42,448 nucleotides of DNA from positions 1 through 42,448 of the forward strand of contig JABMMM010000193.1 in assembly GCA_013205565.1 (NCBI GenBank). Reading direction: 5' to 3'. This stretch comes from Alcaligenaceae bacterium. Lineage in GTDB: Bacteria > Pseudomonadota > Gammaproteobacteria > Burkholderiales > Burkholderiaceae_B. The notes under the pieces are model-generated. The model saw only the letters and a list, made by a program, of their open reading frames with translations. It had not been told where the DNA came from and did not search any database. Made by a program: the position numbers and the translations under genes. Positions 1-42,448 of the stretch are shown piece after piece (positions within the stretch are counted from its first letter, which is position 1; every line of letters begins with the position of its first letter).

Positions 1-14
1 CACCATCTTACCTC

Positions 15-1346
15 TTATAGGACAAACCGTGCCAAATCCTGACTTGCCGCAGCTTCAGCAAGCTTGTCGTTCACGTACGCCACATCCAGTACGACGGTTT
101 TGCCGCTGCTGCTGGCTGCATCAAACGACAAGTCTTCAAGCAGTTTTTCCATCACCGTATACAAGCGCCGTGCGCCAATGTTTTCGGTGCGCTCGTTGAC
201 TTCGAAGGCCAGTTCGGCCAAACGCGCAATACCCTCTTCGGTAAACTCAAGGTGTACGTCTTCGGTGGCGAGTAAGGCGCTGTATTGCTTGGTGAGCGAG
301 GCATCGGTATCGCACAGGATACGAACAAAATCTTTGGCCGTCAGTGAATCGAGCTCAACGCGAATCGGAAAACGCCCTTGTAGTTCGGGGATCAGATCCG
401 AGGGGCGCGATAAATGAAACGCACCTGACGCAATAAACAAAATGTGGTCCGTACGGATCATGCCGTACTTGGTCGTCACCGTCGTGCCTTCGACTAGAGG
501 CAAGAGATCACGCTGCACACCCTGGCGCGACACATCGGCGCCGCTGGTTTCTTGACGCGCGGCAATCTTGTCGATCTCGTCTAAAAATACAATGCCGTGT
601 TGTTCAACTTTGTGAATGGCAAGCGCGCGCAAGTCGTCTTCATTGACGTGTTTGGAGGCTTCTTCGTCAGTGAGCAACTTGAAGGCTTCTTTGACAGTCA
701 TCTTGCGTGATTTCTTTTTTTCACGCGCCAGGCCTGCAAACATCCCTTTTAATTGCTCTGCCATGTCTTCCATGCCAGGAGGTGTCATGATGTCCATCTG
801 CGGAGCGTTGGCAGAGACTTCAATTTCGATTTCAGTGGCGTCCAGATGCCCTTCGCGTAGCCGCTTTCTAAAGGTCTGACGCGTTGCGGTCTCTTCGCGA
901 ATCGGCGAGCCATCAGCGGCCCGCGCAGGGGTGAGTAACACGTCAAGGATACGATCTTCGGCCGCGTCTTGCGCTTGCGCGCGCACACGCTTCATCTCTT
1001 GTTCGCGTGTTTGCTTAATCGCGATTTCAGCGAGGTCTCGGATGATGGTGTCGACGTCGCGTCCCACGTAACCAACTTCAGTAAATTTAGTGGCTTCGAT
1101 CTTAATAAAAGGTGCACCAGCGAGCTTGGCAAGCCGACGTGCGATTTCAGTTTTACCCACGCCGGTAGGGCCGATCATTAGAATATTTTTTGGATGAATT
1201 TCAGTGCGCAAAGGTTCGGCGACTTGCTGGCGACGCCAACGGTTACGCAGCGCAACGGCAACCGAGCGTTTAGCGCGGTCTTGCCCGACGATATGCTTAT
1301 CGAGTTCAGAGACAATTTCACTGGGGGTCATGGTTGAGGCTGACAT
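15..1346 (-). CDS. hslU: HslU, ATPase/unfoldase subunit of the HslVU protease
   Basis: Clp/Hsp100-family AAA+ ring ATPase that unfolds proteins and feeds them to the HslV peptidase in the cytoplasm. The 443-residue protein is full length for the family. Walker A GPTGVGKT is at residues 59-66, the GYVG pore loop at 92-95 and Walker B VFLDEI at 253-258. The variable I-domain lies between about 110 and 240. The sensor/arginine-finger region ([11 protein letters not shown]) follows, and the C-terminal tail ends in RFVL, as in HslU proteins that insert their tails into HslV. It starts two bases after the hslV stop, so the two genes are co-transcribed and probably translationally coupled. A second Met at residue 6 (MTPSEIV) is an alternative start close to the E. 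coli one. Identification is secure. Confidence 0.98.
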
Positions 1347-1348
1347 GC

Positions 1349-1885
1349 TTATTCCAGGGTTTCAATCAAATGTTGTTGATTGGTATAGATGCAAAGGTCG
1401 CCGGCGATTTCGAGCGACTGCTTGACGATCACTTCGGCGCTGAGTTCGGTATTGCGCAATAGCGCGAGTGCTGCAGATTGCGCATAGGCGCCACCCGAGC
1501 CGATAGCCGCGATACCGTTTTCGGGTTCGAGTACATCGCCATTACCAGTGAGTACTAAGGTGTGATCGCGATCAGCCACGATCAGCATCGCCTCAAGCCG
1601 GCGCAATACCCGATCGGTACGCCAGTCGCGTGTTAGTTCAACGGCCGAACGCATTAGGTTGCCCTGATGTTTTTCTAGTTTGGCTTCAAAACGTTCTTGC
1701 AGGGTAAATGCATCTGCTGTGGCGCCCGCAAAACCTGCCAAAATCTTATCGTGATACAGGCGACGAATTTTGCGTGCCGTTGCCTTGATCACAATATTGC
1801 CGAGGGTGACCTGACCATCACCGCCCAGCGCAACGTGATTGCCGCGCCGCACGCTGATGATGGTTGTGCCGTGAAATTGTTCCAT
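1349..1885 (-). CDS. hslV: HslV, threonine peptidase subunit of HslVU
   Basis: Proteasome-like N-terminal-threonine peptidase that forms a double hexamer capped by HslU. I chose the ATG at 1885 (178 residues). The longer frame would start with a GTG at 1912 that lies inside the upstream intrinsic terminator. With this start the protein begins MEQFHG-TT, so a six-residue propeptide must be removed to expose Thr7 as nucleophile; E. coli HslV exposes Thr directly after Met. The GGDGQVTLG segment, the TADAFTL helix and the IGSGGAYAQ segment are all typical of HslV. No clear heat-shock promoter was recognised in the short gap to the dksA terminator. Function is certain and the start very likely. 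Confidence 0.97.
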
Positions 1886-1900
1886 GCTTAGGCTCGATAG

Positions 1901-1934
1901 TAAAAAAGGCACACTCGAAGTGCTGTGAGTGTGC
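1901..1934 (-). terminator. Intrinsic terminator after the COG0523-dksA unit
   Basis: Read on the minus strand there is a perfect 9-bp stem (GGCACACTC / GAGTGTGCC, plus 1909-1917 and 1926-1934) with a 10-nt loop, followed by TTTTTT. It lies about 70 nt after the dksA stop and just before hslV. It therefore separates the two transcription units and overlaps the GTG that could be mistaken for the hslV start. Confidence 0.9.
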
Positions 1935-2003
1935 CCTTAGGGTCTGAAAATGAAAGTTTGCGCGTGCTTGATGCCTAAGCGTCAAAGGCGCGCCGAGATG
2001 GTT

Positions 2004-2816
2004 TTAATCCCCAAACATTTTTTGACGCATCTCGCGACGCTCTTGCGCTTCAAGTGACAAGGTTGCGGTGGGGCGTGCTAAGAGGCGGCGCAGTCCGATG
2101 GGCTCGCCAGTTTCGTCGCACCAACCGTATTCACCGCTGTCGATACGCAGAATCGATTGCTGAACTTTTTTCAGTAGTTTGCGTTCGCGATCGCGTGTAC
2201 GCAGTTCAAGCGCGTGCTCTTCTTCGATGGTGGCGCGATCGGCCGGGTCGGGTACAAATTGCGTCTCGCGTAGGTGCTCGGCGGTGGCGCCTGCGTTGTT
2301 CAGGATATCTTGCTCAAGTTGACGCAGACGATCGCGGAAAAAGCCCAGTTGGCGCTCGTTCATGTATTCGTCTTCTGACATGCGCAACAGTTCGGCCTCG
2401 GAAGGCAAGTTGTTTTCAGACAAGTCACCGTTTGTCTTTGGGGGCTTCTTTGGCGTTTTCGGCGCAGGCGCAACTGCCTCGGGTGCTGAATTTGGTTTTT
2501 TTGCCGAAGTTTTTGCTTGGCTAACAGAGGGCGGCACAGCTTTTTTAGCGGGCGCCTTGACGGCGACTTTAGGCACGGCTACGGCAGTCGTTGATGCTTT
2601 TGTTGCAGGAGCGTTCTTTGCGGGCATGGAGGCCTTGTTTGGTGTTGAAGTCTTGGTTGCTGCTAAGGCCTTGGCAGGTGTTGCTGACTTTGTGGTTTTG
2701 CTTGGAGCGCTTTTTTTGGCGACGATGGCTGGCTTAGGCTTTGCAGGCACAGTTTTTTTTGCTGCAGCGCCGTTGCTTGCCTTTGAGGTTGATGCCTTGG
2801 TTGCCTGATTTGCCAT
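2004..2816 (-). CDS. dksA: DksA-family RNA polymerase regulator with replaced zinc ligands and a basic N-terminal tail
   Basis: DksA/TraR-family protein that enters the RNA polymerase secondary channel and acts with ppGpp. The ATG at 2816 has a GGAG ribosome-binding site and gives 270 residues, against about 150 in E. coli. Residues 1-135 are an Ala/Lys/Pro/Thr-rich, histone-H1-like tail with no predicted fold. The DksA domain covers about 145-270. The acidic coiled-coil tip DPADRA is kept (Asp190, Asp193), as is the RDRERKLLKK helix. Of the four zinc cysteines only the first remains (Cys233); the others are Thr236, Ser254 and Ala257, so a structural zinc is unlikely. It lies 46 nt after a COG0523 GTPase gene in one unit. 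From sequence alone I cannot tell whether it is the only DksA of the cell or a zinc-independent paralogue. Confidence 0.93.
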   Translation of the reverse strand: MANQATKASTSKASNGAAAKKTVPAKPKPAIVAKKSAPSKTTKSATPAKALAATKTSTPNKASMPAKNAPATKASTTAVAVPKVAVKAPAKKAVPPSVSQAKTSAKKPNSAPEAVAPAPKTPKKPPKTNGDLSENNLPSEAELLRMSEDEYMNERQLGFFRDRLRQLEQDILNNAGATAEHLRETQFVPDPADRATIEEEHALELRTRDRERKLLKKVQQSILRIDSGEYGWCDETGEPIGLRRLLARPTATLSLEAQERREMRQKMFGD

Positions 2817-2862
2817 TAAGTCACTCCAATAAATTAGACTCTGCGAATTGCTTGCAGAGAAA

Positions 2863-4029
2863 CTACTTTGCCAGACACTGCTCAAGACCTTTCAAGAAAA
2901 TTTCTTGTGGCAGTTTACGTCCGATAAAAACCATTTTGGTATTTTTCTTTTCGCTGGCTAACCAAGGTTTGCCAGGTTCTGCGCCCATCATCATATGCAC
3001 GCCTTGAAACAACATGCGGCGATTGATGCCCTTCATATACAAAATACCCTTATAGCGCAGTAAATCAGTGCCGTAGACCTGCACGACGCCGCCCAAAAAC
3101 TCTTCAAGGCGCTCTGGGTCAAACGGTTTATTTGACTTAAAAACAAAGGCACCGATGTCATCGTTGTGCGGGGGTTTGTGATTGTGCGCAGGATCCGTGC
3201 AGGTGGCTGGATCATGGGCGTGCTCGTGGTCATGGTCATGACTGTGGTCGTGCCCGCAGGTGCTGTGGTCGTGGTCATGACCATGCGCATCATGAGCATC
3301 ATGAGCATGCTCATGGCCGTGCTCGTGGTCGTGCGCCGCATCGGGATGATCATCGGCTAAAAACTGTGGATCAATATCAAGAATGGTATTGAGATTGAAG
3401 CCACTGATATCGATCAATTGTTTCAGATCGGTTTCGCCAAAATGAACCACTTCAATCGAAGCGCGTGGATTCATGTGCACGATGCGCCGGCGTAGGGTTG
3501 CAAACTCAGCTTCTGTGACAAGATCCTTTTTTGACACCAGGATGCGGTCAGCAAAACCGACCTGCTTCTGCGCTTCTTCTTGCGTGTCAAGGGTTTCCAT
3601 GCCGTGTTTGGCGTCGACTACGGTGACGACCGCATCGAGGCGGTAGTAATCGGCGATATCGTCGTCCATGAAGAAGGTCTGGCACACTGGGCCTGGGTTG
3701 GCCATACCGGTGGTTTCAATAATGACGCGCTCGAACTTTAATTCACCGGCTTGGCGGCGAGTGCTTAGGTCATTGAGCGTACGCATCAAATCGCCGCGTA
3801 CGGTGCAGCACACGCAGCCATTTGAGAGCTCGATGATCTCTTCATCTTGATCTTGAACAAGCAGCTCGTTATCGATACTTTCGGGTCCGAATTCATTTTC
3901 AATCACGGCAATGCGCTTGCCGTGATATTCGGTCAGAATGCGTTTGAGCAGGGTCGTTTTACCCGCACCGAGAAAACCGGTAAGGATTGTGACTGGGACC
4001 ATTTCGTCTGGATTGCGGGGGGAGTTCAT
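2863..4029 (-). CDS. COG0523 (CobW/G3E-family) GTPase, putative zinc metallochaperone
   Basis: G3E P-loop GTPase of the COG0523 group, whose members are linked to metal delivery (CobW to cobalt, others to zinc). Walker [10 protein letters not shown] is at residues 18-26. The metal-binding CxCC signature is Cys72-Val-Cys74-Cys75, with the conserved ENEFG just upstream. Residues about 233-290 form an extremely His/Asp-rich insert (repeated HDHxH units with two isolated Cys) typical of metal storage or handover. A CobW C-terminal domain follows. No cobalamin genes are nearby. The downstream neighbour is a DksA without a zinc site, which suggests zinc rather than cobalt. 388 residues is normal for the family. 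Metal specificity is inference. Confidence 0.93.
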
Positions 4030-4197
4030 CAGTCAATCAACTTCAAAAAACGGGTGAGGGTGCGGGGCACCGAGCCAAGCTAACGCCCGAAGGCGAACGC
4101 CGGATTACAGCACAACACACGCTTTGCGGCAAACATTTTGCTTTGCGCGCCCGTGGTTATGGGGACTGAGTGTAGACCTCAAAACCATGACGCTTCT

Positions 4198-4227
4198 ACT
4201 ATATTGAGCGTTAATCGCGGATTTCAA
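4198..4227 (-). promoter_or_regulatory. Candidate sigma-70 promoter for the COG0523-dksA unit
   Basis: On the minus strand, TTGAAA (plus 4222-4227) and TATAGT (plus 4198-4203) are separated by 18 bp. Transcription would start near 4190, leaving a leader of about 160 nt before the GTPase ATG. I see no Zur-like palindrome around it. The assignment rests on consensus match only. Confidence 0.5.
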
Positions 4228-4256
4228 TAGTTAGAAGGCATTAAATTAAGAATATT

Positions 4257-5285
4257 TTAACTCTTTCGACCAGCGCGAGGGTGGGCGGTGTCGTAGGCTT
4301 TAGCCAAATGCTGAAAATCTAACTTAGTATAAAGTTGCGTCGTTGAAATATTTGCATGCCCTAGCATTTCTTGAACCGCGCGTAAGTCTTGGGCGGATTG
4401 CAGAACGTGACTGGCGAAGCTATGGCGTAAGACGTGGGGATGCACATGCGTTGGCAGGCCTGCCTGCAAGGCTAGTTTGGCTAATTGCAATTGCACCACT
4501 CTGGGACTAATGCGTCGGCCTCGAGCACCGACAAAAAGGGCGACCGCGTCAGTCGTTGGCAGTTGCGCAAGCGCGAGCTGCGGGCGAAGCGCCAGCCACC
4601 TGGCAAGCGCTTCAAGAGCCTGAGTGCCAATCGGCACGGTGCGGCGTTTTCCGCCTTTTCCAAGGACATGGACTTCGCGCTCGGCAAGATTGATCCATCC
4701 GCCTGACGTGTGCTCTTTTGTTTGTATGTACTGCATGTCGAGGCCGACGAGTTCGCTCAAGCGCACCCCGCTTGAATAAAACAATTCAAAAATTGCCCGG
4801 TCGCGCAGCGAAATCGGGTCAGTGCGCGCCAGCAGTACCGGTGCCTCAAGCAGCGCCTGCGTTTGATCGACCGACAGAGCCTTAGGCAGGCCGCGCGGGG
4901 CCTTAGGCGCGCGGACATCCGTTGCGGGGTTCAGCGCCATGCCGCTTTGGGGCGCCCACCACTTGTAAAAGCCGCGCCACGAAGCGAGCACTCGGGCCAG
5001 GCTGCGAGGGCCAAGGCCCTGGCCGTGCAGTCTTGCCAAAAACTGCCGAATATGGCCGTTGACCAAGGATTGCAGGGGTTTGTCTTGAGCAAGGTGCACT
5101 AACCGTTTTAGGTCGCGTTGATAGGCACCAAGTGTGTGTGGGGAATAGCGCCGGTTTTGCTCAAGGTGCTTAAGCCACGCCCGGGCTGCCTCGGGTAAAG
5201 CGGCTGCTGCCAACGCGACGCTCGTCGTTTGAGTCGCCGCAGCGTCTCTGGGCGGTGGTGCGCTTGCGGGTTGGCGGGTCGACAT
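4257..5285 (-). CDS. xerC: Tyrosine recombinase XerC
   Basis: Site-specific recombinase that, with XerD, resolves chromosome dimers at dif during division. The 342-residue protein has a low-complexity N-terminus (about 1-28), a SAM-like core-binding domain (about 32-118) and the catalytic domain. All catalytic residues are present: Arg175 (SSGVRLSELVGLD), Lys210 (GKGGKRR), His284 and Arg287 (HPHVLRH), His310 (LGHANIS) and Tyr319 (QLYT). It is assigned as XerC rather than XerD or an integrase because it follows dapF and a DUF484 gene, the arrangement also seen in enterobacteria. It starts 33 nt after the DUF484 stop. Confidence 0.95.
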   Translation of the reverse strand: MSTRQPASAPPPRDAAATQTTSVALAAAALPEAARAWLKHLEQNRRYSPHTLGAYQRDLKRLVHLAQDKPLQSLVNGHIRQFLARLHGQGLGPRSLARVLASWRGFYKWWAPQSGMALNPATDVRAPKAPRGLPKALSVDQTQALLEAPVLLARTDPISLRDRAIFELFYSSGVRLSELVGLDMQYIQTKEHTSGGWINLAEREVHVLGKGGKRRTVPIGTQALEALARWLALRPQLALAQLPTTDAVALFVGARGRRISPRVVQLQLAKLALQAGLPTHVHPHVLRHSFASHVLQSAQDLRAVQEMLGHANISTTQLYTKLDFQHLAKAYDTAHPRAGRKS

Positions 5286-5318
5286 ACGTAGCTCGTTTGG
5301 TCGTGTCAGCAGGTTGAC

Positions 5319-5987
5319 TTAGTCTTGCGGGTTGACGGCCGGCTTAAGTCGAGAGAGCGCCGCACTGGCTAAACTGCTGACAGTTTGTAAAAACGTCGTA
5401 CCCATCTCGGGGGTAAAACGCTCGGGGTCCTCTGAACCAAGCACCAACAGGCCAAAGGCCGGTTCGTGGGGTTGCGCGCGCAGCGACAGCATCGCCAGCG
5501 AAGCGGGTTTTTTGTGCAACCAGCGCGCTGGGGTGAAATCTGTATTGTTGCCGCAGTAGGGTGCGGCCAGCGTGTTGGCGAAGTCGTGGACTGCTGGCTC
5601 AACGGGGGCGCCTACCCCTTCGGCAGGCAGGTCAAGTCCCCAGACACGCAAGGCGACCTCTTGCAAATTGAACTGCTCGGCCAAACCAAGCGCGACTTCA
5701 CCCGGCAGGCGCAGGGTCGATTGTTCGGCTAGCATCCGCGCGCACCACAAGTTTAATTTTGTGGTGGTGGCCTCGTTTAACGTCCCATTACGCACGAGCT
5801 CGGCTAAGCGAAACTCAAAATCGCGTAAGCGCTCGCGCAAGGTCAAAATTTGCCGCTCGCCCAGTGAGATCGTACGGGCGTGGTGAGGGTGGGGCACTTC
5901 AAGCGTAGAAAACAGTTCAGCGTGCTGAACAAAAAAATCAGGATTTTCTTGTAGAAATTTTGCGACTTTTTGCGCGGTATCAGGCAT
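5319..5987 (-). CDS. DUF484 family protein (YigA-like)
   Basis: 222-residue cytoplasmic protein of the DUF484 family, which has a GAF-like fold and no established biochemical role. The N-terminal FLQENPDFFVQH is the family hallmark and is followed by a short coiled-coil (about residues 45-75, RQILTLRERLRDFEFRL). The GAF-like part follows. No signal peptide or membrane segment. Its ATG overlaps the dapF stop by one base (TAATG), so translation is coupled, and xerC follows. The conserved dapF-DUF484-xerC order hints at a link to cell wall or division, but that is inference. Confidence 0.9.
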   Translation of the reverse strand: MPDTAQKVAKFLQENPDFFVQHAELFSTLEVPHPHHARTISLGERQILTLRERLRDFEFRLAELVRNGTLNEATTTKLNLWCARMLAEQSTLRLPGEVALGLAEQFNLQEVALRVWGLDLPAEGVGAPVEPAVHDFANTLAAPYCGNNTDFTPARWLHKKPASLAMLSLRAQPHEPAFGLLVLGSEDPERFTPEMGTTFLQTVSSLASAALSRLKPAVNPQD

Positions 5988-6883
5988 TAAGCTGGGCTCG
6001 TTAAGGATGGAATCGAAGCGACTAGTTGATCGATATCAATGCTGCCAGAAAAAACGGTAGTGGCCGGTCCGGTCATATGCAACTGCGTGCCATCAAATGC
6101 GACGGTGAGCCAGCCACCGTGCATGCGCACGCGAACCGGCGACACCAGCTGCCCGCGCCGAATGCCGGTTGCAACGGCCGCGCAAGCGCCGGTTCCGCAA
6201 GCGAGCGTTTCACCTGCGCCGCGTTCATACACACGTAAATAGATCGTATGCGCATCAACGATTTGCATAAAACCGACATTGACGCGATGCGCAAACCTAG
6301 GGTGTGATTCGATCAGTGGACCGAGCAAGGCAACGGGAGCCGCTTCGACCTCAGCGACGACTTGGACAGCGTGTGGATTTGAAATGGCTAGGGCAGACAG
6401 CCAAACGGTTTGCGGCGGGGTGGTGGCAAGCTCAAGCCCGTAGAGGGTCTCTTCACCCTGCGTTTTTGTGGGCAGGCCTTCGATATCAAAGGGCAAATCA
6501 GCTGCAGAAAAACGCGTTTGTCCCATTTCGGAGGTGACATTGCCGTTGGGTAAGGCTTCTAGAGTGATTAAACCGGTTGCGATCTCGGCGCGAAGTGGAT
6601 TACGCGAGGAGAGTTTTTGTTCATGCACAAACCTGACAAAGCAGCGTGTTCCGTTGCCGCAATGTTCGACCTCGCCACCATCGGCATTGAAGATGCGGTA
6701 GCGAAAATCTGCCTCAGGGTGAAGTGGAGTGTCAACCAGCAGAATCTGATCGCAGCCCACGCCAAACTGGCGGTGTGCAAGCGCTTGGGCGCGCTCTGGG
6801 GTCATTTCAATAGCTTGCCTGACCCCGTCTAGCACCACGAAGTCATTGCCCGCCCCGTGCATTTTCGTGAAATTCCATCTCAT
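5987..6883 (-). CDS. dapF: Diaminopimelate epimerase
   Basis: Converts LL- to meso-diaminopimelate, the precursor of lysine and of the peptidoglycan cross-link. The two catalytic cysteines sit in EHCGNGTRC (Cys75) and LACGTGAC (Cys229), numbered from the start chosen here; the hallmark MHGAGNDF is at the N-terminus. An ATG six codons upstream (6901) is also in frame. I prefer 6883 because it gives MRWNFTKMHGAGNDF, which matches the usual DapF N-terminus, although its AGGG is about 11 nt away. About 298 residues, complete. First gene of a minus-strand unit with DUF484 and xerC. Confidence 0.96.
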   Translation of the reverse strand: MRWNFTKMHGAGNDFVVLDGVRQAIEMTPERAQALAHRQFGVGCDQILLVDTPLHPEADFRYRIFNADGGEVEHCGNGTRCFVRFVHEQKLSSRNPLRAEIATGLITLEALPNGNVTSEMGQTRFSAADLPFDIEGLPTKTQGEETLYGLELATTPPQTVWLSALAISNPHAVQVVAEVEAAPVALLGPLIESHPRFAHRVNVGFMQIVDAHTIYLRVYERGAGETLACGTGACAAVATGIRRGQLVSPVRVRMHGGWLTVAFDGTQLHMTGPATTVFSGSIDIDQLVASIPSLTSPA

Positions 6884-6931
6884 TGCTACATTATCCCTCA
6901 TTCACCCTATCAAAGAGCAGGGGATTCGCCA

Positions 6932-6960
6932 TAATTAGCCAAATTGGCATAAAATTGCAA
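6932..6960 (-). promoter_or_regulatory. Candidate dapF promoter
   Basis: Minus-strand TTGCAA (6955-6960) and TAATTA (6932-6937) with a 17-bp spacer, giving a start about 24-42 nt before the dapF start codon. A plus-strand TAAAAT (6950-6955) overlaps it and could be the -10 of metK, although no good -35 accompanies it. The two promoters would be back to back. Confidence 0.45.
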
Positions 6961-7018
6961 CAGTCGCTGAGTTAACCGACAACTTGCGGAGCGACTGAGT
7001 TGGGTCAAGACTGAAATG
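6961..7018 (+). promoter_or_regulatory. Candidate SAM-II-like pseudoknot riboswitch in the metK leader
   Basis: An 8-bp perfect stem (CAGTCGCT 6961-6968 / AGCGACTG 6990-6997) encloses the loop GAGTTAACCGACAACTTGCGG. CTTG in that loop (6983-6986) can pair with CAAG (7006-7009) to form an H-type pseudoknot with an 8-nt third loop. From memory, SAM-II aptamers have P1, then UGAUUUAACC, then CUUGC, then P1', then CAAG and GCUAAA. Here the order is TGAGTTAACC, CTTGC, P1', CAAG, CTGAAA. Only 4 bp of P2 form and the last motif is imperfect, so it may be a divergent SAM-II, a related class, or chance. An alternative pairing CAACT/AGTTG (6980-6984/6998-7002) competes with P2. Confidence 0.45.
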
Positions 7019-7081
7019 TCTGACCGACAAAAAAATAATTCTGCTAAAGCGTCGCGCCCAGTCCAACGTCTTAACAGGTGA
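7016..7081 (+). CDS. Possible 21-residue leader ORF upstream of metK
   Basis: An ATG at 7016 opens a 21-codon frame rich in Lys, Arg, Asn and Ser and ending at TGA (7079-7081). It begins at the 3' edge of the pseudoknot element and stops inside the first strand of the metK-proximal junction. No convincing Shine-Dalgarno sequence precedes it, and it contains no Met codon after the start, so a methionine attenuator is not supported. It is listed only because its position would let translation alter folding of the downstream structure. It may well be chance. Confidence 0.2.
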   Translation: MSDRQKNNSAKASRPVQRLNR

Positions 7082-7140
7082 AGGTTCAGGGGTGCAACGC
7101 ACCTCCTTAACCCACCTCTGGCTTCGCCAGTAAAGGACGT
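7061..7140 (+). promoter_or_regulatory. Predicted three-way junction that overlaps the metK ribosome-binding site
   Basis: P1 pairs ACGTC (7066-7070) with GACGT (7136-7140). P2 is a long hairpin: AGGTG/CACCT (7076-7080/7113-7117), GGTT/AACC (7083-7086/7109-7112) and GGGGTGC/GCACCTC (7089-7095/7099-7105) with an AAC loop. P3 is CTGGC-TTC-GCCAG (7118-7130), directly abutting P2. The metK Shine-Dalgarno AAAGGA (7132-7137) runs into the 3' strand of P1, so P1 formation would hide it. GTCC (7061-7064) pairing with GGAC is an alternative. This looks like a translational switch or attenuating leader; the ligand is unknown. Confidence 0.5.
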
Positions 7141-7144
7141 GAGC

Positions 7145-8320
7145 ATGTCTACTAAATCAAACGACTTTCTCTTTACTTCTGAATCCGTGTCTGAAGGCCA
7201 TCCTGATAAGGTTGCCGATCAGGTATCTGATTCAATTCTTGACGCCATTTTTACGCAAGATCCCAACGCACGTGTCGCGGCCGAAACGCTGTGCAACACG
7301 GGCTTGGTGGTGCTAGCTGGTGAAATCACCACCACCGCTAACGTGGATTACATCCAGGTTGCACGCGACACCATCAAGCGCATTGGCTACGACAATACCG
7401 ATTACGGTATCGATTACAAAGGTTGCGCGGTGTTGGTGGCCTATGACAAGCAATCTCCTGATATTGCCCAGGGCGTTGATCGCGCCTCTGATGATTATTT
7501 GAATCAAGGTGCAGGCGATCAAGGTTTGATGTTTGGTTATGCTTGCTCTGAAACCCCTGACTTGATGCCAGCGCCGATTTGGTACGCACACCGCCTAGTG
7601 CAACGCCAGAGTGAGTTACGTAAAGATGGCCGCCTGCCCTGGTTGCGCCCCGATGCCAAGTCGCAAGTGACGTTTCGTTATGTCAATGGCGAGCCTGTAG
7701 AAGTGCACACCGTTGTCTTATCGACGCAGCATGCGCCTGAAATCAGTCTGACCGAAATCGAAGCGTCAGTCATCGAGCACATCATTCGCCCAAGTTTTCC
7801 CGCTGAGTTGTTGACGCCTAAGACCAAGTTCTTGGTGAACCCCACTGGTCGCTTTGTGATCGGCGGCCCCCAGGGCGATTGCGGCTTAACGGGTCGCAAA
7901 ATTATTGTTGATACCTATGGTGGTGCTTGCCCCCACGGCGGCGGCGCGTTCTCAGGCAAAGACCCCTCAAAGGTCGACCGCTCGGCGGCCTACGCTGCGC
8001 GTTATGTCGCCAAAAATATTGTGGCTGCTGGTTTGGCCACGCAGTGCCAGGTGCAAGTCAGTTACGCGATCGGCGTGGCAGAACCCATCAACATCACTGT
8101 CTACACCGAAGGCACTGGCGTAATCTCGGATGACGCGTTGGCCTTGTTGGTGCGTGAGCACTTCGACTTGCGTCCAAAGGGCATCGTGAACATGCTCGAT
8201 TTGTTGCGCCCGATCTACACCAAGACAGCGGCGTACGGTCACTTTGGTCGCAACGAGCCCGAGTTCACCTGGGAAGCCACCGACAAAGCTGCAATGCTTA
8301 AAAAGGCGGCTGGCAAGTAA
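7145..8320 (+). CDS. metK: S-adenosylmethionine synthetase
   Basis: Makes S-adenosylmethionine from methionine and ATP, the cell's main methyl donor. 391 residues with the GHPDK motif near the N-terminus, the adenine/phosphate signature [12 protein letters not shown] and the P-loop-like [17 protein letters not shown] start at the ATG at 7145, which has AAAGGA seven bases upstream; the in-frame GTG at 7139 would leave only about one base of spacing. The unusually long structured leader suggests control at the RNA level. A strong terminator follows, so metK is probably monocistronic. Confidence 0.98.
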
Positions 8321-8383
8321 GTCGTTGGGGTGGCTTAGCGGCCACCATTGCTTAACTTTGGCAAGTGCGTGACGCAGTCAAAG

Positions 8384-8421
8384 AATGCCCCTCACAGAGA
8401 GTTGTGTAGGGGCATTTTTAC
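8384..8421 (+). terminator. Intrinsic terminator of metK
   Basis: AATGCCCCTCACA (8384-8396) pairs with the segment TGTGTAGGGGCATT (8403-8416) around a short loop and is followed by a T run. It is about 65 nt downstream of the metK stop. Confidence 0.9.
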
Positions 8422-8452
8422 GGGAGTTGGATCCCGGTGCTAAGCTATAAAG

Positions 8453-8701
8453 ATGACTTCACCGACTCAAAAAAACATCCCCAACCAAAGCCCCGAGGCC
8501 GTCCCAGAAGTTGGTCAACCCGGCGCAGCCGATTCGCCCTGCGTAGCCGTCTGCTCAACCTTGTTTGAAGATGTCTGCCGAGGTTGCGGGCGCACCCTGA
8601 TGGAAGTCTCAAACTGGGTCTTTATGGACGACGCCGAAAAACAAGCCGTCTGGGTCAGAATCCGTGCCGAAGGCTACCCAAGGCGCCCCGGCACAACGTA
8701 A
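8453..8701 (+). CDS. DUF1289 family small cysteine-motif protein
   Basis: 82-residue protein of the DUF1289 family (YdhL-like), function unknown. After a polar N-terminal stretch of about 27 residues it has the family core: SPCVAVC, then CRGCGRT, then a Trp-containing helix and AVWVRI. The four Cys (C-x3-C and C-x2-C) form a likely metal or Fe-S site. Only a weak ribosome-binding site (TAAAG) lies before the ATG. It sits alone between the metK terminator and a convergent gene. Confidence 0.85.
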   Translation: MTSPTQKNIPNQSPEAVPEVGQPGAADSPCVAVCSTLFEDVCRGCGRTLMEVSNWVFMDDAEKQAVWVRIRAEGYPRRPGTT

Positions 8702-8727
8702 AAATCTCAGGTCAACGCAAGCCCCAA

Positions 8728-8785
8728 GGTCAGATCGGAGGCACCTAAATTTGCTCAGCACAATTTAGGTGCGTAGAGTCTGACC
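8728..8785. repeat. Nested inverted repeat between convergent genes
   Basis: Outer arms GGTCAGA (8728-8734) and TCTGACC (8779-8785) enclose inner arms GCACCTAAATT (8741-8751) and AATTTAGGTGC (8762-8772). The result is one long cruciform or hairpin of 18 paired positions with small internal loops. There is no T run on either strand, so a classical intrinsic terminator is not supported. It could act as a bidirectional Rho-type or 3'-end stabilising hairpin, or be a small dispersed repeat element. Confidence 0.8.
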
Positions 8786-8787
8786 GG

Positions 8788-8819
8788 GCGCAGGCAAAGA
8801 ACGAGCGCAGGCAAAGAAC
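8788..8819. repeat. Tandem direct repeat, 15-bp unit
   Basis: GCGCAGGCAAAGAAC occurs at 8788-8802 and again at 8805-8819, separated by two bases, immediately after the nested inverted repeat. No coding frame uses it. Confidence 0.85.
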
Positions 8820-8844
8820 AAAACCCATCCGCCCCGCGAACAAT

Positions 8845-9750
8845 CTACTTATCAGACAACACAGTCCCAGCCAGCTTCTCAGACATCTTAGCCACAGCAG
8901 TGTGATCCTGGCCAGGTCCGAGCATCGCGGCTGAAGCTGCCCACAGCTCGCGGCACAGCGCTGAAAAGGGCGTTGGCGTGTTGGTGTCTTTGCCAATGCC
9001 CAGAGCAATGCTTAAGTCTTTGACCATCAAATCCAAGCCAAAACCTGCGTTGTACTGACCTGACAACACAAACTGTTTGAATTTTTTCTGCGTCGAATTG
9101 TTCATGCCGGTTGACGAGTTTAAGACGTCGACCATCGCGGCGGGATCCAACCCAAAGCGCTTGCCGATCAACAAGGCCTCGATACCGATTAAAAAACCAC
9201 CGGCCGAGACCAAGTTGTTGAGTGCTTTCATGGCGTGGGCCGAGCCAACGTCGCCCGTGGGCGTAATCGAGGTGCCCATACAGGACAACACAGGGCGAAC
9301 GCGTTCGAGCAAGGCTGCGCTACCGCCAAACATAATGGCGAGCTCGCCCGTTTTGGCGCGCGGCACGCCCCCAGAGACCGGTGCATCGACCAGGTGACCT
9401 TTGGCTACCGCGACCTGCTCGGCGAGTGTGCGGGTGATGGTGGGTACGCCAGAACTCATTTCCACGACGACGGCATCGGGGCGCAGGCCAGCCAAGATAC
9501 CGTCTGGACCAGTCAGCACGGCCTCAACGATAGCGCTGGTAGGCAAGATGGTGATGATGATGTCTGACGCCGCAGCGAGAGCGCGATTTGATGTGGCAAC
9601 TGTGCCACCGATGTCTTTGCAAAAGGCCAGTACGCGTTCGGCTGAAGCGTCAATAATTTGCAGGGGATAGCCGGCTTTCTGTAAAAGCGCGGCCATGGGC
9701 CAGCCCATACTGCCGATGCCGACGAAACCAATGGTGGGTTTAGCGCTCAT
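8845..9750 (-). CDS. 3-hydroxyisobutyrate dehydrogenase family NAD(P)-dependent oxidoreductase
   Basis: Beta-hydroxyacid dehydrogenase of the MmsB/GarR/GlxR superfamily, which oxidises short beta-hydroxyacids or reduces semialdehydes such as tartronate semialdehyde. The N-terminal Rossmann motif is GFVGIGSMGWPMA. The substrate motif DAPVSGGVPRAKTG and the catalytic-lysine motif KALNNLVSAG follow. I start at the ATG at 9750 (301 residues), where the Rossmann fold begins almost at once; the longer frame adds 24 residues unlike the family. No valine-degradation or glyoxylate genes are nearby, so the substrate is open. Confidence 0.9.
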   Translation of the reverse strand: MSAKPTIGFVGIGSMGWPMAALLQKAGYPLQIIDASAERVLAFCKDIGGTVATSNRALAAASDIIITILPTSAIVEAVLTGPDGILAGLRPDAVVVEMSSGVPTITRTLAEQVAVAKGHLVDAPVSGGVPRAKTGELAIMFGGSAALLERVRPVLSCMGTSITPTGDVGSAHAMKALNNLVSAGGFLIGIEALLIGKRFGLDPAAMVDVLNSSTGMNNSTQKKFKQFVLSGQYNAGFGLDLMVKDLSIALGIGKDTNTPTPFSALCRELWAASAAMLGPGQDHTAVAKMSEKLAGTVLSDK

Positions 9751-9862
9751 AAGTGACGTGCCTTTCTTAAAAAATAGATTTAATTGAGCCTGATTGTCTG
9801 TGCTTGGCTTTACCGCTGTCAAGCGAGGCGTCTAAAAGTGGCTTGACAAGCACCACGGGCAA

Positions 9863-9933
9863 CTCTCAGAATGACCCACAAGCTGAGCAAAAACGGTAAG
9901 CTCTCAGAACAACCAACAAGCCGAGTAAAACGG
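9863..9933. repeat. Imperfect tandem repeat, about 38-bp period
   Basis: Two diverged copies (9863-9896 and 9901-9933) share CTCTCAGAA, then ACAAGC, then GAG, then AAAACGG. They lie between the divergent dehydrogenase and the metallo-hydrolase, in the likely promoter or leader region of the latter. Confidence 0.6.
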
Positions 9934-9947
9934 CACGCGGAGACAAC

Positions 9948-10745
9948 ATGAAACTGCCTGAATACGAGATCTTTGCATTGCGCTACGCCACCATGCCTAA
10001 GCGTACGCGCCGCGAAAACTTCATCACCCACGATCCACACGACGAGCCCATGCCCATGGATTATTTCGTGTGGCTGATCCGTGGCGAGGGGAGAACCATC
10101 ATGGTGGATACGGGTTTTAACGCCGAGCAGGCTAAACAACGCGGGCGCACGTTGACACGCTGCCCAGTGGGTTCGCTGGCCTTACTAGGCGTTGCCCCCG
10201 AAGACGTGCAAGACGTTGTGATTACTCACTTGCATTATGACCATGCGGGCAATATTGGCTTGTTACCGAACGCCAAGTTTCACATCCAAGATGGTGAAAT
10301 GGACTACGCCTGCGGGCGGCACATGTGCCAAGGTTTGTTTAGGCATGCGTACGATATTGAAGACGTTGTCACGCTGGTGCGTCGCGTGTACGCAAACCGG
10401 GTGGTCTTTCACAATGGCCGCGAGACGCTTTGCCCTGGCATCGAGTTAATGAAAATCGGCGGTCATACAAAGGGCTTGCAATCGCTGCGCGTACATACCG
10501 CACGTGGTTGGGTGGTGTTGGCCTCAGACGCCAGCCATTACTATGAAAACATGGAAAAGCCCTCACCGTTTCCGATCGTGTTTCATCTAGGTGAAATGTT
10601 GGATGGCTATGGCATTTTGCGTGAAGCCGCCGATTCACCCCAGCATATCGTGCCCGGGCACGACCCACTGGTCCGAGCGCGCTACCCGTTTCATGGTGAC
10701 CCGGCCAAAGACATCGTAGCGTTGCACTTGCCACCAAAGGGCTAA
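9948..10745 (+). CDS. Metallo-beta-lactamase-fold hydrolase, N-acyl homoserine lactonase-like
   Basis: 265-residue cytoplasmic hydrolase with a dinuclear zinc site. The metal motif HLHYDH (HxHxDH) is followed by a His in GGHTKG, an Asp in ASDASHYYEN and the C-terminal GHDP. This arrangement matches the AttM/AiiA lactonase-like branch, which also includes lactonases of catabolic pathways. A GGAG site stands just before the ATG. No quorum-sensing genes are close, so quorum quenching is only one possibility; it may open another lactone. Confidence 0.88.
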   Translation: MKLPEYEIFALRYATMPKRTRRENFITHDPHDEPMPMDYFVWLIRGEGRTIMVDTGFNAEQAKQRGRTLTRCPVGSLALLGVAPEDVQDVVITHLHYDHAGNIGLLPNAKFHIQDGEMDYACGRHMCQGLFRHAYDIEDVVTLVRRVYANRVVFHNGRETLCPGIELMKIGGHTKGLQSLRVHTARGWVVLASDASHYYENMEKPSPFPIVFHLGEMLDGYGILREAADSPQHIVPGHDPLVRARYPFHGDPAKDIVALHLPPKG

Positions 10746-10813
10746 CATTTAGTTACACAATAAACGGGATATACGTATTGCAAATGAGGTCGTAAGCCCT
10801 TTAAAATTGGGTG

Positions 10814-11035
10814 ATGGAAACACGACTCACTCGCTTAGAATCCCTTATCCCAACTCTCGCCACGCGCGAGGATTTGGCATGCCTCGAAATTCGCATGACC
10901 GCCTCAATTGGTAGGGTCGAAACAACGTTGCACAGCGAAATGAGCAAGCTCACGTGGAGGATCATGGCGCTGTTGGCAGGCTTGTTGCCAAGTCTGTTCG
11001 CGGCAGCCGTGTACGTGACCAAATACGTAAATTGA
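10814..11035 (+). CDS. Small coiled-coil protein with a C-terminal membrane anchor
   Basis: 73-residue protein with no recognised function. The N-terminal half is a heptad-like helix (TRLTRLESLIP, then EDLACLEIRM). A hydrophobic segment (IMALLAGLLPSLFAAAVYV) near the C-terminus would span the membrane once. The GTG one codon upstream is an alternative start. Ribosome-binding site is weak. Similar small proteins are common in Burkholderiales genomes, sometimes near phage genes, but nothing here suggests a prophage. Confidence 0.55.
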   Translation: METRLTRLESLIPTLATREDLACLEIRMTASIGRVETTLHSEMSKLTWRIMALLAGLLPSLFAAAVYVTKYVN

Positions 11036-11199
11036 ACCGGGCAAACCAGCGACAAAAGAGCCAAGTATTTCTGAAAAGAGAGCCCGCTAAAGTAAAAACT
11101 CCTTTAGTGCAAGAGGTCGAAGGCTGATTGCAGGTAAAAACCCCTCGCTTTCAAGAGGTTATGCCCCAACATTTTGCTGCAAGCGCAAAATAAACGCGC

Positions 11200-11205
11200 T
11201 ACACT
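11200..11205 (+). promoter_or_regulatory. Possible -10 element of the ahcY transcript
   Basis: TACACT at 11200-11205 would place the transcript start a few bases before the SAH aptamer. The best -35 candidate (TTGCTG, 11174-11179) is 20 bp away, so support is weak. Confidence 0.3.
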
Positions 11206-11213
11206 TAGTCGGC

Positions 11214-11316
11214 TTTTGAGGAGCGTTGCGACGGATCCGCTGCACTTTGCCGGTCCGCCAGGCTCATAAGCTTCCACGTTACCGTTGGTGCTTTTGCCAA
11301 CCTTAACGGCGCTCAC
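11214..11316 (+). ncRNA. S-adenosylhomocysteine (SAH) riboswitch
   Basis: The segment carries the conserved SAH riboswitch blocks in order: GAGGAGCGTTGCGAC, a variable hairpin (CGGATCCG pairing with CGGTCCG, bulged T), CCAGGCTC, a second variable part, and AACGGCGCTCACC. GAGCG pairs with CGCTC to close the aptamer. The class senses SAH and turns on SAH-recycling genes, typically ahcY in beta- and gammaproteobacteria, which is exactly the gene downstream. Confidence 0.92.
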
Positions 11317-11402
11317 CTAATCCTGCCAGACAGCGATTGAGGTGGTGCACAATTTCACCCCACATTGCATTGTTGAGCAGGCTCACCGGAGCCCTTCTTG
11401 CT

Positions 11403-12821
11403 ATGACTGTTGCTACTACAAAAAAATTTACTGATTTCTACGTTGCTGACCTCGCTCTTGCAGACTGGGGCCGCCGCGAAATTCTGATCGCTGAAACTGA
11501 AATGCCAGGCCTGATGGCCACACGTGCTGAATTCAGCAAAACTAAGCCGTTGAAAGGTGCCCGTATCACAGGCAGCCTGCACATGACGATTCAAACGGCT
11601 GTGCTCATCGAAACACTGCAGGCACTGGGTGCTGAAGTGCGTTGGGCATCGTGCAACATTTATTCAACCCAAGACCACGCTGCAGCCGCCGTTGCCGCGG
11701 TTGGCACGCCAGTGTTCGCCAAAAAAGGCGAAACCTTGGTTGAGTACTGGGAATACACCCACAAGATTTTTGAATGGCCAGGCGACCACCAAGCCAATAT
11801 GATTTTGGATGATGGCGGCGATGCCACACTGCTGTTGCATCTGGGCACCAAGGCCGAGTCAGACTTGTCGGTCTTGAACAACCCAAGCTCTGAAGAAGAA
11901 GTGGTGTTATTTGCTGCAATCAAAGCAACGATCAAGCGCGATCCAAAATGGTACTCATCGCGGTTAGCCCAAATCAAAGGCGTGACCGAAGAAACTACCA
12001 CAGGTGTCTTGCGCTTGTACAACATGTCAAAGAAAGGCGAGCTCGCCTTTGCGGCGATTAACGTCAATGATTCAGTGACTAAGTCAAAGTTTGACAATCT
12101 CTATGGCTGCCGTGAATCATTGGTTGACGCGGTTAAGCGCGCAACCGATGTCATGATCGCCGGTAAAGTTGCAGTCGTGGCAGGCTACGGCGACGTGGGC
12201 AAAGGTTCGGCCCAGGCGCTGGCAGCTTTGCGTGCTCAAGTTTGGGTCACTGAAGTGGATCCAATTTGCGCGCTGCAAGCGGCAATGGAAGGCTTCAAAG
12301 TGGTCACGATGGAAGAGGCTGCCGATAAGGCTGACATCTTCGTGACGGCAACCGGTAACTACAACGTCATCACGCGCGCCCACATGGACCGCATGAAAGA
12401 CCAGGCGATCGTGTGCAACATCGGCCATTTCGACAACGAAATCGATGTGGTCGGTATCGAAAATCTGGTGTGGGAAGAGATCAAGCCACAGGTTGATCAC
12501 GTGATTTTCCCGGACGGCAAGCGCATTATCTTGTTGGCAAAGGGTCGTCTGGTGAACTTAGGTTGCGGTACTGGTCACCCCTCGTTCGTGATGTCGGCAT
12601 CGTTTACAAACCAAACGATGGCGCAGATCGAACTGTTTAGCCGTAACGAACAGTACACCTCAGGTCAGGTGTATGTGTTGCCTAAGCATCTTGATGAAAA
12701 AGTGGCTCGCTTGCATCTTGAAAAAATCGGTGCACACTTGACAACACTGACACCGCAGCAAGCAGCGTATATCAGCGTCAAGCAAGAAGGCCCCTTCAAG
12801 GGCGAACAGTACCGTTACTAA
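11403..12821 (+). CDS. ahcY: Adenosylhomocysteinase (SAH hydrolase)
   Basis: NAD-dependent hydrolysis of S-adenosylhomocysteine to homocysteine and adenosine, which relieves product inhibition of methyltransferases. 472 residues. The start at 11403 gives [17 protein letters not shown]; the longer frame would begin with a TTG just after the riboswitch. The NAD site GYGDVGKG lies mid-protein, the substrate regions include HMTIQTAVL and DDGGDATLL, and the protein ends in the typical YRY. It heads a unit with a small membrane protein and metF. A hairpin after the stop may limit read-through. Confidence 0.97.
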
Positions 12822-12828
12822 GTCACTG

Positions 12829-12874
12829 ACCGTGCGGTCCGACCTGATGTGTTAGGCAAGGCCGTACGGTTTTG
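12829..12874 (+). terminator. Terminator-like hairpin after ahcY
   Basis: ACCGTGCGGTC (12829-12839) pairs with GGCCGTACGGT (12860-12870) in 11 bp including two G-U pairs, followed by only TTT. It could partly terminate between ahcY and the downstream pair, or stabilise the ahcY 3' end. Confidence 0.5.
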
Positions 12875-12906
12875 ATCAGAGTTATTTCACTGACCCGGAG
12901 TTCATC

Positions 12907-13245
12907 ATGACTTTGTTACTTGTCTGGATACTCAATGCAGTCGCCTTATTGGTTGTTGCATATATCTTGCCCGGCATCGTTGTGGCGAGTTTTTGGTCTG
13001 CAATGTGGGCAGCGTTGGTGCTGGGTTTGATCAACATGTTGGTCAAACCCTTGTTTGTATTGTTGACCTTGCCGATTACGATCGTGACCGTTGGTTTATT
13101 TTTGTTTGTGATCAACGCGCTGATGTTTTGGTTGGCGGGCTCGATACTCAGTGGCTTTCGAGTCACTGGCTTTTGGTGGGCAGTAGGCGGTGCGTTGTTG
13201 TACAGCTTGATTTCGGGCTTTTTGACCAATCTGATAAATAAATAA
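12907..13245 (+). CDS. Small four-helix membrane protein, phage holin superfamily IV-like (YvlD-type)
   Basis: 112-residue inner-membrane protein with four hydrophobic helices (about 2-25, 30-48, 55-82 and 88-108) and short polar turns. The NMLVKPLFVLLTLP segment is typical of the family. Such proteins are called holin-like by similarity only; chromosomal members have no proven lytic role. A GGAG site precedes the ATG. It is wedged between ahcY and metF, and its stop abuts the metF ATG. Confidence 0.88.
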   Translation: MTLLLVWILNAVALLVVAYILPGIVVASFWSAMWAALVLGLINMLVKPLFVLLTLPITIVTVGLFLFVINALMFWLAGSILSGFRVTGFWWAVGGALLYSLISGFLTNLINK

Positions 13246-14091
13246 ATGACTAGCTCAGTTGCACCAGTTTTTAGCTTAGAGTTTTTTCCGCCGCGCGATG
13301 ACGCAGCTAAGCAGCGCCTGGTCGCGGGTGCCAAGCAGATGTTGGTCATCGATCCGCATTACTGTAGCGTGACCTTTGGCGCCGGTGGTTCGACACGCGA
13401 TGGCACGCTCGACACGGTACGGGTCTTGCGCGAGATGGGACGCGATGCAGCGCCGCACTTGTCGTGTATCGGTTCAAGCCGCGACGAGCTCAAGGCTCTG
13501 TTGCAGTTGTATCGCCAAGAAGGTGTGCGCCGTATTGTGGCGCTACGCGGTGACATGCCTTCTGGCATGGGTGCCGATGCGGCTGGCGCGTTGCGCCATG
13601 CCAGTGATTTGGTTGAGTTGATTCGCCAAGAAACCGGCGATTGGTTTCATATTGAAGTGGCGGCCTACCCTGAGATGCATCCGCAGGCGGCGGGCCCAAC
13701 GCACGACCTTGCGCACTTTGTGAATAAAGTGCACGCCGGTGCAGATAGCGCGATTACGCAGTATTTTTTTAATGCGGATTCGTATTTTGATTTTGTCGAT
13801 CGCGCGCAAGCCAAGGGGGTGAATATCCCGATTGTGCCGGGCATTATGCCGATCACCAATTACACGCAGTTGATGCGGTTTTCAGAAATGTGTGGTGCTG
13901 AAGTGCCGCGCTGGATTCGCTTGCGGCTGGCAGAAATGGGCGACGACAAAGAGTCGATTCGCGCGTTCGGCACTGAGGTGGTTACTGACTTGTGTGAGAC
14001 CTTGCTCGATAACGATGTGCCAGGTTTACATTTTTATACGTTGAACAATGCCGAGGCTACACTAGCCATCTGGCGAGAGTTGATGGATTAA
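13246..14091 (+). CDS. metF: 5,10-methylenetetrahydrofolate reductase
   Basis: Flavin enzyme reducing methylene-THF to methyl-THF, the methyl source for methionine synthase. 281 residues, full length for the bacterial FAD type. The N-terminal SLEFFPPRDD carries the catalytic Glu. TFGAGGSTRDGT and RGDMPSGMG are family segments, and QYFFNADSYFDF lies in the substrate site. The ATG directly follows the stop of the holin-like gene (TAA-ATG) with no ribosome-binding site of its own, so it depends on coupling. It completes the ahcY-metF recycling pair. Confidence 0.96.
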   Translation: MTSSVAPVFSLEFFPPRDDAAKQRLVAGAKQMLVIDPHYCSVTFGAGGSTRDGTLDTVRVLREMGRDAAPHLSCIGSSRDELKALLQLYRQEGVRRIVALRGDMPSGMGADAAGALRHASDLVELIRQETGDWFHIEVAAYPEMHPQAAGPTHDLAHFVNKVHAGADSAITQYFFNADSYFDFVDRAQAKGVNIPIVPGIMPITNYTQLMRFSEMCGAEVPRWIRLRLAEMGDDKESIRAFGTEVVTDLCETLLDNDVPGLHFYTLNNAEATLAIWRELMD

Positions 14092-14114
14092 GCCGAGGTA
14101 CGCGTAACGTAATA

Positions 14115-14145
14115 AAAAAGGCCTTCTTTCCAGAAGGCCTTTTTG
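14115..14145. terminator. Bidirectional intrinsic terminator between metF and the Bug receptor gene
   Basis: A perfect 13-bp stem (14115-14127 / 14132-14144) has the 4-nt loop TTCC. The plus strand ends in T residues and the minus strand in an equivalent T run, so it serves both convergent genes. Confidence 0.93.
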
Positions 14146-14167
14146 TGACAGCACCGAAAAAATAAGC

Positions 14168-15157
14168 TTAGTCGGCGTATTGATTTGCAGCTTTCAGCAG
14201 GGGCGCCCACTTATCGATTTCGAGTTTGAGCCAAGCTTGTAATGCGGCTGGCGTTTGCTTGTCTTCGGGGGTAATCACTGCACCCAAGTCAGTTGCTTTT
14301 TGGATGACAGCGGGGTCTTTAAGAGCATCTTGAACCGCTTTGTTTACTTTGGCCGCGACTTCTGGCGCCATGCCTTTGGGGCCGTAAATACCATGCCAGA
14401 CCACAATTTCAAAATCTTTCAAACCACTTTCACGCAGCGTAGGTATGTTAGGCAGGTATGACAAGCGCTCTGCTGAAGTCACGCCATAGACCTTGACGGT
14501 ATCGCCTTTAATTTGTGGCAAGGTCTGCGTGGTTTGGTCGCACAGCACATCGAGTTGTCCGCCCAGTAGCGCTATCATGGCCGGGCCCGTGCCCGAGTAG
14601 GGGATCGCAGTAAAGCCGACGCCCAACGCCTGCTGTAATAAGGTGCCGCACAGTTGCGAGACCGCACCTAACCCGGCATTAGCCAGATTGATTTTGTCGC
14701 CCTGTTCTTTTGCATATTTGATGAATTCAACCATCGTATTGGGCGGAAATTTTTTGCTACCCAAGAGCGTCATCGGCACATCAGCAACCAGGCTGATATA
14801 GGTGAAATCCGTCAATGCGTTGAAGGGCAGTTTGCGGTAGAGCGTGGGCGCGGTCGCCATGCCGTTGTGGTGAATGAACAGCGTGTAACCATCAGGCGCA
14901 GCCTTAGCCACGACGTTCGAAGCAACAGTGCCCCCTGCACCTAAGCGATTTTCAACGACAACCGTTTGACCGAGGCTTTTGCCCATGGAGACGGCTAAAG
15001 TACGAGCCAGCACGTCGGTCGGACCGCCCGCTGCGAACGGCACAATCAGTGAAACGGGCTTGGTTGGATAAGCCTGAGCGTAGGCGTTGCCGGTCAAGGC
15101 AGCGCAGGCGAGTGCGGAGGCGATCAGGGTGCTACGAACGGTTTTGGTGAGGGTCAT
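14168..15157 (-). CDS. Bug-family tripartite tricarboxylate transporter substrate-binding protein
   Basis: Periplasmic solute receptor of the TctC/Bug family, abundant in Bordetella and relatives. The ATG at 15157 has GGAG seven bases upstream; a longer start at 15169 lies over that site. Residues 1-28 form a Sec signal peptide ending AYA-QA. The mature protein starts with YPTKPVSLIVPFAAGG, the family signature for the first ligand-binding loop, and GGPTDVLARTLA follows. About 329 residues. No tctA or tctB transporter genes are present in this window, so it is an orphan receptor; ligand unknown. Confidence 0.94.
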   Translation of the reverse strand: MTLTKTVRSTLIASALACAALTGNAYAQAYPTKPVSLIVPFAAGGPTDVLARTLAVSMGKSLGQTVVVENRLGAGGTVASNVVAKAAPDGYTLFIHHNGMATAPTLYRKLPFNALTDFTYISLVADVPMTLLGSKKFPPNTMVEFIKYAKEQGDKINLANAGLGAVSQLCGTLLQQALGVGFTAIPYSGTGPAMIALLGGQLDVLCDQTTQTLPQIKGDTVKVYGVTSAERLSYLPNIPTLRESGLKDFEIVVWHGIYGPKGMAPEVAAKVNKAVQDALKDPAVIQKATDLGAVITPEDKQTPAALQAWLKLEIDKWAPLLKAANQYAD

Positions 15158-15259
15158 TAAGGTCTCCATATGTCTGAACCAACGCCCAACAGTTTAGTCC
15201 ATGCAGGCCAATTGAACCCGTGACTGACGCAGGGTTAAGGTAATTTGCATGGCCCTCGG

Positions 15260-15916
15260 TTATTTGACCAAGCGGGCAACAGCAGGCGGTGGCTGTGGAA
15301 ACCACCCTTGGGGTGTTGCAATCGCGTCCAGACTGACATCATGAGGCTGCGGTGTGAAGGCTTGTTCGCAAGAGTCGTCGTCAGACTGAGCCAAGAGTCC
15401 TTGCTGCCAGGCGATGCCAATCGTAAGCGGTGCTTTGCCGGCATGTTGCAAGGCCGTCAGGGTGCGATCGTAATAGCCGCCACCATAGCCCAGCCGGGCT
15501 GCCTGAGAGGTAAACCCGAGCGTGGGTACCAGCATGATCTCAGGCACAAGTGCTTGTTGGCGAGCGGGCTCATTCACGCCAAACGCCTGGGTAGTGAGTT
15601 CAGTGGTGGCCATCCACCGATGAAACTCTAGCGGGGCATTGCGCTCTACGATCACTGGCAGACAGATCGTGACTTGATGCAAGTCAAGCTGTTGCAAGAG
15701 TGGACGCAGGTCAGGCTCGTAGTCAAGCGGCCAAAAGCCCGCCACGATAAGCGGTCTTAAGCGCTGGGAAAGCTCAGACTCGGCAAGGTATTGGTCGAAC
15801 CAGTGTTGCAGTCGAGCGCAAAGCGCTGCGCTGTCCTGTTGGCGCTTAGCCACAGACATCGTCTGGCGAAGGTTGCGCAGGCGCGCGCGCAGCTGGTCTG
15901 CGTTATTCTTTGACAT
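15260..15916 (-). CDS. 5-formyltetrahydrofolate cyclo-ligase
   Basis: ATP-dependent conversion of 5-formyl-THF to 5,10-methenyl-THF, which returns a storage folate to the one-carbon pool. The signature GYGGGYYDRTL is present, preceded by a LVPTLGFTSQ strand. The N-terminal RARLRNLRQ helix is usual for the family. The ATG at 15916 gives 218 residues; the longer frame starts with TTG at 15937. It is divergent from slt with only about 40 bp between. Symbols fau, ygfA or yggS-linked names vary between species, so none is given. Confidence 0.92.
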   Translation of the reverse strand: MSKNNADQLRARLRNLRQTMSVAKRQQDSAALCARLQHWFDQYLAESELSQRLRPLIVAGFWPLDYEPDLRPLLQQLDLHQVTICLPVIVERNAPLEFHRWMATTELTTQAFGVNEPARQQALVPEIMLVPTLGFTSQAARLGYGGGYYDRTLTALQHAGKAPLTIGIAWQQGLLAQSDDDSCEQAFTPQPHDVSLDAIATPQGWFPQPPPAVARLVK

Positions 15917-15959
15917 GTGTCGCAACGGTGCTGACAAATAAGCGTTGATGAGGCGGTTT

Positions 15960-18128
15960 ATGCACGTGCAAACAAAGTATCAGAATTGTGGGCTGGGCGC
16001 TTGGCTAGCCAGTGTCTGTACGCTCTTTGTTTGGCTTCAGACGCCGGGCTGGGCCCAGTCAGCCGCCTCTGCGTCTTCACCGTCCACTGAGGCCACGGGC
16101 CCCGCTAGATTTGTTTTGCAGGCCGATGGCACCTTAGTGCCGGTGGCCGGCACTCCAGCGGCGACACCCTTGGCGCCTGCGCCTGCGCGAGCCGCCAACG
16201 CACCTTCAACGGCCCCGAACACCGCGGTGCAGGCGGGCCCGTCGATTGCTGACTCAGATTCAACACCTGCCGCGCGCGCGGTGGCTGCAGCACGTAACGC
16301 GATGAACGCCAAGCAGTGGGCACAATTGGCAAGCTTTGTGCCCCAGGCGCGTGGAGACGTGCTTGGCATCTATCCAGAGTACTGGTCGCTGCGCACGCAA
16401 CTGGGTTCAGCCCATCTGCCTGGGGTTCAACAAACCTTGACGGAGTTCATCACTAAAAATAAAACAGCCTACTTGGGTGATCGGCTGAAGGGTGAATGGA
16501 TACTGGCCGCGGCGCGCGCAGGAGATTTTGTGGCAGTGCGCGAGTTGGGTGACGTAATGAATCCGAATCCACAAATCCTTTGTGCGCAACTTGAAGCGCG
16601 CCACATGGGGGGTCAGCGCGCCACTGCCGCCGAAGCGCTTAAAGTCTTTGCGCCCTATGGGACCTGTTTAAAACTGTTTGATCAGTTGGTGGCGGATCGC
16701 GTGTTGGGCCCAGCTGAACTGATGCCTTATTTATACGAGGCAATCGAAAACAACAAGCTACCCGAGGCGCGACGCTATGCGGCCTGGGTCTTTGAGCCGG
16801 CTGATTTAGCAGCCTACGATGCCATGCTTCGTGAGCCCGTGCAGTGGTTAAGTGCTCAAACCGGGCCGCGTTCAAGTGCGCGTAACGATATTGTTGCTGT
16901 GGGACTGGCGCGTGCTGCGCGCGCGGACCTGAGTGCGACCGCAACGAAAGTGAGTGGCACCTGGACCGAGCAATTACCCAAAAAGAATCTGCAATGGGTG
17001 TACGGGCAGATGGGCTTATTGGCCATCATGAATCTTGATAGCCGCGCGTACGGCTGGTATCGCGAAACAGGGGCGTTAGGGCTGTCTGATACCAATAATG
17101 CCTGGCGTATACGGGCGTCTTTGCGGCAGGTAAAAATCGACTGGCCCTGGGTTCTGCAATCGATTGACGCGATGGGGCCAGCACAAAAGGCTGACGCTGC
17201 TTGGGTCTATTGGCGTGCACGGGGCTTGATCGCGACGGGAAAAAAACAAGAGGCTGAAAAGGCCTATGCGTCGATTACTGACCAATTTAATTTTTATGGC
17301 CAGTTAGCTCTCGAGGAGTTGGGGCGTCAGATCGTGGCACCCAATCGGCCTGCACCCGTTACGGCCGAAGAGGTGGCGCAGGCCCGCGCGAACCCCGGCT
17401 TGCAACGTGCGGTCACCTTGTTTAAGCGTGGCTGGCGTGGTGAAGCCGTGCCCGAGTGGAATTTCACCCTGCGCGGCATGAGTGATCGACAACTGATGGC
17501 GGCGGCCGAGGTGGCACGACACGAAAATATTTACGATCGGGTGGTGAATACGTCAGAGCGTACGCAAAAAGAATTTGATTTTTCGCAGCGGTACATTGCA
17601 CCGTTTGAGGGTCGTGTCTCGGCGCAGGCACGGCAAATTAATATTGATCCAGCTTGGGTCTATGGACTGATCCGCCAAGAGTCGCGCTTCATCATGGATG
17701 CGCGCTCGGTAGCAGGCGCTTCGGGTTTGATGCAGTTGATGCCCGCCACGGCGCGTTGGGTGGCTGGCAAAATTGGGATGACGGATTTCACACCTGCGAG
17801 AGTCAATGATTTTGATACGAACACCAAGCTGGGTACGACGTACTTGAGCATGGTGTTATCGGACTTAGGGGGCTCGCAGGTGCTGGCGAGTGCAGGCTAT
17901 AACGCGGGGCCGGGCCGCCCCATGTTGTGGCGCTCAAAGCTTGACGGTAAGGTTGAAGGCGCGATCTTTGCCGAAACCATCCCGTTCAACGAAACGCGCG
18001 ACTATGTCAAAGCAGTAATGTCCAACGCGGTGTATTACGCGGTTCTATTTAGCGGTCAACCGCAGTCGCTCAAACAACGGCTAGGCGAAATTGTGCCTCA
18101 ACCTTATGGGCGCACACCTCTGCCGTGA
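15960..18128 (+). CDS. slt: Soluble lytic murein transglycosylase
   Basis: Periplasmic enzyme that cleaves peptidoglycan between MurNAc and GlcNAc to give anhydro-muropeptides. The ATG at 15960 has GAGG six bases upstream and gives 722 residues. A signal peptide ([18 protein letters not shown]) is followed by an Ala/Pro/Thr-rich linker (about residues 35-95). Then comes a long alpha-helical solenoid like the Slt70 U-domain. The C-terminal SLT domain has the catalytic Glu in IRQESRF, and [13 protein letters not shown] and AGYNAGPGR. Its stop overlaps the cca GTG start by four bases. Confidence 0.95.
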
Positions 18129-19231
18129 GTGCTGATCACGCGACCGAAAGTTTAAAAATTTATATCGTCGGTGGTGCGGTACGTGATGCCTTGCTTGGTC
18201 TGCCCGCGGGCGATCGCGACTGGGTGGTCGTTGGAGCCACCCCTGAAATCATGGTGGCCCGGGGGTTTATCCCGGTGGGGGGCGATTTTCCGGTGTTCTT
18301 GCACCCAGTCACCAAAGAAGAATACGCACTGGCCCGTACCGAACGTAAGTCGGGCCGAGGCTATAAAGGTTTTACGTTTTACACCGGCGCTGAAGTTACG
18401 TTAGAAGAGGATCTCAACCGTCGTGACTTAACTGTCAACGCGATTGCACAATCGATGGCTGGCGAGTTGGTGGATCCGCTGAATGGTGTGCAAGACTTAC
18501 GCGCGAAAATCTTGCGACACGTCGGGCCTGCGTTTGAAGAAGACCCCGTACGGATTTTGCGACTGGCGCGGTTTATGGCGCGCTTCACTGAGTTTGCCGT
18601 GGCGCCAGAGACCCTTGTGCTTTGCCACAAAATGGTTGCCTCGGGCGAGGTCGATGCGTTGGTACCAGAGCGTGTTTGGCAAGAGCTGTCGCGCGGCTTA
18701 ATGTCTGAGCAACCCTCGCGGATGCTGGGGCTCTTGGCTGAAGTTGGCGCAGCGAGCCGAATCATGCCTGAGCTGGTACTCAGCTCGCGCGTAAAAGAAT
18801 TAGCGGATCGGGTCGCACAACAAGGCTTGCCGTTAGCGTCGCGGTACGCGGTGTCATGCCTCGAGACCCGTGAGCTCAAAGCACTTGCGATACGGTTGCG
18901 TGTGCCGTCAGAGTGCGCCGATATGGCACGCTTGTTGCCGCTCGTGTTGGCTGCGCTGTTGCAGTTAAAGGATGCAGAGCATGCAGACGCGGTATTGTCG
19001 TTATTTGAAACGTGTGACGCGTTACGAAAGCCTGAACGTTTTGAGGCGTTACTACAAACAGCAGGTTGTGTCGATGAGGTGGTAAGCGTTGCGCGCGAGG
19101 CCTGGCAATCTTGGTTGCAAGTCGTATTGACGGTCGACGCCGGCGCCGCCGCGCGTTCGGCGAGTGCGCCGGATCAGATCAAACAACGCGTGCGCGCTGC
19201 ACGCTTAGCGGCGTTGCAAAAAGCGCCCTAA
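18125..19231 (+). CDS. cca: CCA tRNA nucleotidyltransferase without HD motif
   Basis: Class II nucleotidyltransferase that builds or repairs the 3' CCA end of t[13 protein letters not shown] is at residues 16-25 and the metal-binding DRDW (Asp-x-Asp) just after. The [10 protein letters not shown] motif and the [12 protein letters not shown] neck helix follow. The start is GTG in a GTGA overlap with slt. At 368 residues it is shorter than E. coli Cca (412). The region after MPEL that holds the HD phosphohydrolase motif in E. coli is absent, so the extra phosphatase activities are not expected. The catalytic part is intact. Confidence 0.94.
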
Positions 19232-19293
19232 TCGACCGCGCTTAGGTAGTTCGTAGTTCGAAACTTTAAAAGCAAGGGTGAAGGGACTTAAAG

Positions 19294-19365
19294 ATGTCTA
19301 GCAATAACCGTCTATTCTGCCAGACACTCGGTTGCACGGGCCTCACCCTTGGTGGCTCGGAGTGA
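19294..19365 (+). CDS. Possible 23-residue ORF upstream of ung
   Basis: ATG preceded by AGGGA at a good distance, encoding a short peptide with two Cys (CQTLGC) and ending 28 nt before the ung ATG. No family is recognised. The region also contains an inverted repeat CAAGGGTGA (19273-19281) / TCACCCTTG (19343-19351), so it may instead be structured leader RNA. Confidence 0.25.
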   Translation: MSSNNRLFCQTLGCTGLTLGGSE

Positions 19366-19393
19366 TTCACCTTGGTTGCCAGATTAAGTGCCG

Positions 19394-20152
19394 ATGACTT
19401 CTCAGACACACTTGCGTTCTAATCGTTTAACGCAAGCGGACTTATCCACGCAGCTCAGCCTGCTGGCGCCAGCTTGGCAGGCCGTGTTGCGCACAAGCGA
19501 GGTAAAAGGCGCACTTGACGGCTTGTCTGCAATGCTCGCGCAACGGTTGCGAAGCGAAGCCGTCATTTATCCCGCGCAACCTTTTCGGGCGCTGGAGTCT
19601 TTAACGCCTGACGCTGTTCGCGTGGTGATCTTGGGCCAGGATCCCTATCACGGTGCGGGGCAAGCTCACGGGTTGGCGTTTTCTGTGCCGGATGGCGTGG
19701 CGTGCCCGCCCAGTCTGCGCAATATCCTCGCTGAGATCGAGCTTGAATACCCCGATGACCCAGCGCAATTGGTTCTCAAACCCATGGCGGATAGTAATGA
19801 TTTATCGCGTTGGGTGCGGCAAGGCGTTTTACTGTTAAACACCGCTCTGACAGTCGAAGACGGACAGCCCGCCTCGCATGCCAAAAAAGGGTGGGAGACT
19901 GTGACCGACGCGTTAATCCAAACGGTGGCAAAAGATCCAAATCCTAAGGTATTTATGCTGTGGGGCGCGCATGCGCAAACCAAGCAAGACTTGCTGGCCA
20001 GTCAGCCTCAGCACCTGATTTTGACCTGCAACCACCCCTCACCTCTGTCGGCGCGCCGAGGCGCACAGCCCTTTATTGGCTGCGGTCATTTCAAAACCGC
20101 TAATGCGTGGTTATTACAACAAAACTTGCAAGTAATTGACTGGAAAGCATAA
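19394..20152 (+). CDS. ung: Uracil-DNA glycosylase, family 1
   Basis: Excises uracil from DNA as the first step of base-excision repair. The water-activating motif GQDPYHG, the uracil-binding LLLNTALTVE and the leucine-loop HPSPLSA are all present. 252 residues from the ATG at 19394. A GTG two codons upstream is possible but lacks a better ribosome-binding site. Full length. It stands between cca and rhlE with its own upstream region of about 160 bp. Confidence 0.96.
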   Translation: MTSQTHLRSNRLTQADLSTQLSLLAPAWQAVLRTSEVKGALDGLSAMLAQRLRSEAVIYPAQPFRALESLTPDAVRVVILGQDPYHGAGQAHGLAFSVPDGVACPPSLRNILAEIELEYPDDPAQLVLKPMADSNDLSRWVRQGVLLLNTALTVEDGQPASHAKKGWETVTDALIQTVAKDPNPKVFMLWGAHAQTKQDLLASQPQHLILTCNHPSPLSARRGAQPFIGCGHFKTANAWLLQQNLQVIDWKA

Positions 20153-20169
20153 TTATCCGCACTAAAGGG

Positions 20170-20198
20170 TTTACCCCGACTGAAAACTAGGGTAGTAT
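20170..20198 (+). promoter_or_regulatory. Candidate rhlE promoter
   Basis: TTTACC (20170-20175) and TAGTAT (20193-20198) are separated by 17 bp. Transcription would start near 20205, leaving a leader of about 234 nt. Confidence 0.5.
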
Positions 20199-20301
20199 TC
20201 GGTCACTGCAAAAAAGATGTCGCAGCTGCTGGCGAGTAAAGCTCAGCCAGGTAATACACATCATCGATTTCTGACCTCCTTTCCTTTCGTGGGCAGCAAG
20301 T

Positions 20302-20426
20302 GTGATCCAGATAGAGGGATCACCAGCCCAGACGTTCGGTTGAATCGGTCGGCACGATGCTCGATTCAACCGACTACCGCCGGTCTACCAATTCTCCGGG
20401 CTGCGTCACATGGCCACTATCTGGCC
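20302..20426 (+). promoter_or_regulatory. Hairpin-rich 5' leader of rhlE
   Basis: Three hairpins are visible: GTGATCC/GGATCAC (20302-20308/20317-20323), an 11-bp perfect stem TCGGTTGAATC/GATTCAACCGA (20336-20346/20363-20373) with a 16-nt loop, and GGCCA/TGGCC (20412-20416/20422-20426) just before the Shine-Dalgarno sequence. None is followed by a T run, so they are not terminators. The leader is open in the rhlE frame from an ATG at 20217, but the residues are unlike any helicase N-terminus. Regulation by temperature or by RhlE itself is conceivable but not shown. Confidence 0.55.
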
Positions 20427-20438
20427 TCTAGGAAAGTC

Positions 20439-22229
20439 ATGTCCTTCGATTCGTTAGGGCTCGCGCCCGCTTTACTCTCTTCAATTGAACGTACGGGTTT
20501 TACAACCCCTACACCTGTGCAAATGGCAGCGATTCCTCCTGCCATGGCTGGCTCTGACTTAATGGTCTCGTCGCAAACCGGTAGCGGTAAAACAGCAGCC
20601 TTTATGCTGCCAGCGCTACACCGCATCGCACAAAAATCCGCCAATAAAGGCCGTGGTGTGCAGGTATTGGTGTTGACCCCCACTCGCGAACTCGCCTTGC
20701 AAGTTAGCGAAGCCACCGCCGCTTACGGCAGCAATCTTGATGATCTACGCGTCGCAACCGTTGTGGGCGGCATGCCTTATGGCGCGCAACTTAAAGCCTT
20801 ATCACGTCGTGTTGACGTCTTAGTCGCAACCCCTGGCCGTTTGCTTGATCACTTGCAAGCCCGTCGCGTTGACCTGTCAACTGTGCACACCCTGGTACTT
20901 GACGAAGCCGATCGCATGCTAGATATGGGCTTTATCGACGACATCAATACGATTGTTGATCGCACCCCCCAAGATCGCCAAACTTTACTGTTCTCGGCTA
21001 CGCTTGATGGCACGGTGGCAAAATTAGCGGCACGTATGATGCGCGATCCACAGCGCATTGAACTGGCCTCGCAGTCAGATCGCCACGCTAACATCACGCA
21101 AACACTTTTGTATGCAGATGATGCCGGCCATAAGCTGCGCTTGCTTGACCACATTTTGCGCGATGCTGCCATGGGTCAGGCGATTGTTTTTACCGCGACC
21201 AAACGCGGTGCCGATGACCTCGCCGAGCACCTGGCTGACGCGGGCTTTTCAGTGATGGCTTTGCATGGTGATATGAATCAGCGCCAGCGTTCACGCACCT
21301 TGACTGAAGTGCAAGATGGCCGGGTACGTGTCTTGGTTGCCACCGATGTTGCCGCACGCGGTATTGACGTGCAAGCCATTAGTCACGCCATTAATTACGA
21401 TCTGCCGATGCAGCCTGAAGATTATGTGCATCGTATCGGCCGTACTGGCCGTGCCGGGCGCGATGGTTTGGCTTATACCTTGGCCGTGCATGGCGAGCGT
21501 CATAAAGTGCGCCGTATCGAGCACTTCATTGGCCACCAAATCCCTTCAGAAGTGATTGCAGGCCTCGAGCCACAACGCACACCAAGCGCGCGCCCCGAAG
21601 GCGCTGGCCGTGGTGCGGGTGGTAAAAAGGGCGGGCGTTTTAGCAACGACCGTAGTTCGGCTCCGAGCGGTGGTGGTTACGCCGGTCGCGAGGCGCGCCC
21701 CTATGCTCCACGCGGCGACAAGCCGTTTGCCGACCGTGGTGAGCGTAGCTTTGCTCCACGTGGCGACAAGCCCTTCGCGCCTCGCGGTGACAAGCCCTTT
21801 GCCCCACGTGATAAGCCGTTTGCTGATCGCGGTGAAAAATCTTTTGCCCCACGTGGTGACAAGCCCTTTGCCCCGCGCGGTGAAAAATCATACGCACCAC
21901 GCGGTGAAAAATCGTATGGCGATCGTAGCTACGCCCCACGCGGTGATCAACCTCATGCCGCACGTAGCGAAAATCCTTACGCCAACGCGCGCACCGAGCC
22001 ACGTTCGTTTGAACCCCGCACTGACCGCGGCGCCTCAGATCGCCCTGCTTATGCTGGTAAGCCCGCTCGCCCAGCGCGCGACTTTGCGCCACGTGCTGCA
22101 GCACCCAGCGGCAAAACGTTTGCTCCACGCGGTGACAGCCCAGCACGTGCGGGTGCCCCGCGTCCAGGCGCACCGCGTGCCGCAACGGGTGCACGCCGTG
22201 GCTTTACCTTTGACGGCGGTCGCCGTTAA
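20439..22229 (+). CDS. rhlE: DEAD-box RNA helicase RhlE with a long basic repeat tail
   Basis: ATP-dependent RNA helicase acting in ribosome assembly and RNA turnover. The ATG at 20439 has AGGA five bases upstream and gives 596 residues beginning MSFDSLGL. Motifs in order: Q-motif region TTPTPVQ, Walker A SQTGSGKT, PTRELALQ, TPGRLLD, DEAD in LDEADRMLDMGF, SAT in LFSATL, then ATDVAARGID and HRIGRTGRAG. From about residue 390 on, the tail is Arg/Gly/Pro-rich with a run of degenerate FAPRGDKP octads, likely disordered and RNA-binding. A strong terminator follows. Confidence 0.95.
   Translation: MSFDSLGLAPALLSSIERTGFTTPTPVQMAAIPPAMAGSDLMVSSQTGSGKTAAFMLPALHRIAQKSANKGRGVQVLVLTPTRELALQVSEATAAYGSNLDDLRVATVVGGMPYGAQLKALSRRVDVLVATPGRLLDHLQARRVDLSTVHTLVLDEADRMLDMGFIDDINTIVDRTPQDRQTLLFSATLDGTVAKLAARMMRDPQRIELASQSDRHANITQTLLYADDAGHKLRLLDHILRDAAMGQAIVFTATKRGADDLAEHLADAGFSVMALHGDMNQRQRSRTLTEVQDGRVRVLVATDVAARGIDVQAISHAINYDLPMQPEDYVHRIGRTGRAGRDGLAYTLAVHGERHKVRRIEHFIGHQIPSEVIAGLEPQRTPSARPEGAGRGAGGKKGGRFSNDRSSAPSGGGYAGREARPYAPRGDKPFADRGERSFAPRGDKPFAPRGDKPFAPRDKPFADRGEKSFAPRGDKPFAPRGEKSYAPRGEKSYGDRSYAPRGDQPHAARSENPYANARTEPRSFEPRTDRGASDRPAYAGKPARPARDFAPRAAAPSGKTFAPRGDSPARAGAPRPGAPRAATGARRGFTFDGGRR
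21704..21953 (+). repeat. Coding tandem repeats in the rhlE tail
   Basis: About ten degenerate 24-bp units encode [FY]APRG[DE]K[PS], interrupted by ADRGE variants. Several units are nearly identical at DNA level (for example GGTGACAAGCCCTTTGCC). They keep the reading frame, so copy-number change would alter tail length without a frameshift. Confidence 0.85.
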
Positions 22230-22273
22230 GTCGTAGACACGCAGTGCCTGCCGAGACCTCAATCCCGGTAAGC

Positions 22274-22316
22274 GCGCTGACGCGCTGGCGCATAGCCAAC
22301 GCGTCAGCGCTTTTTT
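22274..22316 (+). terminator. Intrinsic terminator after rhlE, inside the likely 5' part of the next gene
   Basis: GCGCTGACGCG (22274-22284) pairs perfectly with CGCGTCAGCGC (22300-22310), TGGC/GCCA extends the stem inside after one mismatch, and TTTTTT follows at 22311-22316. It begins 45 nt after the rhlE stop. The same bases read in the methyltransferase frame encode residues that look like its conserved N-terminus. Confidence 0.93.
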
Positions 22317-22347
22317 ACGTGCGCGGATCCAAGAGCAGGGTGGCTGG

Positions 22348-23478
22348 ATGCCCTTCAGTCAATGGATGCATCATGTGCTGTATGCACCAGGGCTTGGCTA
22401 TTATGCAGCGGGCAGCGTCAAGCTTGCCGAAGCGACTGTGGCGTCGCAACCGCGCGAAAGCCAAAGCGACGCTAATGACAGCAACAGCAACAGCAATCCT
22501 CGCGGCGCGATCAGCGGAGATTTCGTCACAGCGCCACAACTGACGCCGTTGTTTGGCTACACGCTGGCGCGTCAAGTACTTGAAGTCTTGCAACAAGCCG
22601 ATTCAACCGACATCCTTGAGTTTGGCGCTGGTAGCGGCGCACTAGCGCACAGTGTATTAAGTGCGTTAGATTCGCTAGGCGTGACCGCCAACTATTTCAT
22701 ACTTGAAGTGTCTGCCGACTTGAAACTCAGGCAGCAGCAGTTGCTCGCCCCGTGGGGCAAAAGAGTGGTCTGGTTAGACCAAACCCCGTCACAGTTCACT
22801 GGCTGCATTCTCGCCAACGAAGTGCTTGACGCGATGCCGGTCGAGCTCTTTACCTGGTCAGAGCACGAAGATCAAGTATTGCAACGCGGCGTGGTATCTG
22901 ATGGCGAGGGCTTTCAATATCAAGATCGCCCAGCACCCAAAGCGCTTGAGCAAGCGGTGCGCGCGCGCATGCCCTACCTAACAGGCTATCGCTCTGAAAT
23001 AAATTTGCAGGCAGAAGCCTGGGTGCGCGATCTAGCCACCTGGCTGACTAAGGGCGCGGCCTTATTAATTGATTATGGGTTTCCGCGCCACGAGTTTTTT
23101 CATCCTCAGCGTCAACGTGGCACCTTGATGTGCCATATTCAACACCGTGCACACGATGATGCGTTTTTAGCGCCAGGCTTGCAAGATATCACCGCGCATG
23201 TGGATTTCACCGCCATCGCCGACACGGCGTTTACGGCGGGCCTTGAGGTGCTGGGCTACACGTCGCAGTCTAGGTTTTTATTGAATAGTGGTTTGCCAGA
23301 CTTATTAAACAAGCTTGATCAAACAGACGTCAAGGCGCTTGCACAGACCCACGGTGCAGTGCAAAAGCTGCTGTCTGAAGCCGAGATGGGTGAACTCTTC
23401 AAAGTGATGGCGTTAAGTCGAGGCCTTGACCAGACCTTGTCGGGCTTTAGCCGCGGCGACCGAAGCGCGCAACTTTGA
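22348..23478 (+). CDS. MidA/NDUFAF7-type class I SAM-dependent methyltransferase (COG1565, DUF185)
   Basis: Family of protein arginine methyltransferase-like enzymes; mitochondrial NDUFAF7 methylates a complex I subunit, while bacterial roles are not settled. The family core is clear: MPFSQWM, LYAPGLGYYA, SGDFVTAPQLTPLFG, the SAM motif LEFGAGSGAL, and ANEVLDAMPVE. A variable Ser/Asn-rich insert sits at about residues 35-52. The first ATG is at 22348, but the reading frame is open upstream to 22237 and encodes residues (DALAHSQRV, then EQGGW) that normally belong to the family N-terminus. No ATG, GTG or TTG starts that extension in frame. A GTG at 22244 lies in another frame, so the true start may involve a frameshift or a rare start codon. 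Confidence 0.88.
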   Translation: MPFSQWMHHVLYAPGLGYYAAGSVKLAEATVASQPRESQSDANDSNSNSNPRGAISGDFVTAPQLTPLFGYTLARQVLEVLQQADSTDILEFGAGSGALAHSVLSALDSLGVTANYFILEVSADLKLRQQQLLAPWGKRVVWLDQTPSQFTGCILANEVLDAMPVELFTWSEHEDQVLQRGVVSDGEGFQYQDRPAPKALEQAVRARMPYLTGYRSEINLQAEAWVRDLATWLTKGAALLIDYGFPRHEFFHPQRQRGTLMCHIQHRAHDDAFLAPGLQDITAHVDFTAIADTAFTAGLEVLGYTSQSRFLLNSGLPDLLNKLDQTDVKALAQTHGAVQKLLSEAEMGELFKVMALSRGLDQTLSGFSRGDRSAQL

Positions 23479-23550
23479 GCAGAGTGCGTCTTCGAAATCA
23501 ACTTCAGATCCAAAAAAGATAGCGCTAGCAATGTAGAAGCCCAAGCGAAA

Positions 23551-23569
23551 CGCAAACGTGACGTTTGCG
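23551..23569 (-). terminator. Short palindromic hairpin at the end of the trp operon
   Basis: The plus-strand palindrome CGCAAACGTGACGTTTGCG is followed on the minus strand by TTT. It lies 8 nt after the trpC stop, between convergent genes, and is a weak terminator candidate for the trp operon. Confidence 0.45.
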
Positions 23570-23577
23570 GGTACGGG

Positions 23578-24366
23578 TTACGCAAACAATCGCGCCAACT
23601 CAACGCCAGGCTCGGGCGCGCGCATAAACGCTTCGCCCACCAAAAAGGCTTGTACGTCGTGTGCGCGCATGCGTTGTACATCGGCGGGGCTTAAGATCCC
23701 GCTTTCGGTGACGACGCGCTTACCCGCCGGGATACGACCCAACAGATCAAGTGTGTTTTGAAGCGATGTTTCAAACGTGCGTAAATTGCGATTGTTGATT
23801 CCCAGTAACGAGGTATTTAAATCAAGCGCGATCTCAAGCTCTTGGGCATCGTGTACTTCAACCAGTACATCCATGCCAAGCTCAAAGGCGCAGGCTTCAA
23901 ATTCGCTAAGCTGCGTAGCCGTCAAGGCCGAAACAATCAACAAAATACAATCAGCCCCCATGGCACGCGCAGCGATGATTTGATAAGGATCAACCATAAA
24001 GTCTTTGCGCAAAACTGGCAAATTGCAGGCTGCACGCGCTTGGCGTAAGTAGTCGTCGGCACCTTGAAAAAACTGTTCGTCAGTTAATACTGATAAACAA
24101 GCAGCGCCGTGCGCGGCATAAGAGGCTGCGATTTCAGCAGGTTGAAAATTTTCACGCAAAATACCTTTTGAGGGCGAAGCCTTTTTAATCTCGGCAATCA
24201 CACCCGCGTGTCCGTTCTCGATTTTTGTTTCAAGCGCCTGCGCAAAACCGCGAATATCGTGACGTGCTTTAGCCGCGACAAGCAGGCTGGCTTCACTATG
24301 CAGCGCACGCGCCGCGTTGACCTCTTGTGCTTTGACGGCCAGAATTTTGTTGAGGATATCGCTCAT
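23578..24366 (-). CDS. trpC: Indole-3-glycerol phosphate synthase
   Basis: Fourth enzyme of tryptophan synthesis as ordered here; closes the indole ring from carboxyphenylaminodeoxyribulose phosphate. A TIM barrel of 262 residues. Key motifs are [12 protein letters not shown] (catalytic Lys), [27 protein letters not shown] and VTESGI. Monofunctional, without the TrpF fusion of enterobacteria. The ATG overlaps the trpD stop by four bases (ATGA). Last gene of the unit; trpF, trpB and trpA are not in the window. Confidence 0.97.
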
Positions 24367-25391
24367 GCTGCAAACTTTTTAGTTTTGGCACAAAAGGCGT
24401 CGAGTTTTGCGCGTGCCGCACCGCTTGCAATCGCTTCGAACGCTATCTTGATACCTTGTTGAATTGAGGTGGCATGGTTGCCAACGTAAATCGCTAAGCC
24501 CGCATTAAACGCGACAATGTCACGCGCCGTACTTGGCTTGTTGGTGAGGGCCTCAAGCACACGGTCGCGCGACTCTTCTTTGCTTGACACGCGAATGCTG
24601 CGGTTTGACACCATGGTCAGGCCAAAATCCTCTGGATGGATCTCATACTCAGAAATCACGCCGTCTTTGAGTTCGCCTACCAGGGTACCTGCGCCTAGGG
24701 AGGCCTCATCCAAACCATCTTTGCCATGCACAATCATCACGTGTTTAGAGCCAAGCAATTGCAAAACGCGCACCTGTATGCCGACCAAGTCAGAATGAAA
24801 CACCCCCATCAATTGATTGCCCGCGCCTGCGGGGTTCGTTAACGGTCCAAGGATATTAAAAATGGTGCGCACACCAAGCTCTTTGCGTACCGGCGCAATG
24901 TTTTTCATGGCGCCGTGATGGGCTTGTGCAAACATAAAGCCAATGCCGATCTCTTCAATGCACTCGGCGATTTGTGGAGGCGTGAGCGCCAAATTGGCAC
25001 CTAAGGCTTCAAGCACATCTGCACTGCCAGATGATGATGAAGCGCTGCGCCCACCGTGTTTGGCAATCGGTACGCCGGCCGCAGCCGCAACGAACATCGC
25101 GGTCGTTGAGATATTGAACGTGCTACTGCCATCGCCACCGGTGCCACACATGTCGACCATATCCTGAGGGTTGGCAACATGCACGGGTGTGGCAAACTCG
25201 CGCATCACTTGCGCGGCTGCGGTGATTTCGCCAACGGTCTCTTTTTTAACGCGCAGGCCCATTAAGAGCGCTGCTGCAATCGCGGGCGACATTTCGCCGC
25301 GCATCAACATACGCATCAAGTGCAGCATCTCATCATGAAAAATCTCGCGGTGCTCGATACAGCGATGTAGTGCTTCGTTCGGGGTAATCAT
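24363..25391 (-). CDS. trpD: Anthranilate phosphoribosyltransferase
   Basis: Joins anthranilate to PRPP. 342 residues of the class IV phosphoribosyltransferase fold. The PRPP-binding [15 protein letters not shown] and the [15 protein letters not shown] loop are intact, and the helical N-terminal domain precedes them. It overlaps trpG and trpC by four bases each, which points to tight translational coupling. Standalone TrpD, not fused to TrpG. Confidence 0.97.
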
Positions 25392-25975
25392 GTTTTGCTC
25401 CGTGAGGGCTCATCAAGCTCAAGAAAATTGCGCAATAGCGCATGGCCATGCTCGCTTAAGATCGATTCGGGATGAAACTGTACGCCATAAATTGGCAAGG
25501 TCTTGTGGCGCACACCCATGATTTCACCGTCGGCTGTCTGCGCTGTGATCGCCAGACACTCGGGGATTGAGGCGCGCTCGATTGCCAGTGAATGATAGCG
25601 AATCACGGTGTAAGGTGAAGGTAAGCCTTTAAAAACATCGCTATTGGTATGTGTGATCTCTGAGGTCTTGCCGTGCATGATTTGTTGCGCACGAATAATT
25701 CTGCCACCAAAGGCTGCGCCGATCGCTTGATGCCCAAGACACACGCCTAAGATCGGCTTTTTACCGGCATAGTGTTTGATGACCTCAATCGAGATACCAG
25801 CCTCGGCGGGCGAACACGGCCCGGGTGACACACAGATGTGATCAGGCGCAAGTGCGTCAATCTCTTTAAGCGTGATTTGGTCGTTGCGGTACACGCGTAC
25901 ATCTTGGCCCAGTTCGCCAAAGTATTGCACGAGGTTGTAGGTAAACGAGTCGTAGTTATCAATCATCAGCAGCAT
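25388..25975 (-). CDS. trpG: Anthranilate synthase component II (glutamine amidotransferase)
   Basis: Class I glutaminase that delivers ammonia to TrpE. 195 residues with [14 protein letters not shown] at the N-terminus, the nucleophile Cys in [10 protein letters not shown] and the His-Glu pair in QFHPESI. The Burkholderiales enzyme may also serve p-aminobenzoate synthase; that is known for other bacteria and not shown here. It follows trpE by 33 nt and overlaps trpD. Confidence 0.96.
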
Positions 25976-26008
25976 GGTTTGAATCCAGGTCGTGTCAAGG
26001 TGTTGTGC

Positions 26009-27547
26009 TTAAAACGGGTCATCAAGCCCGGTTTGCACTTGTTCGGCCGCGCGTAATACCGCGCGGGCTTTTGCCTCGGTTTCTTGCCATTCAAGTTCAG
26101 GGTCTGAGTCGGCTACGATGCCGGCTGCCGCCTGCACATACAGCATGCCGTCTTTGATGATGCCGGTGCGAATGGCGATCGCGACATCCATCTCGCCGCC
26201 GTAACTCAGGTAACCCGCCGCGCCGCCGTATATTCCACGGCGCACCGGCTCAAGTTCATCGATCATTTGCATTGCACGCACTTTGGGTGCGCCAGTCAAG
26301 GTGCCTGCCGGAAACGCTGCGCGTAAGACGTCCATGTTGCTCATGCCCGCCTCAAGTGTGCCGGCAACATTTGAGACTAGATGCATGACATGCGAATAGC
26401 GCTCGATCACCATGGTGTCGGTCACCTTGACGGTGCCGATTTTGGCGACCCGACCCACGTCGTTACGCGCCAGATCAATCAGCATGACATGTTCTGCACG
26501 TTCTTTGGGGTCAGCCAGCAATTCTGCAGCGAGCGCGGCATCGAGTTCGGGCGTTGCGCCACGTTTACGCGTACCGGCTAAAGGGCGAATCGTGATGGTA
26601 GTTGCGGGCGCCGAGCCAGCGGGTGCCCCCTCGTCAAGCGGCAAAGCCTCTTGGCGCACCAGAATTTCTGGCGAAGCGCCCACCACCTGAAAGTCGCCGA
26701 AGTTCCAGTAATACATATAAGGCGAGGGGTTCAGGCTGCGCAACGCGCGATACAGAGAAAGCGGTGAATCGCTGAACGGTTTGGTAATTACTTGCCCAAC
26801 TTGTACTTGCATGAGATCGCCCGCTGCGATGTACTCTTTGGCACGTAATACGGCAGCTAAGTAGTCGGCTTTGGCAAAATGCCGTTGTTCGGCGGTGACA
26901 ACACTTGAATGGCTGTAGGGGATTTCAATTGGCTTGCGCAGTCGAATCCGTAAATCTTTGAGGCGTTGCTGGGCGCGATTAAAGGCCTCGGGCTCAGCCG
27001 GATCGGCGTACACCATCAAATAAATGCGCCCTGCTAAGTTGTCAACGATGACCAGCTCATCGACTTGTAACAACAAGATATCGGGCGGGCCCGCGCCCAT
27101 TGCGGCCGGATAAGGCTTTGTGGCGGGACCGAGCTTGGGCTCAATGTGTCGAACCGTGTCGTAGCCAAAATACCCTGCCAAACCGCCCGCAAAACGCGGC
27201 ATGCCGGGGCGCAGGGCCACTTTGAAACGCGCCTGATACTGCGAAATAAAGGCGAGCGGATCACCCTGATGGATTTCAATGATCTTGTCATCGCGTAGCA
27301 CTTCAGTGGTCGTGCCGCGCGCGCAGATGACGTTGCGGGCAGGCAGGCCAATAAACGAATAGCGCCCAAAGCGCTCGCCACCGACCACCGACTCGAGCAG
27401 ACAAGAGTTTTTACCGCCCTGAGAGCCGCTGTGCGCGAGTTTTAAATAAATCGCCAAGGGGGTATCAAGATCGGCATAGGTTTCAGCGACCAATGGGATC
27501 CGGTTATAGCCTTGCGCCGCGAGGGCTTTAAATTCGATTTCAGTCAT
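26009..27547 (-). CDS. trpE: Anthranilate synthase component I
   Basis: Converts chorismate and ammonia to anthranilate. The ATG at 27547 gives 512 residues; the longer frame would start with a TTG near the attenuator T run. The LLES motif (CLLESVVGG) that binds tryptophan for feedback inhibition is present. The C-terminal chorismate-binding domain has IRPLAGTRKRG, ELLADPKERAEH, LTGAPKVRAM and YGGAAGYL. It is the first structural gene after the trp attenuator. Confidence 0.97.
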   Translation of the reverse strand: MTEIEFKALAAQGYNRIPLVAETYADLDTPLAIYLKLAHSGSQGGKNSCLLESVVGGERFGRYSFIGLPARNVICARGTTTEVLRDDKIIEIHQGDPLAFISQYQARFKVALRPGMPRFAGGLAGYFGYDTVRHIEPKLGPATKPYPAAMGAGPPDILLLQVDELVIVDNLAGRIYLMVYADPAEPEAFNRAQQRLKDLRIRLRKPIEIPYSHSSVVTAEQRHFAKADYLAAVLRAKEYIAAGDLMQVQVGQVITKPFSDSPLSLYRALRSLNPSPYMYYWNFGDFQVVGASPEILVRQEALPLDEGAPAGSAPATTITIRPLAGTRKRGATPELDAALAAELLADPKERAEHVMLIDLARNDVGRVAKIGTVKVTDTMVIERYSHVMHLVSNVAGTLEAGMSNMDVLRAAFPAGTLTGAPKVRAMQMIDELEPVRRGIYGGAAGYLSYGGEMDVAIAIRTGIIKDGMLYVQAAAGIVADSDPELEWQETEAKARAVLRAAEQVQTGLDDPF

Positions 27548-27563
27548 TTTTAGACCATTCAAT

Positions 27564-27593
27564 AAAAAAGCCCGACCATGTGTGGACGGGCTT
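27564..27593 (-). terminator. trp attenuator terminator
   Basis: Read on the minus strand, AAGCCCG (plus 27587-27593) pairs with CGGGCTT (plus 27568-27574) with an inner CCA/TGG, followed by TTTTTT. An alternative antiterminator pairs GGGTAAGGTTTTGT (plus 27641-27654), which includes the trpL stop codon, with ACAAACCAAGCCC (plus 27588-27600), which includes the terminator's first arm. The two are mutually exclusive, as in classical attenuation. Confidence 0.9.
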
Positions 27594-27648
27594 GGTTTGT
27601 ATGTTTAGTCTGGTGGCCTAAGCCTTGAGACTGACTGCTGACAAAACC

Positions 27649-27720
27649 TTACCCAAGACAAAAACGCCACCAGCGCCACGAGGCGCCAGTTACGAGTTGA
27701 ATCGAGTTCGATGATTTCAT
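27649..27720 (-). CDS. trpL: trp operon leader peptide
   Basis: A 23-residue frame between gph and trpE has three Trp codons within four (SWRWWRF) shortly before its stop. A ribosome stalled on these codons when charged tRNA-Trp is scarce would cover the GC-rich hairpin near the Trp codons and leave the antiterminator free to form. The ATG begins 26 nt after the gph stop, so it can be read on the rpe-gph transcript. Its ribosome-binding site is weak (CAAG). The peptide has no known role beyond translation. Confidence 0.9.
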   Translation of the reverse strand: MKSSNSIQLVTGASWRWWRFCLG

Positions 27721-27746
27721 CTTGAAATTTTCGTTTTCAGTGCTGT

Positions 27747-28451
27747 TTATCTTGCTGCTACCCAGTGGGCCGCAGCCTCAATTGAGTCAACTATAGCATC
27801 GACATCAAGCGTTTGCACGCTTTGGCCCTCGTTGTAGCCATAGGGTACGGCTAAAACACTACAGCCGGCCGCGCGCGCCGATTGGGCATCGTTAATCGAG
27901 TCACCTATGGCAACGCTGCGCGCCGGAGCGCTTTTTAACAAGCTACAGGCATGCAGCATGGGGGCCGGATGGGGTTTGGCGTATGCCAGAGTGTCACCAC
28001 ACACCACGGCCTGAAAATAGGGCGCCAGGCCGGTGCGTGCAAGCAGGGGCAAAGTAAATTCAGTTGCCTTATTGGTCACAACAGCCAGCCGTAAACCCAT
28101 GCTTTTCATTCGCTCAAGCCCAGGCATTACCCCGTCAAACATCACCGACTGGTCGCCATTGACCCGGTGCAAATTGCGAAAATACGATTCGCGGGCACGC
28201 TCAAAGAGTTCGGGCGAGATTGAGGCGGGGTCGGCATCAGCAGTCAGCATACGCATGACCAGATTTTTGGCCCCTTTGCCAATAAAGGTGGCGATCTGGG
28301 CCTGCGGCAGACTAGAAAGCCCAAGCTCTTGACGCATGGTGTTGGCCGCGTTTGCCAGATCCGGAATGGTGTCCATTAAGGTGCCATCAAGATCAATCAA
28401 CACAGCATCAAAGGCTAGGGGTTTGCGGGCGGCGCTAGAAGGTGAAGACAT
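27747..28451 (-). CDS. gph: Phosphoglycolate phosphatase
   Basis: HAD-superfamily phosphatase that removes 2-phosphoglycolate formed during DNA repair or oxygenase side reactions. 234 residues. The HAD motifs are DLDGTLMDT (nucleophile and acid Asp), VVTNKATEF (motif II), KPHPAPM (motif III Lys) and IGDSINDAQSA (motif IV). A helical cap domain lies between motifs I and II. It lies between rpe and trpL, an order also seen in related Burkholderiales. Other HAD substrates cannot be excluded, but the context favours Gph. Confidence 0.93.
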   Translation of the reverse strand: MSSPSSAARKPLAFDAVLIDLDGTLMDTIPDLANAANTMRQELGLSSLPQAQIATFIGKGAKNLVMRMLTADADPASISPELFERARESYFRNLHRVNGDQSVMFDGVMPGLERMKSMGLRLAVVTNKATEFTLPLLARTGLAPYFQAVVCGDTLAYAKPHPAPMLHACSLLKSAPARSVAIGDSINDAQSARAAGCSVLAVPYGYNEGQSVQTLDVDAIVDSIEAAAHWVAAR

Positions 28452-28511
28452 TATGCAGAGTCAAAACGAAGGTTAAAGAGCCAATTAGGATCGTTGGTTC
28501 AGTTCAAACGC

Positions 28512-29210
28512 TTAGACCGAGCGAGTTTCAGCAAGTTTGAGTTGTTCGCGCATGTTTTGAATGACTGCAGCGTAATCGGGTTGGCCAAAAATCGCCGAGC
28601 CCGCAACGAAGGTGTCGGCCCCTGCGGCGCGGATGGCACCGATATTTTCGACTTTGACGCCGCCATCGACTTCAAGGGCGATCGGTTGGCCCCCAGCGGC
28701 CAGATGCCGGTCGATCAAAATACGCACTTGGCGCAGCTTGTTTAAAGTGGCCGGGATAAAGCTTTGTCCGCCATAGCCTGGGTTCACCGACATCAATAAA
28801 ATAATGTCGACTTTGTCCATGACATGAGTTAACCAGTCAAGCGGCGTGGCGGGGTTAAACACTAAGCCAGCCTGACAGCCTTGATCGCGGATCAGCGCAA
28901 GACTGCGATCGACATGGCGTGAGGCTTCGGGGTGAAACGTGATGATGTTCGCACCGGCCTCGGCAAAGGAGGGGATCAGGCTGTCAACCGGCTCAACCAT
29001 CAAGTGCACATCAATTGGCACCTTGACGTGGGGGCGGATAGCCTCGCACACCATGGGACCAATGGTCAAATTGGGGACGTAATGATTGTCCATGACGTCA
29101 AAGTGGATCCAGTCAGCCCCGGCGGCGACAACATTTTTAACCTCTTCGCCCAATCTGGCGAAGTCAGCGGATAAAATACTGGGTGCAAGGCGTGCGGTTG
29201 GAAGAGTCAT
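28512..29210 (-). CDS. rpe: Ribulose-phosphate 3-epimerase
   Basis: Interconverts ribulose 5-phosphate and xylulose 5-phosphate in the pentose phosphate pathway. TIM barrel with [16 protein letters not shown] at the N-terminus, [12 protein letters not shown] (metal and catalytic Asp), [20 protein letters not shown] and EVDGGV. I start at the Met at 29210 (232 residues); upstream Met codons at 29213, 29222 and 29225 are possible because no start has a strong ribosome-binding site. It is the first gene of the minus-strand unit and is divergent from apaG. Confidence 0.95.
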
Positions 29211-29280
29211 CATTTCTGGCATCATGTGCGAACACAAAAACAGGGTAACCCCATTATTGCAGTTTTCTTCGGATGTCATC

Positions 29281-29655
29281 GTGAAACCTTTTGAGCTAAC
29301 CGTGGCGGTTGAGCCGCGCTTTGTACCGGATCAGTCGGATCCAGCTAAACAGCAGTTCGTTTTCTCTTACACGGTGCGCATCACCAACACTGGCGAGCGC
29401 CCCGCTCAGGTCATCAGCCGGCACTGGATCATCAGCGATAGCGAGCAGGTTTCCCAAGAAGTCAGGGGCTTAGGTGTGGTGGGTCAGCAACCCTTGTTAG
29501 GGCCTGGCGAAACCTTTGAATACACCAGTGGCTGCCCTCTTAAAACGCCAGTTGGCACGATGCGGGGCAGTTATCACTGTGTGGGCGAAAACGGTGTGCC
29601 TTTCGAGGTCGAAATCCCTGAGTTTGTGCTGGCCATGCCGCGCACGCTTCATTGA
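29281..29655 (+). CDS. apaG: ApaG family protein
   Basis: 124-residue all-beta protein (fibronectin-III-like fold) of the ApaG family. Its function is unsettled; proposals include links to Ap4A metabolism and cobalt/magnesium sensitivity. It reads [14 protein letters not shown] from the GTG at 29281, matching the usual length and N-terminus. [16 protein letters not shown] is the conserved core. An ATG at 29224 would add 19 residues that look unrelated. Only 70 bp separate it from rpe, so the promoters overlap. Confidence 0.9.
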
Positions 29656-29713
29656 ACTCTGGTTCGGGTTACCCGTCCAACGTCTGAACACGCTAAATAC
29701 AAGGTGGCTAGCG

Positions 29714-31084
29714 ATGCAAAAGGTCTTTTTTAGCAGGCGGCAAGTTTCAGCGGCGCTGCAAAAAAAAGCGCCGCTTGGCTTGGGGCGGGCTTGGTTGATG
29801 ACGCAACAGGTCTGTCTGCGCGCTGCGCTTATTAGCATGGTGGCTTTGTTGGCCGCTTGTTCGAGCGCACCGCCGCTGACTGAGGTGAGCACGGCCCCAA
29901 GCGTTGAGGCGCCGGTTGCCGTGACGGGTGCAACGGTTGCAGACAGCGCCGCACGCACCCTCAGCGCAAAGTTTGTCAGCACAGGGTGGGGCGATATGCC
30001 CGGTTGGGCAAACGACGACTTGCGTGGCGTGTGGGTGACATTTTTACGTAATTGCGCGGGCTTAATGCGCCCGACTGCGCTGAACTTGGCGGGCCCAACG
30101 CGCGCGACACCGCGGGCCTGGCAGGAGGTCTGTAAGGCGGCAACGGATTCAGCGCGTGCGCCAGTGGCCAACAATCCTGAGTCGGTACGAAAGTTTTTGC
30201 AAACTTGGCTCACCCCCTGGCGCCTTGAGGGTGCAGACGGCAAACCCGCGAGTAATATCGTCACAGGGTATTACGAGCCCCTGGTGTTTGGCTCGCGCAA
30301 ACAAGGGGGTGTCTATCAGTGGCCGCTTTACACTGTGCCCGCTGATTTACTCACGATCGATCTGGGGAGGGTGTACCCAGAGCTTGCAGGTAAGCGGGTG
30401 CGCGGCAAACTCGACGGCAATCGTGTGGTGCCCTACGACAGTCGCGCCAGCCTCGAAGCTTCGGGGCGCAAACCCCCCGTCGTGGTGTGGGTCAATGATC
30501 CGGTCGACAATTTCTTTTTGCAGGTTCAGGGCTCGGGCCGTGTCCAGCTAAACGAGGGCCAGGGCGCCGGGCAAACGATTCGCGTGGCCTATGCCGACCA
30601 TAACGGCCACCCCTATGTGTCGATTGGCAAGTGGCTGGCCGACAAAGGCGAAATGCAGTTGTCACAAACGTCGATGCAAAGCATCCGCGCTTGGGCTAAA
30701 AATAATCCTAAGCGCGTACCCGAAATGCTCAACGCAAATCCTGCGTTGGTGTTTTTTAAAGAAGAGCTCATTACCGATCCAGAGATCGGTCCTAAAGGCG
30801 CGTATGGCGTGCCGCTGATGGCGCAGCGCTCCATTGCAGTCGACACAAACTTCGTACCGCTTGGCACGCCAGTATTTTTGGCGACGACTCAGCCCGCCTC
30901 GACGCAAACGCTGAACCGCCTAGTATTTGCGCAGGACACTGGCACGGCGATCAAAGGCGCTGCGCGCGCCGACTTTTATTGGGGGTTCGGCGAAGCTGCG
31001 GGCGCTCAGGCCGGTCGTATGAAACAGGCAGGACAAATGTGGGTGCTCTGGCCTAAACAGGCCGGCACACCCAGTGCGCGATGA
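29714..31084 (+). CDS. mltA: Membrane-bound lytic murein transglycosylase A
   Basis: Outer-membrane lipoprotein that cleaves peptidoglycan glycan strands. The ATG at 29714 has AAGGTGG six bases upstream. The N-terminus is long (about 30 polar residues before the hydrophobic segment) and ends in a lipobox LAAC. The MltA domain includes TGYYEPLVFGS and QVQGSGRVQL. The C-terminal 3D region has AQDTGTAIKG and ARADFYWG with the catalytic Asp. About 456 residues. The UbiH-type gene follows after 7 nt. Confidence 0.94.
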   Translation: MQKVFFSRRQVSAALQKKAPLGLGRAWLMTQQVCLRAALISMVALLAACSSAPPLTEVSTAPSVEAPVAVTGATVADSAARTLSAKFVSTGWGDMPGWANDDLRGVWVTFLRNCAGLMRPTALNLAGPTRATPRAWQEVCKAATDSARAPVANNPESVRKFLQTWLTPWRLEGADGKPASNIVTGYYEPLVFGSRKQGGVYQWPLYTVPADLLTIDLGRVYPELAGKRVRGKLDGNRVVPYDSRASLEASGRKPPVVVWVNDPVDNFFLQVQGSGRVQLNEGQGAGQTIRVAYADHNGHPYVSIGKWLADKGEMQLSQTSMQSIRAWAKNNPKRVPEMLNANPALVFFKEELITDPEIGPKGAYGVPLMAQRSIAVDTNFVPLGTPVFLATTQPASTQTLNRLVFAQDTGTAIKGAARADFYWGFGEAAGAQAGRMKQAGQMWVLWPKQAGTPSAR

Positions 31085-31091
31085 ATCCTTT

Positions 31092-32291
31092 ATGACATCT
31101 TCCATCGTTGTTTGCGGCACGGGTATTGTGGGCTTGGCTACTGCGCTTGGCTTGGCACGAAGCGGTCAGTCAGTCACTTTAGTGGGGCCGCGGCAAACCT
31201 TTTTGCCCGCAACTCCCGAGGTTTTTCATCCGCGTGTGTACGCGATCTCGCCAGCCAGTCAACGGTTCTTGGCCTCGCTCGGGGTCTGGGATATGCTTGA
31301 CGCGCAGCGCTTAACGGCGGTGCAAGCGATGGAAATCCACGGCGATGGCGCGGGGCTAGTCAATTTAAACGCATGGCAGGCGGCACTGCCTGAGTTGGCC
31401 TGGATTGTCGAGTCGGGCGAAATCGAACGGGTGCTGACGCAAGCGGTACAGATCTTTGGCCTGACTTGGCTCGCTGAGCGCTTTCGTAGCTATCGCCCGG
31501 CGGTCGATGGCCAAAGCGAGCCTCAAAGTTTGCCCTGCCTCACGACCGAGCAAGGGACGGTCTTGCAAGCAGAGCTGTTTATCGCGGCGGATGGCGCACA
31601 ATCGCCCTTGCGCGCCGCGGCAGGTTTGCCGCTTGATAGCAAACCTTACGGGGCCACAGCGCTCGTGGCGCACCTGAACTGCGCGCGACCGCATCAAGGT
31701 ACCGCTTTTCAATGGTTTAACGATCAAGGCGTATTGGCTCTCTTGCCAATGCCGGCCACGCAGGCGGGCGCACAAGTGTCGCTCGTGTGGTCGCTTAAAG
31801 AGTCGCTGGCACAAGAGCTACTGGCTTTGCCACCCGCAGAGCAGGCCGATGCTCTACGCACGCGCTTGGCTGCGCTCACCGCGAACCGTTTGGGTGAACT
31901 GACGCTTCGCGGCTCGCTCAATTCTTTTACGTTATCTTTAAATCAGTCGCCCATGATTGGCGAGCGGCTCGCCTTGGTTGGCGATGCGGCGCATCGGGTG
32001 CATCCGCTGGCCGGGCAAGGATTGAACTTAGGGCTAGGCGATGTTCAGGCGCTAGTCGGCGTGCTCTCGCAGCGCGAAGATTTTCGTAGCGCGGGCGATG
32101 CTTTGGTGCTTAGGCGTTATCGACGTGCACGCGCCGAAGCGGTGATGGTGATGCGCATCGTCACCGATGGATTGCATCGTCTGTTTGAGGTACAAAACGC
32201 GCCCGTGGCGTGGTTACGTAATCTTGGCATGACCGCGGTTGAAAAATTGCCGTTGCTCAAGCGTATCTTAATTTCTGGTGCGTCTCGCTAG
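31092..32291 (+). CDS. UbiH/UbiF/VisC-family FAD-dependent hydroxylase
   Basis: Flavin monooxygenase of the ubiquinone-hydroxylase family, 399 residues. It has the N-terminal dinucleotide motif CGTGIVGLATALGLA, the middle signature ADGAQSPLRAAAG, and the C-terminal FAD motif GDAAHRVHPLAGQGLNLGLGD. It probably hydroxylates a ring position during ubiquinone synthesis, but the position cannot be read from the sequence, so no symbol is given. The ATG at 31092 is eight bases after the mltA stop, without a clear ribosome-binding site, suggesting coupling. Confidence 0.9.
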   Translation: MTSSIVVCGTGIVGLATALGLARSGQSVTLVGPRQTFLPATPEVFHPRVYAISPASQRFLASLGVWDMLDAQRLTAVQAMEIHGDGAGLVNLNAWQAALPELAWIVESGEIERVLTQAVQIFGLTWLAERFRSYRPAVDGQSEPQSLPCLTTEQGTVLQAELFIAADGAQSPLRAAAGLPLDSKPYGATALVAHLNCARPHQGTAFQWFNDQGVLALLPMPATQAGAQVSLVWSLKESLAQELLALPPAEQADALRTRLAALTANRLGELTLRGSLNSFTLSLNQSPMIGERLALVGDAAHRVHPLAGQGLNLGLGDVQALVGVLSQREDFRSAGDALVLRRYRRARAEAVMVMRIVTDGLHRLFEVQNAPVAWLRNLGMTAVEKLPLLKRILISGASR

Positions 32292-32386
32292 ACCTTTTTT
32301 GTGGGTACCCCCACCGTTGGGGTGAGATTGGCTTGCGTTTTACAAATTACCATTACAGTCACATCCTTTTTTGCGGAGCAGTCAGC

Positions 32387-33121
32387 TTGAAAAAATTATT
32401 CACCTTCACCTGGCTCGCGGCGGCATTACTCGCTGGCAGCCTGTCGGTCACCTTTGCGCAAAAAGCGCCTGCGGCTGAGCCAAACCTTGACGCTAAAATC
32501 CAAGCGGTGCAAAAGCTATTTGCCGAACGTTTTGGTAACCCGCCTATCAGCAACGTACGCTTGACGCCTTACGGGCTATACGAGGTGCAACTGGGGTTGG
32601 ATTTGGTCTACACCGACGAAAAAGTGAACTTTGTGCTGGATGGCACCTTGATTGATGCCAAGACTCGACGTGACATCACGCGCGAACGGCAAGACTCGTT
32701 AGCGCAAATGCCTTTTGATCAATTGCCTTTTGAGCTGTCTTTCAAACAAGTGCGCGGCGACGGTTCGCGCAAAGTTGCCATCTTTGAAGATCCCAACTGC
32801 GGCTATTGCAAGCAGTTGCGCAAGTCAATTGAAGGGATCACTAACGTAACAATTCACACCTTTCCGTACCCCATCCTGTCGCCCGATTCCACACAAAAAG
32901 TTCGTAACATGTGGTGCGCCTCTGACCCCGCCGCAGTCTGGGACGCCTGGATGTTGCAAAACAAAGTCCCAGCCACGCTAGATTGTGAAGTGCCGATCGA
33001 TAAAATGGTCGCGCTTGGACAAAAACTGATGGTGCGAGGCACCCCGGCTTTATTTTTTGCCGATGGCTCCCGAGTGGGCGGTGCGATCCCTAAAGAAGAG
33101 ATCGAAAAACGCCTGAAATGA
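32387..33121 (+). CDS. dsbC: DsbC-type thiol:disulfide interchange protein
   Basis: Periplasmic disulfide isomerase. The likely start is a TTG at 32387 with GGAG about nine bases upstream; it yields a clean signal peptide (KKLFTFTWLAAALLAG, cleavage after TFA). The first in-frame alternative is another TTG at 32333 that would place 18 polar residues before it. An N-terminal dimerisation domain is followed by the thioredoxin-like domain with CGYC in EDPNCGYCKQL and the cis-Pro loop RGTPALFFADG. A second Cys pair lies at MWC and DC. About 244 residues. Confidence 0.93.
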   Translation: MKKLFTFTWLAAALLAGSLSVTFAQKAPAAEPNLDAKIQAVQKLFAERFGNPPISNVRLTPYGLYEVQLGLDLVYTDEKVNFVLDGTLIDAKTRRDITRERQDSLAQMPFDQLPFELSFKQVRGDGSRKVAIFEDPNCGYCKQLRKSIEGITNVTIHTFPYPILSPDSTQKVRNMWCASDPAAVWDAWMLQNKVPATLDCEVPIDKMVALGQKLMVRGTPALFFADGSRVGGAIPKEEIEKRLK

Positions 33122-33167
33122 ACAAGCGGACAACAGATTCAACTCAGACAATCATTAGGAGCATTTG

Positions 33168-34115
33168 ATGCGTATTGCCGTACTGGACGATTATTTGAAG
33201 GTGGCCCCCTCCATGGCCAAGTGGGACACACTGAACGCCGAGGTGAGTTTTTTTTCTGAATATATACCTCCGGGGCTAATGGCCACGGCGCTTGAATCGT
33301 TCGATGTTATCGTTGCGATGCGCGAGCGTTCGGCTTTTCCGGCGGCGTTGATCAAAGCCTTGCCTAAGCTGCGTTTGCTGGTCACAACGGGTATGCGCAA
33401 TAGTTCAGTCGATATGGTTGCGTGTCGCGAGCAGGGTGTCGATGTGTGTGGCGCACCTGGCGACCCTAAAAGCACGGGCGCAACCGCTGAACTGACCTGG
33501 TCACTGTTGCTCGCACTCTTTAAGCAAATCCCCAAAGAAGCGGCCAATATGCAGCAGGGCTTGTGGCAAACCACCATGCCCCCCACGCTTGAGGCCAAGC
33601 GCTTAGGCTTGTTGGGCGCAGGGCATCTCGGCCAGTGCGTCGGGCGGGTCGGTTTGGCCTTTGGGATGGAAGTCGTCGCCTGGAGCCCAAATCTTACCGA
33701 AGAACGTGCGGCGAAGGCTGGCGTCAAACTTGTGTCTAAACAAGAGCTCTTTGCGACGTCAGATGCGATCAGTGTTCACATGGTGTTAAGCGATCGTTCG
33801 CGCGGTATTGTCGATGCAGCCAGCCTACAAACCATGAAAGCGACCGCGTATTTAATCAACACCTCGCGTGCCGGCTTGATCGATCAGCCCGCACTGCAAA
33901 AGTTGTTGACCGAGGGCAAAATTGCGGGCGCAGGGCTTGATGTTTATGATGCCGAACCTTTGGCTGCAAACGATGTTTGGCGCAAAACGCCACGCACCTT
34001 GCTCACGCCGCATTTAGGTTATGTCACGCCAGAAAACTTTGCGGTGTTCTACACCAATGTCGTGGCAGATATTCAGGCTTGGGCTGCTGGCAGTCCAATT
34101 CGAGTACTGAACTAA
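33168..34115 (+). CDS. D-2-hydroxyacid dehydrogenase family protein
   Basis: NAD-dependent oxidoreductase of the phosphoglycerate/formate dehydrogenase fold, 315 residues. The NAD motif GLLGAGHLGQCVG is in the middle. The catalytic Arg is in INTSRAGLID, the Glu in DAEPL, and the His in LTPHLGYVT. AGGAG stands before the ATG. Substrate not identifiable; related genes are annotated as glyoxylate/hydroxypyruvate reductases or generic hydroxyacid dehydrogenases. Its stop overlaps the next start by one base (TAATG). Confidence 0.9.
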   Translation: MRIAVLDDYLKVAPSMAKWDTLNAEVSFFSEYIPPGLMATALESFDVIVAMRERSAFPAALIKALPKLRLLVTTGMRNSSVDMVACREQGVDVCGAPGDPKSTGATAELTWSLLLALFKQIPKEAANMQQGLWQTTMPPTLEAKRLGLLGAGHLGQCVGRVGLAFGMEVVAWSPNLTEERAAKAGVKLVSKQELFATSDAISVHMVLSDRSRGIVDAASLQTMKATAYLINTSRAGLIDQPALQKLLTEGKIAGAGLDVYDAEPLAANDVWRKTPRTLLTPHLGYVTPENFAVFYTNVVADIQAWAAGSPIRVLN

Positions 34116-35200
34116 TGCAGCCAGTTCTGCCAGTGCACATGGTCGCACGACTGCTGCTGATTTTATTACTGGCGGCTGGGGTGTATTTTTTTAGCGGCTT
34201 TGTGGTGCCGGTGCTTGCCGCGCTAATCATTGGATTTGCCAGTTGGCCGCTTTATTCAAAATGGGTTCAGGTGTGTGGGGGGCGAACCACCCTGGCGGCC
34301 ACCGTGGCGCTGCTTTTTATTATGCTGGTGTTGGTGGCGCCTTTATCGATCGCTTTGACATACTCGGTTCAAGAGGCGAGTCATATTTTGGCCTGGCTCT
34401 TAACGGCGAATCGGGTGGGCGTTCAGGCGCCCGCCTGGATTGTCGCCTTGCCTTATGTGGGCGAACGCTTGGGCAGTTATTGGGCTGAGTTTTTAGCGCA
34501 ACCGCATGCGCTCGGTGGTCTGGTCGAGCTAATTAGCGGACAGCACATTGGCAATATTTATCGCGTGGTTTTGTCTACGACGGGTAACGTATTTCATATC
34601 ATGTTGACGCTGTTGTTTATGCTGATCACGCTCTTGTTCGTTTACAAAGATGGGCATCGCATGGTCGGCCAACTTGATGTGCTGGGCGAGCGCGTCTTGC
34701 CCCTCAGGTGGCAGCGGTTTTCGCGCGTGATCCCGGCAACCATCAGCGCAACGGTGACGGGTATGGGTTTGATCGCGATCGGTGAGGGTGTCATTTTGGG
34801 CGTCGCTTATTGGGTGGCGGGGGTGCCTTCGCCAGTTCTGCTCGGTGTGATCACAGCTTTTATGGCGATGATCCCGGGTGGTGCACCGCTGTCATTTACC
34901 TTGATATCTTTATATTTGGTGGGTTCGGGAAACCCCATTGCCGGAGCCGGATTGTTTGCCTGGGGTTCGATCGAGCTTTTTATTGTCGATAAGACGCTGC
35001 GCCCGCGCCTCGTGGGTGGTCCGGTCAAACTCCCGTTTTTACCGACATTTTTTGGATTGGTCGGTGGCGTCAAAACCATGGGAATCGTTGGGCTTTTTAT
35101 TGGCCCTGTGTTGATGGCGTTGATGGTTGCGTTGTGGCGCGAATGGGTGCTTGATGTCAAGGCCGCCCAGAACGAGCGCAGTTCGCCGTCAGACGGCTAG
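34115..35200 (+). CDS. AI-2E family (PerM-like) membrane protein
   Basis: 361-residue inner-membrane protein of the AI-2E/PerM family. Members include TqsA-like exporters and Na+/H+ antiporters, so function is not fixed by homology. It has two N-terminal helices (about 10-45), a helix at about 65-90, a soluble segment (about 95-150), then four to five C-terminal helices. GAPLSFTLISLYL and the conserved LVGGPVKLPFLPTFFGL are family segments. It begins in a TAATG overlap with the dehydrogenase gene and is the last gene of the plus-strand run. Confidence 0.9.
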   Translation: MQPVLPVHMVARLLLILLLAAGVYFFSGFVVPVLAALIIGFASWPLYSKWVQVCGGRTTLAATVALLFIMLVLVAPLSIALTYSVQEASHILAWLLTANRVGVQAPAWIVALPYVGERLGSYWAEFLAQPHALGGLVELISGQHIGNIYRVVLSTTGNVFHIMLTLLFMLITLLFVYKDGHRMVGQLDVLGERVLPLRWQRFSRVIPATISATVTGMGLIAIGEGVILGVAYWVAGVPSPVLLGVITAFMAMIPGGAPLSFTLISLYLVGSGNPIAGAGLFAWGSIELFIVDKTLRPRLVGGPVKLPFLPTFFGLVGGVKTMGIVGLFIGPVLMALMVALWREWVLDVKAAQNERSSPSDG

Positions 35201-35252
35201 CGACAGACCTGTCTTCGTCGGCAATCTGCTTGTTTGATTTGCCTTTGCTGCC

Positions 35253-36818
35253 TTAAGCTGGCTGGACGGCAGCGCGTCCGGGTTCAACGGCAAACTTTGC
35301 CAGAGTAAAAACGTCAGATTTTGGGTCTTTAGCGTCCTTGATGGCTCTAAGCGTAGTCGTCAACTGCGTTGGGGTCAGTTCGACCACCCCGTAACCCCGC
35401 GAAGCGGCATCGGCAAAGATAAAGTGCGGGTTTACTTCAAGCTGCTTGGTGAGTTGAGCGGGCGTTGAGCTTGAAAGCGAAGTAATACTTGTGCCACAGA
35501 ACTCAACGCCAAGCGCCTCGCAGTCAGGGTTGTGATAGTCAGACAACACATGACCGACCCAGTTCTCGTGAATATCGCCTCCTAAAATCACCGGGTTTTT
35601 GAGCCGAGTCTGTTGCATCGAATCGGTGAGTCTTCTGCGGGCAGCCGGGTAGCCATCCCAGCCATCGTTGCGCAGCAATTGTGCGCCGGTCGTGCTGAAG
35701 TTGCGTCGTCCAAACAGGGTTTGTTGTCCAAGCAAATTCCATTGGCCACGGGCCGACGCAAATTGTTGTTCAAGCCAGCGTTCTTGGGCCTTGCCCAGTA
35801 AGGTACGGTGGGGTTGGTTAAAGCTTTCGCATTTGGTTGGGTCAACGCGTGCCGAGCCTGGTCGTTGGTTAGGAGAGCAGGCCTGTAAGTCGCGATGCTG
35901 GCGATTATCAAGCGTATAGAGTGTTGCAAGACGCCCAAAGGCCACGCTGCCGTAAACGCGGACTTGGTCTGCCTGCCCCAAAAGTAAGCTGTCAAAGCCG
36001 GCGCGCGTGACAGGCATGTTTTCATAAAAGGATTGGTAGGCCGCACGACGCCGCGCCATAAAATCTTCGACAGGGGTACCCGATAAGCCCTCGTGAGTCG
36101 CCGCGTAATCGTTTTGTACCTCGTGGTCATCCCAGGTAACTATCCAGGGGCAAGCGGCGTGAATCGCTTGTAAGTCTGGATCAGACTTGTGAAGCGCATA
36201 GCGGCTGCGATAGCCCTCAAGTGTTGTAATCCACCCGCCTGTCGTTGGGCGTACCTCAGGGGGGCGCGAGGCGGGATACTCGTAAATGTAATCGCCTAAA
36301 AACAGTACAAAATCTAGATTCTCGGCCAGCATATGTCGATAGGCACTGTAAAAGCCGGCGCCCCACTGCTGGCAAGAGGCATAAGCCAGTCGCAAGCGCT
36401 TGAGGTCAGCGCCTGGCGGCGCAAGAGTGCGCGTGCGGCCCGTTGCGCTGACCGCAGTGCCAGTCATAAACCGATAGAAGTACGTCCGCGCCGGCTCAAG
36501 CCCCGCGACCTCAGCGTGCACAGAGTGCCCGAGTCCTGCCGTGGCCTGTAACTCACCAGAGGCAACCAGGCGACTGAACTGGGCGTCATGCGCAAGTTGC
36601 CAGGTCACGGCCACCGGCTTTGCAGTCAGCCCAGCGGCCTCAAGCGCTGGCGTTCCAAGGCGAGTCCAGAGCACAATCGAGTCGCTAGTGGGCGACCCGC
36701 TCGCAACCCCTAAGCTGAAGGGGTCTAACGACCAAGCTTGGCGACCCCAGCCAAGTTTGGGCAGACCAAGAAGAGCCGCCGAGGCGCCTGCAAAACGAAG
36801 AACCGAGCGACGTTGCAT
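35253..36818 (-). CDS. phoD: PhoD-type alkaline phosphatase
   Basis: Secreted phosphodiesterase/phosphomonoesterase that releases phosphate outside the cytoplasm. The N-terminus RRSVLRFAGASAALLG looks like a twin-arginine signal, consistent with export of folded PhoD. An N-terminal PhoD domain (about 30-130) precedes the metallophosphatase domain with GDYIYEY, WDDHEVQND and GGDIHENW, the usual calcium/iron ligands. 521 residues. It starts 11 nt after the DUF4337 stop. No pho box was recognised. Confidence 0.93.
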   Translation of the reverse strand: MQRRSVLRFAGASAALLGLPKLGWGRQAWSLDPFSLGVASGSPTSDSIVLWTRLGTPALEAAGLTAKPVAVTWQLAHDAQFSRLVASGELQATAGLGHSVHAEVAGLEPARTYFYRFMTGTAVSATGRTRTLAPPGADLKRLRLAYASCQQWGAGFYSAYRHMLAENLDFVLFLGDYIYEYPASRPPEVRPTTGGWITTLEGYRSRYALHKSDPDLQAIHAACPWIVTWDDHEVQNDYAATHEGLSGTPVEDFMARRRAAYQSFYENMPVTRAGFDSLLLGQADQVRVYGSVAFGRLATLYTLDNRQHRDLQACSPNQRPGSARVDPTKCESFNQPHRTLLGKAQERWLEQQFASARGQWNLLGQQTLFGRRNFSTTGAQLLRNDGWDGYPAARRRLTDSMQQTRLKNPVILGGDIHENWVGHVLSDYHNPDCEALGVEFCGTSITSLSSSTPAQLTKQLEVNPHFIFADAASRGYGVVELTPTQLTTTLRAIKDAKDPKSDVFTLAKFAVEPGRAAVQPA

Positions 36819-36829
36819 GACTTGTGTGC

Positions 36830-37372
36830 TTAAAACAGCGAAGCTGCCCCATACATGGCAAAAATCCCGAAGCCAACGGCCACAATTCCTAAGCCGCCTG
36901 CCAGCCAGGCCAGCATCATCACGTTGGTAATAATCGCAGACGAAGCTAGAACGATTGCCACTTGCAAGACGCCCGAAGAAATCTCTAGGTTGTGATACTT
37001 GTGGTTGGCAAGCTCACCCAGCGCTTGTGCTTTTTTTGCACGCTCGGCAAGTTCTTTACGGCCTTCACCGGTGTCGGGCTCGGTGTCGTAACGCTTGACG
37101 GCGCCAGCCCATTTTTTTATCTGTTCAACCGTTTTTGGATCTTCGGCCTGCGGGCTGAGTTGAGCCGTCTGTAAAGCCAGTTCAGTACTCGTTTTTCGGA
37201 TGGATTTTGCCTGAAAAAACGCCCATAAGTTAGAGGCCTCAACTTGCTTGGTAATCACCTCGGTTTGATAGGCTTTACCTAGGGTCTCACTGATGGCTAA
37301 AAATAGTGCCAACACTGCGATAACCAGTGCGACTTTTTTATTTGAGGGATCAACGTGTCCGTGTCCTGACAT
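36830..37372 (-). CDS. DUF4337 family membrane protein
   Basis: 180-residue protein with one N-terminal membrane helix (VALVIAVLALFLAIS, about 13-30), a long charged, helical stretch (about 35-130, many Lys, Glu and Arg) and two C-terminal helices. This matches DUF4337, whose function is unknown. AAGGAG is six bases before the ATG, so it is well expressed within the lactate-dehydrogenase-like operon. Confidence 0.88.
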   Translation of the reverse strand: MSGHGHVDPSNKKVALVIAVLALFLAISETLGKAYQTEVITKQVEASNLWAFFQAKSIRKTSTELALQTAQLSPQAEDPKTVEQIKKWAGAVKRYDTEPDTGEGRKELAERAKKAQALGELANHKYHNLEISSGVLQVAIVLASSAIITNVMMLAWLAGGLGIVAVGFGIFAMYGAASLF

Positions 37373-37382
37373 GGCGGGCTCC

Positions 37383-37919
37383 TTAGTGCGGCGCGGGTTG
37401 GTGAGCTTGGCTCAGAAGTTTTTCGGTGAAGGCGATTGCCATGGCAGAGAGGACAAAAGCCATATGAATTAAGGTTTGCCACATCAGTGTGGACTCTGAG
37501 GTGTCGGGGGCGTTGATAAAGGTCTTGAGCAGATGTATCGACGAGATTCCGATGATCGCTGTGGCCAGCTTAACCTTTAACACACCCGCGTTTACGTGCG
37601 ATAACCATTCTGGTTGGTCCGGGTGATTTTTGAGCCCCATGCGCGAAACAAAGGTCTCCCAGCCCCCCACGATCACCATCACTAACAGGTTTGAAATCAT
37701 GACAACGTCGATTAAGCCCAAGACGATCAACATCAATTCGGTCTCGGTGACTGGTTTTTCGAGAGTCATCGCCGACATCAGGTGTACGAGCTCTCGCCAG
37801 AATTGCCAGACATAAATGGCTTGCGCTACGATCAGGCCGAGATAAAGAGGGGCTTGTAACCACCGGCTCATAAAGATCCAGCGTGGTAGCATTTTTAAAG
37901 GCGTGTTGTTTGTGTTCAT
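37383..37919 (-). CDS. UPF0114 (YqhA/TIGR00645) family membrane protein
   Basis: 178-residue inner-membrane protein with four hydrophobic helices (about 18-40, 55-80, 110-130 and 140-160). The SRWLQAPLYLGL segment and the IVGGWETFVSRM loop are family hallmarks. The ATG at 37919 excludes a 38-residue extension that overlaps the upstream gene. Function unknown. It stands between an FMN dehydrogenase and DUF4337, with 10 nt to the latter. Confidence 0.9.
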   Translation of the reverse strand: MNTNNTPLKMLPRWIFMSRWLQAPLYLGLIVAQAIYVWQFWRELVHLMSAMTLEKPVTETELMLIVLGLIDVVMISNLLVMVIVGGWETFVSRMGLKNHPDQPEWLSHVNAGVLKVKLATAIIGISSIHLLKTFINAPDTSESTLMWQTLIHMAFVLSAMAIAFTEKLLSQAHQPAPH

Positions 37920-37968
37920 GTCTTTGTTGTGACTTGTGAAGGGTGTTGTCTGAAGGCTAGCGCTTTGT

Positions 37969-39123
37969 TTAAGTTGGATACGTACCGGGTAGCAAAATAC
38001 TTTTATCGACTGTCTCAATATCAGTGCGACCACAAAAGGCCATCGTCAGCTCGAGCTCTTTGTGCAGAATTTCGAGTACTTTTTTGACGCCGATCTCGCC
38101 CATGGCACCTAAGCCATACAAAAAAGCGCGCCCAATATAACAACCCTGGGCGCCGAGCGCACGCGCTTTTAAAACATCTTGACCGCTGCGTACACCGCCA
38201 TCCATATGGATTTCGATTTGTTTGCCAACGGCCTCGACGATGGCTGGCAAAGATTCGATGCTTGAGGCAGCGCCATCGAGTTGACGACCACCGTGGTTGC
38301 TGACGATCAAGGCATCGGCACCGCTGTTAAGCGCCATCCGCGCATCGTCGACGTCTTGAATCCCTTTTAAGATCAGCTTGCCGCCCCAAAGTTTTTTGAT
38401 CCAAGCCACGTCATCCCAATTCAGACGCGGGTCAAATTGTGAGGCGGTCCATTCGCTCAGTTTGCTCATGTCGCTGACGCCCTGCACATGGCCCACGATG
38501 TTGCCAAATTGACGGTTTTTTGTACCAAGCATTCCTAGCGCCCAGCGAGGCTTCATTGCGATGTCAAGTATATTGGCTAGGGTCAGCTTGGGCGGTGCGC
38601 TTAAGCCATTTTTTAGATCTTTGTGACGCTGCCCCAATATTTGCAAATCCAAGGTTAAAACCAAAGCCGAACAGTTGGCACGCTTGGCACGTTCAACTAG
38701 GCGTTCGATAAAGTCGCGATCTTTCATCACATACAGTTGGAACCAAAACGGATGATGATTGGTGCCCTCGGCCACCGCCTCAATTGAGCAGATGCTCATG
38801 GTCGATAAGGTAAAGGGGATGCCAAATTCTTTGGCCACTTTTGCCGCCAGAATTTCGCCATCGGCATGCTGCATGCCAGTCAGGCCTGTTGGTGCGATTG
38901 CCACAGGCATGGCAACTTTTTGACCGATCATGTGACTCGCGGTCGAGCGGTTTTCCATGTTGATCAAAATGCGTTGACGCAATTTGATTTTTTGAAAATC
39001 ACTTTCGTTTGCGCGATAGGTGCTTTCCGTCCAGGAGCCCGAGTCGGCATAATCGTAAAACATACGCGGTACGCGTTTTTTGGCTAAAACGCGCAAATCT
39101 TCGATGTTGGTGATTACGCTCAT
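37969..39123 (-). CDS. FMN-dependent alpha-hydroxy acid dehydrogenase, L-lactate dehydrogenase-like
   Basis: 384-residue flavoprotein of the LldD/glycolate oxidase family, normally membrane-associated and feeding electrons from L-lactate to quinone. It has FYDYADSGSWTEST, PVAIAPTGLTGMQ, LTLDLQILGQRHKD, LILKGIQDVDDA and the catalytic SNHGGRQLDG followed by HMDGGVRSGQDV. GGAG lies upstream of the ATG at a longer than usual distance. It is the first gene of a four-gene minus-strand operon. L-lactate is most likely, but other 2-hydroxyacids are possible. Confidence 0.92.
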   Translation of the reverse strand: MSVITNIEDLRVLAKKRVPRMFYDYADSGSWTESTYRANESDFQKIKLRQRILINMENRSTASHMIGQKVAMPVAIAPTGLTGMQHADGEILAAKVAKEFGIPFTLSTMSICSIEAVAEGTNHHPFWFQLYVMKDRDFIERLVERAKRANCSALVLTLDLQILGQRHKDLKNGLSAPPKLTLANILDIAMKPRWALGMLGTKNRQFGNIVGHVQGVSDMSKLSEWTASQFDPRLNWDDVAWIKKLWGGKLILKGIQDVDDARMALNSGADALIVSNHGGRQLDGAASSIESLPAIVEAVGKQIEIHMDGGVRSGQDVLKARALGAQGCYIGRAFLYGLGAMGEIGVKKVLEILHKELELTMAFCGRTDIETVDKSILLPGTYPT

Positions 39124-39423
39124 AAGGATAAGTCTCCGCTAGTTAGCCCACAGGCTTTTAGAACGCTATTCTTGAGTCAAACTGACAAAGCCTTTTGGGA
39201 ATTGTCGAATGCGAGGCGTAGTTTAGCGGGTCAGGGTTACCTTTGCATATTTTTTGCCCCTAGGCTGCACCGAGGTATCGAATATTTTAGCTTTGAGCCT
39301 CGCCCGTCTCGCTCAGGCCGTCGTGGGTCAAGGCGACGCAAAGCGGTGGGTAAGGCTTGCTGAGCTCCCCGTGGTACGCTTCTGCCACACTTCTAGACTT
39401 TTCAATTTAAAAAGCTTTGCACC
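39124..39423. other. 300-bp intergenic region between divergent genes
   Basis: Separates the FMN dehydrogenase (minus) from the MFS transporter (plus), so both promoters should lie here. I see no strong -35/-10 pair, no long inverted repeat and no plausible coding frame. An AT-rich stretch (ACCTTTGCATATTTTTTGCC) is at 39240-39259, and another lies just before the transporter ATG. Confidence 0.5.
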
Positions 39424-40650
39424 ATGTTGAAGCAGCCAGCCTCTGAGCACCTGATTGATTCTCGTTATGCGCTACGGCGTCTATTGACAGCGCTCTTGAT
39501 CATGGTGATGGGTAGCAGTTGTATGTTCGTTGTCTCAGTGGTGTTACCCGAGGTGCAAGCAGAGTTTGGCGTGTCTCGGTCAGAGGCTTCGCTGCCCTCC
39601 ACCCTTTTATGGATTGGCTTTGGGGCCGGCGGCTTATTTATGGGGCGCGTGTCAGACCGCTGGGGGGTGTGGGTATGCCTGCTGATCGGCGCTGCCGGCT
39701 TGTTGACTGGTTTTATTTGGGCTGCGCACACCACAAGTATCCTTGTCTTTGCCCTGGTGCACGGCGTGTTTCTGGGTTTTTTTGGTGCCTCTGCAACCTT
39801 CGCACCTTTGGTGGCCGACACTTCGCTTTGGTGGAATAAGCGCCGCGGCATTGCGGTCGCTATTTGTGCCAGTGGTAACTATTTGGCCGGTGCGATTTGG
39901 CCGCCCGTCACGCAGTGGGGAATCTCGACCATTGGCTGGCGCGAAACTTATCTCTGGCTAGGGCTTGTCTCTGGCCTCAGCATGGCGTTGTTGGCCTTTC
40001 TGATGCGCCAGCGCCCGCCTTTGGTGCAGGCGACTGTCTTGGCGAGCAATCTGGTCGCCGGCGTGCCGCGCCCGTTTGGTTTGAACATCACTCACGCGCA
40101 GTTTTTGTTATGTATCGCCGGCTTGGCTTGTTGCGTCGCGATGTCGATGCCGCAGGTGCATATCGTGGCGTATTGCGCCGACTTGGGCTATGGCCCCGCC
40201 CGCGGCGCTGAAATGCTGGCGTTGATGCTAGGTTGCGGCATTATTAGTCGCTTAATTTCGGGGGTGATTTGTGACCGCATCGGAGGTATACGGACGCTGT
40301 TGTTAGGCTCGGCCTTGCAGGGCATTGCGTTATTTATGTTTTTGCCCTTCGATGGGCTGGTGTCGCTGTATTTGATCGCTGCGTTATTTGGATTGTTTCA
40401 AGGCGGCATTGTGCCCTCCTATGCCATCATCATTCGAGAATATTTTCCGGCTGCCGAGGCGGGTAGACGAGTGGGCTCTGTCATCATGTGCACCATGTTC
40501 GGCATGGCACTGGGCGGGTGGATGTCGGGCAAAATTTTTGATCTGACCGGCTCGTACCAGATGGCAATGATCAATGGCATTGCCTGGAACCTGCTAAATC
40601 TGAGTATTGCGGGGTTTTTATTTTGGCGAGTCTCGCGCGCGGTGCGTTAG
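39424..40650 (+). CDS. MFS transporter, monocarboxylate/oxalate-formate antiporter-like
   Basis: 408-residue inner-membrane transporter with twelve hydrophobic segments and a central loop near residue 195. The MFS signature is seen in loop 2-3 (MGRVSDRWGVW) and again in the second half (SGVICDRIGGIRT). The arrangement resembles the monocarboxylate porter branch. The divergent lactate-dehydrogenase-like operon makes uptake of lactate or another hydroxyacid a reasonable guess, not a demonstrated one. No clear ribosome-binding site. Its stop overlaps the convergent carbonic anhydrase gene by four bases. Confidence 0.9.
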   Translation: MLKQPASEHLIDSRYALRRLLTALLIMVMGSSCMFVVSVVLPEVQAEFGVSRSEASLPSTLLWIGFGAGGLFMGRVSDRWGVWVCLLIGAAGLLTGFIWAAHTTSILVFALVHGVFLGFFGASATFAPLVADTSLWWNKRRGIAVAICASGNYLAGAIWPPVTQWGISTIGWRETYLWLGLVSGLSMALLAFLMRQRPPLVQATVLASNLVAGVPRPFGLNITHAQFLLCIAGLACCVAMSMPQVHIVAYCADLGYGPARGAEMLALMLGCGIISRLISGVICDRIGGIRTLLLGSALQGIALFMFLPFDGLVSLYLIAALFGLFQGGIVPSYAIIIREYFPAAEAGRRVGSVIMCTMFGMALGGWMSGKIFDLTGSYQMAMINGIAWNLLNLSIAGFLFWRVSRAVR

Positions 40651-41321
40651 CTTGCTTCGGTATAACGCTTGGCAAGCACTGTTTGATAGCGTTGTTCAAG
40701 CTCGTCAATATTCGCGATACTGATCCCCATGTCACGTACTAGCCCGTCATCTAGGCTATATACCCAGCCATGTACGGTCACGGTCTGGCCGCGCGACCAG
40801 GCGTCTTGCACGCTTGTGGTCTGGCAAACGTTGACGACTTGTTCAATGACATTTAGTTCGCATAAATGATCAAGCCGTTGCTGGCGAGTCAAGACGCGTC
40901 CTAAATAAGCGCTGTGCTTGTCATGAACGTCTTTAACGTGGCGGATCCAGTTGTCAGCTAGACCGATGCGAATGTTTTCAAGCGCAGCACGCACACCCGC
41001 GCAGCCATAATGCCCGACCACAATAATATGCTTAACCTTGAGTTGATCAATCGCAAATTGAATGACTGACAAGGCGTTTAAATCAGTGTGCACCACCACG
41101 TTAGCGATATTGCGATGAACAAAGACCTCACCTGGCGCTAAACCCGTTATCTGATTGGCCGGTACGCGTGAGTCAGAGCAACCAATCCAAAGATACTCGG
41201 GTGACTGTTGCTCGGCAAGCCGCTTAAAAAACTCAGGATCGCTGTTGCGTACCGACTCAACCCACTGCTGATTTTTTTCAAATAAAACGGTGAGATGGTG
41301 AGGATTGGTGGGCGTTGACAT
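40647..41321 (-). CDS. can: Beta-class carbonic anhydrase
   Basis: Reversible hydration of CO2, supplying bicarbonate for carboxylases. 224 residues. Zinc ligands are the Cys in IGCSDSR and the His and Cys in GHYGCAG, with the Asp-Arg dyad of CSDSR intact. The VHRNIANVV and GWVYSLDDG segments are typical. It follows the lipoprotein gene by six bases, so both are likely co-transcribed. Confidence 0.96.
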   Translation of the reverse strand: MSTPTNPHHLTVLFEKNQQWVESVRNSDPEFFKRLAEQQSPEYLWIGCSDSRVPANQITGLAPGEVFVHRNIANVVVHTDLNALSVIQFAIDQLKVKHIIVVGHYGCAGVRAALENIRIGLADNWIRHVKDVHDKHSAYLGRVLTRQQRLDHLCELNVIEQVVNVCQTTSVQDAWSRGQTVTVHGWVYSLDDGLVRDMGISIANIDELEQRYQTVLAKRYTEAS

Positions 41322-41327
41322 CGCCGA

Positions 41328-41810
41328 CTACTCCGAAGCGCCAGCAGCTTTCAAAAGCTTTTGCGCATTGATGAACGAGGCGTCATCAAGCAGATTGCGT
41401 GTTGATTTAGCGGGTACGTCAGACATGATTCCTTTTGGCATGATGAACTCAAGGTAAGAGTTCGCCGTGACGCGCACGTCTGACCCTTCGGGCGCTAAGA
41501 CAAAGCTGACGACGTCTTTGTATTGCAAGGCGTACTCGTTGTTGATCATGGCGGTGATCAGAGTTTCGCGCTGCGAATCAATCTCGGTGCTTGTGCAGAT
41601 CACTTCATTTTTATCGGTTTGAATGTTCAGGCGGCTTTTTGAGCAGACACTCATGAGATTATTCTTCACCGTGCTGGCATCAGTATTTTTAAACAGACCA
41701 AGGGCCACTCTGGCCGCGGGGGGTTTAGCGGGTTCTGAAGGGGTTGAGCTGCAGCCTGCGAGCGCGAGGCTCGCCAGAAGCGTCAAAGACAGTAGGGGTA
41801 GGGTACGCAT
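41328..41810 (-). CDS. Hypothetical lipoprotein
   Basis: 160-residue protein with a lipoprotein signal: a short hydrophobic stretch (LPLLSLTLLASLALAGC) with Cys20 as lipid attachment site, followed by SSTPSEPAKPP. The residue at +2 is Ser, which favours the outer membrane. The rest is a small soluble domain with two further Cys (VCSKS, VICTS) and no family I recognise. The ATG at 41810 is preferred over a GTG three codons upstream. First gene of a unit with the carbonic anhydrase. Confidence 0.8.
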   Translation of the reverse strand: MRTLPLLSLTLLASLALAGCSSTPSEPAKPPAARVALGLFKNTDASTVKNNLMSVCSKSRLNIQTDKNEVICTSTEIDSQRETLITAMINNEYALQYKDVVSFVLAPEGSDVRVTANSYLEFIMPKGIMSDVPAKSTRNLLDDASFINAQKLLKAAGASE

Positions 41811-41909
41811 GCAAGTCACCGTAATGGAACACTCAAGGCGCTCATTATCGCTTGAATCGCCTAGCGGCGTGGCGAACCAAGCGCAGGCGATGTCTGGTTG
41901 CGGCTTGCG

Positions 41910-42448
41910 TTAAAGGCTTTGTCCGCCATCGACAGCAATGGTTTGCCCAGTCACCCAAGACGCGAGGTCGCTGGCTAAAAAGGTGGCAACCGTTGCGATT
42001 TCTTCGGGGATACCAAAACGCCCATTCGGGATGCCCGCCAAAATACGCGCGTAGAGATCTGGCTTATCGCGCTTGGCGATATCCCAGGTGCCGCCCTCAA
42101 AAAAGATCGAACCGGGGGCAATACAGTTGACGCGAATTTTTTTGCCGGCATAGGACAGCGCTTGCGTTTGAGTGTATTCAATTAAGGCCGCCTTGATGGC
42201 GCCATAAGGCGGCGTGCGCACGCTTGCCCCCAGGCCTGAAATTGATGAGATATGCAAAATGCTACCGCCGCGCGCCTCGAGGTAGGGCATGGCTGCGTGG
42301 CAGGCTCGCACTGTTGCCATCAAATCGATTTGAATGCTGACGGCCCAGCCTGTTTCGTCATCGGTGCGCCCAAAGCCCGAGGCGTTGTTGACCAAAATGT
42401 CGATGCCGCCTAGCGACTTGGCCGAGGCCTCTACCCACTGTTTAATGG
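41910..42448 (-). CDS. SDR-family oxidoreductase, 5' end beyond the window
   Basis: Short-chain dehydrogenase/reductase lacking its N-terminus, because the frame stays open to the right edge; the GxxxGxG cofactor motif would be outside. Visible are LVNNASGFG (NNAG-type), the catalytic Ser in HISSISG, Tyr-x3-Lys in PPYGAIKAA, RVNCIAPGS, and a C-terminus ending VTGQTIAVDGGQSL. About 179 residues are present. The ending is typical of 3-oxoacyl-ACP reductase-like SDRs, but the substrate is unknown. Confidence 0.92.
   Translation of the reverse strand, partial: IKQWVEASAKSLGGIDILVNNASGFGRTDDETGWAVSIQIDLMATVRACHAAMPYLEARGGSILHISSISGLGASVRTPPYGAIKAALIEYTQTQALSYAGKKIRVNCIAPGSIFFEGGTWDIAKRDKPDLYARILAGIPNGRFGIPEEIATVATFLASDLASWVTGQTIAVDGGQSL

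Follow-up and report, generated by a model that had tools for sequence, protein, structure and literature searches.

The window analysed here, a 42,448-nucleotide stretch of a 3.4 Mb Alcaligenaceae genome, carries metK on its forward strand at 7145-8320, encoding methionine adenosyltransferase (TIGR01034, E 3.4e-179) with an ATG start and a possible GTG start at 7139. Divergent from metK is an open reading frame on the reverse strand (5987-6901) that we take to be dapF, the label also given to it in a first-pass annotation of this DNA, and the RNA element described here sits between the two. Further along the forward strand, an SAH riboswitch (RF01057, 52.9 bits) at 11212-11321 precedes ahcY and then metF, a clustering of SAM-cycle functions in the window.

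Comparison with related leaders indicates that 6961-7144 is very probably the metK 5′ leader, containing a riboswitch of the SAM-II fold. Its first helix, P1, is a perfect 8-bp stem between CAGUCGCU (6961-6968) and AGCGACUG (6990-6997). Directly 5′ of P1 on the forward strand is a -10-like hexamer, TAAAAT (6950-6955), which scores 9/12 together with TCGCCA at 6926-6931 across an 18-nt spacer, and by-eye inspection found similar boxes at the equivalent place in many relatives. Because this hexamer adjoins P1, the 5′ end of the leader RNA is probably at P1 or close by. A second promoter-like match on the same strand (CTGAAA, 17 nt, AATAAT; 7011-7039) lies inside loop L3 and is probably due to chance.

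Helices of the metK leader

The loop of P1 opens with L1, GAGUUAACC (6969-6977), in which we take G6971 to lie at the position of SAM-II U10, and U6972 and U6973 at those of U11 and U12. L1 is expected to form the third strand of a major-groove triplex, going by the contacts described for SAM-II (PMC3764141). It is followed by GAC (6978-6980), the 5′ strand of an outer P2 segment, and by UUGCGG (6984-6989), which combines two pocket residues, U6984 and U6985 (SAM-II U20 and U21), with the 5′ strand of an inner P2 segment, GCGG. Beyond P1, L3 comprises a hairpin, P3 (6999-7028), defined by the minimum-energy fold and the alignment, and an A-rich end defined by the alignment (7029-7040). The inner P2 segment is completed by CUGC (7041-7044) and the outer one by GUC (7051-7053), and between them runs a canonical SAM-II GCUAAA box (7043-7048), in which U7045 corresponds to U44 and A7046-A7048 to A45-A47.

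The first-pass annotation had picked out the same 8-bp stem in the DNA, letter for letter (CAGTCGCT at 6961-6968, AGCGACTG at 6990-6997), and had correctly read its 21-nt loop, GAGTTAACCGACAACTTGCGG, and the downstream motifs CAAG (7006-7009) and CTGAAA (7011-7016). Such a stem means little by itself: the window contains 46 perfect 8-bp matches with 4-25 nt loops (longer stems counted more than once), and 20 local shuffles of the window yielded a mean of 14 (sd 5). Conservation and covariation in relatives are what lift P1 above chance.

In 35 aligned metK leaders, the inner P2 segment (columns 30-33/100-103 of alignment A1) and the outer one (22-24/110-112) pair in 100% of cells, with exchange among GC, AU and GU pairs. 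The inner segment occurs as GCGG/CCGC, GCAG/CUGC and GCGA/UCGC, and the outer as GAC/GUC alternating with GAAC/GUUC. Across 106 distinct rows, drawn from 108 matches, 89.0% of cells pair, and P1 and the two P2 segments hold 226 double-changed cells; shuffles average 94.9 (sd 7.5) and slid versions never exceed 59. These counts are not to be read as probabilities, the rows being related. P1 and both P2 segments thus covary in relatives, a check that the first-pass annotation had itself proposed, and the H-type pseudoknot it described holds up; its anatomy, with CTTG/CAAG as P2, does not.

We also collected leaders with a pattern that required a MetK start as well as the core motif; of 113 obtained, 55 were removed for being more than 90% alike, leaving 58 (the start assumed for one, L159, lies 249 nt away and is possibly wrong). 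Only 8 of these 58 non-redundant leaders have CAAG in L3, and one, that of the window's own genome, has CAAGnCTGAAA; in the minimum-energy fold, CAAG falls within the 6999-7028 hairpin. The conserved pseudoknot partner is instead CUGCUAAAGCGUC at 7041-7053, so that the aptamer extends to 7053 rather than ending at 7018, and the terminal motif, which the first-pass annotation had read as non-canonical, is the GCUAAA box. The layout common to metK upstream regions consists of the P1 5′ strand, GAGUUAA, 0-4 nt, (G)ACAACUUGC(G/A)GG, the P1 3′ strand, a variable L3, and the 3′ partner motif C(C/U)GCUAAAGCGUC, which corresponds to window 7041-7053. Compact leaders have a short A-rich L3 and lack P3, and long leaders carry a hairpin there: 33 long L3 segments fold with a mean z of -2.6 against base shuffles, with 29 of the 33 below -1.

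These comparisons also bear on the possibility that the inverted repeat is a DNA operator bound by a repressor. The palindrome adjoins the -10-like box, as an operator might, and is one of 46 such stems in the window. In relatives, however, the letters of the repeat vary while its pairing stays, the 3′ part of the element covaries with the loop, and the spacing from UUGC to GCUAAAGCG ranges from 18 to 69 nt in the 58 leaders. We therefore regard a repressor site as highly improbable, and treat the element as a structured RNA.

Pocket residues and relation to known SAM riboswitches

We examined the SAM-II pocket positions in 70 metK elements (69 distinct rows); on rechecking, each is followed by a MetK start no more than 500 nt away. 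U20, U21, G22, C23, G42, C43, U44, A45, A46 and A47 are kept in 70 of 70, and U11 and U12 in 69 with one gap, a conservation that is partly selected, since the model that retrieved the rows was itself built on sequences of this kind. At the U10 position, 63 of the 70 have G, six have U and one has a gap; in this alignment G for U10 is the one clear departure from the SAM-II pocket. U occupies this position in 22 of 31 other rows and in seven rows from f55, a family of the same class. R1-type elements (R1 being the covariance model described below) occur at ten f55 loci, two of which also have the Pseudomonas sRNA P11; the seven aligned f55 elements keep U10 and have AGC/GCU as outer P2. An ORF of 102-106 amino acids lies downstream in the six f55 loci read, and the four scanned showed at most weak methyltransferase similarity, with none in L196.

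Contact roles of the pocket residues come from PMC3764141, where U10 is described as completely conserved in SAM-II; U10 is also a listed ligand-binding residue (PMC11508383). The predominance of G at such a position raises the possibility of a SAM-II-fold riboswitch that binds, or discriminates in favour of, something other than SAM, such as SAH or another adenosine compound, and there is precedent in the spermidine-sensing variants of SAM-I, which include one at a metK gene (PMC10853860). Against this, the metK elements retain U44, A45-A47 and both U11 and U21, which in SAM-II turn their O4 atoms towards the sulfonium (PMC3764141), six of the 70 still have U at U10, and the gene controlled is metK itself. 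On balance we consider a different ligand unlikely, and SAM the probable one.

At E≤10, no Rfam family matched the window element except for two chance snoRNA matches. The SAM families covered include SAM-V (which we take to be RF01826), SAM-II long loops (RF01726) and SAM/SAH (RF01727), and scores with SAM models, which the first-pass annotation had suggested as a check, were not above random. In two relatives the SAM-II model RF00521 gave scores on the element below its cut-off of 36 bits (L082, 20.3 bits, E 0.0082 in 151 nt; L077, 13.7 bits, E 0.43), and its miss on the window element is probably due to a poor fit to the long L3. The earlier proposal of a divergent SAM-II or sister class giving feedback on MetK, despite its mistaken anatomy, fits well with the downstream metK, the covarying pseudoknot, the kept pocket residues and the sub-threshold RF00521 match in L082.

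The element shares with SAM-II (SAM_alpha, RF00521) the H-type pseudoknot, the GCUAAA box, the triplex pocket residues and the gene theme, and differs in escaping Rfam detection, in G for U10, in the P3 inserted in L3 and in its metK target. Both the U10 rule and the Rfam cut-off place it outside strict SAM-II membership. SAM-V has a similar SAM-II-type core, in which P1 is followed by a P3 hairpin, and acts at the level of translation (PMC6061858), but is described from marine alphaproteobacteria and Bacteroidetes, and carries its Shine-Dalgarno sequence within the P2a helix, adjoining the aptamer, whereas here the Shine-Dalgarno sequence (7133-7137) lies well beyond the aptamer end at 7053. 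RF01726 resembles the element in its extended loops, by name, and is reported from Bacteroidetes and marine samples; RF01727, an H-type pseudoknot also found before metK (PMC2864571, PMC7367207), is reported from Rhodobacterales (PMC2864571).

Ordinary SAM-II is present in the same bacteria. Of 250 genomes of the order, 47 have an RF00521 match that clears the cut-off. The single RF00521 match in the window's own genome (G000:C131:13717-13796, 42.0 bits) lies directly before metX-metW, so an ordinary SAM-II and the metK variant coexist there. Its GCUAAAGAAGG runs into the metX start, and control of metX is therefore probably translational. Two matches fall just below the cut-off: L200 (31.5 bits), before metZ, and L201 (32.2 bits), before an O-acetylhomoserine sulfhydrylase gene. 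SAM-II is also described at metA and metZ of an alphaproteobacterium (PMC9373788), and the alignment of Corbino 2005 includes Bordetella bronchiseptica, with the gene unnamed there. The metXZ element of betaproteobacteria (Leyn 2014; PMC4239095) is likewise a pseudoknot RNA before methionine genes of these bacteria, but at other genes and with a transcription terminator, and its authors report none for metK. Given the RF00521 scores before metX in the window's genome (42.0 bits) and metZ in L200 (31.5 bits), the metXZ element is probably SAM-II itself.

Ten of 20 loci, many of them picked for double or second matches, have tandem elements (L238-L241, L243-L247, L249), with a SAM-II-type copy first, an R1-type copy second and then a transporter-like ORF (MATE in L240, the one tested). 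RF00521 matched the first copy in eight of the ten genomes, in two above cut-off. A small ORF of about 100 amino acids lies between in the loci read (L239, L240, L156, L170), with no family match in L156, L170 or L240. These loci are consistent with the 44 SAM-II doublets of PMC9481103, some of which are described as combining a terminator in the first position with a ribosome-site platform in the second. In L248, two SAM-II-like motifs precede an ORF and a second MetK, which is divergent and no shorter than 292 amino acids (TIGR01034, 379.5 bits).

Distribution of the metK element

In a DNA search, the leader matched in 26 of 41 genomes including its own; 25 belong to the genus and one to another family, in which the match covers only a 34-nt core (window 6964-6997) upstream of metK. 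We then used R1, a covariance model built from 35 relatives with the window's own genome included, which scores 87.6 bits on the window element; the next match in that genome scores 16.5. Among 250 genomes of the order, R1 matched in 173 at a limit of E≤0.1, which is permissive enough to take in ordinary SAM-II as well, and in 101 at E below 1e-6. At the same limit in whole genomes, RF00521 matched in 2 of 14 control genomes, neither above cut-off. Of the 30 best loci in the order-wide R1 search, 23 have metK within 450 nt and 7 do not. Across the phylum, R1 matched in 48 of 299 genomes at E≤0.1, and metK is within 450 nt at 14 of 26 loci (L177-L202).

Starting instead from 80 named metK loci, we found an R1 element at 22. 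All are among the 33 nearest, mostly betaproteobacterial loci (L060-L091, L130), and the other 47 have none. The 11 near loci that lack the element include Gallionella, Neisseriaceae, Methylophilaceae and Nitrosomonas, and genera with element-linked records include Achromobacter, Cupriavidus, Paraburkholderia, Comamonas, Polynucleobacter and Accumulibacter.

A predicted translational switch on metK

Downstream of the aptamer, the strand ACGUCUU (7066-7072) can pair with AGGACGU (7134-7140), which overlaps the metK Shine-Dalgarno sequence AAGGA (7133-7137). The same pairing appears when 6955-7160 is folded to minimum energy, at z -2.4 and with 4 of 200 shuffles doing as well. In the 58 leaders, the corresponding duplexes average -17.3 kcal/mol versus -13.2 (sd 3.9) for cross-genome partners, and a fraction of 0.195 of mismatched partners do as well, where about 0.5 is expected by chance. 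By these comparisons, a covarying stem hides the Shine-Dalgarno sequence.

A second, alternative helix would join GCGUCGCGCCC (7049-7059), which overlaps P2, to GGGUGCAACGC (7090-7100) through 10 pairs and one mismatch. Across the 58 leaders this helix averages -15.4 versus -13.1 (sd 3.1) for mismatched partners, of which a fraction of 0.28 to 0.30 do as well; it reaches p≤0.05 against shuffles in 23 leaders and has p>0.05 in 35, lending it moderate support. Because it consumes the GUC of P2, the helix would exclude the folded aptamer, and in some relatives (L070, L074) part of the anti-Shine-Dalgarno strand is drawn into it as well. Pairing of the 5′ part of L3 with the anti-Shine-Dalgarno region looked attractive by eye in a few relatives, but was rejected, as real pairs (-20.3) were no better than mismatched ones (-20.7; n 58). 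No intrinsic terminator after the element was found in 6880-7160.

In the mechanism we propose, the aptamer comprises P1, a split P2 (GCGG/CUGC and GAC/GUC), a U/A triplex core and the P3 hairpin in L3. SAM binding would favour P2, leaving GGGUGCAACGC to fold locally and ACGUCUU free to pair with the Shine-Dalgarno region, switching metK translation off. When SAM is scarce, GCGUCGCGCCC would pair with GGGUGCAACGC and break the outer P2 segment, enclosing the anti-Shine-Dalgarno strand in a loop and leaving the ribosome site open. We consider it likely that the element is such a SAM-II-type translational OFF switch, through which SAM would feed back on its own synthase. Comparison among relatives supports this reading through the helices, pocket conservation, gene linkage and Shine-Dalgarno pairing, and more weakly through the alternative helix; SAM-II-like working is well supported by sequence, and we infer SAM as ligand, the OFF direction and the order of events. 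A leader that hides its Shine-Dalgarno sequence as an RNA thermometer, a protein site or an autoregulatory MetK site would account for the sequestering stem, which is conserved by itself, but would leave the kept SAM-II pocket bases and the covarying pseudoknot with no reason, and we judge it improbable beside the SAM-responsive switch.

We found no report of the metK element in the open-licence literature on metK, riboswitches and this bacterial group, so far as its available text goes (nearest: PMC4239095, PMC2864571); an earlier description elsewhere is possible. According to Leyn 2014 (PMC4239095), SAM_alpha was found only in Rhizobiales and Rhodobacterales, a search for elements at metY, metK and metNIQ in betaproteobacteria failed, and metK there, having no known regulator, may be constitutive or non-conserved in its regulation. 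The metK element would be a specific answer, in many genera, to this missing betaproteobacterial regulator, and it suggests that the Rfam SAM-II model misses one branch of the family. With it, one genome holds both an ordinary SAM-II and a naturally occurring variant that has G for U10 in the pocket. We tentatively suggest that the metK-linked elements of Burkholderiales and their relatives constitute a class of their own inside the SAM-II family, in which G for U10 may reshape the pocket, altering affinity or selectivity for SAM versus SAH or other adenosine compounds so as to tune it to the level of MetK's product, while an ordinary SAM-II serves metX in the same cell.
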